From: Thermoflexibacter ruber
Lineage (GTDB): Bacteria; Bacteroidota; Bacteroidia; Cytophagales; Thermoflexibacteraceae
Direction: 5' to 3'
Assembly: GCF_900113045.1 (NCBI RefSeq)
Contig: NZ_FONY01000013.1
Span: forward strand, 1 to 64,000
Length of the DNA stretch: 64,000 nucleotides
The position numbers and the translations under genes were made by a program. Position 1 is the stretch's first letter. The number at the start of each line of letters is the position of its first letter. Below are positions 1 to 64,000 of this stretch, in pieces. The notes below the pieces were generated by a model that worked only from the letters and a program-made list of their open reading frames with translations, did no database searches and was not told the origin of the DNA.

Positions 1-19
1 CAATTGCGATTTGGTGCAT

Positions 20-63
20 AGGTTATCTCTTTTTATGGTTGCACCTTAGAGATAACCTTTTTT
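20..63 (+). terminator. Rho-independent terminator of a gene upstream of the window
   Basis: A perfect 11-bp stem (AGGTTATCTCT at 20-30, AGAGATAACCT at 48-58) encloses a 17-nt loop and runs into a T tract at 58-63. The T tract lies on the + side only, so it most likely ends a plus-strand gene outside the window. It also lies just past the stop of the minus-strand gene at 62-274. Confidence 0.8.
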
Positions 64-274
64 ACTGAAAATTCCAAACTAGCACAATCGGTTGATGTAC
101 TATGTCCATATAAGGGTCTGGCACTAAGACAATCTGCTCTAAAATAGCTTGCCTCATTTTTATTTTTTCTTGCATTGCCAGATACGCTGCCTTTGCTGCT
201 TCTAACTCATCATCCCAAAGTTGCTTTGCACCATTTTCAGTATAAAAAACATTTTTTTCTTCTACTAATCCCAT
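62..274 (-). CDS. Small hypothetical protein, 70 aa
   Basis: A 70-residue soluble protein that I do not recognise. The N-terminal half is charged and probably helical (lysine-, glutamate- and alanine-rich); the C-terminus is more hydrophobic. No signal peptide or membrane segment is visible. Its ATG overlaps the last 10 bases of the decayed HNHP gene upstream, an arrangement typical of translational coupling, so it may once have been the second gene of a two-gene unit. It has no in-frame stops. Whether it is still expressed is unclear, since its upstream partner is broken. Confidence 0.45.
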   Translation of the reverse strand: MGLVEEKNVFYTENGAKQLWDDELEAAKAAYLAMQEKIKMRQAILEQIVLVPDPYMDIVHQPIVLVWNFQ

Positions 275-824
275 AATCTTATCGTTTTTAAAGCTATTCC
301 TAATTTTTGTATTAAGTTTTTGGGTACCTGCTCGTGATAAAGTTTATCTGACTGTATTTTAGAGATTTCATCTTGAAAATAAGCCATTTTGATAGGCTCT
401 TTTTCTTGCTTTATCAGTTGAATAAGTTGTGGTTCATTCCACCCGTCCGAAGGTCTGTGCATTACATATACCTCTTTTTCAGTAACTACTCTCATTTCCT
501 GTAAGTTTCAAGTATGAGCAAACTCTATATCTGTAAGAAAAAACCATTTTTAGGGTGATTATGAGTGAAATATTTGTTTCCAAGCAGGTTCAATTCTTCT
601 TGTGTAAATCTGATAAAATTAACCTCTCCCTGTTTGCTGAATATGAGGTTCTTATCGCTATCAAAGACAAAGCAAACTTCATAAACAAAGGTTTGTATTT
701 GACGTTCTACACTTAATAATAACTCTGGCAATGTCAATTGTTTGTCAATCTTTATTTCACTCATATTGATTGCTTTATTAAAGTAATTCACTCTACATCT
801 AAGGTAAGCAAAAATATGATTCAC
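265..824 (-). pseudogene. Decayed gene with an HNHP-motif (MPN/JAB-like) domain, split by a frameshift and a nonsense codon
   Basis: Two minus-strand reading frames (525-824 and 265-495) are parts of one gene. The first ends in the motif THNHP and a TAG at 525-527. Moving to the third frame just before that stop continues the domain with DIEFAHT, then a TGA at 508-510, then NLQEMRVVTEKEVYVMHRP, which runs into the second frame. The rebuilt pattern, HNHP followed by a D-x-x-F-A helix and a basic strand, is what I recall of a metal-binding domain in phage head-morphogenesis-type and toxin-like proteins; that family assignment is from memory. Two independent lesions argue for real decay rather than one sequencing error. 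An N-terminal beginning may lie at the ATG at 762-764 (MSEIKIDKQ). Confidence 0.6.
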
Positions 825-1043
825 AACTACTTGCTAATCTGACTTTTTGAAATTAAAATTTCTGTGGCAATGGTACTGTCCATTCCATTGATGCAAGCTA
901 CTATCATCTTTCACCACTTAAAAAGCATAATCCTCAAATCTTGCCTCAATTTCTTCATTTTTAATTCACAATCCATTTATTTTGCAGGGTTTTTTAAAAA
1001 ACGCTACATTCACATTATCTAACTAAACAGCTAACCAAACAAA
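825..1043. other. Intergenic region upstream of aspartokinase
   Basis: About 220 bases between the decayed gene (minus) and aspartokinase (plus). It should hold the aspartokinase promoter, but I see only a poor match to TAnnTTTG near 980 (TATTTTG). No RNA gene or leader peptide was recognised. Confidence 0.3.
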
Positions 1044-2378
1044 ATGAAAGTATTAAAATTTGGAGGAACTTCCGTAGGGTCTGCGGAAAGAATGAAAGGA
1101 GTAAATCAACTCATTAATACAGAAGAACTTAAAAATCAAAAAAGAATCATTGTGCTTTCAGCGATGTCTGGCACGACCAATACCTTGGTGCAGATTTGTG
1201 AGCAACTCTATGCACGCAACTACCCCCAAGCGGCATTGATTATTACAGAAATGGAACTCAAATACCGCAAAGTCATAGACGAACTCTATAAAAACGATGA
1301 AACCAAAGAGAGGGCAAGTAGTCTTTTAGATAATCAATTCGGGCATATTCGCTCCTTAGCCAAAGAAAAAGAAAAATTTAGCAACTTGAAAGAACGCATT
1401 TTACTGGCAAAAGGGGAGCAGCTTTCTACTGCCATGTTCCAGCTATTTTTAGAAGAAAATGGCGTAAAATCTGTGCTGCTCGATGCCTTAGAATTTATGC
1501 GTATTGATGAAAACAGCGAGCCTGAATTGGACTTTATCACAGAAAACTTACAAATTGAACTCAGTAAATACCCTGATAATCTATTGTTTATTACACAAGG
1601 GTATATTTGCAAAAACTCCTTTGGAGAAATAGACAACCTCAAGCGAGGCGGTAGCGATTACTCCGCTTCTTTGATAGGAGCGGCGGTTGATGCAGAGGAG
1701 ATTCAAATTTGGACGGATATAGACGGTATGCACAACAACGACCCACGCATAGTAGATAAAACTATTCCCGTAGCACAGCTTTCCTTTGACGAGGCGGCAG
1801 AGTTGGCGTATTTTGGGGCAAAAATCCTTCACCCTGCGACTATTACCCCTGCCAAAGCCAAGAATATCCCTGTAAGGTTGCTCAATACCATGGCACCGCA
1901 GCTCAAAGGAACGGTCATTGTAGGGGAATCCCAAGGGGCAGACATCAAAGCAGTAGCTGCAAAGGACAATATTACTATGGTCAATATTCGCTCTACGCGT
2001 ATGTTCTTGGCGTATGGCTTTCTAAGAAAACTTTTTGAAGTGTTTGAAAAGTACAAAACTCCTATAGATATGATTACCACTTCGGAAGTTTGCGTATCTG
2101 TTACCATAGACAATACCGCTAACTTAGAGGCAATTACCCAAGAACTAAGCGAGTTTAGTAGCGTAGAAGTCGCACATAACTTAACTATTGTGTGCATTGT
2201 TGGCGATTTGATGGGAGAGAAAATAGGCTATGCAAGCAAAATTTTCAATAGCCTTTCTGAGATTTCGCTCAAAATGATTTCTTATGGCGGTAGCAAAAAC
2301 AATGTTTCTATTTTGATAGATACCAAAGATAAGAAAGCCACTCTCCAAGCCCTTAACAAAGGCTTATTTAACTTGTAA
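1044..2378 (+). CDS. lysC: Aspartate kinase, monofunctional
   Basis: Phosphorylates L-aspartate with ATP, the first step towards lysine, threonine, methionine and diaminopimelate. The 444 residues are the usual length for a single-function enzyme. The amino-acid kinase domain begins KFGGTSVGS (residues 5-13), contains RGGSDYSA (about 202-209) and WTDIDG-x-x-x-x-DPR just after it. About 140 C-terminal residues fit the paired ACT domains that bind the feedback inhibitor. No homoserine dehydrogenase domain follows, unlike the ThrA fusions common in this phylum. It converges on thrB, a later step of the same pathway. The gene symbol is by family, since the isozyme type cannot be fixed here. Confidence 0.93.
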   Translation: MKVLKFGGTSVGSAERMKGVNQLINTEELKNQKRIIVLSAMSGTTNTLVQICEQLYARNYPQAALIITEMELKYRKVIDELYKNDETKERASSLLDNQFGHIRSLAKEKEKFSNLKERILLAKGEQLSTAMFQLFLEENGVKSVLLDALEFMRIDENSEPELDFITENLQIELSKYPDNLLFITQGYICKNSFGEIDNLKRGGSDYSASLIGAAVDAEEIQIWTDIDGMHNNDPRIVDKTIPVAQLSFDEAAELAYFGAKILHPATITPAKAKNIPVRLLNTMAPQLKGTVIVGESQGADIKAVAAKDNITMVNIRSTRMFLAYGFLRKLFEVFEKYKTPIDMITTSEVCVSVTIDNTANLEAITQELSEFSSVEVAHNLTIVCIVGDLMGEKIGYASKIFNSLSEISLKMISYGGSKNNVSILIDTKDKKATLQALNKGLFNL

Positions 2379-2401
2379 GGGCAAAAGCCTGCTCAAAAGA
2401 A

Positions 2402-2441
2402 AACTCTAAGGATTTTTAAAATTCTTAGAGTTCACTTGCTT
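2402..2441. terminator. Hairpin between convergent lysC and thrB
   Basis: AACTCTAAG at 2402-2410 pairs with CTTAGAGTT at 2424-2432, followed after six bases by a T run. It lies between two convergent stop codons and probably ends lysC transcription, perhaps both genes. The T run is offset from the stem, so it is a modest terminator. Confidence 0.55.
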
Positions 2442-2461
2442 TTTTACAAAATCAGAAAACT

Positions 2462-3451
2462 TTAATCATTGGCGTAGCTTGAATGAGTAAAAACTAAGTT
2501 TTCCCCCTTCTCTTGTTGTACGCCGAGTACCCTCGCACCTACATTGTTGATAGGAGAAATATACACGTCGCAATCTATACCTATGACTTTGAGTTCTTTA
2601 CGCATGGCAGAGGCAATTTCCCCAGCTATTGCCAAAGAATTGCTCAATGCAAAAATGGAAGGACCTGAGCCAGAGATGCTACACCCCAAAGCCCCACTTT
2701 CTAATGCTGCTTGCTTTACTTTATCAAAGTTTGGAATCAACAAGGAACGCACAGGCTCTATGATGACATCTTGTAGGGAACGTTTTATCAAATCATAATC
2801 TCCTTGAATCAGCCCTGCAATCAGCCCGCCTATGTTGCCCCACTGTTGAATAGCGTCTTTGAGTAAAATGGATTTTTTCAAAATGCTTCTGGCATCTTCG
2901 GTGCGAATCTCTATTTGTGGGTGTACTACCGTAGCCACCAAGTCTTTGGGGAAAGGAATACTTACTATATCCAAAGGGTTATAACTACGCACCAGCACAA
3001 AGCCTCCTAAAAGGGCAGGAGCGACGTTGTCGGCGTGAGCTGCCCCAGAGGCTATCCGCTCTCCCTCCATAGCAAAAGGTAGGAGTTCTGCTCGCGTCAG
3101 AGGTGAGCCTAATAACTCATTGACCGCAAACAAACCCGCTACTGCACTTGCCGCGCTTGACCCCAAGCCACTACCCAAAGGCATTCGCTTATGCAACTGA
3201 ATGTCTATGCCTTGCCTACTCCCAATGTGTGCCAAGTAGTGCTTAATGACCGCTGCTGCCGTATTTTTACTAACATCGAGAGGGAGCTTTCCGCCGTCGC
3301 CTGTGATTTTGCTTAGAGTAACTTCATTGCTGTCAGTGGTTTGTAGTATTACCTCGTCGCCCGGTTCGTTCAGTGCAAACCCCAAGACATCAAATCCGCA
3401 AGCCACATTAGCTACAGTAGCAGGTGCAAAAACTTTGATTTGTTTGTTCAT
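2462..3451 (-). CDS. thrB: Homoserine kinase
   Basis: Phosphorylates homoserine for threonine synthesis. It is a GHMP kinase of 329 residues: the N-terminal strand has APATVANVACGFDVLG (residues 9-24), and the ATP-binding glycine-rich loop PLGSGLGSSAASA lies at about 90-102. A C-terminal GCSISGSGPS motif is also typical. Its ATG directly abuts the stop codon of accC with no intervening base, so it is very likely cotranscribed and translationally coupled with accC. Homoserine dehydrogenase and threonine synthase, often next to thrB, are absent from the window. Confidence 0.95.
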   Translation of the reverse strand: MNKQIKVFAPATVANVACGFDVLGFALNEPGDEVILQTTDSNEVTLSKITGDGGKLPLDVSKNTAAAVIKHYLAHIGSRQGIDIQLHKRMPLGSGLGSSAASAVAGLFAVNELLGSPLTRAELLPFAMEGERIASGAAHADNVAPALLGGFVLVRSYNPLDIVSIPFPKDLVATVVHPQIEIRTEDARSILKKSILLKDAIQQWGNIGGLIAGLIQGDYDLIKRSLQDVIIEPVRSLLIPNFDKVKQAALESGALGCSISGSGPSIFALSNSLAIAGEIASAMRKELKVIGIDCDVYISPINNVGARVLGVQQEKGENLVFTHSSYAND

Positions 3452-4795
3452 TTATAATCCTTCAAAGTTAAAATTATCCAAAAACTTAGTAGTAAACTTG
3501 CCAGCACGGAAATTAGGGTCGTCCATCAAGCGAATGTGGAAAGGAATGGTGGTTTTTACTCCTTCTATCACAAACTCTTGTAAAGCACGCTTCATTCTTA
3601 CGATTACCTCCTCTCTTGTTTGTCCTGAAACGATGAGCTTAGCAATCATAGAATCATAGTTAGGAGGAATGACATAGCCCGCATAAATATGGCTATCTAC
3701 TCTTACTCCTCTGCCACCGGGAATATGTAAGGTTGTAATCTTTCCGGGGCTTGGTCGGAAATCGCGTGCTGGGTCTTCAGCATTGATGCGACACTCCATA
3801 GAGTGAAGTTGGGGATAATAGTTTCTGCCAGAAATATTTTCTCCCATAGCGACTTTGATTTGCTCTTTTATCAAGTCAAAGTCTGTAACTTCTTCTGTGA
3901 TAGGATGCTCTACTTGGATACGGGTATTCATTTCCATAAAATAGAAGTTCCCGTATTTATCTACTAAAAACTCTATTGTTCCAGCCCCCTCGTAGCCAAT
4001 GGACTCAGCCCCTTTGATAGCGGCTTGCCCCATTTTATCTCTGAGTTCTTGCGAAACGATAGGAGAGGGTGTTTCCTCTACTAACTTTTGATGACGGCGT
4101 TGGATAGAGCAATCTCTTTCTGAAAGGTGGCAGACTTTTCCTCTTTGGTCGCCTACTACCTGAATCTCTACGTGTCGGGGTTCTTCTACAAATTTTTCCA
4201 GATACAAGCCATCATTACCAAATGCTGCACCTGCTTCCATTTTAGCATCTTCCCATGCTTTCATAAAACCTTTGTCATCATAGACGATGCGCATTCCTCG
4301 CCCTCCACCGCCTGCGGTTGCTTTCAAAATCACAGGGTAGCCAACCTCTTTGGCGATGCTGATGCCTTCTTCTACGCTGGAGAGCAAGCCCTCTGAACCG
4401 GGTATAGTAGGTACGCCTGCCGCTTTCATGGTGGCTTTGGCAGTAGCTTTGTCGCCCATAGCATTTATCATTTCAGGGGAAGCCCCTATAAATTTGATGC
4501 CATATTCTTGGCAGATGCTTGAAAATTCAGCATTTTCAGATAAAAAACCATATCCTGGGTGTATAGCATCTGCATTGGTAATTTCTGCGGCGGCGATAAT
4601 TCTTGGAATATTCAAATAGGATTGCTTGCTGACAGGGGGACCGATACAAACTGCCTCGTCTGCAAACTTAACGTGCAGGCTTTCTCTGTCTGCGGTGGAA
4701 TAGATTGCTACCGTTTTAATGCCCATCTCTCTGCAAGTGCGAATGATACGCAATGCAATTTCTCCTCTATTGGCTATTAATATTTTTCTAAACAT
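3452..4795 (-). CDS. accC: Acetyl-CoA carboxylase, biotin carboxylase subunit
   Basis: Carboxylates the biotin on AccB using ATP and bicarbonate, the first half-reaction of malonyl-CoA formation. It has the full 447-residue length, with an ATP-grasp glycine loop [11 protein letters not shown] at about residues 160-170, the metal-binding and catalytic stretch [13 protein letters not shown] at about 288-300, and a complete C-terminal domain. It lies directly downstream of accB and upstream of thrB on the minus strand. The 103-bp spacer from accB is an unusual quasi-palindrome, described separately. Confidence 0.97.
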
Positions 4796-4898
4796 CTTTT
4801 TAATTATAAATGATGAATTATAAATAATAAATTTTGAAAATGAATTATTTTAACTTGATAATCAAGTAATTCATAACTCATAATTCATAATTCATAAT
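4796..4898. repeat. Word-echo quasi-palindrome between accB and accC (word AATTATG)
   Basis: The whole accB-accC spacer is made of a 7-8 nt word, AATTATR, repeated with drift in the left arm (about 4801-4848) and repeated again in inverted form in the right arm (about 4866-4898; on the plus strand, successive copies of ATTCATAA). The centre is a perfect short palindrome, ACTTGATAATCAAGT, at about 4854-4868. An RNA copy could fold into one long imperfect hairpin in the 5' leader of accC. Confidence 0.65.
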
Positions 4899-5396
4899 TT
4901 AGGCTACTTCTACTAAAAACAATTCTTGGTCGTACTCTACGGGGGAGGCGTTCTCAACTAAAACTTTGACTATTTTTCCAGAAACCTCTGACTCTATTTC
5001 ATTAAATAGCTTCATGGCTTCTATGATACAAACTACCTTGCCAGCAGTAATCTCATCTCCTACGCTTACAAAAGGAGGCTTATCAGGAGAACTTGCCCTA
5101 TAAAAAGTACCAATCATGGGCGATTTGATGGCGACTAACTTACTCGAGCCTGCGCTACTGTCTGCTGTTTTCTCTGTCTTAGTTTCTACGGGAGTAGTCA
5201 CGGGAACAGAAGGAGTAACAGCTACCTGCTGTACAGGAGGCACCACAGGAGCAGTAATTACAGGCTGAGTAATTACTTGCTGTACGTTAGAATGTCTTTT
5301 TACCCTTATTTTAAAGTCATTGCCTTCGATGTTTACCTCATCTAAGCCTGAGTTTGCTATAAAGTTTAGCAAGTCTTGAAGTTCTTTTGCACTCAT
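4899..5396 (-). CDS. accB: Acetyl-CoA carboxylase, biotin carboxyl carrier protein
   Basis: Carries biotin between biotin carboxylase and carboxyltransferase. Of 165 residues, the N-terminal 35 form a small domain, residues about 37-85 are a flexible Pro/Val/Thr-rich linker, and the C-terminal biotinyl domain contains [11 protein letters not shown], with the biotinylated lysine at residue 129. It belongs to the fabH-accB-accC run. In many Bacteroidota efp sits between fabH and accB; here it is absent. Confidence 0.96.
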
Positions 5397-5504
5397 GTTT
5401 TTTTAATTATAAATTATCAATATATAATCTGGAATTTAAGAATCTGGAATGAGATATATTCAAATATTTTTAATTCCAAATTAAAATGATTCCAGATTGA
5501 AAGA
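5397..5504. repeat. Word-echo quasi-palindrome between fabH and accB (word AATCTGGAAT)
   Basis: The left arm contains AATCTGGAAT twice, about 16 nt apart (roughly 5428-5454). The right arm holds the inverted word ATTCCAGATT once exactly (about 5490-5499) and once with one change (AATTCCAAATT at about 5470). The reverse complement of the right arm therefore shows the same two words with nearly the same spacing. This is the same architecture as the accB-accC spacer with an unrelated word. Confidence 0.6.
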
Positions 5505-6497
5505 TTAGTATGCCCATTTCAAATATGCCGCTCCCCAAGTAAAGCCCCCACCAAAAGCGGCAAGAATAAGGTTATCTCCTTTTTTAAACTTATGCTCAAA
5601 ATCCCAAAGCAAAAGTGGGATAGTGCCATTAGTCGTATTGCCGTACTTTTCTATATTCATCAGCACCTTGCTTTCGTCTGTGATGCCCATAGACTTTGCT
5701 GTAGCGTCTATGATACGCTTATTGGCTTGATGAGGCACGAGATAGTTTACATCGTCCCCTGTCAAATTGTTGCGTTTCATTACTTGCTCTGCGGCATACG
5801 CCATATTGGTAACGGCAAACTTAAATACAGTTTTGCCGTCTTGATAAACATAGTGTTGCTTTGCATCTACGGTTTCATGAGAGGCAGGACGCCGGCTTCC
5901 ACCCGCCATCATGTGCAGGTAAGGCTCGCCGCTTCCGTCCGAACGCAACCAAAAATCTATTAAGCCATTGCCCTCTTCGTTAGCTTCCAATAAGACCGCT
6001 CCTGCTCCATCGCCAAAGATAATGCAAGTGGCTCGGTCTTTATAGTCTATGATAGAGGACATTTTGTCTGCTCCAATGACCAATACCTTTTTGAATCTAC
6101 CTGATTCTATAAATTGACTACCTGTGGTCAGTCCATATAAAAAGCCAGAACAGGCAGCTTGAATATCATAGCCAAAAGCATTTACCGCCCCTACTTGGGT
6201 AGCTACGATATTGGCTGTGGCGGGAAAAATCAAGTCAGGGGTAGAGGTACAACAGATAACCATTTCTATCGTTGCGGGGTCGGTGTTAGTTTTTTCTATT
6301 AGTCCATTGACCGCTTTTACTACCATGTGCGAGGTGCCTAAACCTTCTCCTTTTAAAATTCTTCTTTCTTTGATGCCTGTGCGGGTTGTAATCCATTCAT
6401 CATTGGTGTCCACCATTGTTTCTAACTCGGCGTTAGTAAGTACGTAATCGGGAACGTGTCCATGCACACCTTTGATGCTTGCTCTTATCTTGCTCAT
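5505..6497 (-). CDS. fabH: Beta-ketoacyl-ACP synthase III
   Basis: Starts fatty acid synthesis by condensing an acyl-CoA with malonyl-ACP. The protein has 330 residues with the Cys-His-Asn triad in place: C116 in QAACSGF, H256 in VPHQANKRI and N287 in YGNTTNGT. The C-terminal glycine strand is AFGGGFTWGA. It heads the minus-strand run fabH-accB-accC-thrB. The usual upstream partners rpmF and plsX are not here; a histidine kinase lies upstream instead. Confidence 0.96.
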   Translation of the reverse strand: MSKIRASIKGVHGHVPDYVLTNAELETMVDTNDEWITTRTGIKERRILKGEGLGTSHMVVKAVNGLIEKTNTDPATIEMVICCTSTPDLIFPATANIVATQVGAVNAFGYDIQAACSGFLYGLTTGSQFIESGRFKKVLVIGADKMSSIIDYKDRATCIIFGDGAGAVLLEANEEGNGLIDFWLRSDGSGEPYLHMMAGGSRRPASHETVDAKQHYVYQDGKTVFKFAVTNMAYAAEQVMKRNNLTGDDVNYLVPHQANKRIIDATAKSMGITDESKVLMNIEKYGNTTNGTIPLLLWDFEHKFKKGDNLILAAFGGGFTWGAAYLKWAY

Positions 6498-6640
6498 AAA
6501 AATAAATTTAATGACGAATCATTAATGACTAATAAAAAAATTACCAATTACCAATGAGTATTATCAAGGTAAGTTCCTCTAAATGAATGATTAAAAATTA
6601 GTAATTCGTAATTAGCTATCAGTGATTAAAAAAAACGTTG
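6498..6640. repeat. Word-echo quasi-palindrome upstream of fabH (word AATTACN)
   Basis: The left arm at about 6540-6556 reads AATTACCAATTACCAAT. The reverse complement of about 6591-6613 reads AATTACGAATTACTAAT in the matching place. Further drifted copies (AATGACGAAT, AATGACTAAT) extend the left arm. The arrangement matches the two spacers downstream in the same gene run. The remaining 50 bases to the kinase stop hold nothing I recognise. Confidence 0.55.
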
Positions 6641-6693
6641 CAAGGTATAAAAGACTTAGGCAATTTTCAAATTAATGCAAGGATTTTCAATAT

Positions 6694-7887
6694 TTACGAT
6701 AAAGAGGGGATAGTTACAGTAAAAGTAGAACCTTTGCGTTCTTGGCTTTCTACTTGGATAGTGCCGTTTAGTTTTTCCAATACATTTTTTACAATATACA
6801 ATCCTAATCCGCTACCATGATTGAGTTCACTACCTTTGAAAAACATATCAAAAATCTTTTCTTGGACTTCTTCTACCATTCCTTGCCCATTGTCGGAAAT
6901 GCGAATAGTAACTTGCATAGGATTGCCAATAATAGATACGCCAATAATAGGAGAAATATTGCTACGGCGATAAACAAAAGCATTCTCAATCAAACGGAAT
7001 AAAATATTGAAAATTAGGTTTTTATCACTAATAAAGTTGCCTTCAATACTTATTTCAGACTCAAAAGCCACTTTGCTAAACTCAGGATTAGAAGAAAGAA
7101 AAGTAACAATCTCATCAAGGATACTCTGAAAATCTACCTTAGTAGGTTGAGGCTTGCCTTGCTTTATCTTTGTGATTTCCAGCAAGTTTTCCAAAGTAAT
7201 CATAAGTTGATTGGCACTTTGGGTAATCAGTCCTAAGTACTTGTTGGTTTCTGGGTGATTGTGTTTATTTTGTGCTTTTGCCAATACGAGTAAGCCATGA
7301 ATAGATGCCAAAGGTCCCAACAAGTCATGTGAGGCTTTATACATGAAAGTTTCCAACTCCAAGTTCAGTCTTTGTGCTTCTTTGTCAGACTTTTCTAAGG
7401 CTTCGTATATCGCTTTGAGTTGTGCTTCTTCCTTTTTCCTTTCTGTAATATCTTTCATCGTACCTACAATGCCTGTCAAACCCCCATAAATATTGAAAAG
7501 AGGCTTGAAAAATAGCTGCACTACTATGGTTTCACCGCTTTTGTGGAGAAGTTTTAACTCTGTATCCACAGATTCCCTTTGAGCTATCGCTACATCTATG
7601 ATTTCAGCAAACTTGGCAAGGTCGGTAGTATGCACAAATTGGAAAAATAATTTTTCCTTAGAGGCTTCTATGCTATACCCTGTTAGAGTAGTCCAGCCTT
7701 CGTTCAGATAGGTATAATTCAAATGCTCATCAGTCTGAAAAACTACATCTTTGATATGGCTCAGTATCTCAGCAACCTCAGCTTTGATGACTGAGAGATT
7801 TCCTGCACTTGTTGGAATGAATCGCTCTGAATCAAGTGCTTTTTTCTGATTCAATGAAGGATTTTTGGTTTTCAAAGTAACTGACAT
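6694..7887 (-). CDS. PAS-domain sensor histidine kinase
   Basis: A predicted cytosolic two-component kinase of 397 residues with no membrane segment. A PAS domain with its PAC extension (about residues 35-155) ends in TMKDITERKKEE. A short coiled coil then leads to a HisKA region with the phosphorylated histidine near residue 187 in KASHDLLGPLASI. The HATPase domain follows (about 285-397), with an N-box (LIENAF), G1 box (ISDNGQGM) and G2 box (GSGLGLYIVK). No response regulator is adjacent, so it is an orphan kinase. The signal it senses cannot be told from sequence. Confidence 0.9.
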   Translation of the reverse strand: MSVTLKTKNPSLNQKKALDSERFIPTSAGNLSVIKAEVAEILSHIKDVVFQTDEHLNYTYLNEGWTTLTGYSIEASKEKLFFQFVHTTDLAKFAEIIDVAIAQRESVDTELKLLHKSGETIVVQLFFKPLFNIYGGLTGIVGTMKDITERKKEEAQLKAIYEALEKSDKEAQRLNLELETFMYKASHDLLGPLASIHGLLVLAKAQNKHNHPETNKYLGLITQSANQLMITLENLLEITKIKQGKPQPTKVDFQSILDEIVTFLSSNPEFSKVAFESEISIEGNFISDKNLIFNILFRLIENAFVYRRSNISPIIGVSIIGNPMQVTIRISDNGQGMVEEVQEKIFDMFFKGSELNHGSGLGLYIVKNVLEKLNGTIQVESQERKGSTFTVTIPSLS

Positions 7888-8248
7888 CTAATATAAAGTG
7901 TTAAAAAATTAAGGTAGAATCAATACATAATATTTTGTTTTTATCCTAACAAGTATAACGATAAAAAAAGTGCAAAATTATGAAAGTTGTTTATCTTTAA
8001 GTAAATAGTTAGACTTTTTGCATTTTTCGTATAGACAGATGGGTAAACAGAAAGTTAATGACTTAATTTGAAAACAAAAAAAATGTACTTTCTGTTTTCA
8101 AGATTAAGAGATATTTGCCTATTTTACAAAATATTTACATTTTTATTTGAGAAAAATAAAAAAAGTGCAATATTATAATTTTAAAATCCAATAAATTTTG
8201 TTTTTAACGCATATTTTAGCAAATTCAATCTAAAAATTTACAAGCCTT
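7888..8248. other. Divergent intergenic region with a 20-nt direct repeat
   Basis: A 361-bp AT-rich control region between the histidine kinase (minus) and the Fe-S protein (plus). The sequence ATAAAAAAAGTGCAA followed by AATTA or TATTA occurs at 7961-7980 and again at about 8156-8175. On the minus strand the first copy contains TAATTTTG, which fits the -7 element TAnnTTTG about 90 bases before the kinase start. No RNA gene seen. Confidence 0.4.
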
Positions 8249-9616
8249 ATGGAAATATTCATTAGCCTATTTCAGCAGATTTTGTTCGGAGCAGTGATTA
8301 TTATTTTTGGGGTTTTGCTGACTGACCGCATCAATTTTATCAAGACCAATATTCAAATGGGCAAGCCCTTAGACCGCAATGACAGAAAAAGTGAGCGTTT
8401 GAAAGCTATGCTCCTGTTTGCGTTTGGGCAGAAAAAAATGTTTGACCGTCCTTTAGTAGGTTTGCTGCATTTTGTCATTTATGCAGGTTTTCTTATCATT
8501 AATATTGAGATTTTAGAAATCATCTTAGATGGCTTGTTGGGAACGCATCGCTTATTTGCACCTTTTTTAGGAGGTCTGTACCCTACATTGATTAATTTTT
8601 TTGAGTTGTTGGCTTTGGGCGTAGTGCTTACTTGCGTAGTCTTTCTAATTCGCCGCAACTCTCACCTCATTCCAAGATTCTGGTCAAGGGAAATGAAAGG
8701 CTTTCCTGTCTTGGACGGAAACTTGATATTGATTTTTGAGATTTTATTGATGTTTTTTCTCTTTACTATGAATGCTACAGACAGCATTCTGCAAACGAGA
8801 GGGGCTGAGAGCAAATACGTAAGTGAGCATTATCCTGCCGTAGGTAGTTTTTTAGTAAGTCAAATATTTATTCCTTTGTATAGGGATTGGGACACCACGA
8901 GTTTATTTTATTTAGAAAGGATTGCTTGGTGGGTACATATTTTAGGAATTATGGGCTTTGGGATTTATGTAACCTACTCTAAGCACTTGCACATAGCCCT
9001 TTCATTTCCCAACACCTATTTTTCTAATTTAGAACCCAAAGGCAAGTTAGAAAATATGCCCGTAGTTACTGCGGAAGTCAAGTCTATGTTAGGTATTGCG
9101 GAAGCCACCCCAGCAGCAGTAGAAAATTCAGGAAATATTGGCAGATTTGGGGCAAAAGATGTGGAAGACCTCACTTGGAAAAACTTGATGGAAGCCTACA
9201 CTTGTACAGAGTGCGGAAGATGTACTTCGGTTTGCCCTGCGAATATTACAGGCAAACTCCTCTCTCCCAGAAAAATAATGATGGATACCAGAGATAGAAT
9301 GGAGGAGAAAGGAAATAACTTACGCTTTCATGGGAAAGACTACCAAGACGACAAATCACTTTACGGAGATTACATAACCAAAGAAGAAATCATGGCTTGT
9401 ACAACTTGTAATGCCTGTACGGAGGCTTGTCCTGTCAATATCAATCCTTTGGACATTATCATACAAGTTCGCCAATATATCGCTATGGAAGAATCGGGCA
9501 CCCCAGCACAATGGAACTCTATGTTTGCCAATATTGAGAATAACTCTGCGCCTTGGGCTTTTTCCCCTTCCGATAGATTCAATTGGGCAGAGGAACTAAA
9601 AAGTAAGGAAGTTTAG
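8249..9616 (+). CDS. Membrane-bound 4Fe-4S protein, HdrC/NarI-like
   Basis: A 455-residue electron-transfer protein. The N-terminal ~240 residues contain about five hydrophobic membrane segments resembling the cytochrome b-type gamma subunit of nitrate reductase. The C-terminal part has two cysteine motifs for 4Fe-4S clusters: CTECGRCTSVCP at about 319-330 and CTTCNACTEACP at about 384-395. In Bacteroidota such a protein is usually followed by a CCG-domain HdrB-like partner. Here the next gene is on the opposite strand and unrelated, so the partner is elsewhere or missing. The exact redox partners are unknown. Confidence 0.85.
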   Translation: MEIFISLFQQILFGAVIIIFGVLLTDRINFIKTNIQMGKPLDRNDRKSERLKAMLLFAFGQKKMFDRPLVGLLHFVIYAGFLIINIEILEIILDGLLGTHRLFAPFLGGLYPTLINFFELLALGVVLTCVVFLIRRNSHLIPRFWSREMKGFPVLDGNLILIFEILLMFFLFTMNATDSILQTRGAESKYVSEHYPAVGSFLVSQIFIPLYRDWDTTSLFYLERIAWWVHILGIMGFGIYVTYSKHLHIALSFPNTYFSNLEPKGKLENMPVVTAEVKSMLGIAEATPAAVENSGNIGRFGAKDVEDLTWKNLMEAYTCTECGRCTSVCPANITGKLLSPRKIMMDTRDRMEEKGNNLRFHGKDYQDDKSLYGDYITKEEIMACTTCNACTEACPVNINPLDIIIQVRQYIAMEESGTPAQWNSMFANIENNSAPWAFSPSDRFNWAEELKSKEV

Positions 9617-9625
9617 CAGAAAAGT

Positions 9626-11170
9626 TTACTTTTTTGCATAATGTACTAATTTCCAAAAAGCAAAGCGATGATATTGGGTGGTATCAAACCACGCTTGGCT
9701 TTCTTTCAGAAAAAGAGCTTCCCTATGAGGCATAATAATAATCTGTTCTATGGTATTCTTATCTGCAATCTGTGCCATATCATTGCGGGCATTGGCGATT
9801 CGAGTTTGAGAAATTTCTGAATGTTGATACGGAATACTTATGGGGTAATGCTTGATATTTTTTCTTTGGTATAGATTGACAAGGAAACTCTCCAAACTCA
9901 TAGGAGCAACCACATTCTCCACAGGGTCGCTGACTATCAAAATCAGACTATTAGCTTGGCTTTGGCTTACTACAGATTGCAAAAGCAGTTCAGTCTGTTC
10001 CGCAAAGCTCGCATAGTTCTTGGCATAACGAAAAGCTTGGTTTGGGTTATCTGAAATTTTGGGCGACATCTCTACGGCAATATAGAAAACAAGCATAGAA
10101 AAATAAAGTGCGTATGTACCATCTGGGGCATATTTTTTTAGGTAATCTAAAACCATAACACAAAAAAAGGCAACCCCTACAAAAGACGGTAAGTAGTACC
10201 GCGACTGCCAGCCCGTTTGCGTATAGACTACTGCTTGGGGAAGCAAAATAGCTAAGATAAAAAGGATAAGAATTAAGTTTTTATCAAGAAAAGTAAGCAG
10301 ATTGCCAAGTATTTGCCCACCTGTTAGAAAAATAACTAAAAGCAAAGCACAAAATAGATAGACATAGACATCGTTGGCTAAGAATAAGGCAAAAAAGTTT
10401 TGGACGTAAGCCCATATACTTACGGAAGCAGAAACTCCTGCATACCCTCTGCCTCCTCCCTTCATCACTAACAATACATAAGCAATTTCTGCAATGAAAA
10501 GCAAGAAAATAGGAAGAGCAAAAGGCAAAGACTTTAAAAAACCTTTTTTAATATTTTGATTTTCAACAATATAGGAAAAATAAAATTTAAAAATGATGAT
10601 GGCAGGTAGTACTAAGATGAAACTTTCTTTTGACAGGCTCATCAAAAAGCTACTCAAAATGGCTAATACATCAAAGATAAATCCTTTTTCTGAGGCAATA
10701 GCTATCAAATAAAGACTTAAAGACATAAAAAACAAGCCAATAGGTTCTTGACAGTGGATATTGTACCATACCCAGAACTGCTCTCCAAAGAAAGCAAGGG
10801 TAGGGAAAAGCAAACTTAGCCTTAGAGAAAAGCCCAACTTTCTGGCAGTGAGGAAAAACAAAAAAGAAGAAAAAATGCCTAAAAGTAAATAAATCAGGCG
10901 GGCAGGAAAAATATTAGCTCCGAAGAATTTAGCACAAACTAATTCATAAAATATGCCCACAGGCGCAAGCATATAGGTTTTCATCTGAGTCCACACAGTG
11001 AGTAGGTCTTCTGCAATAGGTTTTCCATTGTTGTAGTAGTGAAGCATTATACTGTAAGCATCTATGTCTAAGTGCAAACCTGCAAAAAGTACCCCTGTAA
11101 GGAGGAATAAAAGCAACCAAAAAAGGCTAACACCAAAAAATACAAATAGGTGATGCTTTGGCGAATTCAT
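9626..11170 (-). CDS. Multi-spanning membrane protein, possible GT-C-type glycosyltransferase
   Basis: A 514-residue protein with about ten or more membrane segments and a soluble C-terminal tail of some 120 residues. The layout, with an acidic DID stretch (LHLDIDAYS) in the first periplasmic loop after the first membrane segment, recalls lipid-linked sugar transferases of the GT-C fold, but I see no decisive motif. It converges on the Fe-S gene with only nine bases between the stop codons. It is monocistronic as far as can be seen. Confidence 0.6.
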   Translation of the reverse strand: MNSPKHHLFVFFGVSLFWLLLFLLTGVLFAGLHLDIDAYSIMLHYYNNGKPIAEDLLTVWTQMKTYMLAPVGIFYELVCAKFFGANIFPARLIYLLLGIFSSFLFFLTARKLGFSLRLSLLFPTLAFFGEQFWVWYNIHCQEPIGLFFMSLSLYLIAIASEKGFIFDVLAILSSFLMSLSKESFILVLPAIIIFKFYFSYIVENQNIKKGFLKSLPFALPIFLLFIAEIAYVLLVMKGGGRGYAGVSASVSIWAYVQNFFALFLANDVYVYLFCALLLVIFLTGGQILGNLLTFLDKNLILILFILAILLPQAVVYTQTGWQSRYYLPSFVGVAFFCVMVLDYLKKYAPDGTYALYFSMLVFYIAVEMSPKISDNPNQAFRYAKNYASFAEQTELLLQSVVSQSQANSLILIVSDPVENVVAPMSLESFLVNLYQRKNIKHYPISIPYQHSEISQTRIANARNDMAQIADKNTIEQIIIMPHREALFLKESQAWFDTTQYHRFAFWKLVHYAKK

Positions 11171-11669
11171 ATTTGTTAGAATTTTACTATTTGATTTTCA
11201 ATAGATTATTTTTTAGGCTTAGATGATTAATTCATCTAAATTGTTTATTAATGTTATGTATAGAACATAGATAATACTGATTTTACTGATAAAACACAGA
11301 TTTTTGGTAATCTATCAGTGAAAATCCGTAGCATCTGTAAAATCTGTGTTCTAAGGTTATTATGTAAAAAAAGTTATTCAATTAGCTTACTGATTAGAAA
11401 TAAGCAAAAACTCTATTTAATAAAGCAATGCATTTATGTTCACTTAATACAGTCAAATATAAAATCTTCTTATCGCAAATATTGTTCAGAAATTACTACT
11501 ACGGATAAATCTAATTGATTTTTCTTTTAAACATTCAAGATTAAGTATAGCTATCAACGATTGATATATTTATGACTTTACTTACATAAATACAAATCTA
11601 CTTTTATTTTTGTAAAACTTTTAGCCAAATGAAAGTTATTCACTCAACTTAAAAATAAATTTTAAAAAC
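11171..11669. other. Intergenic region holding repeat copy 1
   Basis: Divergent spacer of 499 bases. About 11191-11405 is copy 1 of the dispersed repeat. The rest (11406-11669) is AT-rich with no convincing gene; a 66-codon frame at 11318-11518 runs through the repeat and is judged spurious. TATTTTTG at 11605-11612 is a possible -7 element for the cyclophilin gene. Confidence 0.5.
11191..11405 (+). repeat. Dispersed ~210-nt structured repeat, copy 1
   Basis: Shares blocks in the same order with three other loci. First is TGATTTTCAATAGA. Second is a small hairpin, here TTAGATGA paired with TCATCTAA, followed by AATTGTT. Third is a large imperfect palindrome opening GAACATAGATAATACTGAT and closing AAATCTGTGTTC. 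Last is an AT-rich tail beginning TTATTATGTAAAAAAAGTTATT. The central palindrome has arms of about 45 nt made of loosely repeated ACNGATTTT words. No coding potential. Confidence 0.85.
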
Positions 11670-12407
11670 ATGACTATCAGATATTTACAAAAAATAGTTT
11701 TATTTTTATGGATATTATTTGCTGGATTTGCTGCTTTTGCTCAGCAGAAAAAGTTACCTTCTAAGCAAAAGCCTAAAAAAGATTATTTGCTTACTATCAC
11801 TACGGAGTTTGGTCAGATTTATCTGGTGCTTTATGATAAAACACCTAAGCACAAAGAAAATTTTATCAAGTTAGTAAAAAATAAATTTTACGACAGTTTG
11901 TTATTTCATAGGGTCATAGACGGATTTATGATTCAAGGCGGCGACCCTAACTCTAAAAATGCCCAAGAAGGTGAAATGCTGGGCATGGGAGATGTGGGGT
12001 ATATGATAGATGCAGAGTTTAATCCTGAGATTTTTCATAAAAGAGGTTCTCTGGCAGCTGCAAGAAACAATAATCCTCAAAAAGCCTCAAGTGGTTGCCA
12101 GTTCTACATCGTGCAAAAGAAAGCACTCTCTGATGCAGAATTGGAACAGATAGAAGCAAATATTGGACGGCAAATTCCTGAAAATCAGAAAAAAGTCTAT
12201 AGAGAAATAGGAGGAACACCTCACTTGGATATGGGCTATACAGTGTTTGGGGAAGTCATACAAGGCATGGAAGTAGTAGATAAAATAGCGAGTGTAGAAA
12301 GGGACGAGAACAATCGCCCTTTGAAAGATGTAAGAATGAGCATTAAAGTAGAGGAGCTACCTAAGCAAAAAATTACCCAGCGCTTTGGCTATCAATTCAA
12401 AGATTAG
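11670..12407 (+). CDS. Exported cyclophilin-type peptidyl-prolyl isomerase
   Basis: Catalyses cis-trans isomerisation of prolyl bonds, here probably in the periplasm. A signal peptide (residues 1-24, ending AAFA before QQKK) precedes a cyclophilin domain with the active-site stretch FHRVIDGFMIQGGDP and the later SSGCQFYIV and YTVFGEVIQGMEVV motifs. The domain carries an insertion of about 30 charged residues after QFYIV, which is common in the Bacteroidota versions. Total length is 245 residues. A possible promoter element lies about 60 bases upstream. Confidence 0.92.
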   Translation: MTIRYLQKIVLFLWILFAGFAAFAQQKKLPSKQKPKKDYLLTITTEFGQIYLVLYDKTPKHKENFIKLVKNKFYDSLLFHRVIDGFMIQGGDPNSKNAQEGEMLGMGDVGYMIDAEFNPEIFHKRGSLAAARNNNPQKASSGCQFYIVQKKALSDAELEQIEANIGRQIPENQKKVYREIGGTPHLDMGYTVFGEVIQGMEVVDKIASVERDENNRPLKDVRMSIKVEELPKQKITQRFGYQFKD

Positions 12408-12418
12408 TACGTTTAAAG

Positions 12419-12590
12419 GCGTAGATTTTTAATTTGTCTAAATTGTTAGTGACTACTTGTGGAACACAGATAATACTGATTTTACTGATAAGACACAGAT
12501 TCAGGATAATTCATCAGTGCAAATCTGCCTAATCAGTTAAATCCGTATTCCAAAATTATTGTAAAGTCATTAGATTAAGGTACTGATTAT
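12419..12590 (+). repeat. Dispersed ~210-nt structured repeat, copy 2
   Basis: A somewhat shorter copy between the convergent cyclophilin and smc genes. It retains TCTAAATTGTTAGTGACTA, then GAACACAGATAATACTGAT, the middle TTCATCAGTGCAAATCTGCC, and the closing arm ATCCGTATTCC. The first block is truncated relative to copies 1, 3 and 4. Its position between convergent genes would allow a terminator role here, but the other copies lie in different contexts. Confidence 0.8.
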
Positions 12591-12626
12591 ACATAACTTT
12601 GATAGAAGTCCCATAAAAAAATGCGT

Positions 12627-15600
12627 CTAAGCCAACTCCCTCAAATCCACAGGAACTACCGTAGAAACGCCTTGCTCTAACATCGTTACGCCATAGATTA
12701 CGTCGGTTGTTGCCATAGTACGCTTGTTGTGTGTAACAATAATAAATTGCGAATAGTCTGCAAAGCGTTTAATGATGTTATTGAACTTGTCGATATTGGC
12801 ATCATCAAGGGGAGCGTCCACCTCGTCAAAAATACAGAAAGGGGCAGGGCGCAAAAGGTAAATCGCAAAGAGCAGGGAAACTGCGGTTAGCGTTTTTTCT
12901 CCACCAGATAACTGATTGATAGTCAGCGGTCTTTTTCCTTTGGGTTTGGCAACGATGTCTATGTCTGCTTCCAAAGGGTTTTCGGGGTCAGAGAGTATGA
13001 GGTCGCAGGTATCCTCCTCTGTAAATAGGGAACGGAAAACCTCTATAAAGTTGGTTCTGATTTTTTGGAAAGCTTCTGTAAAGTTCTGCCTTGCTACCGT
13101 ATCTATTTCTGTAATAGTCTGAATTAGAGAGTTTTTGGCATGTAATAAGTCCTCTTTTTGGCTAATGATGAAGTCATAACGTTGCTTGATTTCGTTGTAT
13201 GCCTCCATAGCCATCGGGTTGACTTGCCCAATTTTTTCCAAGCGTTCTTTTGCCTTTTTTACTTCCTCTCGCAGATACTCTTCGGTCAGTGGGCTAATCT
13301 GCACATCTTCTGCTTGCATAATTGCCTCTAAATCAATTTCAAACTCTACGGATAGGCGTTCCTTTACGGCGGAGAGTTGCAAGCGACTTTCGCTGAGTTT
13401 GTTTTGCAGTTCGTTGAGCAGTGCATCGGCAATGTCCTTGCTTCGGCGTAGCTCACGAATTAGTTTTTCTATCTCTACTACCTCCCCTCTTGCATGGTAA
13501 TAGGCTCGTTCTGATTCTTTTACGCCTGCTTCTATGCTGTCCCTTTCGTCATATAATCTAAGTAAATAATCGTCTTCTTCTGTGGAGAGTATGCTATCCT
13601 TCAACTGCAAAATTTCTTTCTCAAATTGGGAAAGTTCTTGGGAAAAAGTATCTATGCGTTTTTGCGTTTTTTCCAATTCTAATTCCTTGTATGCCAATTC
13701 TTTGCTAAAAGAATCAACTTTGTTTTTGAGTTGGTAAAAGGCAATATTTTTTTCGTTGTAAATGGTAGATTTTTGAGAAAGCAAGTCATTTTGAGCAAAT
13801 AAAACTTGATTTTTTTCACTCAATTGATGTTCCATTTCGCTAAGTGCTTGCTGAGTTGCCGTTACCAAAGGCTCGCTGTCAATGATTTCATCTTTCAAAA
13901 TTGCCAACTGTTCTTGCATTTCCTCTACTTTCATTTTTTGGCGTTTGGACTGCTCATATTGTTGTTCTTGGCGAATTTTGGCAGAAACTAAGGCTTGTTG
14001 CACTTTGGCAATTTCTGCTTGTAGCTTTGTAATTGCCTCGTTTTGAGTAGCTTCTTTGAGTTTTTGCAAGTGATAGACTTTGCGTTCTATACTCTGCTCG
14101 TGGTTTTGAATCAGTTTTTTGAGTTCACCAATTTCTTTGCTCAAATTTTCCAAATTTTTTACCCTGCCAATGCGCTTGCCTTCAAAAAGTCCAACAGAAC
14201 CGCCTGAAACACTGTATTTTCTGCGAATGACTTTACCATTGAGGGAGATGAATACGCCCCCCTCTTTCCCCCCAAAGGGAGAGGTAAAATTATTTTCTGA
14301 GGAAACGTTCCCCCCCTCAGAAGGAGGGGGCAGGGGGGGGGCTTCATTCACAATATACACATTCTCCAATAACAAACTCATCAAAGGAAAATACTTGTCT
14401 TCGCACTCAATCAAGCGAATGGCAGGAATCATACTTCCCTCACTTTCAGCATTTAAAGCATAAAGGATTTTAGACGGATTGTTGTTAAAAATTTTTTCTG
14501 CATCTTCCAGCACGAAAAAGTTTGCTTTACCTTGCGAAGCCTCATTCAATAAATTCACTGCTTGGAAAGCCTGTTCTTGGGTTTCCACAATAAAATAGTT
14601 CATGCGGGACTGCAAGAAATTTTCAATTGCAATTTTGTACTTTTCCTCGCAAGTAAAAATATCAGAAAGAAAAGGAGCATTTTTGATGTAGCTTACATTT
14701 TGCTTTAAAAATTTTACGCCTTCTGGGAAACCTTCAAAGTTGTCTATCAAGGATTTAGTCAGATTATACTCATTTTGTAAGGCATCTAACTTGCGACTAT
14801 TTTTGGCGAAATCTTCCCTAATTTCTTCTATTTCTGCTTGTAAATCAGTGATTTGCTCTTTGAGTTCTTCTTCCTTTTGCAAAAGATTATTTAATTCATT
14901 TTCTTTCTCACTGATTTCTTCTTTCAGTGCTACAATCTCATCAGTAAATCGGTCAATGTTGTCTTGAAACTCGCTGTCCCCTGAAAGGTTTTTTTCTAAG
15001 TCTATCCGCAGGCTATTGTATTGTATTTGCTTGATTTCTAAGACTTTTTTTACTTGAAAAACGTTTTCTTGCTTGCTTTTGATTTGTAAGTTTAGTTCGC
15101 TGACTTCTTTTTGAATTTCCTGAACTACTTGTTTTTGCTTCTCATAGTCCGCTTTTAAGTTTGCCAAGTGTGCCTCTGCTTCTGCTAATTGGCGATTGGC
15201 TGATTTTTCTTCTTGGGAAATTTGCTGAATCTGTAATTGTATTTTTTCAATATTGTCTTTTTCTGTTCTTTGCTGATTTTCTATGTTTTGCTTTCTGTCC
15301 TGCAAGTATTTTAATCGCTCTGACTTAATTTTTTTCTCACTTTCGTACTGTCTAATTCTGTTAATATGGTCATTCAGCGTCTTTTGGCGAGAAGAAAAAA
15401 GTTTTTCCTTGTTCAGAATATCCAACTGCAAAGCCTCAATTTCTGCTTCTTTGGCTTCTATCTGTATTTGCAAGGCTAATTTCTTATCACTTTCTTGGGT
15501 AATTTGCTGATTGAGTGAAATTAATCTTTCCCTTTGTTGGAAAACTACTTTCTTAGCAAGTTCTATGCTCAGATTTTTGTATTCCTCTTTGGTTTTAAAA

Positions 15601-16418
15601 TAGCGTTCCGCCTGTTTTGCCTGTTTTTCAAGGGTTTTGAGGTTTTTGTCTATCTCAAAAAGTAGGTCTTCTACCCTCTCTAAGTCCGCATCTGCCTCTC
15701 CCAACTTTTTCATGGTTTCCTTTTTCCTGACCTTGAACTTGGAAATTCCTGCGGCTTCCTCAAACAAACTGCGGCGTTCTCCATGCGTATCGTTTAGGAT
15801 TTCATCTACCATCTTCAGCTCAATAATTGCATAGCTGTCTGCCCCTATCCCTGTGTCTAAGAACAAGTTATTGATGTCTTTGAGGCGACAAGGTACGCCA
15901 TTGAGTAGGTATTCACCCTCACCAGTGCGGTAGTAGCGGCGGGTAACAACGATTTCGGAGTATTGGTTGATGGTTGATGATTGTTGATTGTTAGTTGTTA
16001 ATTGCTCATTGTTTGAGGTTGTTTGAGATTGTTTGAGATTGTTGTTAGTTGTTGGTTGTTGGTTGTTCTTGCCGTTGTCAGTATCTTCACTGACAACTCT
16101 TTCTTTATCAATACTATCCATTTTTTGCGTTTTATCACGCAAAAAACTGCCTTTATGATTATTATTAAAAGTTAGGGACACCTCTGCCATTTGGAGGGGT
16201 TTGCGATTTTTTGTGCCATTGAAAATGATGTTTTCCATTTTGTCGGAACGCAGGCTTTTGGTACTCTGTTCGCCCAATGCCCAACGGATAGCATCAACTA
16301 CATTGGATTTGCCGCAACCGTTAGGACCCACAATGCCCGTTACGCCTTCCTCGAAATGAATAGTTACCTTGTCGCCAAAACTTTTGAATCCCCTGATTTC
16401 TAATTTGCTTAGTTGCAT
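12627..16418 (-). CDS. smc: Chromosome segregation protein SMC, with two unusual insertions
   Basis: The ATPase core of bacterial condensin. The start at 16418 (MQLSKLEIRGFKSF) is preferred over an upstream in-frame ATG. Walker A is GPNGCGKSN; the signature LSGGEKTLTAVSLL and Walker B FCIFDEVDAPLDDAN lie near the C-terminus. Between them run two long coiled coils and a central hinge. Two segments are foreign to the family: about 60 Asn/Gln/Thr-rich residues in the N-terminal head, just before YSEIVVTRRYY, and about 28 residues reading PPLPPPSEGG...SPFGGKEGG in the hinge. Both are in frame. ScpA and ScpB are not in the window. Confidence 0.95.
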   Translation of the reverse strand: MQLSKLEIRGFKSFGDKVTIHFEEGVTGIVGPNGCGKSNVVDAIRWALGEQSTKSLRSDKMENIIFNGTKNRKPLQMAEVSLTFNNNHKGSFLRDKTQKMDSIDKERVVSEDTDNGKNNQQPTTNNNLKQSQTTSNNEQLTTNNQQSSTINQYSEIVVTRRYYRTGEGEYLLNGVPCRLKDINNLFLDTGIGADSYAIIELKMVDEILNDTHGERRSLFEEAAGISKFKVRKKETMKKLGEADADLERVEDLLFEIDKNLKTLEKQAKQAERYFKTKEEYKNLSIELAKKVVFQQRERLISLNQQITQESDKKLALQIQIEAKEAEIEALQLDILNKEKLFSSRQKTLNDHINRIRQYESEKKIKSERLKYLQDRKQNIENQQRTEKDNIEKIQLQIQQISQEEKSANRQLAEAEAHLANLKADYEKQKQVVQEIQKEVSELNLQIKSKQENVFQVKKVLEIKQIQYNSLRIDLEKNLSGDSEFQDNIDRFTDEIVALKEEISEKENELNNLLQKEEELKEQITDLQAEIEEIREDFAKNSRKLDALQNEYNLTKSLIDNFEGFPEGVKFLKQNVSYIKNAPFLSDIFTCEEKYKIAIENFLQSRMNYFIVETQEQAFQAVNLLNEASQGKANFFVLEDAEKIFNNNPSKILYALNAESEGSMIPAIRLIECEDKYFPLMSLLLENVYIVNEAPPLPPPSEGGNVSSENNFTSPFGGKEGGVFISLNGKVIRRKYSVSGGSVGLFEGKRIGRVKNLENLSKEIGELKKLIQNHEQSIERKVYHLQKLKEATQNEAITKLQAEIAKVQQALVSAKIRQEQQYEQSKRQKMKVEEMQEQLAILKDEIIDSEPLVTATQQALSEMEHQLSEKNQVLFAQNDLLSQKSTIYNEKNIAFYQLKNKVDSFSKELAYKELELEKTQKRIDTFSQELSQFEKEILQLKDSILSTEEDDYLLRLYDERDSIEAGVKESERAYYHARGEVVEIEKLIRELRRSKDIADALLNELQNKLSESRLQLSAVKERLSVEFEIDLEAIMQAEDVQISPLTEEYLREEVKKAKERLEKIGQVNPMAMEAYNEIKQRYDFIISQKEDLLHAKNSLIQTITEIDTVARQNFTEAFQKIRTNFIEVFRSLFTEEDTCDLILSDPENPLEADIDIVAKPKGKRPLTINQLSGGEKTLTAVSLLFAIYLLRPAPFCIFDEVDAPLDDANIDKFNNIIKRFADYSQFIIVTHNKRTMATTDVIYGVTMLEQGVSTVVPVDLRELA
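14257..14341. repeat. GC-rich palindromic insertion inside the SMC hinge
   Basis: A block rich in C and G runs, very unlike its AT-rich surroundings, with C-rich arms at both ends of opposite orientation (CCCCCCTCTTTCCCCCC on the left, AGGAGGGGGCAGGGGGGG on the right). It contains runs of C6, C6, C7, G5 and G9. Read on the minus strand in the smc frame it encodes a Pro/Gly/Ser-rich stretch at about residues 698-726 (numbered from the upstream ATG at 16433). Confidence 0.75.
15960..16165. repeat. Low-complexity insertion inside the SMC head domain
   Basis: The segment 15960-16072 is built almost entirely of G and T words such as TTGTTGG, TTGATTG and TTTGAGATTG (the last twice in a row). It is followed by a perfect 9-bp hairpin, GTTGTCAGT at 16074-16082 with ACTGACAAC at 16089-16097. 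In the smc frame it encodes an Asn/Gln/Thr-rich linker. Closely similar word-repeat DNA occurs in spacers of this window. Confidence 0.65.
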
Positions 16419-16424
16419 ACGATT

Positions 16425-16520
16425 ACAATACAATAGTTGGATAGTTAAATAGTTGAGTAGTCTGATAGTTATTTTTTTGTATCCAGCTATTTAGCTATTC
16501 TAACTATTAAAACTATTTAT
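16425..16520. repeat. Word-echo quasi-palindrome upstream of smc (word ATAGTTNN)
   Basis: The left arm (16431-16470) repeats ATAGTT with a period of about 8: ATAGTTGG, ATAGTTAA, ATAGTTGA, a drifted TAGTCTG, ATAGTT. The reverse complement of the right arm (16479-16520) repeats the same word with the same period: ATAGTTTT, ATAGTTAG, ATAGCTAA, ATAGCTGG. The loop is a T run. It lies directly 5' of the smc start. Confidence 0.7.
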
Positions 16521-16647
16521 TTTGCGAAATTACACTTGTTTTGGGAGAAATGGAAATGAGAAAAGTTAGGATGGGGTGGAGTAGTTGAAAATGAGGGAGA
16601 AAAAATTTAAAGTTTATACAAGCTATTACGTTTGCTGATGAATTTGC

Positions 16648-16655
16648 TACATTTG
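16648..16655 (+). promoter_or_regulatory. Possible -7 element for the ABC ATPase gene
   Basis: TACATTTG matches TAnnTTTG. A second match, TACGTTTG, lies 21 bases upstream. Neither has a clear TTTG at the ideal -33 spacing. The first possible start codon of the downstream gene (GTG at 16655) overlaps this element, which favours a later start. Confidence 0.4.
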
Positions 16656-16696
16656 TGCTGTTAAAATTTTTATTAAGTCTAAACAAAGTTTTTGTA

Positions 16697-17728
16697 GTGG
16701 GATTAAATATTTTATCAATACAAAACCTCTCTAAAAAATACTCTCAAAATCAAGTACTTGCTGTAAAAGATTTTAGTTTAGCAATTAAAAAAGGAGAAAT
16801 TGTAGCGATTACAGGGGAAAGTGGTTGTGGAAAAACTACTTTGCTGAGGCTTATTGCAGGCTTGGAAATCCCTGATGAGGGTACTATTACTATCCACAAC
16901 CAGATTGTAGCAGACAAAACCACTTGGATAAAACCCGAGAAACGTCATGTAGGCATGGTTTTCCAAGACTATGCGCTTTTCCCACATCTTGATATCAAAG
17001 AAAATATCGCTTTTGGACTGAATAGAGTACAAAATAAAAAAGAGATAATCCATGATATACTTGCTTTAGTAGGTTTACAAAGCTATGAAAACCGCTATCC
17101 GCATGAGCTTTCTGGCGGACAGCAACAACGTGTAGCTTTAGCAAGAGCTTTAGCCCCTCAACCTGCTTTATTGCTTTTAGATGAACCGTTTAGTAACTTG
17201 GACGAGATGCTCAAAGAGCAAGTGCGCGAAGACTTGTTGCGAATTATTCGCCAAACAGCGACCACTACCCTCCTTGTTACTCATGATGTCAAAGATGCAC
17301 TAGCAATAGCTGATAGGATTGCAGTGATGCAGCAAGGTAAACTCCAGCAATGTAGCTACCCTAAGGATATTTACGAGTATCCTGTAAATACTTATGTTGC
17401 CCGTTTTTTTGGTAAAATGAATGTACTGACAGGGAGTATGCAAAATCAAACTTTGCAAACTGCCATAGGGAACTTTCCTGTAAGCAGGGCGCAAGCCAAA
17501 TCCATAGGTATCAGACCAGAACACATTAATTTGATAGTAAAGAATCTGCAAGTAATTGAAAGTCATAAAGTTAAAGGAATTGTTAGCAAAATACATTTCT
17601 TTGGAGCATATTGTGAGGTAACTACTCGGGTAGGTGATGTGGAGATAGTAATTAGAACCGATAACTCTTTTGAGGGTAAAATTGGACAGGAGGTCGGTTT
17701 GGAAGTAAACAAGTATTGCGAGTGGTGA
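16697..17728 (+). CDS. ABC transporter ATP-binding protein, Fe3+/sulfate/spermidine type
   Basis: Nucleotide-binding subunit of an importer. Walker A is GESGCGKTT, the signature LSGGQQQR, and Walker B LLLLDEPFSNLD with a following VTHD switch histidine. About 90 C-terminal residues form a TOBE-like domain (SIGIRPEHINL onward). The layout fits the FbpC/PotA/CysA group. I prefer the GTG at 16697 because the alternative at 16655 overlaps a promoter-like element and adds non-family residues; the family match begins at ILSIQNLSKKY. No permease or binding-protein gene is adjacent, so the substrate is unknown. Confidence 0.85.
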   Translation: MGLNILSIQNLSKKYSQNQVLAVKDFSLAIKKGEIVAITGESGCGKTTLLRLIAGLEIPDEGTITIHNQIVADKTTWIKPEKRHVGMVFQDYALFPHLDIKENIAFGLNRVQNKKEIIHDILALVGLQSYENRYPHELSGGQQQRVALARALAPQPALLLLDEPFSNLDEMLKEQVREDLLRIIRQTATTTLLVTHDVKDALAIADRIAVMQQGKLQQCSYPKDIYEYPVNTYVARFFGKMNVLTGSMQNQTLQTAIGNFPVSRAQAKSIGIRPEHINLIVKNLQVIESHKVKGIVSKIHFFGAYCEVTTRVGDVEIVIRTDNSFEGKIGQEVGLEVNKYCEW

Positions 17729-17926
17729 AGTTTCTTATGTCATACTCTTGCTCAGGGTTTATCTATTTTTTGTAATACATCAAAACATTTTCCTTAAACT
17801 GCATGAATAGCATAGTCTTTTTTTCAAATACAAAGAAGAACTTTCTTTGGGTTAGAGTATCTGGTTTTCTGAAAAAATCTTTTTCAAATAGATAGGGAAT
17901 AAATATAAGTAAAAAAATAAATTTGT

Positions 17927-20900
17927 TTAATCTTTCCTTTCCTCTTCGCTATCCTCACTGATTTCTCCCCCTCTTTCCTTGAAAGGCTTGCTCTCATCAA
18001 GCATATCCCTGACTATGGCGTGGATGAAGTCCTCAATATAAGGCATAAACTCTTGAATACTTTGGGGTTCGTCTTTGAGTTCGTAGCCTACAAATCCCTT
18101 TTTCATTTTGCGGAAAAAATAATAGCCCGAAAGAATAGGAAATTTTACCAGAGCCTCTTTGCCCGAGAGTTTATCGGGTAATTTTTCATCAAAGCGTTTA
18201 GAATTTTCCATCTCTTTGATAAGCAAATATTTGTAAAGCATTAGCTGAACAACCTTATCTTTGTCAGGATTTTGGAGCAAGGTTTCTTTGTCCTCGGCTT
18301 TGAGGTCTGCTTCGTTAAATGTCCCTGTTTTATAATCTACGATACGGAACTGTTCTTTTACTATGTCTATCCTATCTGTTTTCCCTGTAAGGAATACTCG
18401 TACTTTTTTCCCAGAGGGCAGCTCAGTCCAAAGCGTAGTAGATAGGTGATTTTCTTGCTCTACAATGTATAAAGGTGTTTCTTTGTCTGCTTGTTGCTTT
18501 ACAAAGTTCTTTATCAAATAATTAGCTATTCTTTTTAAAATATAATTCTTCCCTTTTTCTGTAACTATGCCACCTTTTTGGGTTTTGATGATTTCCTCTA
18601 TGACTTGCAAAATTTGTTCATCTGACTGAATCAATACAATCAATTCCTTTTCCCCTACGCTTTTTCCTTTGAAATTTTCTAAATTTTTCTCTAAAAAATC
18701 GTGAATGACAGAGCCAAAAGTATTTGCCATCATCTCCTCCTCTATCTCATTGGGGTCGTTGAGTTGGAGAATTTTCTTTTGGAAAAATTCCAAAGGATTT
18801 CGCAAATACATATTAATCACGCTTGGGGTAAGTCCACCTTTTGGCTTTGCGCCCTTTTCATCTTTTTGGTAATTATTGGCTAAAAAGTCCTCAATTTTTT
18901 TGATGATTTCGGGGGTTTTCTTGATTTCTGTCTTTCGCTGTGCAGAATCTGGTAGGGAAAGTATCAACTGTTTTTCTTTGATTTCCAAGTTGCTCAACTG
19001 CGACATTTCTGCCTGAATCTGAGTGAGATAGCGACTGCGTTCTGCTCCTCCTAAACCTGTCCCAGAGGAAGTCGTATAAATCAAAAAAATCTCTTTGGCG
19101 TGGTGAAAAAGTCGGAAAAAGGTATAAGCATACGAAGCATCGCCCTCTATGTGCGTAGGAATCCCAAAACGCACCCGCACATCAAAGGGAATCACCGAGC
19201 CAATGAGCTTGCCTTTGGGCAAAATCCCCTCATTGCAGGAGGGAATAATGACCGTTTCAAAGTCCAAAGTACGTGATTCGAGCATACCCATGATTTGTAC
19301 AGGACTAAGAGGCTCTCCCGTAAAAGGCACAGCTGCATTGCGTATATTTTCATATAAAAACTGCTTAAAAGTCCTGATAGTCAGCTCATTTTTCTTCTCA
19401 CCCAAAATGTCATTAATCCTATTGAGTAGGGTATAAAACTGCAACAAATATTCATTTTCCAAGACATTGTGTTCGTCGTCAAACAAATCCACCAAGACCG
19501 ATACCAAGTCGAAAAGGGCTTTGATAGCATTGCTTACCACTTTTTTATCTCCCTCTTTTTTCCAAAAAGTAAAAATCTTTTTGTAAAAAGGCAAAGACTG
19601 TCCCCATTCTTCTGTGAGTTCGTAAAGGGGAATATAAATTAGGTTGTCTTTTTGTATTTTTTCAAGATGCTCTTGAATTTGGTCATAATTCCCTTTTTCT
19701 ACGGCTTGCTTGCTTTGCCGCTCTATTTCACCTACTTCTTTGTCTATTTCACTTAACCTTTCAGTTGTATCTTTGACTATTTCGTAGAGTTTGGCATCTT
19801 TACTCTTAGAGTATTGGATAAAAGGGTGGCGCAAAATTTTGATGATGTCTTTGTAATATACATTGACAAATTTTTCTCCATTTTGCTCTATGATTTGCAA
19901 ATTTTCCTGAAAAGTGAACAGATTATCAATGAGATAGAACAAAGGTGTTTTGTCAATCGACAAGCCCATAGTTACGTTGAGGTGTTCTTTGAGAGAAATA
20001 GAATGGGCATTGTTAGGCTTATTTCTATCTACCACAGGGAGGGAGTGCAAAATAGGAAGGAGCATTGTTTCATCAGGAAGTACTATACCTATTTGATTTA
20101 TAGAAGTTTTAAAGGTTCTCTCCTCTGCATTTTTGCTAATTTCTATGAGTTTTTTTTCTAAAATATCCCCTATTAGCTTGGCTTGAGTAACTTTGTTACT
20201 TACACTTAAAATATGAATTTGCTTAGGCTCTGTACTTAACCTTTTGTCCACCCATTTCAAGTTTTCTTCTCCTACCCACTCGGCATATTTTCGCAAGTAA
20301 AAACCCGCCTCATGCCCCTTATTTTCAAAGTAATAGCTATCTATCTCCCAGTAAAAATCAGCTCGCTTTTGCTTATAAAATTCCTTCATCAACGCTTCCT
20401 CTGCCTTAGTCAATTGGTTGAATCCAACAAAGATAGCTTGCTGAATATCGCTTTCTGTTACGTACTTGCTCACATTGTCAATCACCCTGCGAAATGCCAG
20501 CCCCTGATAAGCCATATTTTTGGCTAATAGCTTGTTTTTAAAGTCGTTGTAAGTGTCTTTCAAATATCCCCAAAAGGCGTAATAGTCATGGGCATTTTCG
20601 CTTTTAGCGTATTTTTCTTGGATTTTACTTTTGGCTTCCTCGAGTTTTTCCCAATCCTGAATCTCCTCCTCTTCTTCCCAGCCCAAACTTTCCTTTGCCC
20701 AGCGTTCTATTGCTTTTGCCTCTGCCAAGTAGTCAAAAAAAGCATCAGGATTGACCAAGTTCATGTCTATCATGTTGAAATCATTGAGCAAAGACGAGCC
20801 AAGCGGCACAAATTTTTCCAGATTTCCAGCTTCCTCAGCTTGCACAGTCTTAGAAAAACTTTCAAAAAGCTCGAAAAGCAAAATCACATTGTCAGCGACT

Positions 20901-21103
20901 TCTACGTCTGCAATTTTCCGCACAAAGTCGTTGATAGACATGATTTCAGGTGAGATAAAAGATGCTTGGGCAACCTCTGCTAAGTAGTGCTTCATATACA
21001 AACAAGAGCGGTTGGTAGGCAATACCAAATGGATAGAAGACAAAGTATTTTTATACTTTTCTAATATTTCGTAGGCAACTTTTTTGAGAAAGGGAATTTG
21101 CAT
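17927..21103 (-). CDS. AddB-like PD-(D/E)XK nuclease family protein
   Basis: A 1058-residue protein probably acting in double-strand break processing with an AddA/RecB-type helicase. The N-terminus (HLVLPTNRSC, residues about 26-35) resembles the degenerate helicase start of AddB, in which Walker A is lost. The middle contains helicase-like remnants (VIIPSCNEGILPKG). The C-terminal domain has the nuclease core with RIVDYKTG at about 925. The cysteines for an Fe-S cluster seen in firmicute AddB are not obvious. The AddA-like partner is not in the window. Confidence 0.75.
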   Translation of the reverse strand: MQIPFLKKVAYEILEKYKNTLSSIHLVLPTNRSCLYMKHYLAEVAQASFISPEIMSINDFVRKIADVEVADNVILLFELFESFSKTVQAEEAGNLEKFVPLGSSLLNDFNMIDMNLVNPDAFFDYLAEAKAIERWAKESLGWEEEEEIQDWEKLEEAKSKIQEKYAKSENAHDYYAFWGYLKDTYNDFKNKLLAKNMAYQGLAFRRVIDNVSKYVTESDIQQAIFVGFNQLTKAEEALMKEFYKQKRADFYWEIDSYYFENKGHEAGFYLRKYAEWVGEENLKWVDKRLSTEPKQIHILSVSNKVTQAKLIGDILEKKLIEISKNAEERTFKTSINQIGIVLPDETMLLPILHSLPVVDRNKPNNAHSISLKEHLNVTMGLSIDKTPLFYLIDNLFTFQENLQIIEQNGEKFVNVYYKDIIKILRHPFIQYSKSKDAKLYEIVKDTTERLSEIDKEVGEIERQSKQAVEKGNYDQIQEHLEKIQKDNLIYIPLYELTEEWGQSLPFYKKIFTFWKKEGDKKVVSNAIKALFDLVSVLVDLFDDEHNVLENEYLLQFYTLLNRINDILGEKKNELTIRTFKQFLYENIRNAAVPFTGEPLSPVQIMGMLESRTLDFETVIIPSCNEGILPKGKLIGSVIPFDVRVRFGIPTHIEGDASYAYTFFRLFHHAKEIFLIYTTSSGTGLGGAERSRYLTQIQAEMSQLSNLEIKEKQLILSLPDSAQRKTEIKKTPEIIKKIEDFLANNYQKDEKGAKPKGGLTPSVINMYLRNPLEFFQKKILQLNDPNEIEEEMMANTFGSVIHDFLEKNLENFKGKSVGEKELIVLIQSDEQILQVIEEIIKTQKGGIVTEKGKNYILKRIANYLIKNFVKQQADKETPLYIVEQENHLSTTLWTELPSGKKVRVFLTGKTDRIDIVKEQFRIVDYKTGTFNEADLKAEDKETLLQNPDKDKVVQLMLYKYLLIKEMENSKRFDEKLPDKLSGKEALVKFPILSGYYFFRKMKKGFVGYELKDEPQSIQEFMPYIEDFIHAIVRDMLDESKPFKERGGEISEDSEEERKD

Positions 21104-21137
21104 AGAGCCAAATATGGTCAGTAAAAGTACACGCTTA

Positions 21138-21176
21138 GTGATGCTAATAATTTGTTATTCAAACGCATAGCATCAC
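21138..21176. other. Hairpin between the TPR gene and the AddB-like gene
   Basis: A perfect 9-bp inverted repeat, GTGATGCTA at 21138-21146 and TAGCATCAC at 21168-21176, lies between two codirectional minus-strand genes. There is no T tract on the minus side, so it is not a standard terminator; it may affect mRNA processing or be chance. Confidence 0.35.
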
Positions 21177-21205
21177 ATAAGTAATTAAGCAAATTAGCTC
21201 GTTGA

Positions 21206-22606
21206 TTACTCAGCATCGTCGTCAGCTTCGTTCTCCAGAGATTTAAGTTCACTCAGGGCAATGAGTTCTACTTCTGCCGCATCTCTAATAAGAGTTTGAA
21301 TTTTTAAGACAGATTTAAAGGCTTCTTTGGCTAATTTGAGGTCGTTAGCCCCTTTAGCTGCCAGACCTTTCAAAAAGTAAAAACTACCTAAGATAGAAGC
21401 AGGAACAGGGATTTTCTTACTAAGGAAATCATCAATATCTGCTATGGCTTCCTTATGATTTCCAATTTTATACTGAGCCAAGCACATCAAAAACCATGTA
21501 TCAGGGTCAGGACGGCTTGCTCTAATCTTGCCTGCTTTTAGTTTCATGGCTTCGTTAAGAGTATTCAAGCTACCATCATAATCGCCTGCTTCCATTTGGG
21601 TCTGGGCAATTTTATCATACCAAGCCAGCTTTTTTACAGGGTCGGGTTGATTATTAGCTGCCATTCTCATGTGTTCTATAGTCGCACTTACATCTTGATT
21701 GCGTTTGGAGAGTTCCGCTTTGAGGAGGTGTGCCTTCGTGAAGTCTTTATCTATTCTAAGGGCTTGGTCTAAGTACATCATGCTTATATTTTCCTCATGA
21801 AACTTTGCATAGGTGCTTGCTAAGTTATAAAAATATGGGGCGGAGAGTTTATCTACTTTTCTTTTGAAGGGTCCGAATTGGATTTTCTGTAAAATAGGCT
21901 TAGCTTCGTCAAATCGCTGGAGTTGGTATAAGGCATATCCCAGTTCATAGTAATACTTGGCACTTTCTCTTAAATCTTTTTTCTGCAAGTCTGGCTCTAT
22001 TTTTCTTATGCTTTTTTGTGCTTCTTCGTACTGGTTGAAGAAATTACTCATTTTAGCATAGAAAAATGCCACATTATGGTTGGTAGGGGCTACAGCATAA
22101 ATATCTTTGATTTTATTGTAGGCTTCCTGCATTTTTTTCTCCTTGATGAGTTTCATAATAATGAAACTCTTGTAATCTACTTTCTTATATACATCTTTCT
22201 CATACTGAGATGCAAGTTCATAACAAATGGCTGCACTGTCGTTTTTATTAGTAAGTTTCATAATTTTACCCATCAGCGCATAAGCTCCTGCATGAGTAGG
22301 TTGCAAGCGGATAGCCTGATGTAAAGAATAAACAGATAACTTAGGTCTTTTCAACAGAAACTCACAATTAGCTTTCCCAAACCAAGCATCTACATCATTC
22401 GGATTGTCTTTAATGAGTTTTTCATATTCTTCTAACAATATATCTGTGCGAGTACCAGAACGATTAAAAGCCATCTCTGAACTTGTTTTGGCTGGCTCAG
22501 GATTCGCTGGCTTGGGTTTTACACTTTTAGTTTGTGCATTTACGGATTGTAAACCACTAAAAACAAGCATAAATATCAGGTGAATAATCAAAGATTTTCT
22601 TTTCAT
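21206..22606 (-). CDS. Exported tetratricopeptide-repeat protein
   Basis: A 466-residue protein from the MKRKSL start, chosen because a typical signal peptide follows at once (hydrophobic stretch to SVNAQ); an in-frame ATG ten codons upstream is less likely. A Lys/Pro-rich linker of about 25 residues is followed by TPR-type helix pairs over most of the length, for example WFGKANCEFLLKRPKLSVYS and YELGYALYQLQRFDEAKPIL. Such proteins are protein-binding scaffolds, probably periplasmic. The C-terminus is acidic. Specific partners are unknown. Confidence 0.75.
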   Translation of the reverse strand: MKRKSLIIHLIFMLVFSGLQSVNAQTKSVKPKPANPEPAKTSSEMAFNRSGTRTDILLEEYEKLIKDNPNDVDAWFGKANCEFLLKRPKLSVYSLHQAIRLQPTHAGAYALMGKIMKLTNKNDSAAICYELASQYEKDVYKKVDYKSFIIMKLIKEKKMQEAYNKIKDIYAVAPTNHNVAFFYAKMSNFFNQYEEAQKSIRKIEPDLQKKDLRESAKYYYELGYALYQLQRFDEAKPILQKIQFGPFKRKVDKLSAPYFYNLASTYAKFHEENISMMYLDQALRIDKDFTKAHLLKAELSKRNQDVSATIEHMRMAANNQPDPVKKLAWYDKIAQTQMEAGDYDGSLNTLNEAMKLKAGKIRASRPDPDTWFLMCLAQYKIGNHKEAIADIDDFLSKKIPVPASILGSFYFLKGLAAKGANDLKLAKEAFKSVLKIQTLIRDAAEVELIALSELKSLENEADDDAE

Positions 22607-22845
22607 GCGCAAAGAAAAATTCGTCAAACATTTCAAGTATTAAAATAGTAAGTCAAAGTAATTTAAAAAACAGTGTATGCCTCAATAGTATTTGCTTTAT
22701 AATAATTCATTATCTAACTATAACCTCATCAGCTACAACTAACTGATTTACAATTTTTTTCGCAAAGAAATCTAAAAGTTTCAGCAATATAGAATATTTT
22801 TATCTAAAATTGTGATAATTTTAAAAAATATATTACTTGAAAGAA

Positions 22846-23445
22846 ATGAATAATTTATTAAATTTTGAAAAGGCATCAGGACTTATGCCAGCCATCATTC
22901 AAGATGCCGCCACAAACAAAGTCCTTATGCTTGGTTATATGAATCAGGAGGCTTTTGAGAAAACCCAAAAAGAACAGATAGTTACCTTTTATAGCCGTTC
23001 TAAGCAAAGACTTTGGACAAAAGGCGAAACCTCAGGTAATTTTTTGAAAGTAAAGGAAATACTATTAGACTGCGACGGAGATACCTTGCTCATCAAGGTC
23101 AAGCCCACTGGAGTAGTTTGTCATACGGGTAGCGATACTTGCTTTAATGAAGTAAATCAAGGTAAAATTGCTTTCTTACAACACTTGCAAGAGGTGATTC
23201 GCGAAAGAAAATTACAACCTTCCGAAAATTCTTACACGAGCAAACTCTTTGGCAAAGGAATTAACAAGATTGCTCAAAAAGTGGGAGAGGAAGCTGTAGA
23301 GTTGGTTATAGAAGCGAAAGATGAAAATATGAACCTGTTTAACAACGAAGCGGCAGATTTGCTATTTCATTTCTTAGTACTTTTAGAAGCTAAAGGTAGT
23401 AGCTTAGATGAGGTAATTGATGTTTTGCAGGAAAGGCACAAATGA
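22846..23445 (+). CDS. hisIE: Bifunctional phosphoribosyl-AMP cyclohydrolase / phosphoribosyl-ATP pyrophosphatase
   Basis: Catalyses steps two and three of histidine synthesis. The N-terminal HisI domain contains LMLGYMNQEA, FYSRSKQRLWTKG and the metal-binding CHTGSDTCF. The C-terminal HisE domain contains KVGEEAVELVIEAKD and NNEAADLLFHF. The ATG at 22846 gives about 200 residues; an upstream TTG is possible but unneeded. No other his gene is nearby, so it is separated from the main operon or the pathway is dispersed in this organism. Confidence 0.94.
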   Translation: MNNLLNFEKASGLMPAIIQDAATNKVLMLGYMNQEAFEKTQKEQIVTFYSRSKQRLWTKGETSGNFLKVKEILLDCDGDTLLIKVKPTGVVCHTGSDTCFNEVNQGKIAFLQHLQEVIRERKLQPSENSYTSKLFGKGINKIAQKVGEEAVELVIEAKDENMNLFNNEAADLLFHFLVLLEAKGSSLDEVIDVLQERHK

Positions 23446-23798
23446 GGAGTTATTAATTAAAGGTTTACTTACTTATAAGCAATATGTTCATTAAATAACT
23501 TTTTCATGTAATAATAGTAGAACACGGATTTTACAGATTAGACAGATTTGCTCCGAAAAGTTACTTAAAAATCCGTGTTTTGTCAGTAAAATCAGTATTA
23601 TCTGTGTTCTATACAATAGTCAGTAACTAATTTAGATGAATTAACCAACTAAGACGGGAAAAGTAGTCTGTTGATAATCAAGCAGTAAAATTCCACAACG
23701 AGTCATTAGTAAAAATATAAAAAATCAGATAATTAAAAAATATTCAATCATCAAGATATTTTCACTATTCTCTAACAACAAACTAAATAATGGTAATT
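23446..23798. other. Intergenic region holding repeat copy 3
   Basis: Spacer of about 350 bases between hisIE and the sialate esterase gene, both plus-strand. About 23468-23689 is an inverted copy of the dispersed repeat. The remaining AT-rich 100 bases should hold the esterase promoter, but I see no clear match to the phylum consensus. Confidence 0.4.
23468..23689 (-). repeat. Dispersed ~210-nt structured repeat, copy 3 (inverted)
   Basis: Read on the minus strand it gives, in order, GATTATCAACAGACTACTTT, CTTAGTTGGTTAATTCATCT, AAATTAGTTACTGACTATTG, TATAGAACACAGATAATACT, the middle CAAATCTGTCTAATCTGTAA, the closing AAATCCGTGTTCTA, and a tail with AAAAAGTTATTTAATGA. This is the longest and, with copy 4, best-preserved copy. 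The first small hairpin is degraded relative to copy 1. Confidence 0.85.
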
Positions 23799-25766
23799 AT
23801 GAAAAAAATAACTATTTATCTTACTTTATTACTTTTTTGGTCAGATAATCAATCGTTTGCTAAGATTATCATGCCCAAGATTTTTGCTGATGGCATGGTT
23901 TTGCAGCGAGATATTCCCGTGCCTATCTGGGGGTGGGCTGATGCTAATGAAAAAATTACAGTTACTTTTTTGGGCAAACGCTACACTACTAAGGCAGACA
24001 ATAATGGAAAATGGACACTCAAATTAGCTGAGATGAAGGCGGGGGGAGCATTTGAGATGACGATACAAGGTAAAGAAAAAGAAGCGATTACGATTAAAAA
24101 TATCATGATAGGCGAAGTATGGATAGCAAGTGGACAGTCCAATATGGAATGGAAAATAGACTGGCTACCTTACAAAAATACAGAACCTTCCTTAGCTAAT
24201 TTCTCTCAAATCAGAATGTTTACCGTTCCCAGAGAGTTAAGTGCCAAACCTGAAAAAGACATTACAGGCGGTACATGGCAAGAAGCCGTAGGAAATAATG
24301 TAAAAGATTTTTCTGCGGTGGCTTACTTTTTTGCCAAAGAATTATATAAGCATTATAAAATACCTATTGGAATCATCAATACGAGCTGGGGAGGAACTAT
24401 CGCCGAAACATGGATAAGTGCAGGCGCAGCAAAGCAAATCCCTGATTTTAAGGCAGTAGTAGAAGATTTAGAGAGGACGCCTGATGCTATAGAAAAAGCA
24501 AAAAGAGAAGCAGAGGAAGCGAGAAAAAGGTTTGAGGAAATGGTGAATGTAAAAGAAATAGGTTTGGTAGAGAAATGGTGGCAAAACGACTTAAATACAA
24601 GTGATTGGAAAGAAATGAAACTCCCTACACTCTGGGAAAGTGCAGGTTTACCTAATTTAGATGGGGTAGTCTGGTTTAGAAAAGAAATAGAAATTCCTGA
24701 AAAGTATCTTGGTAAAGATTTAGTACTAAGTTTAGGAGCAGTAGATGATAGTGATGAAACCTACTTCAACGGCGAAAAAATAGGACAAACCATGCAAAAA
24801 TATGCTGAGGCAAGAGTGTATAAAATTCCTGCTAATAAATTGAAAAACGGTAAAAATACACTTACTATCAGAGTAATAGACACAGGGGGTGGTGGAGGTA
24901 TTTATGGTAAGTCAGAGGAAATGTTTGTAGGTTTGGGGACAGAAAGAATAGTTGAGTTAGCAGGAAATTGGAAGTACAAAGTAGGTTTAGGAGAAAACAT
25001 TAGCCTGCCTCAAAGTTTCGGACCCAATAGCCGTCCTACTTTGCTTTACAATGCAATGATTTATCCGCTTGTACCTTATGCTATTCGCGGGGCGATTTGG
25101 TATCAAGGCGAGAGCAATGCTGGAAGGGCTTACCAATATCGCACCGTATTCCCAGCCCTTATTCAAGACTGGCGTAACCAGTGGAAACAAGGAGATTTTC
25201 CCTTCTTGTTTGTGCAGTTAGCTAATTTTATGAAGTTTGAGGACGAGCCAAAAGAAAGTGATTGGGCTGAGCTAAGAGAAGCACAAACCATGACGCTATC
25301 TTTACCCAATACAGGCATGGCTGTCATCACAGACATAGGAGAAGCCAATGACATACACCCTAAAAATAAGCACGATGTAGGGAAAAGATTAGCCTTAGCC
25401 GCTAAAAAAGTTGCCTATAAAGAGGACATTATCTATAGCAGCCCTATGTACGAATCTATGCAGGTCAATGGTAATAAAATCGTGATTAGTTTTAAAAACA
25501 TAGGTTCAGGACTTATGGTCAAAGACCGCTACGGTTACATCAAGGGCTTTGCAATAGCAGGAGAAGATAAAAAATTTTATTGGGCAAAAGCCTATTTTGA
25601 CGGAAATAAAGTCATTGTAGAAAATGAAAGTATAAACAAACCCGTTGCAGTCCGCTATGCTTGGGCAAACAATCCCGAAGATGCTAACTTATTCAGCAAA
25701 GAAGGATTACCCGTCTGTCCCTTCCGCACCGATGACTGGCAAGGTATTACCTACGGCAGAAAATAA
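23799..25766 (+). CDS. Sialate O-acetylesterase (SGNH hydrolase fold), exported
   Basis: Removes O-acetyl groups from sialic acids or related acetylated sugars. A signal peptide (MKK..., cleaved near SFAK) is followed by FADGMVLQRD and the catalytic-serine block GEVWIASGQSNMEW. An inserted jelly-roll/galactose-binding-like domain occupies about residues 250-390. After it come IWYQGESNAGRAY and the DIHPKNKHDVGKRLA block with the catalytic His. About 655 residues, full length. An in-frame ATG three codons upstream is equally possible. No other glycan-use genes adjoin, so the natural substrate cannot be fixed. Confidence 0.9.
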   Translation: MKKITIYLTLLLFWSDNQSFAKIIMPKIFADGMVLQRDIPVPIWGWADANEKITVTFLGKRYTTKADNNGKWTLKLAEMKAGGAFEMTIQGKEKEAITIKNIMIGEVWIASGQSNMEWKIDWLPYKNTEPSLANFSQIRMFTVPRELSAKPEKDITGGTWQEAVGNNVKDFSAVAYFFAKELYKHYKIPIGIINTSWGGTIAETWISAGAAKQIPDFKAVVEDLERTPDAIEKAKREAEEARKRFEEMVNVKEIGLVEKWWQNDLNTSDWKEMKLPTLWESAGLPNLDGVVWFRKEIEIPEKYLGKDLVLSLGAVDDSDETYFNGEKIGQTMQKYAEARVYKIPANKLKNGKNTLTIRVIDTGGGGGIYGKSEEMFVGLGTERIVELAGNWKYKVGLGENISLPQSFGPNSRPTLLYNAMIYPLVPYAIRGAIWYQGESNAGRAYQYRTVFPALIQDWRNQWKQGDFPFLFVQLANFMKFEDEPKESDWAELREAQTMTLSLPNTGMAVITDIGEANDIHPKNKHDVGKRLALAAKKVAYKEDIIYSSPMYESMQVNGNKIVISFKNIGSGLMVKDRYGYIKGFAIAGEDKKFYWAKAYFDGNKVIVENESINKPVAVRYAWANNPEDANLFSKEGLPVCPFRTDDWQGITYGRK

Positions 25767-25952
25767 TTATCTTTTTTCACAAATCGTATCGTATTTTTTA
25801 TTCTTCCTAAACCGTTTTTTGGCTTATGTTTTTATCGCAAAAGACGGTTTTATTCATTATTAAACCTTACCTTTAATCAAATTTTGTCTTATTTTTGCTT
25901 AGAATTAGTACTGTTCAGAATCTATATGTATCTTTTCCCAATACCTATTTAT

Positions 25953-28079
25953 ATGAAAGCCAATATCTTGCTTCTATTATTTACCCTTTTAATTAGTCTG
26001 AATGTTGTTGCTCAAAAGAAGGGAAAGCCCGATTTGAAACCCTACAAAGACGAAATGAAGCGTGCCAAAAAAGGCGATGTGCAAGCCATGATGAAGATTG
26101 CAGATGTATGCAAGGCAGAAATGATGCAGCATGACGAAATCAAAGACTATAAAAAAGCAGTAGAATGGTACATCAAAGTTGCTAACCAAAACAGCAACAC
26201 TGACCTACAAACTTTGGCAAAATTTCGCCTTTTCCAACTGTACGTGTCAGGAGGATATGGCATAGGGCAGGATATTAATTTAGCTAAGAATTACTTAGAG
26301 CAGGTGCTTTCGCAAACAGACTTGCGCATGATTTATGATGACAAGCCCAATTTGGATTTGAAAAACTTTTTTGAAAACTACCTCAAAGCCCAAGAAAGTG
26401 GCAATGACCCTAAAATTATAGAGGCAAAAATATATGTAGCACGTTGCTATTTTGAGTACGAAATTAGCCATACTATTGCTTTACAGTGGCTTGCCAAAGT
26501 GATAGTAGAAGGAGAAAATCCAGATGCCAGCTTTTTAGAGGAGAAATGGCGCACTTTGTTTTCTGTTTATCGCTACTCGGGGGAAAAGGAAATGACCAAA
26601 AACCGCCTTTTTGACTTGTTGGAAAAATACGTACAAAAAAATAGTCTTTTAGCGAAAGTAGAACGCTTGGCAGAATCAGGAAAGACCTCTTTGGCAAATT
26701 ATAAATATACCGCACAAGCCGCTAATCAATTAGTGGAAACAATCAATACAAGTACTCTTACGCCAGAGATGCGATTGAAAATCTACTACTGGTTGCAAAA
26801 GCACGAAAAAGGAATTCCTCATTACGTTACCTTGCGAAAGGTAGCTATTGGAGCGGGTAACTTAGATTCGCTGACTACTAACTTTGCCAAAGATGCTATT
26901 GAGGAGTTTAGGACATTTCACTCGAAAATTCAGACCTTCGAGGGCTTCATGCTTGCTTGTAACGAGTATCCTTCGCTCAAAGGTTTAGTAAACACCAACA
27001 TAGACTTATATAAGGTTCATTTTGAAGGGAATGTGCAGCCCCTGATTGCTCTTTACAAAGAACTACAAAAACCTGAAATTAAAGAATTGGCAGGAGAAAT
27101 CTTATATACTAAGTACAACAAAGAGTTTATGAACAAAGTAACCCAAGTGATAGATGCAGCAGAAACCCCTCGCAAATTGCTTGATATTCAGAAGGAAATA
27201 GACGCTAACGCTTGGCTAAAAGCAGAATATACCTTACAACAGCAAAAAATAGCTAAACGCTTAGAGAGCATGGGTATAGACAGTACTAACAAAGAATTTC
27301 TTTACGAAATGGCAACTATCGAGGAAACCAAATTCCGCACTTTTGAGCAGGGAAGATATTTTTTGAGCAGTTTAGAAAAAAAGTACAATGATATGCCTAA
27401 TAACAGAACCAAAAAGAAAACCAATACACCGACCCCACCAACTAACATTCCCAATCGAGAAGAAATGAAAGCACGTCTTATCTCTCTGACTCGCAATAAA
27501 ATCATTACTGATGTCGTAGGGGAAAATCCTAACCGAGAGCAGATTCAAAGACACCGACAAACTTTGTTAGAAACTTGGCTACAGCCAGAGGGAATGAGCA
27601 AGTATTTTTACTATACTTCTGACAGCAAGTTTTGGTTCTCTGGTGAGATAAAACGACATAATGTGCTTTATTTCTATGAAGTAGTCAAAGTTACAGGGAC
27701 AGATACTTATACGCTTATTATTAAGTCAGTAGTAAATAATAACTCTTATTTGGCTTATAGTAGTACTTTGAAAGCCAACTTAGATGCTAAAAATGAAGTA
27801 ATTACAGTAAGTATCTATTATGCCCGCTACAAAGGCTACCAGTGGCTCAGAAATGAGGGAGATGCCTTGAGAGTGATTTACGAAAAAAATGCACCTACCA
27901 TTACTTGCCAACCTATAGGGGCAGTGAGCCAATTTGAAGATAAAAATCATGGATACAGTGCTGATTTCCCATTTAAAAAACTCAATGTTAGAGAGTTTTC
28001 TGAAAAAGCGGCAATCAAAACTGCCGTCCAATGCTTTATTTTGCAGTACAATCGTGCCTTGTTAAACAATTATAATTAG
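25953..28079 (+). CDS. Exported protein of unknown function with helical repeats
   Basis: A 708-residue protein. The ATG at 25953 is preferred because it is followed immediately by a signal peptide (ILLLLFTLLISLNVVAQ). The first ~130 mature residues resemble Sel1/TPR-type helices (AKKGDVQAMMKIADVC, then a YGIGQDINLAKNYLEQ repeat). The middle ~350 residues are helical, and a Lys/Asn/Thr/Pro-rich linker lies near residue 500. The last ~180 residues are beta-rich (SKFWFSGEIKRHNVLYFYEV) and I do not recognise them. Probably periplasmic; no neighbour hints at its role. Confidence 0.7.
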   Translation: MKANILLLLFTLLISLNVVAQKKGKPDLKPYKDEMKRAKKGDVQAMMKIADVCKAEMMQHDEIKDYKKAVEWYIKVANQNSNTDLQTLAKFRLFQLYVSGGYGIGQDINLAKNYLEQVLSQTDLRMIYDDKPNLDLKNFFENYLKAQESGNDPKIIEAKIYVARCYFEYEISHTIALQWLAKVIVEGENPDASFLEEKWRTLFSVYRYSGEKEMTKNRLFDLLEKYVQKNSLLAKVERLAESGKTSLANYKYTAQAANQLVETINTSTLTPEMRLKIYYWLQKHEKGIPHYVTLRKVAIGAGNLDSLTTNFAKDAIEEFRTFHSKIQTFEGFMLACNEYPSLKGLVNTNIDLYKVHFEGNVQPLIALYKELQKPEIKELAGEILYTKYNKEFMNKVTQVIDAAETPRKLLDIQKEIDANAWLKAEYTLQQQKIAKRLESMGIDSTNKEFLYEMATIEETKFRTFEQGRYFLSSLEKKYNDMPNNRTKKKTNTPTPPTNIPNREEMKARLISLTRNKIITDVVGENPNREQIQRHRQTLLETWLQPEGMSKYFYYTSDSKFWFSGEIKRHNVLYFYEVVKVTGTDTYTLIIKSVVNNNSYLAYSSTLKANLDAKNEVITVSIYYARYKGYQWLRNEGDALRVIYEKNAPTITCQPIGAVSQFEDKNHGYSADFPFKKLNVREFSEKAAIKTAVQCFILQYNRALLNNYN

Positions 28080-28090
28080 ATAGATTTTAT

Positions 28091-28330
28091 ATAAGTAATT
28101 CGACAATTTTAATCATTCTTTTTATTTAACCTTGTAGAGGTTCTCGCTTTGTAAAATTATATTATGCCAAAGCATTGCATAGTCTTGTAGAAGCGACACA
28201 AATATTTGTTAGTAAATTAGTTACGTTTCTATGAAACTCAAAAAGCATTCATGCTATCTTACCTGTTACAAAGCGCAAGTCCTTATAGGACTGACAAATA
28301 CAAGGATTTTTATTTTTGTCGAATTACTTA
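28091..28330. mobile_element. MITE-like element with perfect 15-bp terminal inverted repeats
   Basis: TAAGTAATTCGACAA at 28091-28105 and its exact reverse complement at 28316-28330 bound a 240-bp non-coding segment. A nested perfect 10-bp inverted repeat, CGCTTTGTAA at 28145-28154 and TTACAAAGCG at 28266-28275, lies almost symmetrically inside it. It fills the spacer between two convergent genes. No target-site duplication is obvious and no transposase is present, so it could be a non-autonomous element or a large structured terminator region. Confidence 0.5.
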
Positions 28331-28346
28331 AATCGTACAAAACCTA

Positions 28347-31300
28347 TCATTGAATCTCCCTCAATAAGTTCATCGCCCTTTCTATGCTTTTTACCTCCTC
28401 AATAATGAGAGTTGCTCCCTTGTTTGTTTCTTTTAACTTACAGATTTTGTTATGTTTTTGCACAAAAGCCAAAACCCTACCAAAAATTTCTGATTGGAAA
28501 TAGAGGTCGTTTTGAGCAAAGTAACCCTTTAGGGTCTGGTTTTTCAAAACCAATTTCTCCAAGCCTATTTTCTTTGCCAACCAACGCAGTTTCACCGTTT
28601 TCAAGAGGTCTTCTACCTGCTCCGGCAATTTCCCAAAGCGGTCAGTCAGCATCTTTTTAAATTTTTCCATCTCTTCCTCATTTTCCAACTTATCTGCTTG
28701 TGTATAAAGCTGTAGGCGTTCGGAAATATTGGTAACGTAGCTATCAGGAATCAAAATTTCCAAGTCAGTTTCTATGGCACAGTCCTTCACAAAATCCTCT
28801 TTTTTTACTGCATTGACCACATTTTCTAACTCATTCTCAAAGAGGCTTTTAAACTCATTTTCTTTCAAATCTTGAATTGCTTCGTCCAAAATTTGATGAT
28901 ACATTTCAAAGCCCAAATCGCTGATGAATCCACTTTGCTCTGCCCCTAACAAATCTCCCGCTCCTCTGATGTCCAAGTCCCGCATGGAGATTCGGAAGCC
29001 ATCACCTACCTCTGAAAACTCCTCTAAGGCACTCAAACGCTTACGAGAATCAGCAGTAAGTCCTTGTAACATAGGTGTTAGCAGATAGCAAAATGCCTTG
29101 CGATTGGAGCGACCTACCCGCCCTCGCATTTGGTGCAAATCTGCTAAGCCAAAGTGATGGGCATTATTAATGATAATCGTATTGGCATTAGGAATATCTA
29201 AACCTGACTCAATGATGTTGGTTGAAATGAGTATATCGTACTCTCCATCTATGAATTTGAGCATGGTTTTTTCTAACAAAGCCCCGTCCATTTGCCCATG
29301 TGCTATGCAAATCTTGGCATCAGGAACAAGCCGTAGAACGATATTGGCAATAGAATCTATGTCAGCCACTCGATTATGCACAAAGAAAACTTGCCCTCCT
29401 CGTTCCAACTCATAGCGAATAGCATCTCTAATCAACTCATCACTAAAAGTATGAATTTCCGTGCTTACAGGCTGGCGATTGGGTGGAGGGGTAGCGATAA
29501 TCGACAAATCTCTTGCGCCCATAAGCGAGAAGTGCAAGGTGCGAGGGATTGGTGTAGCTGTCAAAGTCAAGGAATCTACATTCACTTTATGATGTTTGAG
29601 TTTTTCCTTTACTTTTACTCCAAACTTCTGCTCTTCGTCTATAATCATCAAGCCCAAATCCTTGAATACTACATCATCATTCACGATTCTATGCGTACCT
29701 ATCAAAATATCTATTTTCCCTTCTTTTAAGTCTTTGAGAACCTGATTGATTTCTTTGGTTGTTCTAAAACGATTGATGTAGTCGACTTTGCAAGGTAAAT
29801 CTTTTAAACGTTCTTTAAAAGTCTTGAAATGTTGTATCGCCAGAATCGTTGTAGGAACAAGCACAGCCACTTGCTTAGAATCACATACTGCTTTGAATGC
29901 GGCACGAATCGCTACTTCTGTTTTTCCGAAGCCCACATCGCCACATACTAATCTGTCCATAGGGTAGGGCTTTTCCATGTCCGTCTTTACCTCTGCTGTC
30001 GCTTTGGCTTGGTCAGGTGTGTCTTCGTAAAGAAAAGAGGATTCTAATTCTGCTTGTAAGTAATTGTCTTTGCTAAAAGCAAAACCTTTTGCCTCTCTGC
30101 GTTTGGCATATAAGCTAATCAGTTCTCTGGCAATATCTTGTACTTTCTTGCGAACTGCTTTTTTCTTGTTGTCCCATTCCTGCGAGCCTAATTTGTTCAG
30201 CGAAGGCACTGTTCCTTCTTTGCCCGTAAACTTAGCGATTTTGTGCAAGGAGTGGATATTGATATAAAGCAAGTCATCATCTCTGAAAACTAAGCGAATA
30301 GACTCCTGCATTTTCCCGTTGACTTCTACTTTTTCCAAACCAGCAAAACGCGCAATCCCATGGTCGACGTGGGTTACGAAATCTCCAATCTGCAAGCTAC
30401 GCAACTCCTTCAAAGTCATCGCCTTAGACTTACTATAATTTTCCTTAGACTTGTAGCGGTGGAAGCGTTCAAAGAGTTGGTGGTCGGTATAGGCACAGAG
30501 ATTCAGGTTTTTGTCAGAGAAGCCCTCTCTTAGCGAAGTCAAAACTTGTTCAAAATGGATATTGGGGTTAGTTTCCTCGAAAATAAAACTCAGCCTTTGC
30601 AACTGTTTTGCCGAATCAGAAAAAATAATTGCCTGATAACCATTGATTTGCATCTCGTCCAAATGCTCTCCAATTTTGTTAAAATCCTTGTGGAAAGAAG
30701 GCTGGGGCTTGGCTTCGAAGGAGAAAGTCTGCCCCACCCCAACCCCTGAGATAAACTTCTTTCCAAACTCTATCTGCACAAACTCACTTGCCAAAGTTGT
30801 AAAACTGTCTGCGGTTTCAAATAGGTCTTCGGGTTTAGAAATGAGTTGGATATTACCACCTGAAAGGGTAGTTTCAAATGCCTCCGTTGCCTTTTCAAAA
30901 TATTTTTGGATAATCTCTTTGGTCAAGCCTAAGTCTTTGAACCACAGAAGCGTAGAAGGAGTAATGAATTTGAAAAATGATTCTCTGACCTCATAAAAAA
31001 GTTTTGCCCCTACATTAGGGATAATAATGATGTGTTCTAATACTTCTTCTGAAAGTTGGGAAATAGGGTCAAAAGTTCTGATGCTTTCTATCTCATTTCC
31101 AAAGAGTTCCAAGCGATACGGTTTTTCATTGGAATAGGAAAAAATGTCTATAATCCCTCCTCTAATCGCAAACTGTCCCGCTTCATACACAAAGTCAGTG
31201 CGCTCAAACTCATAGCTTTGCAAGACTTCTCCTAAAAACTCTAAGTCTAAACTATCTCCTACTTTCAAAGGATAAGTATTTTCCACCAAAGACTTTTTAT

Positions 31301-31721
31301 TAATTACTTTCTCGGTCAATGCTTCTGGATAGCTCACTATCAAATCGCCTTTGCTACTGCCCAGCACGCGATTTTGATTGATACGACTTAGTACTTCTGC
31401 TCTCTGCAAGACATTGGCATTTTCAGTTTCCTCAAACTGGTAGGGACGTTTGTAAGAAGTGGGGAAAAACAAAATTTCCTTGTTGGGCAATAAGTTTTGC
31501 AAATCATTGGCAAAATAATAGGCTTCTTCCTTGTCGTGCAAGACAAAGATATGCGAAAAAGCAGGTTGGAGCAGGTACAAGGCACTTGCGACTACTGCAT
31601 CTAAACTACCTACTAAGCCCTTTAATTTCAGGTGTTTATACTTTTCGCCTTTGAGTGTTTCGGCGATAGACTGCACTATTGTATCCTGAGTATATTTTTT
31701 TACAAAATCCTCGACTTTCAT
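28347..31721 (-). CDS. mfd: Transcription-repair coupling factor
   Basis: Releases RNA polymerase stalled at DNA damage and recruits UvrA. The protein is 1124 residues. The N-terminal part is UvrB-like. The RNA polymerase-interacting domain starts near residue 435 with LQIGDFVTHVDHGIARFAG. The translocase follows, with Walker A GDVGFGKTEVA near 592, DEEQ near 694 and TATPIPRTLHFSL, then a GRVGRSNR motif VI. The C-terminal D7 domain is present. The gene is preceded by a good -7 element and stands alone. Confidence 0.97.
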   Translation of the reverse strand: MKVEDFVKKYTQDTIVQSIAETLKGEKYKHLKLKGLVGSLDAVVASALYLLQPAFSHIFVLHDKEEAYYFANDLQNLLPNKEILFFPTSYKRPYQFEETENANVLQRAEVLSRINQNRVLGSSKGDLIVSYPEALTEKVINKKSLVENTYPLKVGDSLDLEFLGEVLQSYEFERTDFVYEAGQFAIRGGIIDIFSYSNEKPYRLELFGNEIESIRTFDPISQLSEEVLEHIIIIPNVGAKLFYEVRESFFKFITPSTLLWFKDLGLTKEIIQKYFEKATEAFETTLSGGNIQLISKPEDLFETADSFTTLASEFVQIEFGKKFISGVGVGQTFSFEAKPQPSFHKDFNKIGEHLDEMQINGYQAIIFSDSAKQLQRLSFIFEETNPNIHFEQVLTSLREGFSDKNLNLCAYTDHQLFERFHRYKSKENYSKSKAMTLKELRSLQIGDFVTHVDHGIARFAGLEKVEVNGKMQESIRLVFRDDDLLYINIHSLHKIAKFTGKEGTVPSLNKLGSQEWDNKKKAVRKKVQDIARELISLYAKRREAKGFAFSKDNYLQAELESSFLYEDTPDQAKATAEVKTDMEKPYPMDRLVCGDVGFGKTEVAIRAAFKAVCDSKQVAVLVPTTILAIQHFKTFKERLKDLPCKVDYINRFRTTKEINQVLKDLKEGKIDILIGTHRIVNDDVVFKDLGLMIIDEEQKFGVKVKEKLKHHKVNVDSLTLTATPIPRTLHFSLMGARDLSIIATPPPNRQPVSTEIHTFSDELIRDAIRYELERGGQVFFVHNRVADIDSIANIVLRLVPDAKICIAHGQMDGALLEKTMLKFIDGEYDILISTNIIESGLDIPNANTIIINNAHHFGLADLHQMRGRVGRSNRKAFCYLLTPMLQGLTADSRKRLSALEEFSEVGDGFRISMRDLDIRGAGDLLGAEQSGFISDLGFEMYHQILDEAIQDLKENEFKSLFENELENVVNAVKKEDFVKDCAIETDLEILIPDSYVTNISERLQLYTQADKLENEEEMEKFKKMLTDRFGKLPEQVEDLLKTVKLRWLAKKIGLEKLVLKNQTLKGYFAQNDLYFQSEIFGRVLAFVQKHNKICKLKETNKGATLIIEEVKSIERAMNLLREIQ

Positions 31722-31785
31722 AAACCAATAAAGGGCTTATTCGCCGTTTTCTGACAAATAAGCCTGTTTAAAATTAAAACAAAGG

Positions 31786-31793
31786 CAAAGATA
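31786..31793 (-). promoter_or_regulatory. Probable mfd promoter -7 element
   Basis: TATCTTTG on the minus strand is an exact match to TAnnTTTG, about 65 bases before the mfd start. The -33 region shows no exact TTTG. Confidence 0.5.
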
Positions 31794-31853
31794 GTCTTGT
31801 TTTAAGAAAAAGAATAAGAAGATAGATAGAATAAATTTTGAGGATAGATAGTT

Positions 31854-34331
31854 TCATTTCCCTTTCCAGAAGGTAAAACCTAACGCTCCTACGCTCAGTA
31901 AAAGTACCAATACACAGCTAATCATCGTAATAGTACTTCCTGTTTCGTAGGCTTTGGAATGGAAGGTAAATGCTATTTTGTGCTTGCCTTGTGGCACTTC
32001 CATACCTCTTAAAATATAATTCACTCTTACAAATTTGGCAGGCTGCCCGTCTATAGTTGCTGTCCAACCTTCAGGATAATAGATTTCTGAAAATACAGCA
32101 AAGGATTCATTATCAGCAGTATATTCGTATTCCAAGCGGTTGGGTTGGTAAGCAGTCATTTTGATTTCCCCGACGGTAGCAAATTGTTTTTTGCTTACTT
32201 GGAACTTGCTAATGTCTATCACAGCCACGCTATCGGGTCGTAAGGTATCTAAGGCTTTCATCTCCTCGTCTGCATTTTTTACCTCTAAAATATTAGAAAC
32301 AAACCAAGCGTTGCCGTAAGCATTCGGATTTCTAAGCACCCCATTTTCACTTTCATTTGCCTTAATATATCGGGTATTCAACATATTGATTATCCTATAA
32401 TTAGCGAATTGTGGTCTGCCTTTTTGCAAATCTCCTATCATCATTTGCATTTCTTTGCTGAGTTGTCGCTCTATCAGGTCTTGGTAGCGGCGCAATTTGG
32501 CGGCAATGTATCCCCCAAGAGATTTGTGAAAGTAAGAAGTCTGGGCATCACTAAAAGGATTGTTCAGGTTCAATACTCTATAACTCAAATCCTTGTCTTT
32601 CAGTATTTTCTCATCGGCAGGCGTAGGCTGATGTACACTTGTTCTTCTACTTTTGCTAAAATCGCTTTCGCTTAGGTATCTTTTCCCTACTGTCCATAAG
32701 TCCACAGTTATCAGCAAGCCAATGATTAAGGTAGTGATTTGTAAAGAAATTTTCTTTTTGAGGAAAAAATAAATCGCTACTACTGACAAAGTAATAAAAA
32801 AGAAAGTTCGCAAGGCATCATTTCTTAGCATCATTGCTCTATCTTCTAATACTGCATCTCGCAATCCACCTAACTGCTCATCGGTAGGGCTTGACATATC
32901 CAAACTCCCCGCCACAAGCCATAGTAACAAAGCCAAGCCTCCCGTTGCGCCAAAGGCAATAAGTATTTTTTTGAAAATCATATTAAAATCTTGCTGATTC
33001 TGCCCTACTTCTATCAGGTTTTTTAATCCTAAAATTCCTACAATAACCATGAGCATTACAGCCAATGACAGAGCCATAGACACAGAGCGAAACTTGTTGA
33101 ATCCGGGGAAATAGTCAAACATGGTATAGTTAAACCACTCCAAATTGCGTCCCCAAGAAATCATCATCATCATTACTACCCCAGCTAACAGCCAATACCG
33201 ATAGCGGTCTTCTATGAGCAACAAACCTAAAATGAACAAGAAACATACGACAGCCCCAGCGTAAACAGGTGCTCCTGTGAAAGGTTGGTCGCCCCAATAC
33301 ATAAAAGGAGCGCGTTCAATGTATTGCTTAAATTCCTCAGGAGATAACTGACCTTGCTGTACTGCGTTTTGTAGGATTTGGTATGTTTCAAATTTTTTAC
33401 TTAGTTTTTCATTACTTGAGCCTCCGTACAGATTGGGAATCAGCAAAGTAAGCGTTTCAAACTTGCCTTGGCTCCAGTTATAGGCATAGTCCCTATCCAA
33501 ACCGTCTCCTGTGCCCTGTGCCTCAGCATCAAGCGGAGTAAGCTCAGCAGGACCTCTTTGAGAATACTTGCCATACTCCAGTGTGGTCAGAATCCTTCCT
33601 GCACTTGTCCCTACGGCTAAACTCGCTCCGACTATGAGCAAGGCAGTAGCTTTGGCAAAATCAGGAAGAGTTTTGTTTTTAAAAGCAAAAACCAACTCGC
33701 TAACCCCATAAAAAACGGCAATAAATGCCAAGTAATAAGTAATTTGTAAGTGATTGGCTCTAAGTTCTAAAGCAAGGGCTAAGGTAAAAAGCGCGAAACC
33801 CTGCCAAATTTTTTCTTTCTGAAAAGCTAAATACATTCCTGCCAAGACCAAAGGAGCATAAGCGATTGCCCAAGATTTGGTCATGTGTCCGACTTCTATA
33901 ATGATAAGATTGTACGTACTGAGTCCAAAAGCTACCGCCCCAATAGCGGCAATCCAAGGTCTTACACCAAAGCACGCAAGGGCAAAAAAAGTGGTAATCA
34001 GGGTAAGTAAGAGTTGGTGTGCATTTTTATCTCTGAAAAATATCCCTTTGAAAGTCCAATCTATCATTGCCAAAGCGAGGTCAGGATAGTCGGCATGAAT
34101 CAGATAAATCGGCATACCACCAAACATCGTCCCTGTCCATAGGGTCTTTTCTTCATGAGTTTTGTTAAAATCATTTGCCTCTTTTGATGCTCCTTCATAC
34201 TGTACAATATCGCTCTGAAACAATGATTTACCATCAAAAAACTCAGGTTTGAAATAAATAATAGTAACTGCATAAAACAATACAATGCAAAGTATATACG
34301 GAAGTAGGGCATTCAGACTTAACTTTTTCAT
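31854..34331 (-). CDS. YfhO family membrane protein
   Basis: An 825-residue integral membrane protein with about twelve to fourteen membrane segments and a large C-terminal extracytoplasmic beta-rich domain before a last membrane helix. YfhO-type proteins are linked to glycosylation of envelope polymers in Firmicutes and are common, with unknown substrates, in Bacteroidota. The N-terminus (PEFFDGKSLFQSDIVQYEG) and GGMPIYLIHADYP fit the family. The neighbour DUF4293 gene lies upstream in the same orientation. Confidence 0.85.
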   Translation of the reverse strand: MKKLSLNALLPYILCIVLFYAVTIIYFKPEFFDGKSLFQSDIVQYEGASKEANDFNKTHEEKTLWTGTMFGGMPIYLIHADYPDLALAMIDWTFKGIFFRDKNAHQLLLTLITTFFALACFGVRPWIAAIGAVAFGLSTYNLIIIEVGHMTKSWAIAYAPLVLAGMYLAFQKEKIWQGFALFTLALALELRANHLQITYYLAFIAVFYGVSELVFAFKNKTLPDFAKATALLIVGASLAVGTSAGRILTTLEYGKYSQRGPAELTPLDAEAQGTGDGLDRDYAYNWSQGKFETLTLLIPNLYGGSSNEKLSKKFETYQILQNAVQQGQLSPEEFKQYIERAPFMYWGDQPFTGAPVYAGAVVCFLFILGLLLIEDRYRYWLLAGVVMMMMISWGRNLEWFNYTMFDYFPGFNKFRSVSMALSLAVMLMVIVGILGLKNLIEVGQNQQDFNMIFKKILIAFGATGGLALLLWLVAGSLDMSSPTDEQLGGLRDAVLEDRAMMLRNDALRTFFFITLSVVAIYFFLKKKISLQITTLIIGLLITVDLWTVGKRYLSESDFSKSRRTSVHQPTPADEKILKDKDLSYRVLNLNNPFSDAQTSYFHKSLGGYIAAKLRRYQDLIERQLSKEMQMMIGDLQKGRPQFANYRIINMLNTRYIKANESENGVLRNPNAYGNAWFVSNILEVKNADEEMKALDTLRPDSVAVIDISKFQVSKKQFATVGEIKMTAYQPNRLEYEYTADNESFAVFSEIYYPEGWTATIDGQPAKFVRVNYILRGMEVPQGKHKIAFTFHSKAYETGSTITMISCVLVLLLSVGALGFTFWKGK

Positions 34332-34378
34332 GAATATAGCATTTGGCGTTTTTATATTTTTAAGGGAACTTTTGAAGG

Positions 34379-34386
34379 CAAATCTA
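34379..34386 (-). promoter_or_regulatory. Probable promoter -7 element for the YfhO gene
   Basis: TAGATTTG on the minus strand matches TAnnTTTG about 50 bases before the YfhO start. TTTTC at about 34402-34407, read on the minus strand, is a weak -33 candidate. Confidence 0.4.
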
Positions 34387-34415
34387 TGATTTTTATTTCT
34401 TTGAAAACTTATTTT

Positions 34416-34889
34416 CTACCTAATTCTATCTACCGATTTGACTAATTTTTCATCTCTACGGATAAAGCGGTTTGCTAAGGAGTTCATAATCACTGCCACT
34501 GCAGGCATGAAGTATCCTAAGCCAAAGTTTCCCTGCGCAGGTTGCTTGAGCAAAGCCTCCCCTTTGACAGAAAAATATACAAAACAACCTAATATACCTA
34601 TTAGTATCAGTATATTAAGCATGTTGTAAATCATCTGCCTCATACGATTTTTGTAGGTTAAAATAGAAATGAAGGCAAAACCTATACTTGCAAAAGCTAA
34701 AATAGCTATATAAATAGTAGTATGCTGTGCAACAACTACGTCTTTTTGCTTGTGAATCAGGCTCATAGGAGAAAGATAAACAATTTCATTGGTTTGTGTG
34801 TTCTCCTTTGTCCAGATGGGAGAGAACAACATCACCACCATTGCCACTATGCTAAGTAATAAAAATACAGTTTGAATTCTTTGAATCAT
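34416..34889 (-). CDS. DUF4293 family membrane protein
   Basis: A 157-residue protein with four predicted membrane segments. The opening MIQRIQTVFLLLSIVAM and the polar loop with SPIWTKE, then the final helix with MPAVAVIMNSLANRFIRRDE, are characteristic of DUF4293, a family of unknown function found almost only in Bacteroidota. It precedes the YfhO gene by 84 bases. Confidence 0.85.
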   Translation of the reverse strand: MIQRIQTVFLLLSIVAMVVMLFSPIWTKENTQTNEIVYLSPMSLIHKQKDVVVAQHTTIYIAILAFASIGFAFISILTYKNRMRQMIYNMLNILILIGILGCFVYFSVKGEALLKQPAQGNFGLGYFMPAVAVIMNSLANRFIRRDEKLVKSVDRIR

Positions 34890-34914
34890 ACGAGTAAAAA
34901 TTAATTTGGTCGTG

Positions 34915-34922
34915 CAAAATTA
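34915..34922 (-). promoter_or_regulatory. Possible promoter -7 element for the DUF4293 gene
   Basis: TAATTTTG on the minus strand matches TAnnTTTG about 25 bases before the start codon. No good -33 match is visible. Confidence 0.4.
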
Positions 34923-35174
34923 AAAATCATAATGGAATTTTAACTAATAGTAAAAAATTTGGGTTTATTTTTGCGAAATATGTTTTCATAAAAAGTTGGC
35001 GGCTTGTACTACCCCAAAATTTTATTTTTACAAATGCCAACAGTACACGGTTAATTTACGTTTAAAAGTTATGCTCAATATTTTTGTGAATAATAAGGTT
35101 CGTAATAAGAAATTAACTGATGTATTTTAATTATGATTACTTAGTGATTGTTGATGCACCTTTTTACATTTTAA

Positions 35175-36305
35175 ATGTTACCTAACGAAATATTGTTTTT
35201 TGTTGCTTTTACCACTTTCATTCTTACAGTCCTCCTGTTAGACCTTGGAGTTTTTTCGAGAAAAAATCATATTGTTGGCTTCAAAGAGGCAGCAGCATGG
35301 AGTGCAGTATGGGTGATGTTTGCCCTCGTTTTTTATGTTATCTTAAATTTTTATGGAGAGAAGATTCACGGCATTACAAAAATGGAAGAGTTAGCCGCCG
35401 TAGTGAATCGATACGACCCGGGAGAGGTGGATATGTCTTCTGAGAATTTTGATGTGGCTATTCAGTTGTATAGAAACAATCTCGCTATAGAATTTATCAC
35501 TGGTTATTTATTAGAGTATTCTCTTTCGGTAGATAATATCTTTGTTATTATTCTTATTTTTTCCTCTTTCGGTGTAAGGGAAAAGTATTACAAAAAAGTA
35601 CTTTTTTGGGGGGTATTAGGGGCTATCCTTATGCGTTTTACTTTTATATTTGTAGGTTCTGCACTTATTTATAAGTTTAATTGGATTTTATATCTATTTG
35701 GGGCATTTCTCATTTTCACAGGAATTAAGATGTTTCTCAACAGAGATGACGAAGACGAGAAGATAGAAGTAGATAAGCACCCAGTAGTAAAAATAGTGTC
35801 CAAATATTTTCCTCTTTATCCTCGCTTTGTAAGAGAACGCTTTTTTGTTAGGAAAAATAATCAGTGGTTTTTAACTCCTTTATTTTTAGTTGTTTTAATT
35901 GTAGAGTTTACTGATTTGATTTTTGCGGTGGATTCCGTTCCTGCCGTATTTGCTGTAACCCAAGACCCTTATATAGTGTTTTTTTCCAATATTTTTGCTA
36001 TCATGGGCTTGCGTTCTATGTTTTTCTTCCTATCCAATATTCTCCACTTTTTTCATTACTTAAAAGTTGGCTTATCTTTCTTGATGGTATTCATTGGCTT
36101 TAAAATGCTGGCTCACAAGTGGCTAAAAAGCATAGGCTTTGAAACGGTCTATTCGCTGTATATTATTTTGTTTATTTTATCTGTAAGTATTATTGCCTCG
36201 CTTATCTTCCCCCCGAGTAAGAAAGAAAAATCTGTATTAAATGGTCAGGACTACTCTTTGGCAAAGAAGAAAGCCAAAGAAAGTGTTACTGAGAAAACTC
36301 CGTAA
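35175..36305 (+). CDS. TerC family membrane protein (Alx/MeeF-type)
   Basis: A 376-residue protein with about eight to nine membrane segments. The conserved acidic intramembrane stretches are present: LLLDLGVFSRK in the first segments, EYSLSVDNIFVIILIFSSF, and EFTDLIFAVDSVPAVFAVT. TerC proteins are implicated in manganese export or co-translocational metallation and in tellurite or alkaline-pH responses. An inserted segment with HGITKMEELAAVVNRYD lies between segments two and three. The C-terminus is basic and cytoplasmic. Function here is by family only. Confidence 0.88.
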   Translation: MLPNEILFFVAFTTFILTVLLLDLGVFSRKNHIVGFKEAAAWSAVWVMFALVFYVILNFYGEKIHGITKMEELAAVVNRYDPGEVDMSSENFDVAIQLYRNNLAIEFITGYLLEYSLSVDNIFVIILIFSSFGVREKYYKKVLFWGVLGAILMRFTFIFVGSALIYKFNWILYLFGAFLIFTGIKMFLNRDDEDEKIEVDKHPVVKIVSKYFPLYPRFVRERFFVRKNNQWFLTPLFLVVLIVEFTDLIFAVDSVPAVFAVTQDPYIVFFSNIFAIMGLRSMFFFLSNILHFFHYLKVGLSFLMVFIGFKMLAHKWLKSIGFETVYSLYIILFILSVSIIASLIFPPSKKEKSVLNGQDYSLAKKKAKESVTEKTP

Positions 36306-36396
36306 GAATTTTTCTAATTAAGTCTTACACTGTTTTGGCTATGTAGAAAGCCTCCTCTTTTATTTAAACTATCCTATTTTTGTTTTATCAAAGGTG

Positions 36397-36416
36397 CTTT
36401 TTACTCTTGTAAAAAG
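36397..36416 (+). terminator. Probable terminator downstream of the TerC gene
   Basis: CTTTTTAC and GTAAAAAG form a perfect 8-bp stem with a 4-nt loop about 90 bases past the stop codon. A T-rich stretch (TGTTTTTACTC) follows, and a drifted second copy of the same hairpin lies just after it. Confidence 0.45.
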
Positions 36417-36496
36417 ATGTTTTTACTCTTTTAAAAGTATAATTTTAAGCAAATATGATTTTTTTATGAAATTTTATTATTTTTTTTAGTTAAAAT

Positions 36497-36528
36497 TTTG
36501 TGTATTTCATTAACGTTTCTTACATTTG
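36497..36528 (+). promoter_or_regulatory. Consensus Bacteroidota promoter for the 40-residue microprotein gene
   Basis: TTTG at 36497-36500 and TACATTTG at 36521-36528 are separated by 20 bases, an exact match to the phylum's -33/-7 consensus. The start codon at 36572 is about 40 bases past the -7 element. Confidence 0.7.
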
Positions 36529-36571
36529 TAATGTAAAAATCGCTGTTTCACCAAAGATAAATAACTGACTT

Positions 36572-36694
36572 ATGATTACTGCTAAGAGAAGTACTCAGAC
36601 TACAAGTGATAAAAGTAAAGTTGCGTTGATTGTTGTTGTTGCTCTGATAGCACTCATCAACATCGTCAATGCTATATCCATAATCTTTGAATAA
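36572..36694 (+). CDS. Single-pass membrane microprotein, 40 aa
   Basis: A 40-codon frame too short for routine gene calling. A polar, basic N-terminus (MITAKRSTQTTSDKSK) precedes one clear hydrophobic helix (VALIVVVALIALINIVNAI) and a short acidic end. Support comes from context: a consensus promoter sits about 40 bases upstream and a rho-independent terminator about 35 bases downstream, so it forms a complete transcription unit alone. Length and layout resemble regulatory or scaffold microproteins of the inner membrane. I do not recognise a family. Confidence 0.7.
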   Translation: MITAKRSTQTTSDKSKVALIVVVALIALINIVNAISIIFE

Positions 36695-36727
36695 GGTTTC
36701 CTTGGGGAAAGTAATCTGAAAATAAGA

Positions 36728-36775
36728 AACACTTTTTAATTAAAAGTCAATTCAAGAAAGTGTTTTTTATTTTTT
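36728..36775. terminator. Terminator between the microprotein gene and uppP
   Basis: AACACTTT at 36728-36735 and AAAGTGTT at 36757-36764 form a perfect 8-bp stem followed by a T-rich run to 36775. It ends the plus-strand unit and may also serve uppP, which converges from the right. Confidence 0.7.
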
Positions 36776-36806
36776 AGAAATAAGGCATTGGTGAATACTT
36801 CTGTTT

Positions 36807-37598
36807 TTATGAAAATGCGATAGCCAATATCCCTATTAAAAAACAATAGGCGGCAAAATAGATAAGTTTACCCCTTTTCACGATCTCTATCATCCATTTG
36901 CAAGCAATAAGCCCTGAAATAAAAGCGGCAAAAAAGCCCGCAATAAGTACTATACTGCTCAAATCTTGGTTTTCTGAGGCTTGCTCAAAATAATCCTTCA
37001 TTTCTAAAATAGTTGCTCCCACTATTGGCAATAAAACCATTAGAAAAGAAAAGCGTGCCGCTTGAGGTCTGCCAGTTCCTACCAAAATTGCTGTACTAAT
37101 AGTAGCCCCAGAGCGAGAAATACCAGGAAGGATAGCTACCGCTTGTGCAATGCCGATGGCGATTGCCCTGCCAAAAGTAACCTCACCTCCTTGCTTATGC
37201 CTTAAAAAATGAGTAAGCAATAGCAAGACTCCAGTCAAGCAAAGCATAAAACCTACTGAAACAATGTTTCCCTCAAAGAACTGTGCTACCTCACTCTTAA
37301 AAAATACGCCCACTACCCCAACGGGAATCATAGAAACTATGATTTTAGCCGCAAATTGGGTAGATTCATTCCATTCAAACTTAAATATATCCTTGATAAT
37401 CTGCCAAATATCTTGATAAAAAACGACTACTGTACTCAACATTGTTGCGGCGTGAACAATGACTGAAAAAAGCAAATCATCGCTAATTTTTACACCTAAT
37501 AATGCCTTCCCCAATTCCAAATGCCCGCTACTACTCACTGGCAGGAACTCAGTTAAACCTTGAACGATACCTAAAATAATTGATTCTATGATACTCAT
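36807..37598 (-). CDS. uppP: Undecaprenyl-diphosphatase
   Basis: Regenerates undecaprenyl phosphate, the lipid carrier for peptidoglycan and envelope polysaccharides. The protein is 263 residues with about eight membrane segments. Signature motifs are present: GIVQGLTEFLPVSSSGH at residues 10-26, with the catalytic glutamate, and LPGISRSGATIS near 160-171. The length is standard. In many Bacteroidota uppP lies in a cell-division cluster (ftsX - DUF3098 - uppP - truB); those neighbours are absent here. Confidence 0.95.
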   Translation of the reverse strand: MSIIESIILGIVQGLTEFLPVSSSGHLELGKALLGVKISDDLLFSVIVHAATMLSTVVVFYQDIWQIIKDIFKFEWNESTQFAAKIIVSMIPVGVVGVFFKSEVAQFFEGNIVSVGFMLCLTGVLLLLTHFLRHKQGGEVTFGRAIAIGIAQAVAILPGISRSGATISTAILVGTGRPQAARFSFLMVLLPIVGATILEMKDYFEQASENQDLSSIVLIAGFFAAFISGLIACKWMIEIVKRGKLIYFAAYCFLIGILAIAFS

Positions 37599-37622
37599 TA
37601 TGTTTTTGATTTTTTATGAAGG

Positions 37623-37630
37623 CAAAACTA
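37623..37630 (-). promoter_or_regulatory. Possible uppP promoter -7 element
   Basis: TAGTTTTG on the minus strand matches TAnnTTTG about 25 bases before the uppP start. No clear -33 match. Confidence 0.4.
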
Positions 37631-37776
37631 TAAATAAAACGTTTTACTTTATCGGTTTAAAATGAAGTTTTAGTGAATTTCTTCTAATTTCAGCTTAAAA
37701 TGGCATAAGATAGATATAGAGAAAATAAAAAATTTTGTAAGTTGCACCCGTTTCTCACTGAAATCACTAAACTAAT

Positions 37777-39120
37777 ATGGAAGCTATACGAATTGACATC
37801 TCAAAAACACTCAACTTTCTCTCTCAAAGTGAAATTGAAACTTATCAATCTTCTGTCAGTAAATCTCGCCAAGCCTTAGCACAGAAAACAGGGGCAGGAA
37901 ACGATTTTTTAGGCTGGTTAGATTTGCCTAATCAGATAGACAGTGCCTATTTGGAAGAAATCAAGCAGACTGCACACCATCTCAAATCTATTTCTGAGGT
38001 AGTGGTGGTAGTAGGTATTGGGGGGTCTTACTTAGGGGCAAAAGCAGTTATTGATGCCCTTTCTCATCATTTTTCTCACTTGAAAATAGGTGGACAAACG
38101 CCTTTGGTGCTTTATGCAGGGCAAAATATCTGTGCGGACTACCATGCAGATTTGTTGGAAATAGTCAATGAGCGTGAATATTCCGTAGTGGTCATCTCCA
38201 AATCAGGGACTACCACCGAGCCAGCCATTGCTTTTCGCTTACTCAAACAAAACTTAGAGGAGCGATATGGCAAAGAGGGAGCAAAGGAACGCATCGTAGC
38301 CATTACTGACCCGCAAGGTGGGGCATTGAGGAAAATGGCAACAAACGAAGGATATAAAACTTTTTCCATTCCTCCTGATGTAGGTGGGCGTTATTCAGTA
38401 CTTACTCCCGTGGGGCTATTGCCCATTGCGATTGCAGGTTTTGACATTGAGCAGTTGGTTACAGGCGCGAAAGACATGAAAAGACTTTCAGAAAGTACCC
38501 CTACTTTGCAAGAAAACCCTGTTTCCTTGTATGCAGTGGTTCGCAATATTTTATACAAAAAAGGGAAAAAAACAGAAATTTTGGTGAACTATCACCCACG
38601 TTTACAATACTTTGCTGAGTGGTGGAAACAACTCTACGGGGAAAGCGAAGGCAAAGATGGCAAGGGAATTTTTCCTGCAAGCGTGAACTTTACCTCTGAC
38701 CTGCACTCTATGGGACAGTGGATTCAGGATGGCGAACGCACTATTTTTGAAACGATACTTTCTGTGAAAAACACAAAAAAACGCATAGATATTCCTTATG
38801 ACAGTACTAACTTAGACAAAATGAACTACTTAGTAGGGAAAAGTTTACAAGAAGTAAATAAACAAGCAGAATTAGGAACTCTGCTCGCACACGTAGAGGG
38901 GGGCGTACCGAATGTATTGATAGAAATTCCTGTGATTAATGAATATTACATCGGACAACTGATTTATTTCTTTGAAAAAGCCTGTGCCATAAGTGGTTAC
39001 ATCTTAGAAGTCAATCCTTTTGACCAACCGGGCGTAGAGGCATACAAAAACAATATGTTTGCTTTGTTGGGCAAAGAAGGGTATGAAAAATTGGCAGAAG
39101 AACTCAAAGCAAAATTGTAA
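37777..39120 (+). CDS. pgi: Glucose-6-phosphate isomerase
   Basis: Interconverts glucose 6-phosphate and fructose 6-phosphate. It has 447 residues, the short bacterial form also seen in Firmicutes. The SIS-fold phosphate site VGIGGSYLGAKA lies at about 76-87, a second phosphate-binding loop VISKSGTTTEPA at about 135-146, and GERTIFETIL and the C-terminal QPGVEAYKNNMF are intact. It is followed by repeat copy 4 and then pgk. Confidence 0.96.
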   Translation: MEAIRIDISKTLNFLSQSEIETYQSSVSKSRQALAQKTGAGNDFLGWLDLPNQIDSAYLEEIKQTAHHLKSISEVVVVVGIGGSYLGAKAVIDALSHHFSHLKIGGQTPLVLYAGQNICADYHADLLEIVNEREYSVVVISKSGTTTEPAIAFRLLKQNLEERYGKEGAKERIVAITDPQGGALRKMATNEGYKTFSIPPDVGGRYSVLTPVGLLPIAIAGFDIEQLVTGAKDMKRLSESTPTLQENPVSLYAVVRNILYKKGKKTEILVNYHPRLQYFAEWWKQLYGESEGKDGKGIFPASVNFTSDLHSMGQWIQDGERTIFETILSVKNTKKRIDIPYDSTNLDKMNYLVGKSLQEVNKQAELGTLLAHVEGGVPNVLIEIPVINEYYIGQLIYFFEKACAISGYILEVNPFDQPGVEAYKNNMFALLGKEGYEKLAEELKAKL

Positions 39121-39154
39121 TATTTCCTAACAGTGGTATAATAGGGTGTTACTA

Positions 39155-39360
39155 TCTGATTTTCAATAGACTACTTTTAATGCCTTAGATTGTTCTAAAT
39201 TGTTACTGACTATTTTATAGAACACAGATAATAATGATTTTACGGATAAAAAACAGAGTTTTGGTTAGTTCATCAGTGAAAATCTGCCTAATCTGTAAAA
39301 CCTGTGTTCCAAAATTATTATCAAAAAAATCATCTATTTAACTCATTGAATATAAACAAG
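39155..39360 (+). repeat. Dispersed ~210-nt structured repeat, copy 4
   Basis: Between pgi and pgk. It begins TGATTTTCAATAGACTACTT, has a shortened first hairpin (TTAGA with TCTAA around a 4-nt loop), then AATTGTTACTGACTATTTT, AGAACACAGATAATAATGAT, the middle TTCATCAGTGAAAATCTGCC, the closing AACCTGTGTTCC and an AT-rich tail to about 39360. Confidence 0.85.
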
Positions 39361-39401
39361 TAAAAAATCTAAGATAAAAATCAACAAACTAAAATCTAAT
39401 C

Positions 39402-40589
39402 ATGAAATACTTAAACGAATTTAATTTTAAAGGCAAAAAAGCCCTTATTCGCGTAGATTTCAACGTGCCTTTGGATAAGGAATACAATATTACTGACGAT
39501 AACCGCATTCAAGCGGCCTTGCCTACTATTAAAAAAATCTTGGCAGACGGCGGTTCAGCTATCCTCATGTCGCACTTGGGCAGACCCAAAGGAGGCTATG
39601 AGGAGAAGTTTTCTCTCAAACACTTGGTCAAGCACCTTAGTAACCTACTCGGCATAGAGGTCAAATTTGCCGATGATTGCATAGGGGCGAGTGCGGTAGC
39701 CTTAGCCAAAGATTTGAAAGCTGGCGAGGTCTTGCTGTTGGAAAACTTACGCTTTTACAAAGAAGAAGAAAAAGGCGATGAGGAATTTTCTAAAAAATTA
39801 GCCGCTTTGGGTGATGTCTATGTAAACGATGCCTTTGGCACTGCTCACCGAGCACATGGCTCTACGACCATTGTTGCCAAATTTTTTGCAGACAAGATTT
39901 GTGGCTACCTCATGCAAGCTGAAGTAGAAAATGGCAATAAGGTTATGAGCAATCCTCAAAAACCATTTACGGCTATCATGGGCGGGGCAAAGATTTCTGA
40001 TAAAATCCTCATCATTGAAAACCTATTGGACAAAGTGGATAATCTCATCATCGGCGGGGGCATGGCTTATACCTTTATGAAAGCGGCAGGTGGACAAATC
40101 GGCAAGTCTTTGGTAGAAGAAGACCGCTTAGAGCTGGCAAATGAACTGGTGCAAAAAGCTAAAGAAAAAGGCGTAAAACTGCTTTTGCCTGTGGATTCTA
40201 TCATTGCTGACAATTTTGCCAATGATGCCAACAGCAAAGAAGCCAAAAGCATGGAAATTCCAGAAGGCTGGATGGGCTTAGACATTGGTACGGAAGCCAT
40301 AAAAGAATATAGCCAAGTCATAGAAAACTCTAAAACTATCCTTTGGAACGGTCCTATGGGCGTTTTTGAGATGCCTAATTTTGCCAAAGGCACGATAGAA
40401 GTTGCCAAAGCTGTAGTAAAAGCGACGGAAAATGGAGGGTTTTCTCTCATAGGAGGGGGCGATTCTGCCGCCGCAGTCAATCAATTAGGTTTTGCTAACG
40501 ATGTTTCTTATGTTTCTACAGGAGGCGGTGCGTTGTTAGAACTCATGGAAGGAAAAATACTACCAGGGGTAGCAGCATTGGAAAATTAA
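39402..40589 (+). CDS. pgk: Phosphoglycerate kinase
   Basis: Transfers phosphate between 1,3-bisphosphoglycerate and ADP. The protein is 395 residues, standard length. Motifs include [12 protein letters not shown] (residues 14-25), [21 protein letters not shown], the hinge region around MGGAKISDK, and the nucleotide-binding GGGDSAAAV near residue 350. It follows pgi in the same direction, separated by the dispersed repeat, so the two glycolytic genes may not share a transcript. Confidence 0.97.
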
Positions 40590-40626
40590 GTAATTAGTTC
40601 AATAATTCTAAAGATTCTTCTGCCCT

Positions 40627-40665
40627 AATCATAAATCTTTCCTTACAAGGGAAAGATTTATGATT
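40627..40665. terminator. Long perfect stem-loop between pgk and a convergent gene
   Basis: AATCATAAATCTTTCC at 40627-40642 and its exact reverse complement at 40650-40665 form a 16-bp stem with a 7-nt loop. It lies 38 bases past the pgk stop and between convergent genes. There is no long T tract, so it may be an intrinsic terminator of weak type or a 3'-end stabiliser. Confidence 0.6.
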
Positions 40666-40745
40666 ATCAATACTTTAACCTTCTTTCCAGAAGGGACGCA
40701 ATCGGAACGGCAAACTGTGCAATTCGAGGATTGGGAGTAGGGCGA

Positions 40746-41396
40746 TTATTTTTGCTTACTTACTTGACTGACAAAAGGCATCTGGTACAGAAAACTGTCG
40801 TCCTCTACTTGCTTCAAGATAAAATCTGCCAAATCTGCCCTTGCTATTTGGGTACTTGCATTCACGCCTACCCACCCAACTCTGTAAACACCTTTCTTAG
40901 CCTCGTTGGTAAGTCTGGGTCCTCTGACAATAATCCACTTTAACCCACTGCTTGCTAAGACTTTATGATGTTCAATGGCATCATTCAGTATTTTAGGAAC
41001 AGCTATTTTCATAATCGTCCTGATAAGTTTATCTGCAAACTTGGGCTGGTCTTTCTCAGGATAGGGAAGTCCTCCTCCCGAAAGTGAAATGATTTTTTCT
41101 ACCCCAAACTGCCTCATTGCAGAGATAATATGCTTTGTACCATTCGTTTGTAACCACGCAGGCGAGCCCTTCACGTGTCCAAACAAACTAACGACTACCT
41201 CACAATCTTCTATCACATTACATACGTCTTGGAAATGCAAGACATCGCCTTTCACTACTTGTAAGTTTATGTGTTGAAAATCCAACTTCTCAGGATTGCG
41301 CACTAACGCTTTTACAGCATAGCCTTTGTCAAGAGCTAATTTTAAAAACTCTTTGCCTGTCTGTCCTGTTGCACCCAAAAGAGCAATTTTTTTCAT
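40746..41396 (-). CDS. NAD(P)H-binding protein, atypical SDR (NmrA/YwnB-like)
   Basis: A 216-residue Rossmann-fold protein with the dinucleotide motif GATGQTGKEF at residues 8-17 and the typical second strand VKALVRNPEKL. The classical Tyr-x-x-x-Lys pair is not evident, as in atypical SDRs. It is divergent from an HxlR-type regulator with under 100 bases between the starts, an arrangement common for a redox- or electrophile-responsive enzyme controlled by its neighbour. Likely a cytosolic quinone or NADPH-dependent reductase, but the substrate is unknown. Confidence 0.8.
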   Translation of the reverse strand: MKKIALLGATGQTGKEFLKLALDKGYAVKALVRNPEKLDFQHINLQVVKGDVLHFQDVCNVIEDCEVVVSLFGHVKGSPAWLQTNGTKHIISAMRQFGVEKIISLSGGGLPYPEKDQPKFADKLIRTIMKIAVPKILNDAIEHHKVLASSGLKWIIVRGPRLTNEAKKGVYRVGWVGVNASTQIARADLADFILKQVEDDSFLYQMPFVSQVSKQK

Positions 41397-41441
41397 TGTT
41401 CTAAGATTTTTTTAATTCCTTTAAATTTTTCACAAATCTAT

Positions 41442-41476
41442 GTATTTTTGCAGTACGTAACTAAAAAGTCTGTACT
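41442..41476. promoter_or_regulatory. Candidate promoter and operator of the HxlR regulator
   Basis: TATTTTTG at about 41442-41449 fits the -7 element for the plus-strand regulator gene. Just past it, AGTAC at 41452-41456 and GTACT at 41472-41476 form an inverted repeat with a 15-base spacer. This position suits autorepression and control of the divergent reductase gene. Confidence 0.35.
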
Positions 41477-41491
41477 TACCTTTTTGTGTGT

Positions 41492-41815
41492 ATGAAAGAT
41501 GATAAAATCTATATTACTGTGCGATGCCCTATCCGCACTACTTTAGAGTTGTTAGGAGGAAAATGGAAATTGCTTATTTTGCACCAACTCTATGATAAGA
41601 CTCTACGTCTAAGCGAGTTAAAAAATCTTATTCCTGACATAAGCGAAAAAATGTTGATTCAAGAGTTAAAAAATTTAGCAGACAGCGGACTTGTTATTAG
41701 AAATAATTTTGGTGAAGTACCACCAAGGGTAGAGTACTCGCTCACCGAAAAAGGCAGAAATGTAAAGCCTCTCATAGAACAAATGATAGCTTTTGCAAAA
41801 CATTATGAAGCATAA
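41492..41815 (+). CDS. HxlR-family winged-helix transcriptional regulator
   Basis: A 107-residue DNA-binding protein. The family signature is clear: CPIRTTLELLGGKWKLLIL at the N-terminus with a cysteine at about residue 11, LSELKNLIPDISEKMLIQEL in the recognition region, and the wing VPPRVEYSLTEKG. The conserved N-terminal cysteine is the redox- or electrophile-sensing residue in several members. The ATG at 41492 is chosen over a GTG two codons upstream. It probably controls the divergent NAD(P)H-binding protein gene. Confidence 0.92.
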   Translation: MKDDKIYITVRCPIRTTLELLGGKWKLLILHQLYDKTLRLSELKNLIPDISEKMLIQELKNLADSGLVIRNNFGEVPPRVEYSLTEKGRNVKPLIEQMIAFAKHYEA

Positions 41816-41914
41816 GTATAACAAAGGTTTTCCAAAGTTTATAAAGATAGAATAAATATTTCATAAACTTAGATAAATCCTTGCAATTCCTTATACTTGC
41901 AAAACTAAGTAAAT

Positions 41915-43249
41915 ATGCAAATGGAAAACTTCACAACCTTGGAGAAACCCCGCCTTTCTTTTTGGCAAATTTGGAACATGAGTTTTGGCTTCATGGGTAT
42001 CCAGTTTGGCTTTGCCTTGCAAAATGCGAATGTAAGCCGTATTTTTCAAACCTTAAATGCAAATATTGATGATATTCCTATTCTTTGGATTGCTGCACCC
42101 ACTACGGGCTTGATAGTACAGCCTATCATTGGCTACATGAGCGATAGGACTTGGAACAGATTGGGGAGGCGACGACCTTTTTTTCTGGTAGGGGCTATTT
42201 TAGCCTCTTTGGCATTGATAGCCATGCCCAACTCACCCGCCCTTTGGGTTGCAGCAGGAATGTTGTGGATTTTGGACGCTTCTATCAATATTTCTATGGA
42301 ACCATTCAGGGCTTTGGTTGCCGATATGTTACCCAACCAACAACGCACTTTGGGGTTCGCTGTACAGACTTTTTTCATAGGTATTGGGGCTGTTGTTGCT
42401 TCTGCCTTGCCGTATCTGCTTGACATGGCAGGCGTAAACAATACGGCAGAGGCAGGGAAAATTCCTGCTACTGTGCAGTGGTCTTTTTACTTGGGAGCAG
42501 TTGCCTTTTTAGGAGCGGTAAGTTGGACTGTCCTCAAAACAAAAGAGTATCCACCAGAGGACTTTAAAAAATTTTATCCTAAAATCAATGAGAAAAAATC
42601 CGTCAATGGATTTTCAGAAGTACTCAACGATTTTATCAATATGCCTAAGACTATGGTGCAGTTGGCAGTAGTGCAGTTTTTTTCTTGGTTTGCCTTATTT
42701 GCGATGTGGATTTATAGCACCCAAGCCGTTACCAGCCATATCTACCGCACCAATGACCCTCAGTCTGCTGCCTACAATGAGGGCGCAAATTGGGTGGGAA
42801 TATGCTTTGCGGCTTATAGCTTGTTTTCCGCAGGCTATGCCTTCCTTTTACCTGAGTTAGCCAAAAAAATCGGAAGGAAAAAGGTACACTCTATTTGCTT
42901 AGTAGGCGGCGCCTTAGGTTTAGCCTCTTTTTACATCATAGAAAATCCCTCCTTGTTGTTGGTTTCTATGCTCGGCATAGGTTTAGCATGGGCAGGTATT
43001 TTGACCATGCCTTACAGTATTTTATCTGGTGCTTTACCTGCTGAGAAAATGGGGGTTTACATGGGCATTTTCAACTTTTTTATCGTTATTCCTCAGATTG
43101 TAGCAGCAGGAATTTTAGGATTTTTTGCCAACTTATTTGGCGGACAAACTATCTACGTAATTTTAATAGGTGCGGTTTCTATGCTCATCGCCGCCTTAGT
43201 AGTACCCCTTGTCAAAGATATTGATGAAAAAGGAGGGGAGAATAAATAA
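41915..43249 (+). CDS. MFS sugar transporter, SLC45-like
   Basis: A 444-residue protein with about twelve membrane segments. The loop between helices two and three reads GYMSDRTWNRLGRRRPFFLV, close to the SLC45/sucrose-symporter group, which carry sucrose or maltose with protons. FGFALQNANVSRIF in helix one is also typical. A second ATG lies two codons in. It follows the regulator gene by 100 bases with a weak promoter-like stretch between, so it is probably independently transcribed. The substrate is not proven. Confidence 0.85.
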   Translation: MQMENFTTLEKPRLSFWQIWNMSFGFMGIQFGFALQNANVSRIFQTLNANIDDIPILWIAAPTTGLIVQPIIGYMSDRTWNRLGRRRPFFLVGAILASLALIAMPNSPALWVAAGMLWILDASINISMEPFRALVADMLPNQQRTLGFAVQTFFIGIGAVVASALPYLLDMAGVNNTAEAGKIPATVQWSFYLGAVAFLGAVSWTVLKTKEYPPEDFKKFYPKINEKKSVNGFSEVLNDFINMPKTMVQLAVVQFFSWFALFAMWIYSTQAVTSHIYRTNDPQSAAYNEGANWVGICFAAYSLFSAGYAFLLPELAKKIGRKKVHSICLVGGALGLASFYIIENPSLLLVSMLGIGLAWAGILTMPYSILSGALPAEKMGVYMGIFNFFIVIPQIVAAGILGFFANLFGGQTIYVILIGAVSMLIAALVVPLVKDIDEKGGENK

Positions 43250-43285
43250 GGATGAGATAGGTAATTTCAAAATTATATATGCTTT

Positions 43286-43316
43286 TTTGCATTTTTTAAA
43301 AAAACAGCTATCTTTG
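43286..43316 (+). promoter_or_regulatory. Consensus Bacteroidota promoter for the 88-residue protein gene
   Basis: TTTG at 43286-43289 and TATCTTTG at 43309-43316 are separated by 19 bases, an excellent match to the phylum consensus. The start codon at 43390 lies about 74 bases past it. Confidence 0.75.
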
Positions 43317-43389
43317 CACCGTACATCTATCACAAAATCACCTATTTTGATAGATTTTAGGCTTTATTACTAATCTAAACTACAAAAGT

Positions 43390-43656
43390 ATGACAGCAAG
43401 TGAACAAATAGAAAATGCTTGTCGTGAGGCTCACGAAAAGTTTTTAAAGTTAGATGCTGAGGTGTACAAAGACATCATCGAGAAGTTGCAGTTTGTCATT
43501 GTAAGCTACAATGCAGACAAAAATCCTATCGGTTTGTACCACATAGGAGCGATGGCATTGGACTTACTTAAAAAGCACAAAGAGCAAAAACCAAGACAAG
43601 TTTCTAAAGATTTGATAGAAACTTTGGAGAAAGCTCTGGCAAGAGAAAAAGAATAA
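43390..43656 (+). CDS. Small helical protein, 88 aa, unknown function
   Basis: A soluble protein rich in Lys and Glu, predicted mostly helical, with one more hydrophobic segment in the middle (PIGLYHIGAMALDLLKK). I do not recognise a family. A consensus promoter upstream and a strong terminator downstream make it a complete single-gene unit, which argues that it is real and well expressed. It may bind another protein; nothing nearby suggests its role. Confidence 0.8.
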   Translation: MTASEQIENACREAHEKFLKLDAEVYKDIIEKLQFVIVSYNADKNPIGLYHIGAMALDLLKKHKEQKPRQVSKDLIETLEKALAREKE

Positions 43657-43690
43657 TGAGAAATTAACCATAGTAAATATAGGAAATGTA

Positions 43691-43719
43691 AAACCCAAAG
43701 TTTATTGCTTTGGGTTTTT
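43691..43719. terminator. Terminator between convergent genes
   Basis: AAACCCAAAG at 43691-43700 and CTTTGGGTTT at 43708-43717, with a 7-nt loop and a following T run. It ends the 88-residue protein gene and probably the facing five-gene run as well. Confidence 0.85.
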
Positions 43720-43725
43720 ACTTGC

Positions 43726-44538
43726 TTAGGTTCTTTGATGCTTGGTCATGCCTCCCATGACAAGCTGCATAATTCTCACTTTTCCCCAGCGAGGTACTGT
43801 CCGCAATGAATAAACCAAAAATTTCGTTAGAAAACCGGGGAGTACGGTAGTTTTGCGACCTAAGGCTTTTAAGATAGGTATGCCTACTTGAGCAGGTGTT
43901 AGGCTCATATCCATTTTCATATTTGCTCTACTCTCAAACCCACTTTTGACAGGTCCGGGTGCTGCCGCCAGTACATCTACCTTGTAAGGTTTTAGTTCTA
44001 ATCGCAAAGCTTCGGCTAAAGATTGTACGTAGGCTTTGGTGGCAGCATAGTTGGCTGCGTAAGGCACACCTTGGAAACCTACCATTGAACTCATCAGTAT
44101 AATGCCACCTCTTTTATTTTTGGCAAAAATCTTACTGAAATGATGAGTCAAGAGGAGCAGGGCTTCGCAGTTTACTCTGAGCATTTCTACCTCATTCTCG
44201 ATAGAAGATTCTAAAAATAAACCAGAAGTACCAAAACCTGCTGAGGCAACTAACAAGCCTATATTTAAGTCTTTGGTGGCTTGTATTAGATGTTCAACGG
44301 CTTCATTATGAGCCATATCAGCAGGGACAGTCTTGACCTTTATATGGTACGTATTTCTTAGCCTCTCCGCTAATTTTTCCAACTCTTCCTGCTTTCTTGC
44401 ATTGATAACTAAGTGCAAACCTGCTTCTGCCAGTCTTTCTGTTAGTTCTAAGCCAATTCCCGAGGAAGCCCCTGTTACCAAAGCCCATTCTCCATACTTT
44501 TGCTTTAATCTATTTTTTTCTGCTTTTGAAATTTCCAT
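43726..44538 (-). CDS. Short-chain dehydrogenase/reductase
   Basis: A classical SDR of 270 residues. TGASSGIG binds the cofactor, SSMV and YAANYAATKAYVQ supply the catalytic Ser, Tyr and Lys. A basic C-terminus and hydrophobic stretch (FLTKFLVYSLRTVP) are typical of membrane-associated SDRs of the DltE/steroid-dehydrogenase type. The start at 44538 (MEISKAEKN) avoids overlap with the upstream gene and leaves a 14-base gap. Last gene of a tight minus-strand run. Confidence 0.88.
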   Translation of the reverse strand: MEISKAEKNRLKQKYGEWALVTGASSGIGLELTERLAEAGLHLVINARKQEELEKLAERLRNTYHIKVKTVPADMAHNEAVEHLIQATKDLNIGLLVASAGFGTSGLFLESSIENEVEMLRVNCEALLLLTHHFSKIFAKNKRGGIILMSSMVGFQGVPYAANYAATKAYVQSLAEALRLELKPYKVDVLAAAPGPVKSGFESRANMKMDMSLTPAQVGIPILKALGRKTTVLPGFLTKFLVYSLRTVPRWGKVRIMQLVMGGMTKHQRT

Positions 44539-44552
44539 GATTTTTAAAGTTT

Positions 44553-45320
44553 TTAAAATTTGTAAAAAGGCTTTCCCTGCAAAGCCTGCCAAAGAGTAAA
44601 AAATGCCAATAACCCGTAAAATAGCCCTACAATAAAGGTTAATTTGACATTTCTGAGTAGATAATAGGACAGCAAAGGAAGTACTTGCAAGGCGTGCATT
44701 CCTATAAAATGTGCAACTCTTGGGTCACCATATTTAGTATTCCAATTGAGCAAAGGCAAACCCTGCCCCCCATCTGCCCCTCCGATAGTATGCGTCATGC
44801 GAGAACCCATAACAAAACCCTCGAGAGAAAAAATTACAAAAAAAATAATGCCTATGCGTATCGCCCAAAGGTAATAGGCAGGTAACTCAGGGAATTGGTA
44901 TAGGAAAAAAAGTATGCCTATATAAGCCGTCCACAAGGTTACGATAGTTGCTGCCAAAGCCATCAAAAAATACAAAAAGCTATACAGAGGACTGCTGACA
45001 TTGTAATGAGAAAGTTGTCCTCTGCCAGCCTGCAAAGCAATATAGATAAGTTCAAAACCTAATAGCACTACTACTGACCAATTGAATAGGCGAGCATTAA
45101 AAGAAGCAGGGAGATACGCTACGAACCAAGCTATTGTCCATGCGTAAATCGCAATAGAAAGAGCAAATTTGAACGGTTTGAACCACGCATTTACCCCCAT
45201 AACCTGCGTCTGTGTAGTCTTAGTCAGATAAAAAAATAGTAAAGATGCAAGCAAACAAACTAACCCAAAGATAAATAGGGTTTCATTTCTCGATTTCAGT
45301 GTTTCTAAAAAATACCTCAT
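44553..45320 (-). CDS. Seven-helix membrane protein, unknown function
   Basis: A 255-residue protein with about seven hydrophobic helices. Distinctive stretches are VNAWFKPFKFALSIAIYAW in helices two to three, LQAGRGQLSHYN in a loop, and FIGMHALQVLPLLSYY near the C-terminus. I recall similar proteins annotated only as hypothetical. The conserved histidines (H in HFIGMH) could bind metal or haem; that is conjecture. It lies 13 bases downstream of the DinB-family gene and is almost certainly cotranscribed with it. Confidence 0.75.
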   Translation of the reverse strand: MRYFLETLKSRNETLFIFGLVCLLASLLFFYLTKTTQTQVMGVNAWFKPFKFALSIAIYAWTIAWFVAYLPASFNARLFNWSVVVLLGFELIYIALQAGRGQLSHYNVSSPLYSFLYFLMALAATIVTLWTAYIGILFFLYQFPELPAYYLWAIRIGIIFFVIFSLEGFVMGSRMTHTIGGADGGQGLPLLNWNTKYGDPRVAHFIGMHALQVLPLLSYYLLRNVKLTFIVGLFYGLLAFFTLWQALQGKPFYKF

Positions 45321-45333
45321 AAGATTTGATGGA

Positions 45334-45972
45334 TTATTTTTTTGTTGGAAAGGACTTGTATGCCTTGATTTCTTCTATCTGTGCTAAGTGACGCTCCAAA
45401 TGAGCAGACATCAACACCATAGTTTGGTACAAATCCACTACTCCTGTAGCGGGGTGCCTCCAAAAATGATTTCGCAAGTCATCGTTTGTAGTAAGCACAT
45501 AATTGATGGTTTGCAATCTTTGATTTCTAAATGTATTCTTTGCATCTTCTATGGTAGCAAATCGTCCACTTGGTGTAAAAATCTCTGGTGCTTTGGCTCT
45601 CCACCTTCTATTAGTCAAGCGGCGAATAATCTGTTCGTTATTAACTTTTATTTTTTTCCTGCGTGCTGGTTCGGCGGGTTTTTGCAACTCCTCGCCTACG
45701 ATTTGTGGAAATCGCAACTCTGCCAAGCAAATATGCTCTATACATTCTGCAATTGTCCACTGATTCTTAGCAGGGCGAAAGGCAAGCTGCTCCTCCGTCA
45801 AATCCGCCACACATCTTTCAAACTTTGTCAGAGAGTTCTCCAACAAGTTCACCAAAAATGTACGCTCTTCCGAAGTAAGTACGCTTTGTTTCCCTTTTCG
45901 CAACAAGAAAGATGAGCCTATAAAAGCCAAAGACAATAAAAGTATCAGTATAAATATGAAGTTTCTACTCAT
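45334..45972 (-). CDS. DinB-family protein with N-terminal membrane anchor
   Basis: A 212-residue protein. One hydrophobic helix (residues about 5-24) anchors or exports it. The rest is a DinB-like four-helix bundle, with LLENSLTKFERCVADLTEEQ, the metal-ligand histidine in WTIAECIEHICLAE, and HLERHLAQIEEI near the end. DinB-fold proteins are putative metal-dependent thiol transferases or hydrolases. The anchored form is less common than the cytosolic one. It sits in the same tight run as DUF2141. Confidence 0.82.
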   Translation of the reverse strand: MSRNFIFILILLLSLAFIGSSFLLRKGKQSVLTSEERTFLVNLLENSLTKFERCVADLTEEQLAFRPAKNQWTIAECIEHICLAELRFPQIVGEELQKPAEPARRKKIKVNNEQIIRRLTNRRWRAKAPEIFTPSGRFATIEDAKNTFRNQRLQTINYVLTTNDDLRNHFWRHPATGVVDLYQTMVLMSAHLERHLAQIEEIKAYKSFPTKK

Positions 45973-45979
45973 TGCCTTG

Positions 45980-46411
45980 TTATTTTAGATTAATCGTAAG
46001 CATCAAAGTTTTTCCTTCTTCTACTTTCACTTTTGCATCGTCAAAAGCAGGAGGTCCGAATTTAATTTTTGCATCATTAGAAAAACCTATTGGCTCAGTG
46101 GGGAAACCTACAAAATTGGTTTTGAGGTCTTTATTTTTGTCTATGTCTTGGAAAGCAACGACCCCGTAATAACCTGTTGGGACATTTTCAAAAACAATCT
46201 GCATTTGGTTATCTGTAATGGCTTTCTGAATGCCTACAAGTTGTTTTCCTACTTTGGGGAAGTTCTCCTTTACAAAAATTCCTGCTGAAATCTCACCTCC
46301 CTTAGAGGTTTGAATACCCTGTACATTTAGTACAACCGTGCCTGTCTGAGCCATACAATTCATTGATAGCCCGATGATTAACAATGTTGGGAATAAAATA
46401 AACTTTGCCAT
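45980..46411 (-). CDS. DUF2141 family secreted protein
   Basis: A 143-residue protein with a signal peptide (to about residue 21, MNCMAQ) and a beta-sandwich mature domain. The motifs VVLNVQGI at the start and GYYGVVAFQDIDKNKDLKTN are characteristic of DUF2141, a family of unknown function common in Bacteroidota. The stop codon is 7 bases from the DinB-family start, so the two are likely cotranscribed. Confidence 0.88.
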   Translation of the reverse strand: MAKFILFPTLLIIGLSMNCMAQTGTVVLNVQGIQTSKGGEISAGIFVKENFPKVGKQLVGIQKAITDNQMQIVFENVPTGYYGVVAFQDIDKNKDLKTNFVGFPTEPIGFSNDAKIKFGPPAFDDAKVKVEEGKTLMLTINLK

Positions 46412-46475
46412 ATATTTTAGTTTTTATATAAGACAAAGTTAAATTCAAAACTGCTCTCGAGTCGATAACAAATGT

Positions 46476-47054
46476 TTATACTTTTTTAAAGTCCAATTTT
46501 TTCAAACGGCTAAGGTGAACAGAGGTAATCCCTAAATAAGAAGCAATCATGTGTTGGGGAACTCGGTTATGGATATTAGGGAATACTTCTGTAATTGTAT
46601 CATATCTCTCCTTTGGGGTACGAGCATAAAGATTTTTGATTCTATTGTCTTGGTAGATAAAGTAATATTCTGCTATTAAGCGTCCTAACTTATCCCCTTG
46701 TCTAAGATGCTGATAGCCCCAGTCAATCGCACTGCGCGGTAAAACAACTACCTGAGTTTCCTCTATCGCTTGCAAAGTATAGAGAGAGGGTTGCCTAAGC
46801 ATAAAACTTGAATAGTCTGCGATAAACTGATTTTCTAAAGCAAAGTGAACCGTATGCTCTATGCCCTCTCTATCTGTAATCGTAACCCTAAGTATGCCCA
46901 AAACAATAAAAAAAACTTCATTAGGAACAAAATCAGGCTGGCTAAGTACCTCATTTCGCTTAAAAGTTTTGACATAACAATAATTCAGAAACTCATTCAG
47001 TTCGCTTTCCGAAATTTGTATCATCTGACTAATTACTTGGATAAACTGCTCCAT
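46476..47054 (-). CDS. Crp/Fnr-family transcriptional regulator
   Basis: A 192-residue regulator. An N-terminal cyclic-nucleotide-binding fold (about residues 15-125, with NEVFFIVLGILRVTITDREG) precedes a C-terminal helix-turn-helix (IASYLGITSVHLSRLKK). No cysteine cluster for an Fe-S centre is visible, so it is not a classical Fnr. In Bacteroidota such proteins often sense an unknown ligand. It is the first gene of a minus-strand run of five and may regulate it. Confidence 0.88.
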   Translation of the reverse strand: MEQFIQVISQMIQISESELNEFLNYCYVKTFKRNEVLSQPDFVPNEVFFIVLGILRVTITDREGIEHTVHFALENQFIADYSSFMLRQPSLYTLQAIEETQVVVLPRSAIDWGYQHLRQGDKLGRLIAEYYFIYQDNRIKNLYARTPKERYDTITEVFPNIHNRVPQHMIASYLGITSVHLSRLKKLDFKKV

Positions 47055-47234
47055 AAGCCTAAATTATATTTTAGCATAAATTTGCTAATTTTTTTTTGGA
47101 TTTTATCTAAATCCAAAAATACTCAATAAGTAATACTCTCAAATGAAAGCCTTTTTAATTAGCTTTGTTCTCTGATTATATCTGAAAATTGCAAGATTTT
47201 AAAATAAAAGCCTTAAATAAAAAAATATAAATAT

Positions 47235-49238
47235 ATGAAAAGCAATCGTTTAATTAATGAGAATAGCCCTTATCTGCTCCAACATGCCCATAATCCTGTG
47301 GATTGGTATCCTTGGGGGGAGGAGGCTCTGCAAAAAGCTAAGCAAGATGATAAACCGATTATTCTAAGCATTGGCTACTCAGCGTGCCACTGGTGTCATG
47401 TAATGGAGCGAGAGAGCTTTGAAAATGAAGCGATTGGCAAATTTATGAGTGATAACTTTGTTTGTATTAAGGTGGACAGAGAAGAACGACCTGATATAGA
47501 CCAAATTTATATGGACGCTATCCACACTATGGGGCTAAATGGTGGGTGGCCTCTCAATGTGTTTCTCACTCCTGATGGGCGTCCTTTCTATGGGGGAACT
47601 TATTTCCCCCCGCAGAATTGGGGGAATCTCATTCAGCAAGTTGCCCATGCCTTTAAGCATAATCGCAAAGAATTAGAAGAATCCGCAGAAGGTTTCAAGC
47701 AAGCACTTAACGAAAGTGAATTGGAAAAGTATGGGCTTATTCACCAAAATAATAATTTTTCTCTCCGAGACTTAGAAATTATTTATCAGACGATAGAGAA
47801 AAAATTTGACAAAGAACATGGAGGGGTAGGCAATGCTCCTAAGTTTCCTATGCCAAGTATTTACTTGTTTCTTTTACGTTATTATCATTTGACAAAAAAT
47901 GAAAATGCTTTAAAACAAGTAGAACTGACCTTGCAGAGCATGGCTTATGGAGGTATTTACGACCAAATAGGTGGAGGCTTTGCTCGCTATTCTGTTGATG
48001 GAGAGTGGTTTGCACCGCACTTTGAGAAGATGCTTTATGACAACGGGCAGTTAGTTAGCTTGTATGCAGAGGCTTATAGTTTGACCCAAAAAGACTTGTA
48101 TAAAAATGTAGTTTATCAAACCATTGCTTTTGTACAAAGAGAGTTAATGAGTGAGGAATTTGGCTTTTACTCTTCCTTAGATGCAGATAGCGAAGGCGTA
48201 GAAGGAAAGTTTTACGTTTGGACAGAGAAAGAATTTGACGAAGTTTTTGAAAATGAAGAAGATAGAGAGTTAGCTAAAGAATACTTTAACATCACTGCTG
48301 AAGGGAATTGGGAACATGGATACAATATTCTGCACATCAATCCGCAATCTCTATTAGTATCCTCAACCACTAATAAGGTTAGGGAGTGGAAAGAAAAACT
48401 TTTCAAAGCGAGAGAGCCAAGAATCCGTCCAAGTTTAGACGATAAAATTTTATGTAGTTGGAATGCGCTTATGCTCAAAGGATTATGCGATGCTTATGCA
48501 GCTTTTGGAGAAAGCGAGTTTTTGGACTTGGCTTTAAAAAATGCTCAGTTTATCCAAGAAAAAATGACCTCTGGTAGTAGGCTTTTCAGAAATTATAAAA
48601 ATGGGAAGGCTACTATCCCTGCTTATTTAGAGGACTATTCTCTTGTGATTCAAGCATATATTTCCCTATATCAAGTCAGTTTTGAGGAAAAATGGCTTTA
48701 CCAAGCCAATGCCCTTGCCCAATACGCTATTCAGCACTTCTACGACCATACAGAAGAGCTATTTTTTTATACAGATGACTCCGCAGAACAGTTGATTGCT
48801 CGCAAAAAAGAGATTTTTGATAACGTTATCTCCTCTTCTAACTCTATCATGGCAAGTAATCTTTATTTTCTTGGTATTTTACTTGATAATAGGGCTTACA
48901 AAGCCATGTCAGAAACTATGCTTGCCAAAATTAGCCCTTTACTCAAAAAAGAAGTGCGTTATTTGGCAAATTGGGCTTGTCTATACACTTATTTTTTAAC
49001 ACCTACTGTAGAAATTGCGATTAGTGGAGAACAGCTTTTCTCTTTTGCTCAACAAATACATAAGCGATATTTTCCTAATAAAGTGATGGTTGGCACGCTT
49101 CACCAAAGTAAACTTCCTTTGTTGGAAATGAGAGAAGCAAAGCAAGAAAAAACGCTCATTTATGTTTGTAGGAATAAAACCTGCTTACTGCCTGTATCTA
49201 CCGCTAACGAAGCATGGGAACAGATGGTAAGTAACTAA
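47235..49238 (+). CDS. YyaL/SSP411-family protein with thioredoxin-like and glycosidase-like domains
   Basis: A 667-residue protein of the DUF255 family. The N-terminal ~160 residues form a thioredoxin-like fold with [15 protein letters not shown]; the C51-x-x-C54 pair is in place. The remainder resembles an alpha/alpha-toroid as in N-acyl-glucosamine epimerases ([36 protein letters not shown]). The true substrate is unknown. Standard full length. It stands alone with its own terminator. Confidence 0.92.
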
Positions 49239-49263
49239 AATACTTGCTTTTAGTAAACAAAAT

Positions 49264-49300
49264 AAAAAAACCTGAGCAAATGTACTCAGGCTTTTTTATT
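49264..49300. terminator. Bidirectional terminator
   Basis: CCTGAG at 49271-49276 and CTCAGG at 49285-49290, with a T run on the right and an A run on the left. It therefore works for the YyaL-type gene on the plus strand and for the giant DUF11 gene on the minus strand. Confidence 0.85.
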
Positions 49301-49346
49301 ATTAGCCTCTCTCCTAATCTGTTAGAAAGAGGACTTTCTGCTAAAA

Positions 49347-52300
49347 TTACTCTTTGATAATCTTAATATGGTCGTAGGACGCACCAGACTTAGCCACTGT
49401 CTTAATGATATACATACCATTGGCATAGTTGCTGATGTCAAGTTCTGTCTTGTTACCACCGATGCTCAAATTCATTTGTCTTACAGTCATCAACTCACCA
49501 AGTGTGCTATATACGTGGATTTCAACTACATCACTTTCCATTACAGATGTCAAATCAATCGTTAAGCGACCGTTAGAAGGATTAGGATAAGCTACCATTG
49601 CTACGTCTCCAGATTCTACTGCGGCGTTTGGTTCTCTATTGAAATAATCTAAACTGAATGAGAAACCAGCTTCTGAACGACCACGAGAGATTTTGCGGCT
49701 ATCGTAAGAACCTGTTTTGATGATTTCCTCTACAGTAGCAGGGCAAGCAATCACACCATCTACGTCATAGCCATCATCTACACTTGTGAAGAGCGACTTA
49801 TCAGAGATGTCCACAATTCTCAGATATTTTACGTATTTCTGACCTGCTTTTTCTATGTTAGCTACATCTACGAAAGATACTCGGCAACCTTCTCCTAACA
49901 ATACCCAAGGCTGTTCTGGACATTCTCTACCAAAGAATCTTGCTCTTTCTGGGTATCTGATGTCTTGATTAGGACCGCAGTTAGTACCAGACCTTCCGTA
50001 GCTTGTTTCCACTACTATCAAATCTCCATAAGAAATCTCACCGGGTACTTGTGCGTATTTAGCTACTACTGGCACTCCTGTTTTATTCCAATTATACACA
50101 GGCGTTGCTAATTCCAAATCAATAGAACCTCCAAACCCTAAGGAAACATAGTTAATTGGGCTTGCTGTATTATCATCATTTTGAGGCATGAAAAGTGCAT
50201 TGTTAGGATTGCTACGAGATGCAACAACATTATTACCGTCATGACGCTTCCCTTGCTTAAAGTCTGTTACTTTGATAGCGAAGGCTTCTTGAGTACTGCA
50301 AATGTCTTGTGGTGCAGGGCAGATGTCTTTAATATCTACCACCTCATCGTCGCTATTGTCATCTGTAGTAGTTTCTTCGGTATCAGTAGTTACAGTAGCT
50401 GTGTTTTTCACTCCGTCTTTTGCAGTAATTGCTTTTACTGTTACTGTGATAGTTTGAGTAGTGCTTGGTGCTACTGTGCCTAAGTTCCAAGTTAAGCTAT
50501 TGCCTACATGAGTGGTCGGAACTGGTACTGATGAAACAAACTCTACTTCTGCTGGTAAGTCATCGCTTACTACTGTATTGACTGCATCTATTTCGCCTTC
50601 GTTCTTTACTTTCAGTGTATAAGTGAAGGTTTCACCTACTGTCATAGAAGTCTTAGAAGCTGTCTTAGTAATGCTGATGTTAGTTTTCCTTACTCTCACC
50701 TCAGTAGTACAAGAGGCTTCAGTCTGCTGGCTTAGGTTAGTCTTAGCTGTGATGACCTTCGCAGTATTCTTTTGGCTGCCTACTTGCGTTGCGGTTACTT
50801 CTACGGTCAAGGTAACTGCGTTTCCTGCTCCTACCCCTACAGAAATGCCTGTCCAAGTAACTACGCCTGCACTATGAGTTCCACCAGCGGAAGCACTTAC
50901 AAAAGTAACTCCACTTGGTAAGAAATCTTTTACATCTACTATTTCTGTCTTATTTCCTGTGTTAGTTACTGTCAAAGTATAGGTAATGTTCTCACCTTGT
51001 TTTACAGATTCTACACAATTCTTAGTGATAGACACATTAGCAGGTCTTACCGGACCAACGCAACTTGCCATATCTCCCCAACCAAACTTCATGTCTATGT
51101 GTTTATTAACCGCACCGTTGCTTGGATTGATTACTTTGAATCCGATGCTATTGATAGAGGCTACCAAGTCGCCGTCTCCGTTGTCTGTCATTGCAAGACC
51201 TGTAATTTCACCAAGTGGCTCGGTTACAATCTCTGCATTTAAGTTGCCACCAGACGCACCTGTAATTTTGAAGATGCGGTCATCAGCATCGCCTTTTAGC
51301 TTACCAGCCATGTACCAAGAACCGTCAGAAGCAAAGACTTGGTCGCCACCGTCAGTATTTACATTTACGCTACCTACTTTCACGTTGCCCAAAGAAGTGG
51401 CTACCAACGTTACTAAATTTACTTTGTAAATCTTACCTGCTCCTATATAAAGTTCACCAGAGAAATTGAATGCTGCTTGTGTATTTCCTTTGATAACTTT
51501 GTCAGAAGTATCTTTGATAATACCCAAAGAGTTCAAACTGCCGTCTGATAACTTCATGGTAAATAGTTCTCCTGTGCTTTCATTGATTGCATAGATAAAA
51601 CCATCTTTTACTGCGAAGTGTACTTTGCCAGGTAATACTCTTACGATAGTAGTATCGCCTGTGGTAACATCTAAGGTATAGAGTTCAGAACCACCGCTTA
51701 CGTGCTTCACATGGAAAACTGCACAATCTTCTGGTGCTTTGTAGAATACCACAGTAGAGCAGTTAGCTTTATTGTTTTCTTTATTTACATCATCGGAAGT
51801 AGTTTCATCTACTTCTACAGATACCTCATTGGGATAGCTACCTGTTTCTTGTGCATTGACGGTTACATTGAAAGTTACTGTTTTGTTATCGCCAAGTGAA
51901 GGAATAATCCAAGTGATAGTGTGAGTATCTTCGTCATAAGTGTAACCGTCTTTCGGCGTTGCGGATACGAAAGTTACTCCTGCTGGCAATACATCTGTTA
52001 CAACTAAATTAGTGGCAGTGTTTGCAGGTGTACCTTTTACTAATCTATTGTTTTTCACTACAATTTTGTAAGAGAAGTTACGTCCAAGTATCACGGAAGT
52101 AGGTTTGCACTCTTTGGTAATGCTTACATCTAATTTGATAGGCGTTACAGTAGTAGTACAAGCGTCAGCATTATTGCTTGCATTTGCATCATGCTTGTAG
52201 GTCAGTTTAGCATTGTTTTGCTTAACTCCTACTGTCAAGGCTTTTGCTCTGAATGTCAAAGTAATGGAAGATTCAGCAGATATGCTAAGCCCTGTCCAAG

Positions 52301-55300
52301 TTACTTTGCCGTCATCAAAAGTTCCTCCATTATCAGCAGAACCAGCTACGTATTCTACACCTGTAGGAAGTATATCTTCTACGCTTACTCCTGTTACGTT
52401 ATCTTTTCCTGTATTGGTTACTACTATGGTATAAGTAATTTCCTGACCTACTACTACGCTTTGAGTACATCTCTTAACCAAAGTCAAATCTACTCTGCAT
52501 ACAGGCTCACAAATTACTTTCAATTCTCTAAGCAAGTAATCGCTGTTATCTGGTACGGTTTCAGTTCTTGCAGAAGAAACGGTAGTATAAGGACCTGCAC
52601 TAAACTCTAAGTAGCGGAAAGGCTTGCAAGTACGAATTTCTAAATTGAAGTATCCCGGATTGTCGCCAGACAAAGGCTGAGTAGCCACAAACTCTCCACT
52701 TCCTACGATATTGCCATCTGCGTCTTTAGCTTCCCAGAAACCTTGTTCTGCTTTAGTTTTATTTGGCTCGTTAGAATAGAATCTTGATAATAACACATCT
52801 GCTCCTGTAATATTCTTAGTTACGTAGTCTGTTCCAAAATCTACTCTTAATACTTCAGAAGCATTTTCTTCTGCACGATAGTTAATCTCCTCGAGGAAAG
52901 TAGGACCTGTTTCACCTATCTTTTTCACACCTACCCCTGCACTACCTGTTTTCCAGCCTGCATCAGTAACAAAGTTTACAGGAATATTAGTGAAGCTAAC
53001 ATCTCCTATTGCTTTCGCAGTCAAAGTTACTTTGCTCAACCAGCTACTCATCAATCCTGCTAAGCCACCATCATTTACGGCTATATCTTTAGCAGTTCCC
53101 ATGACATCTTCGCACTTTACTTCTGGATTCCATTCTTTGATGTCAATAGTGCAAGAAGCTATATCATTCTTATCATTGCTATCTACAGGTTTTTCAATAG
53201 ATACAGAAGCAGAATTTAACACCGCAGTACCCGCAGTAATAGCTTTTACAGTTACTTTCACGGTTTCAGATTTCCCAGCTTCCAAAGAAGGAATCACCCA
53301 TGTTACTTTACCGTCTGCATAAGTACCTCCCTTGTTTGCAGAAACAAAGACTACATTCGCAGGAAGTTCATCTACAATCGTAACGTTAGTGGCATCATTG
53401 CCTCCTTCGTCTGCCTTAGCGTTGGTAACTGTTATAGTATAGTCAAAAGTATAACCTACATAAATCTCTCCATTAGGGCAGTTTTTCTTGATAGAAACAT
53501 CAGTAGTTCTTCGCTTAATATCCACAGAGCAAGAAGACTGATTGTTTTGATTATTTATATCTTTTGGACTTTCAAATACCACTGAGGCTTGGTTTACTAT
53601 GCCTGTTCCTGCGGTCAATGCTTTTACTTTCACTTTTAAGGTAATAGAAGCACCTTTTGCCAAAGAAGCCAATGTCCATTTTACTGTACCTGCGGGAGCC
53701 TCTACTCCGCCGTTGTCTGCTAAAACAAATTGCACGTTGCTTGGCAATACATCAGTTACAGTAACATTAGTTGCATCTACTTTGCCTAAGTTGCTTACTT
53801 GCAAAGTGTACCAAAACTCATCATCTGTCAAAATTTCACCTGTGGGGCAGGTCTTAGTAATTGCTAAGTCTGTGTCGCACTGAGGTTCGCAAACGACCGT
53901 TAATTCTCTCACAGCGTAATCACTATTGTCGGGTTGTTCTGTCCTTGCAGTAATGTCTGTATAAGGTCCTGCACAGAACTCTAAGTAACGGAAAGGTTTG
54001 CAAGTACGAATCTTTAAGTTGTAGTGTCCGGGGTTGTCGCCTGTTAGGGGAGCTGTGGCTACAAATCCACCACTTCCTACTACGTTGCCACTGCCATCTT
54101 TGGCTGTCCAGTGACCTTGCTCTGCTTTGCCGTTCTCAGAAGTATAAAACCTTGACAGTAAAACATCAGCCCCTGTTATTTCTTTTGTAGCATAATCAGC
54201 ACCAAAATCTACCCTCAATACTTCTGAGGCATTATGTTCGGCAAAATAATTAATTTCTCTAAGAAAATTAGGACTTCCACCTTCGCTTGCTTTCATTACC
54301 CCTACCCCTGCGCTATTAGCTTTCCAATCTGCATCAGTAGAAAAATGTATTGGAGTAGTAGTAAAACTTACATCTCCTATGCTCTTGGCGGTCAATGTAA
54401 CCTTATCTAACCAGTTCTCTTCGTTCCCATCTTTACCTACCAAATCTCCGCAATTAACTTCAGGGTCTTTTCTTTTTACCTCAGTCGTTGCTTCACTATT
54501 ATTATTACTTGTGTTACTTTCATAAGTAGTGGTAGTCACGCTGGCTTTATTTTTAGGATTACCTACAGTTTTTGCTTTTACTACTACTGTCAAAGTGATA
54601 GAAGCATCTTTTGCTAATGTGCCTAAGTTCCAAGTAATCACCCCACTACTGTACGAACCGCTATTGTCTGCACTTACAAAATCTACATCTGCTGGTAAGT
54701 TATCTTTTACTACTACATTTGCTGCAGAAGAAGGTCCGTCATTAGTTACTACCAATGTATAAGTGATATTTTCTCCTACAAAAACTGTGGCAGTGGCTGT
54801 TTTTACAATTTTTACATCTGCTTTGGGTAGTATAGTAATCGTACAGTCATCTTTGTTATCGTTTGAGTTGGTGTCTTTGGTAGTAGTAGCTACACTTGCC
54901 TTGTTTTTAATCGCTCCGCTTACAGTTGCTTTTACTGTTACTTTTACGGTTTTATTGCTATTTTTATTCAATGTGCCCAAATTCCAAGTTACTACCCCAG
55001 CAGTATGAGTTCCACCGTTGTCTGCGGAAACAAATGTAACACCTAAAGGTAACTCATCAGTAATCACTACATTTTCTGCATTTGCTCCATTGCCATTAGT
55101 AACTTTGATTTCATAAATGAAAGTATCATCTACATAGAATGTTCCATTGGGGCATTTCTTATCTATAGAAAGGTTAGTTTCTGGTGGGCATATTAAGTAA
55201 CCTTTGTTGGTAGTCCCATCTACAAAGTTTTCATTGATTTTAGATACTGCATCATTCAAGCCACTTGGAATAGGTTTGCAAGCCCCCAAAGCCTTGTTTG

Positions 55301-55832
55301 CTTCTTCTAAAATTTGCTTTACTGTCCAACCTTTGAAAGGAGAACCATTTACATCGTATATCAGATTTTCCAACTTCTCAGTAGAAGGGCTAAAAGAAGG
55401 AATAGCATTATCAAAGCCTACAGAAATAGAAAGAGCCAGTACCTGTCCTGCAAAAACATTATTGAGGTCTTGCACAGGATTGCCCGCTCCACCCATTACA
55501 TAGCTTGCTGTAAGTTGTGAAGGACTTCCACCTTGTGGCAAAAAATCTTTGATAGCAGCAGAGGTATTGAACTTGATAGTAAATCCTGTACTGCACCCAA
55601 TAGTTAATCCATTAGGGAAGGCAGTGGCAAAATTAGCATCTCTATAAGCACCTGGGTTATTCCCATTGGCTGTACTCCCCCAGCCTCCTTGTGTTTGTGT
55701 ACGGAATTTTCCACAAGGTAGGTCGCCTCCTGTGAACCTCTCCGCATACGCAAAATTGGTTACTAAGCTCAAGAGAAAGAGCCAGCAACCAATTATGGTA
55801 GTTATACTTTTATTTGGTTTGATTTGGTTCAT
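49347..55832 (-). CDS. Giant secreted DUF11-repeat protein with T9SS C-terminal sorting domain
   Basis: A 2161-residue surface or extracellular protein. The start at 55832 (MNQIKPNKS) directly precedes a signal peptide ending in FAYA. Eight DUF11 immunoglobulin-like repeats follow, each beginning with a VSITK-type strand and containing a D-x-LP-x-x-V-x-FV core (VVTDVLPAGVTFVSA). A module of about 180 residues between repeats 2 and 3 occurs again between repeats 4 and 5 (both contain NASEVLRVDFG and ITGADVLLSRFY). A beta-propeller-like stretch (FHVKHVSGGSELYTLDV onward) lies between repeats 6 and 7. The last ~85 residues are a T9SS type A sorting domain (YPNPSNGRLTIDL to HIKIIKE). Likely an adhesin or surface-layer component. 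Confidence 0.93.
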   Translation of the reverse strand: MNQIKPNKSITTIIGCWLFLLSLVTNFAYAERFTGGDLPCGKFRTQTQGGWGSTANGNNPGAYRDANFATAFPNGLTIGCSTGFTIKFNTSAAIKDFLPQGGSPSQLTASYVMGGAGNPVQDLNNVFAGQVLALSISVGFDNAIPSFSPSTEKLENLIYDVNGSPFKGWTVKQILEEANKALGACKPIPSGLNDAVSKINENFVDGTTNKGYLICPPETNLSIDKKCPNGTFYVDDTFIYEIKVTNGNGANAENVVITDELPLGVTFVSADNGGTHTAGVVTWNLGTLNKNSNKTVKVTVKATVSGAIKNKASVATTTKDTNSNDNKDDCTITILPKADVKIVKTATATVFVGENITYTLVVTNDGPSSAANVVVKDNLPADVDFVSADNSGSYSSGVITWNLGTLAKDASITLTVVVKAKTVGNPKNKASVTTTTYESNTSNNNSEATTEVKRKDPEVNCGDLVGKDGNEENWLDKVTLTAKSIGDVSFTTTPIHFSTDADWKANSAGVGVMKASEGGSPNFLREINYFAEHNASEVLRVDFGADYATKEITGADVLLSRFYTSENGKAEQGHWTAKDGSGNVVGSGGFVATAPLTGDNPGHYNLKIRTCKPFRYLEFCAGPYTDITARTEQPDNSDYAVRELTVVCEPQCDTDLAITKTCPTGEILTDDEFWYTLQVSNLGKVDATNVTVTDVLPSNVQFVLADNGGVEAPAGTVKWTLASLAKGASITLKVKVKALTAGTGIVNQASVVFESPKDINNQNNQSSCSVDIKRRTTDVSIKKNCPNGEIYVGYTFDYTITVTNAKADEGGNDATNVTIVDELPANVVFVSANKGGTYADGKVTWVIPSLEAGKSETVKVTVKAITAGTAVLNSASVSIEKPVDSNDKNDIASCTIDIKEWNPEVKCEDVMGTAKDIAVNDGGLAGLMSSWLSKVTLTAKAIGDVSFTNIPVNFVTDAGWKTGSAGVGVKKIGETGPTFLEEINYRAEENASEVLRVDFGTDYVTKNITGADVLLSRFYSNEPNKTKAEQGFWEAKDADGNIVGSGEFVATQPLSGDNPGYFNLEIRTCKPFRYLEFSAGPYTTVSSARTETVPDNSDYLLRELKVICEPVCRVDLTLVKRCTQSVVVGQEITYTIVVTNTGKDNVTGVSVEDILPTGVEYVAGSADNGGTFDDGKVTWTGLSISAESSITLTFRAKALTVGVKQNNAKLTYKHDANASNNADACTTTVTPIKLDVSITKECKPTSVILGRNFSYKIVVKNNRLVKGTPANTATNLVVTDVLPAGVTFVSATPKDGYTYDEDTHTITWIIPSLGDNKTVTFNVTVNAQETGSYPNEVSVEVDETTSDDVNKENNKANCSTVVFYKAPEDCAVFHVKHVSGGSELYTLDVTTGDTTIVRVLPGKVHFAVKDGFIYAINESTGELFTMKLSDGSLNSLGIIKDTSDKVIKGNTQAAFNFSGELYIGAGKIYKVNLVTLVATSLGNVKVGSVNVNTDGGDQVFASDGSWYMAGKLKGDADDRIFKITGASGGNLNAEIVTEPLGEITGLAMTDNGDGDLVASINSIGFKVINPSNGAVNKHIDMKFGWGDMASCVGPVRPANVSITKNCVESVKQGENITYTLTVTNTGNKTEIVDVKDFLPSGVTFVSASAGGTHSAGVVTWTGISVGVGAGNAVTLTVEVTATQVGSQKNTAKVITAKTNLSQQTEASCTTEVRVRKTNISITKTASKTSMTVGETFTYTLKVKNEGEIDAVNTVVSDDLPAEVEFVSSVPVPTTHVGNSLTWNLGTVAPSTTQTITVTVKAITAKDGVKNTATVTTDTEETTTDDNSDDEVVDIKDICPAPQDICSTQEAFAIKVTDFKQGKRHDGNNVVASRSNPNNALFMPQNDDNTASPINYVSLGFGGSIDLELATPVYNWNKTGVPVVAKYAQVPGEISYGDLIVVETSYGRSGTNCGPNQDIRYPERARFFGRECPEQPWVLLGEGCRVSFVDVANIEKAGQKYVKYLRIVDISDKSLFTSVDDGYDVDGVIACPATVEEIIKTGSYDSRKISRGRSEAGFSFSLDYFNREPNAAVESGDVAMVAYPNPSNGRLTIDLTSVMESDVVEIHVYSTLGELMTVRQMNLSIGGNKTELDISNYANGMYIIKTVAKSGASYDHIKIIKE

Positions 55833-56427
55833 AAAACTTTTTAGTTTAAAAATGAAAATTCTAAAAGATTGTAAGTTATGTTTCAAGTACAGCTCGTTTT
55901 GGAAAAAATAGAGATAGGCAAAACTTATCTATATCGTTTATTGATTTTGCTGTTATTATTTGATTTTTATTTTACAAACGTAATAAGTTTTGCGTAATTA
56001 AAAAAAAAAATGTTAAACTTTTTTTTCAAACACAAGAAGATTCTTTGAAAAATCCTATTTATAGTGAATACCACTATTGACTATATTAGTTTTTTATGAA
56101 AAACAATATATTTATTATCAAATACTTATAATGCAAAAATAAAATAGTTATATTTTTTATTTGATTAGTACAATTTGAAATTATATGCAAAATACCTATT
56201 TAGGAATTTGTTTATCAAAAATAAATAAAGCATAAAAAATGGTGTAAGTTTTTGAATTAAATTAAATATTAACGCCTTAAAATTATTTCATTACTATTTA
56301 ATGTTAGTTAAACACAATAAAAACTTGTTTTTTTTATATTTCATAATTATTTCTTTTCCAAACACCTTGCATTGTTATCAAATCACCTATATTTGCCCTT
56401 AGATAAGTACAATTTAATTCAAATAAT
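55833..56427. other. Long AT-rich divergent intergenic region
   Basis: About 590 bases, extremely A/T rich, between the giant DUF11 gene (minus) and the thioesterase gene (plus). TACGTTTG on the minus strand (CAAACGTA at 55975-55982) is a candidate -7 element for the giant gene, which would then have a leader of about 135 bases. The thioesterase promoter is listed separately. No repeat or gene seen otherwise. Confidence 0.45.
56366..56395 (+). promoter_or_regulatory. Probable promoter of the thioesterase gene
   Basis: TATATTTG at 56388-56395 is an exact -7 match; CTTG at 56365-56368 lies 19 bases upstream as an imperfect -33 element. The start codon is 33 bases downstream. Confidence 0.55.
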
Positions 56428-56865
56428 ATGAATCCAATCTTAGAAATGTTTAAGGCACACATAGACAAACCTATGTCCGATATAGCCCCACCACTTACGC
56501 AATGGCTCAATGGTACGCTACTCAAAGCAGAATTAGGCAGCTTTGAGATGTCTTTTAAGGTACGAAAAGAAATGACCAATCCTGCGGGATTATTGCACGG
56601 AGGGATTCATGCTTCTATCTTAGACGATATTATAGGCATGACCGTAGCGGCTTTGGGCTTGCCTAACTTGTATGTATCTATCAATCTGCATATTGACTTT
56701 CTCCACCCTGCAAGGATAGGGGAAACAGTCATCGCCAAATCTACTGTTATCCGCTCAGGAAAAACCATCGTCAATGCAGCCGCAGAGATTTATAACGAAA
56801 AGGGACAATTGCTCAGCAAGGCAACTTCTAACTTGGCAAATACAGGTATGCCTGCGGTACTATAA
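56428..56865 (+). CDS. PaaI-family hotdog-fold thioesterase
   Basis: Hydrolyses acyl-CoA thioesters. The 145 residues form a single hotdog domain with the active-site segment GLLHGGIHASILDDIIG (about residues 51-67), with the conserved HGG and catalytic acid, and a central beta strand region YVSINLHIDFLHPARIGE. No signal peptide. The physiological acyl-CoA cannot be told. Independent transcription unit by its promoter. Confidence 0.9.
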   Translation: MNPILEMFKAHIDKPMSDIAPPLTQWLNGTLLKAELGSFEMSFKVRKEMTNPAGLLHGGIHASILDDIIGMTVAALGLPNLYVSINLHIDFLHPARIGETVIAKSTVIRSGKTIVNAAAEIYNEKGQLLSKATSNLANTGMPAVL

Positions 56866-56992
56866 ACTTTGCTAAAAAATATGCCATTTTGTCATTAGCA
56901 ACCTTTTGGCAGTATAATTGTTAAAATAATAAAGGTTTTAGAAAACAACAATTTAATCATCTAAACAAATTTTCTAATTAAAATTGTCTGAC

Positions 56993-57568
56993 ATGGAAAA
57001 CCACAATGACGATACAATCAAAGACCAAACAAACAATCAAGAGGTAGAAAATGTAACTATTGAGGAAGTTTCTGCTGATACTCAACAAGAAAACCAACAA
57101 GAAGTGAAAGTACATAATACAGAAAACGAGGCAGAGAAGTGGAAAAAAGAGTTCGCAGAAATGAAAGAAAAATATGTGAGGTTGTATGCTGACTTTGAGA
57201 ACTATAGAAAAAGAACAGCAAAAGAAAAGTTGGACTTTATGACTACTGCCAATGAGGGTTTGATGGTAAGTCTGCTTCCAGTCTTAGATGATTTTGAAAG
57301 AGCGCAGAAAAACTTTGACAATCAAGACATAGAAAGCCTGAAACAAGGGATGGTCTTGATACACGACAAGTTATTTAAAATATTGGAACAGAAGGGTTTG
57401 AAACCTATGGTAGATGTAAAAGGTTCAGACTTCAATGCAGATTATCACGAAGCGATTACCCAAATTCCTATGCCAGAAATGCAAGGGAAGGTAGTAGATG
57501 AGTTGGAAAAAGGCTACTTCTTGGGGGAAAAAGTAGTGCGTTATGCGAAAGTAGTAGTAGGAAGCTAA
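56993..57568 (+). CDS. grpE: Nucleotide exchange factor GrpE
   Basis: Releases ADP from DnaK. The ATG at 56993 (MENHNDD) is preferred over a TTG three codons upstream, giving 191 residues. An acidic, Gln/Asn-rich N-terminal tail of about 50 residues precedes the long coiled coil (EKWKKEFAEMKEKYVRLYAD) and the beta wing (FNADYHEAITQIPMPEMQGK, VRYAKVVV). It lies 68 bases upstream of dnaJ, with which it probably forms a chaperone operon. dnaK is not in the window. Confidence 0.95.
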   Translation: MENHNDDTIKDQTNNQEVENVTIEEVSADTQQENQQEVKVHNTENEAEKWKKEFAEMKEKYVRLYADFENYRKRTAKEKLDFMTTANEGLMVSLLPVLDDFERAQKNFDNQDIESLKQGMVLIHDKLFKILEQKGLKPMVDVKGSDFNADYHEAITQIPMPEMQGKVVDELEKGYFLGEKVVRYAKVVVGS

Positions 57569-57636
57569 ACTAATCGATATACATTATTCTTTATCAATCA
57601 TATAATTACATCAATACAATATAAAGTCATCTACAA

Positions 57637-58776
57637 ATGGCAAAGCGAGATTATTACGAGGTTTTAGGAGTAAGTAAAAACTCGTCAGAGGAGGAGATAA
57701 AAAAAGCCTATAGAAAATTAGCCATTAAGTATCACCCTGATAAAAATCCGGGGAATAAAGAGGCTGAGGAAAAGTTCAAAGAAGCGGCAGAGGCTTACGA
57801 AGTCCTAAGCAATGCTGACAAAAGAGCAAGATACGACCGCTTTGGACATCAAGGTATGGACGGGTTTAGTGGCGGAGGTATGAATATGGAAGATATTTTC
57901 TCTCAGTTTAGTGATATTTTCGGTGGCGGAAGTCCTTTTGGAGATTTCTTTGGTGGGGGAAGTGGTAGGCAGCAGGTCAAAAGAGGCACTAACCTTCGCA
58001 TCAAGTTGAAACTAAATTTAGAAGAAGTAGCTGAGGGTGTAGAGAAGAAAATCAAAGTAAAAAGATATGTAGCTTGCGATAGTTGCAAAGGAACAGGAGC
58101 AAAAAATGGTACTTCATTTAAAAACTGCGCTACTTGCAACGGTACAGGTCAAATCAGGCGAGTAGTTAATACCATGCTTGGGCAAATGATGTCGGCGACT
58201 ACCTGTCCGACTTGCAATGGTGCAGGACGCACAGTATCAGAGCGATGTGATGGAGCTTGTGGAGGCAAAGATGGCTTAGTATTGCAAGAGGAAGTTATCA
58301 GCGTAAAAGTACCCGCAGGCGTAGAGGAAGGTATGCAACTTTCTATGGCAGGTAAAGGGAACTTTCCGCCAGGCGGTGGTGTAGCAGGTGATTTGCTCAT
58401 TATGATTGAAGAAGAGGAACACCCAACCCTAAAAAGAGAAGGGAAAAATATCCATTACGAACAGTACATTAGTTTTATAGATGCAGCTTTGGGGACTACT
58501 TTGGAAGTACCTACCATAGGTGGGAGAGCAAGGATTAACATAGAACCCGGCACACAAAGCGGAAAAATCCTACGACTGAAAAACAAAGGCATCAAGGAAC
58601 TCAATGGTTACGGAATAGGCGACCAACTTATACATATCAATATTTGGACACCTAAGCAACTAACCAAAGAAGAAAGGGCTTTGTTAGAAAAACTCAAAAA
58701 CTCTGAAAACTTCAGCCCCAAGCCCGAAAAATCAGAAAAGAGTTTCATGGAAAGAATGAAGGAGTATTTTAGCTAA
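57637..58776 (+). CDS. dnaJ: Chaperone protein DnaJ, with an altered fourth zinc motif
   Basis: Hsp70 co-chaperone. The protein is 379 residues: the J domain (residues 1-70) has HPD, followed by a Gly/Phe-rich linker to about 125. The zinc region has [16 protein letters not shown] and CPTCNGAG. The fourth motif reads [10 protein letters not shown], with three residues between its cysteines and no C-x-x-C-x-G-x-G pattern. The substrate-binding beta domains follow ([20 protein letters not shown]). Otherwise full length; the altered motif needs checking against relatives. Confidence 0.95.
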
Positions 58777-58780
58777 GTAG

Positions 58781-58820
58781 AGAGCAAGTAGCAATTCTAA
58801 TAATTGGCTACTTGCGCTCT
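58781..58820. terminator. Hairpin between convergent dnaJ and helicase genes
   Basis: AGAGCAAGTAGC (58781-58792) and GCTACTTGCGCTCT (58807-58820) pair along about 11-12 bp with one bulge. It lies between two convergent stop codons and is followed after about 10 bases by T-rich sequence, consistent with a terminator for either gene. Confidence 0.7.
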
Positions 58821-58836
58821 CGAGTATCCCATTTTT

Positions 58837-60207
58837 CTACTTTTTTTTCTTCACCTTGTTTTTATCAAAAACTACTTTTTTACTTGATTTCCCAGCCTTA
58901 CCTTTTGTTGGTAAGTTCTTTGTTTTTCTCTCGTGAAAAGCCCCTTTGAACTCAGGATTTTCCTTACGTTTTTGACGGTCTATTTCCATGAGCATGGCTT
59001 GGTTTTCCTCAAAAGGAGTTTCCTCAATTTCTACCTCTTGGGGGATTTCCTCTACAGGGATAGGCATTTTGATTAGTTTCTGAATTTTCTCGAGGTGATA
59101 CACTTCTGCCTTCGTACAAAAAGTAATGGCTGTTCCTTCCCTATTTGCCCTGCCTGTTCGCCCAATCCTATGCACGTAGTCCTCGTGGACAATAGGCACA
59201 TCAAAGTTTATCACATGGCTTACCATACTTACATCTATTCCCCGCGCCGCCACATCAGTAGCAACCAGTACCCTAATCTCTCCTTTTTTGAACTCTTCCA
59301 TAGCATTGATGCGCGTATTTTGCCCTTTGTTGGCATGAATTACTCGCACATGCTTATCTATTTTCCTTTGGATAAATTTGAATATATTTTCTGCGGTTTC
59401 TTTAGTTTTGGCAAAAATAATCACCTTACTTATTGCTTCATTTTGAAGTAGATAGCCTAATAAATTAATCTTGGTTTTAAAATTAGGAACGTGATAAACA
59501 AAATGCGTAACCGTTTCAGCAGGGGTGGCTTGTGGAGTAACCTCGACCTTGAGTGGAAACTCCAAAAAGTTTTCTATGAGTTTGAGTACTTTTTCTGACA
59601 TAGTAGCTGAGAAAAGCAAGTTTTGCCTTTTGCGCGGTACTACCTCCAAAATGCGATTGATTTGGGGCATAAAACCCATGTCCATCATCTTGTCAGCCTC
59701 ATCTAAGACCATGATTTTCAATTCTTTAACTACTAAGTTCCCTGAAAGATAGATATCCATGAAGCGTCCGGGAGTAGCTACTAAGATATCCACTCCCGCT
59801 TGGATAGCTTCTATCTGGGTTTTTGCTCCCACTCCCCCGTAAATACAGACCTGACGCAAATCCGTATAGGTAGCTAACTTTTTGATTTCTTCACTGATTT
59901 GGATAGCTAACTCTCGCGTAGGGGCTAAAATCAATGCTCTTGGGTTGGGGCTTTGAGCATATTTGATTTTCATGAGAATAGGGATAACAAAAGCTGCTGT
60001 TTTCCCTGTGCCTGTTTGGGCAATACCTAAAATATCATGCCCATCTAAAATCAGCGGAATGGCTTTGGCTTGGATAGGGGTAGGTTTTTGGTAGCCAACT
60101 TCTTGGACAGCAGAAAGGATTTGCTTATTGAGCTTGAACTGCTCAAAGCTATCTATCATCTCACTTGCGTCGTTTGGCTCTGTATCGTTTTGTATTTCAG
60201 GATTCAA
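58837..60207 (-). CDS. DEAD-box RNA helicase, RhlE-type
   Basis: An ATP-dependent RNA helicase of 456 residues. All core motifs are visible: Q motif (GYQKPTPIQ), I (AQTGTGKTAAF), Ia (PTRELAIQ), II (VLDEADKMMDMGF), III (SATMS), V/VI (VATDVAARGID and HRIGRTGRA). The last ~50 residues are strongly basic and probably bind RNA. The class resembles the RhlE/SrmB group. It has an exact -7 element just upstream and no cotranscribed neighbour. Confidence 0.94.
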   Translation of the reverse strand: MNPEIQNDTEPNDASEMIDSFEQFKLNKQILSAVQEVGYQKPTPIQAKAIPLILDGHDILGIAQTGTGKTAAFVIPILMKIKYAQSPNPRALILAPTRELAIQISEEIKKLATYTDLRQVCIYGGVGAKTQIEAIQAGVDILVATPGRFMDIYLSGNLVVKELKIMVLDEADKMMDMGFMPQINRILEVVPRKRQNLLFSATMSEKVLKLIENFLEFPLKVEVTPQATPAETVTHFVYHVPNFKTKINLLGYLLQNEAISKVIIFAKTKETAENIFKFIQRKIDKHVRVIHANKGQNTRINAMEEFKKGEIRVLVATDVAARGIDVSMVSHVINFDVPIVHEDYVHRIGRTGRANREGTAITFCTKAEVYHLEKIQKLIKMPIPVEEIPQEVEIEETPFEENQAMLMEIDRQKRKENPEFKGAFHERKTKNLPTKGKAGKSSKKVVFDKNKVKKKK

Positions 60208-60223
60208 GGTTTATACTTTTTTG

Positions 60224-60231
60224 CAAAGGTA
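60224..60231 (-). promoter_or_regulatory. Probable promoter -7 element of the helicase gene
   Basis: TACCTTTG on the minus strand matches TAnnTTTG exactly, about 17 bases before the start codon, implying a short leader. No clear -33 match. Confidence 0.45.
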
Positions 60232-60256
60232 ATACTTTTGCAAAAAAATTTTACTT

Positions 60257-61663
60257 TTAACAGACTTGATATTCTGGCAGCGTTACCATTGCCACTATCA
60301 AGTTTTTAATCGTTTCTTCCTTGCTTTCATGCTTTATATTTTGCAACAACATTTTTTTAGTTTCCTCAGCGATAGGAACTTGGAATAAGTAATTGGCAAT
60401 TTTGGCAAATATATCTTCTTGATTTTCCTTCCCCAGAATGGTAATAAAATCCTGCCAGTCGTAGGTGGCTTTGATAGTGCGAAGTTTATTTTTAGCAAAA
60501 AATTCGGTATTTACATCGCCGTCTTCTTTGGGTTGCAAGGTAATTTCTCCCATTCTGTAAAGCATCTCGGGCAGTTGAGTCCTGATAACAATAGTCGTAC
60601 TATCTATCCAAGCCTTACCTTCTTTCCAGCCTGCGACATTAGGAGGATAAAATAACATCTGACCTAATACCTTTTGCAAAAACAGCAAAGGTTCTTTATC
60701 GTTAAAACCCAAATTAAACTGCTTGCGAAGGATAGTAAGGTACTCAATAGGAGATTTGATACGCACTCCTATATTTCGGGCTTCGTAGAACCAGTCTGAA
60801 GTAAATATTTCCCTCATCAGTTTTCCTATGTCGTAATCCGATTGATAGAAACTTGTCGCTAACTGATTTACAATTTCTTCATTCATATTCTCATTGACAA
60901 AGTACTTGTAAATTTTGCCTGTAAGAAACTTAGCGGTTTGCTTATTTTCCAAAATCATATTCAAAATATCCTCCCCCTCTAATTTCCCTGTTTTGCCAAA
61001 AAAGGTTTTTTCCCCATAGTCATGCCTAAACCTGCGTAAAATAAAATCACCACTTATCTCAAAGTCCCACCCTGTAAAGGCTCTGGCTGCGTTTTTGATG
61101 TCCTGCTCGGTATAGTTTCCTCGTCCCAAAGTAAAAAGTTCCATGACTTCTCTGGCAAAGTTTTCATTAGGACGGTCTTTGCGGTTTTGTTTATTATTGA
61201 GAAATTGTAACATGGCGGGGTCCTTAGAAATGGCGTGTAGCAAATCACCAAATTTCCCCAAAGCGTGTTTTCTAAGTATATTATTTTGTTTTTGAATGAA
61301 AAAAACATTGGCAGATTGGCAGGCAAAATGCCCATGCCAGAACAAAGTCATTTTTTCTCTCAACATTCCCTGTCGCTCCGTCATTCTATCTAACCACATC
61401 AGATTCAAGTCTTTAATCTTAGCAATAGAATCTCTTATCATTTCTCTTTTCTCATCTTTGTCTGCCAACAAAAATTTTCCCATTTTTAATTGGTTGCTAT
61501 CTACTACCTGTAAATCCCTGACTTCTTCACTTTCTTTGAAAAGTTGGGAAACAAGTTTTTCTACACTTTCTTTTTTGTTGTTTTCTATGAAGGCAAAACT
61601 TTCTCCAAAACCTGCACGCAGGTAGAGATGCTGTATTTTTGTTTGTGGATTGATTTGAAGCAT
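60257..61663 (-). CDS. DUF1800 family protein
   Basis: A 468-residue, mostly helical protein. Conserved DUF1800 stretches include LMWLDRMTERQGMLREKMTL with FWHGHFACQSAN, the EFTLGRGNYTEQDIKNAARA-type segment (reads LFTLGRGNYTEQDIKNAARA), and FYPPNVAGWKEGKAWIDSTT. The function of the family is unknown. In most genomes it is followed by a DUF1501 partner; here a DEAD-box helicase follows, so the pair is split. No signal peptide is evident. Confidence 0.9.
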   Translation of the reverse strand: MLQINPQTKIQHLYLRAGFGESFAFIENNKKESVEKLVSQLFKESEEVRDLQVVDSNQLKMGKFLLADKDEKREMIRDSIAKIKDLNLMWLDRMTERQGMLREKMTLFWHGHFACQSANVFFIQKQNNILRKHALGKFGDLLHAISKDPAMLQFLNNKQNRKDRPNENFAREVMELFTLGRGNYTEQDIKNAARAFTGWDFEISGDFILRRFRHDYGEKTFFGKTGKLEGEDILNMILENKQTAKFLTGKIYKYFVNENMNEEIVNQLATSFYQSDYDIGKLMREIFTSDWFYEARNIGVRIKSPIEYLTILRKQFNLGFNDKEPLLFLQKVLGQMLFYPPNVAGWKEGKAWIDSTTIVIRTQLPEMLYRMGEITLQPKEDGDVNTEFFAKNKLRTIKATYDWQDFITILGKENQEDIFAKIANYLFQVPIAEETKKMLLQNIKHESKEETIKNLIVAMVTLPEYQVC

Positions 61664-61966
61664 GATATTTTCTAAATTTTTATTAAAAAATTTCTAAATT
61701 TGCTAAGATTTACTTAATCGTTTAGTATTTGTCTTTTTAGATACTTAAAAAAGCGAAAGGTTTAATTAGGTCATTGACCATTTTAATTGTGGTATTTACG
61801 AGCATGGATTTTGTTTTTTATAAAGAAAAACTGTTTATTTGCTGATTCATATAGAAGTATGCAAATGAAAGTAGTATGAAATTTGTACTCTAAAAAATGA
61901 ATATCTCAGAAAGAGATTGCTGTTGCTCTTTCAAAGCCAAAGTTAATTCTAATAAGAGCTTACCCA
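61664..61966. other. Divergent intergenic region
   Basis: About 300 bases between the DUF1800 gene (minus) and the REC-histidine kinase (plus). AT-rich, with no repeat, RNA gene or strong consensus promoter that I can see. Confidence 0.3.
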
Positions 61967-63208
61967 ATGGAAAATCAAAAACATAGTATTCTCTATGTTG
62001 ATGACGAGTTAGTAAACCTGAATGTGTTTAAAGCCACGTTTAGACGAGATTATGACATATTCACCGCAAACTCAGCCCAAGAGGCGATGGAGATTTTGCG
62101 CCAGCAGGCTATTGACTTGATTATTTCTGACCAAAGAATGCCTAAGATGACGGGGGTGGAGTTCTTGAAATGGACTTTAGCCGAGTATCCTCATGCCATT
62201 CGTATTATTCTTACTGGCTTTAGCGATACAGAAGCGATTATTAGAGCTATTAACGAATGTGATATTCATAGATACATCACTAAGCCTTGGGACATTGAGG
62301 AGATGCGTCTTGCTCTGAAGAAAGCAAGTGAAACTTTCCAACTTCGCAGAGACAACGTTCAACTTTTAGCAGACTTAAAAGAAGCCAAAGAGCTTTTAGA
62401 ACAAAAAGTAGCAGAGAGAACAAAAGAAGTTATCAGACAAAAAGAAGAAATAGAACTCAAAAATCAAATCTTAGAAGCTCAGAACAGTAAACTACAAGAG
62501 CTTGATAATGAAAGAAATAGTATTATCAGTATGATAGTACACGATTTGCAGTCGCCTATCAATCGCATTAGTGGCTTGTTGGAACTTTTGGAAGTGGAGG
62601 GCAAAAATAATTTCAACCATAATCAACTTACTTACATGGAATTGCTAAGAAAAAGCATTGCCGATGCAAGTAGGCACATACGCAATTTGTTGGATACAAA
62701 GGCTTTAGAAGGAGATAACAGCATTTCTCAGGTTGTTCTTTCCAAGATAGATTTAATTCAGTTGATAGGCAGGCTTTTAGAAAGCTATAAAGAACAAGCC
62801 TCAAGAAAACAAGTGGTTCTCAACTACGAAACCAGCCACCAAGAGGTGTATATCAAAGGCTACGAAGATTATTTAAGCCGTATTTTTGACAATTTGATTT
62901 CTAATGCTATCAAATTTTCTCCTAAAAATGTCAATAGCAATGTCTTTATCAAAGTCAAAGAAAATGGTGAATATGTCAGGGTTAGTGTCCAAGACGAAGG
63001 ACAAGGGCTGAGCGAGGAAGATAAGAAGAACTTATTTAAAAAGTTTCAAAAGTTAAGTGCGCGCCCTACTAACGGGGAGTCCTCGTCAGGATTAGGGCTT
63101 TCTATCGTCAAGTCCCTGACAGAACAGTTACAAGGAAGGGTATGGGCAGAGGGCGAACCTAAAAAAGGAGCTACTTTCATCGTTGAATTTCCAAAATATT
63201 CCTATTAA
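61967..63208 (+). CDS. Response regulator-histidine kinase hybrid
   Basis: A 413-residue soluble signalling protein. An N-terminal receiver domain (about 1-125) has the acidic pair in YVDDE, phospho-acceptor Asp in IISDQRMP, Thr in ILTGFSD and Lys in ITKPW. A coiled coil (about 135-185) leads to HisKA with the histidine near residue 190 in IVHDLQSPINR. The HATPase domain has DEGQGLS and SSGLGLSIVK. The receiver-first order suggests that phosphorylation by another kinase gates its kinase activity. No output or partner gene adjoins. Confidence 0.92.
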   Translation: MENQKHSILYVDDELVNLNVFKATFRRDYDIFTANSAQEAMEILRQQAIDLIISDQRMPKMTGVEFLKWTLAEYPHAIRIILTGFSDTEAIIRAINECDIHRYITKPWDIEEMRLALKKASETFQLRRDNVQLLADLKEAKELLEQKVAERTKEVIRQKEEIELKNQILEAQNSKLQELDNERNSIISMIVHDLQSPINRISGLLELLEVEGKNNFNHNQLTYMELLRKSIADASRHIRNLLDTKALEGDNSISQVVLSKIDLIQLIGRLLESYKEQASRKQVVLNYETSHQEVYIKGYEDYLSRIFDNLISNAIKFSPKNVNSNVFIKVKENGEYVRVSVQDEGQGLSEEDKKNLFKKFQKLSARPTNGESSSGLGLSIVKSLTEQLQGRVWAEGEPKKGATFIVEFPKYSY

Positions 63209-63215
63209 TACATCT

Positions 63216-63608
63216 ATGTCTATTACCCAAGTAAAGGAGATAGCACTGTACGTCAAAGACTTAGAAGCGTCCAAAAAATTCTATCATACCTTGTTGGGTT
63301 TCCCAGTCATAGGGGAGGTAAAGGACAGACATGTCTTTTTTCGTGTGGGTAGTTCAGTATTGCTTTGTTTCAATCCAGAAGTTACTCGACAGGATACCTT
63401 TTTACCGCCTCATTTTGCCTACGGACATCAACATATTGCTTTTGAAGTTTCCCAAGACGAATACGAGCGTTGGAAGACGAAAATAACAGCCTTAGAAATT
63501 CAGATTATTCACGAGCATGATTGGGGAAATGGGTTTAAGTCTTTTTATTTCAAAGATGTTGATAATCATGTGTTAGAAATTGTGCCTGTGGGAATGTGGG
63601 GAGATTAA
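63216..63608 (+). CDS. VOC (glyoxalase/bleomycin-resistance) family protein
   Basis: A 130-residue protein of the vicinal-oxygen-chelate fold. Two beta-alpha-beta repeats are visible, beginning VKEIALYVKDLEASKKFYHT and ending FYFKDVDNHVLEIVPVG; the final glutamate (LEIV) and an internal His (HQHIAFEV) are likely metal ligands. The ATG at 63216 lies 7 bases after the kinase stop and is preferred over an upstream frame that overlaps the kinase. The substrate is unknown; it may be cotranscribed with the kinase. Confidence 0.85.
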   Translation: MSITQVKEIALYVKDLEASKKFYHTLLGFPVIGEVKDRHVFFRVGSSVLLCFNPEVTRQDTFLPPHFAYGHQHIAFEVSQDEYERWKTKITALEIQIIHEHDWGNGFKSFYFKDVDNHVLEIVPVGMWGD

Positions 63609-63642
63609 AAAAATCAAAATCTAAACTTAGCCAAATAAACTT

Positions 63643-64000
63643 ATGCAAACCATTACACTTACGCGCAAAGAAAACTATGCCATAGCCCAACTCAACAGAG
63701 GCAAAGCCAATCCTATGAATCGCCAAATGATTCAAGAACTGACGGAGTTAGTACATCAACTTGCTCATAATTTTGAGGTCAAGGGATTGATTATCACTGG
63801 AAAAGAACATTATTTTTCTGCTGGTTTAGATTTGTTGGAGTTGTACCAATTTAACCCCAAAGAAATGGAAGATTTTTGGAAAGATTTTTCCAAGATGATG
63901 CTCTCTTTGGCTTCCTTCCCTAAGCCTATGATTGCCGCTATTACAGGACATAGCCCTGCGGGAGGTTGTATTTTAGCTCTTTGCGGAGATTACAGAGTCA
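63643..64000 (+). CDS. Enoyl-CoA hydratase/isomerase family protein, 3' end beyond window
   Basis: The first 119 residues of a crotonase-fold enzyme. It begins MQTITLTRKENYAIAQLNRG; the oxyanion-hole segments are FSAGLDLLEL and ITGHSPAGGCILAL. The PAGG form and lack of visible second glutamate so far recall the mitochondrial-type 3,2-enoyl-CoA isomerases, but the diagnostic residue lies beyond the window. It follows the VOC gene by 34 bases and may share its transcript. Confidence 0.85.
   Translation, partial: MQTITLTRKENYAIAQLNRGKANPMNRQMIQELTELVHQLAHNFEVKGLIITGKEHYFSAGLDLLELYQFNPKEMEDFWKDFSKMMLSLASFPKPMIAAITGHSPAGGCILALCGDYRV

Follow-up and report, generated by a model that had tools for sequence, protein, structure and literature searches.

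The window analysed here comprises 64,000 nucleotides of Thermoflexibacter ruber (contig NZ_FONY01000013.1, positions 1 to 64,000), and contains a very short gene on the forward strand that runs from the ATG at 36572 to the TAA ending at 36694. The gene consists of 40 codons and the translated ORF 36572–36694 gives a protein of 40 residues, MITAKRSTQTTSDKSKVALIVVVALIALINIVNAISIIFE. It is preceded on the same strand by a terC-family gene (35175–36305) and followed by a convergent uppP/bacA gene on the minus strand (36807–37598). Between terC and the promoter of the short gene there is an A+T-rich palindromic stretch (36397–36445) in which two hairpin-like units resemble each other; it may be the terC terminator. 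The length of the frame alone is unremarkable, the ORF list of the window holding many frames of 40 codons, and it is because of its conservation, described below, that it is credible as a microprotein gene.

A promoter of the Bacteroidota primary-sigma type is located upstream of the gene (36497–36528, plus strand), with TTTG at 36497–36500, a spacer of 20 bases and TACATTTG at 36521–36528, the latter fitting the refined -7 box TAHHTTTG of F. johnsoniae as given in PMC6847099. The window has six occurrences of the pattern TTTG-N18-21-TANNTTTG where 3.2 are expected, and a count of six or more is reached in 15 of 100 shuffles, so that the promoter pattern of the window taken alone is weak evidence, a hint. 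If the F. johnsoniae promoter numbering holds, counted from the -7 box as in PMC6847099, transcription should start near 36533, with a predicted 5' leader of about 39 nt (36533–36571, plus strand) in which no Shine-Dalgarno sequence is seen by eye. The F. johnsoniae leaders have a mean length of 33 nt and A is favoured at position -3 (PMC6847099); the window gene has C there. Downstream of the gene there is an A+U-rich, intrinsic terminator-like hairpin with a T run (36719–36773, plus strand), with arms of 17 nt at 36719–36735 and 36757–36773 that are 94% complementary and 21 nt apart. The 61-nt terminator folds with -14.1 kcal/mol against a shuffle mean of -6.4, and none of 200 shuffles is as good; the hairpin is not among the results of an automated terminator scan that covers loops of 3–8 only. 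As the microprotein and uppP genes converge on it, it may serve both. A frame of 40 codons with one membrane helix, bracketed by a promoter and an intrinsic terminator, was what the sequence-only reading had described, and these elements are all found at the locus.

The 40 residues were compared with 59 relatives; at a limit of E 1 there were matches in 12 genomes, one of which is that of the window itself. The window protein alone matches G002 (same genus, 98% complete) at 1.2e-4 and G008 at 1.4e-4, and among the weaker places that were inspected the same C-terminal pattern is present in G003, G004, G007, G029 and G058. A profile of these eight rows, without G192 and G179, picked up G192 at 1.5e-7 and G179 at 3.9e-6. 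With the ten-row profile, which contains its own ten members by construction, matches at E 2e-14 or better are found in six of the 13 genomes of the window family and in four of the 18 genomes of a second Cytophagales family. The frame, on whose conservation in relatives the sequence-only reading had made its proposal depend, is consequently kept in G002, in four other genera of the same family and in the second family, and the genomes searched in the two families have one strong copy each at most. Seven of the 13 genomes in the window family have no accepted match, namely G001, a 62% complete genome of the same genus, and six that are 96–100% complete; the six nearly complete ones indicate that the gene is dispensable in the lineage.

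No further member was accepted from samples of 390 genomes of the order, 395 of the class and 395 of the phylum (class and phylum at E 5e-4), the two latter samples overlapping the order sample. One class-wide match (G688, E 3.1e-4) lies within a frame of 473 aa and was rejected. In the order sample 82 of the 390 genomes have a profile match at E up to 0.1, and 10 of them are counted as members; the other 72 matches (best E 3e-4), many of them within long frames or ending before the C-terminal motif, were dropped after an inspection in part, by a motif filter on fetched loci and by eye for 16 loci, and the first order-wide profile pass scored at most 19 candidates per genome. At a limit of E 1 every one of the 18 second-family genomes has a match; in 14 the match is no better than 0.0058, and these 14 were dropped. 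Members with an altered C-terminal motif could escape the searches. A scan of the named genome collection with a degenerate nucleotide pattern encoding the C-terminal motif gave 22 stretches; this pattern is blind to members whose C-termini end differently, among them the one in the window. Four of the 22 are members (G002, G003, G007, G008). In these the C-terminal 24 residues have a mean hydropathy of at least 2.0 and the C-terminal 20 are uncharged, a combination that none of the 18 non-member stretches shows. The plasmid and phage collections hold no match to the window protein, and no related locus was confirmed in scans of genome and viral contigs, at a tblastn limit that is strict for 40 residues.

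The window protein is divided into a charged tail, residues 1–16, and a membrane helix, residues 17–39, with N30-x-x-N33-A-I near its end. The same anatomy is found in all ten members, which are 39–51 residues long with tails of 16–27 residues before the helix, and in which a mostly hydrophobic stretch of 22–25 residues extends to the stop codon. The first Asn of the NxxN lies 13–17 residues into this stretch and 5–7 residues follow the NxxN, in every member. The C-terminal motif N-x-x-N-[A/L]-I is likewise present in all ten, as NxxNAI in nine and NxxNLI in G029, and the invariant columns of the ten-row alignment are L19, N30, N33 and I35. N30 and N33 are about one turn apart and the invariant Leu, 11 residues before N30, is on roughly the same face. 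All ten are small single-span proteins, of no more than about 50 residues with one membrane helix and a conserved frame, the helix being modelled for the window protein only; here AlphaFold2 gives one helix over residues 11–39, with a pLDDT of 96 for residues 21–30 and a mean of 78.7, which is the expected result for such a protein and uninformative on partners. The Lys and Arg residues before the helix suggest by the positive-inside rule a topology with the N-terminus in and the C-terminus out, but Asp is the last charge before the helix in G003 and G029, and acidic residues (6) outnumber the basic ones (5) in the tail of G058.

A TANNTTTG box within 110 nt upstream of the gene is present in eight of the ten members (not in G007 and G029), beginning 12–65 bases before the start codon, where 0.9–1.0 members are expected, and none of 1000 controls of either of the two kinds is as high. 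The box together with a TTG 16–24 bases before it is found in four members within 110 nt (0.1–0.2 expected, 0/1000 controls as high), and in five if 200 nt are considered. Strong hairpins 3' of the gene are found in three members only (G000, G002 and G004); among 10 random stretches per locus none is as strong for G000 and G002, and one for G004.

Some members had been chosen by their C-terminal motif, and a leave-one-out test was therefore run in which each member was scored against a profile of the others (G179 and G192 both being left out when either of them was scored) together with 1000 decoys, having the same tail but scrambled membrane residues, and so not natural membrane helices. The ten members score 27–48 bits, the best of the 10,000 decoys 24.6, and no decoy reaches its member. 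The only close pair is G179 and G192, with dN 0.063, dS 0.496 and a dN/dS of 0.13; 11 of the changed codons are synonymous and seven nonsynonymous, and the seven amino acid changes compare with 12.5 expected, as few residue changes being found in 0.125% of 20,000 random placements (P 0.00125). In codons 31–45 there are eight changed codons and all eight are synonymous, and the last two residues of the proteins differ. From this one measurable pair, purifying selection acting on the protein sequence is supported.

The genes around the microprotein gene were compared by blastp of 139 neighbouring frames from the ten loci, three of which are short (4.0, 9.7 and 12.1 kb), and no immediate neighbour is common to different genera with the exception of a cluster in the second family. 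In G002 the TerC, UppP and microprotein genes are on three different contigs, so the adjacency seen in the window is broken within the genus, and the functional connection to TerC and UppP at which the sequence-only reading had hinted is rejected. That the gene is a unit of its own is better founded, the upstream neighbour being divergent in nine members (all except the window) and the TANNTTTG box lying close before the start codon in most; the downstream neighbour is convergent in eight. Cross-genus matches between neighbours are scattered (e.g. G000/G008, G004/G029 and G003/G058), and none of them adjoins the microprotein gene. In the second-family cluster (L128 at G058:C1:1402413, L129 at G179:C36:17279 and L130 at G192:C415:1755) the microprotein gene is flanked in a fixed arrangement by MoaE (divergent) and histidine phosphatase (convergent) genes, and a cobalamin adenosyltransferase gene adjoins moaE, the Pfam names being those from G058. 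In G003 (contig G003:C48) a DUF4199 gene (L005, 946–1458, minus strand) begins 39 bases after the microprotein gene on the same strand; this is the closest co-directional neighbour among the ten loci and a possible lead to a partner. The UppP proteins of two g4 genomes (G005:C56 and G009:C108) are distant, with 32–33% identity against 53–70% in the other nine matching relatives, a possible gene replacement.

None of the ten members has a Pfam match above the cut-off, the best being 18.3 bits against a required 26.4, to the Sarcolipin model (E 0.0019). This match is found in one member of ten (G007, not the window protein) and is read as a chance hydrophobic match. In scans of the ten members the best E values are 0.093 in NCBIfam and 0.011 in PHROGs, and PADLOC gives none; there is no match to a solved structure (best E 5) and no Rfam match at the gathering threshold. 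No title naming the family was found in searches of the open-access journal literature. The family appears to be new, smORF catalogues aside, although single-span microproteins as such are well known. AcrZ, KdpF, CydX and MgtS, the single-span accessory microproteins of E. coli, are like the members short single-helix proteins, and proteins of this type are easily missed by annotation; the members differ from them in having no Pfam match above the cut-off and in that KdpA and CydA are absent from most holders. Sarcolipin and phospholamban, regulators of SERCA, likewise have a short tail and one helix, which is an analogy only. Bacterial C-tail-anchored proteins such as ElaB/YqjD likewise have a membrane segment at the extreme C-terminus, but carry larger cytoplasmic domains whereas the tail of the microprotein has 16–27 residues.

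The stand-alone gene would, in the explanation that we judge moderately probable, encode a single-span, tail-anchored inner-membrane microprotein whose Asn-bearing helix face is docked on a larger membrane protein. The positively charged N-terminal tail should be cytoplasmic and the helix of 22–25 residues end at the stop codon. L19, N30 and N33 (numbering of the window protein) form a strip that is constant among the members, unlike the tail, and a variable tail combined with a frozen helix strip is the pattern expected from binding inside the bilayer. The strip would most likely pack within the bilayer against the larger protein, which the microprotein may stabilise or modulate, by analogy with AcrZ, which binds AcrB, and KdpF, which raises the activity of a potassium transporter (PMC7267776). 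Points that weigh against this explanation are the lack of an accepted match in seven of the 13 genomes of the window family, the C at position -3 of the window gene, the strong terminator hairpins in three members only and the two changed C-terminal residues of the close pair; KdpA, CydA and ccoN, considered as partners, gained no support.

The main rival to this accessory role is self-assembly, in which Asn30 and Asn33 drive the formation of a homo-oligomer, from dimer to pentamer, that would act as a small pore or as a sensor of membrane stress with no larger partner. Asn residues inside a membrane are known to drive the association of helices, and two of them about one turn apart in a hydrophobic helix, with the invariant Leu on roughly the same face, would suit such an assembly, but an identical strip would equally serve a hetero-partner and we regard the homo-oligomer as rather unlikely. 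A role like that of KdpF or CydX, as a small accessory subunit of a pump or oxidase that is already known, agrees in size and topology, and the terminal helix of E. coli KdpF likewise has Asn-Ala close to its end. Against this, KdpA is found in two of the ten holders and also in G001, which has no accepted microprotein match, and CydA in three of ten holders compared with 12 of 21 non-holders; with no Pfam match above the cut-off either, neither the KdpF nor the CydX reading is retained, and this type of explanation is the one we consider barely credible. The ccoN gene is above the cut-off in 29 of the 31 genomes, holders or not, and is therefore uninformative for a cbb3-oxidase subunit (CcoQ/CcoS-like); G003 (89% complete) holds the microprotein and has no ccoN match.

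A type I toxin, in which an antisense RNA would keep a short hydrophobic peptide silent, is less likely than the homo-oligomer and in our view improbable, even though the size and the single hydrophobic helix suit the class. In seven of the ten members the strand opposite to the gene carries a -7-type box over it or close by (at 36552–36559, minus strand, a TANNTTTG-type box in the window), against 2.3 in random stretches with 4 of 1000 as high, and 1.9 in shuffles with 0 of 1000 as high, and as these boxes are above chance an antisense RNA may exist. Nevertheless, the -33 element is missing in nine members, the window included, and the full antisense pattern is found only in G003, inside the frame and directed towards and across the start codon, which with 0.3–0.5 expected is at chance. 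The boxes are at differing positions and some are on Lys codons of the tail, and may thus be by-products of coding, and others could serve the divergent neighbour. The toxin is further opposed by the single strong copy per genome and by the lack of plasmid, phage, confirmed viral or PADLOC matches in the collections searched. A small regulatory RNA in which the frame has arisen by chance would span about 246 nt between promoter and terminator, and this transcript folds somewhat better than its shuffles (z -2.2, 6 of 200 as good). The terminator alone is 7.7 kcal/mol better than its shuffles compared with 10.5 for the whole transcript, and since conservation is at the protein level and Rfam gives no match we find such an RNA very unlikely. 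The microprotein proposed in the sequence-only reading is supported by the conserved frame and by the purifying selection in the one close pair, with the antisense boxes counting against it.

Returning to the accessory microprotein docked on a larger protein, we propose more tentatively, and with some doubt, that the members may constitute an undescribed lineage-restricted family in which a helix ending in N-x-x-N-[A/L]-I near the stop codon would be the docking key for a membrane machine of the Cytophagales that is without a known small subunit. A very short gene that is spotted from the sequence alone can be substantiated by comparison, and a family of ten members with a defined motif offers a test of how single-span microproteins choose their partners beyond the Proteobacteria. 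The patchy presence over 31 genomes, with 10 holders and 21 non-holders, constitutes a phylogenetic profile by which the partner may be found.
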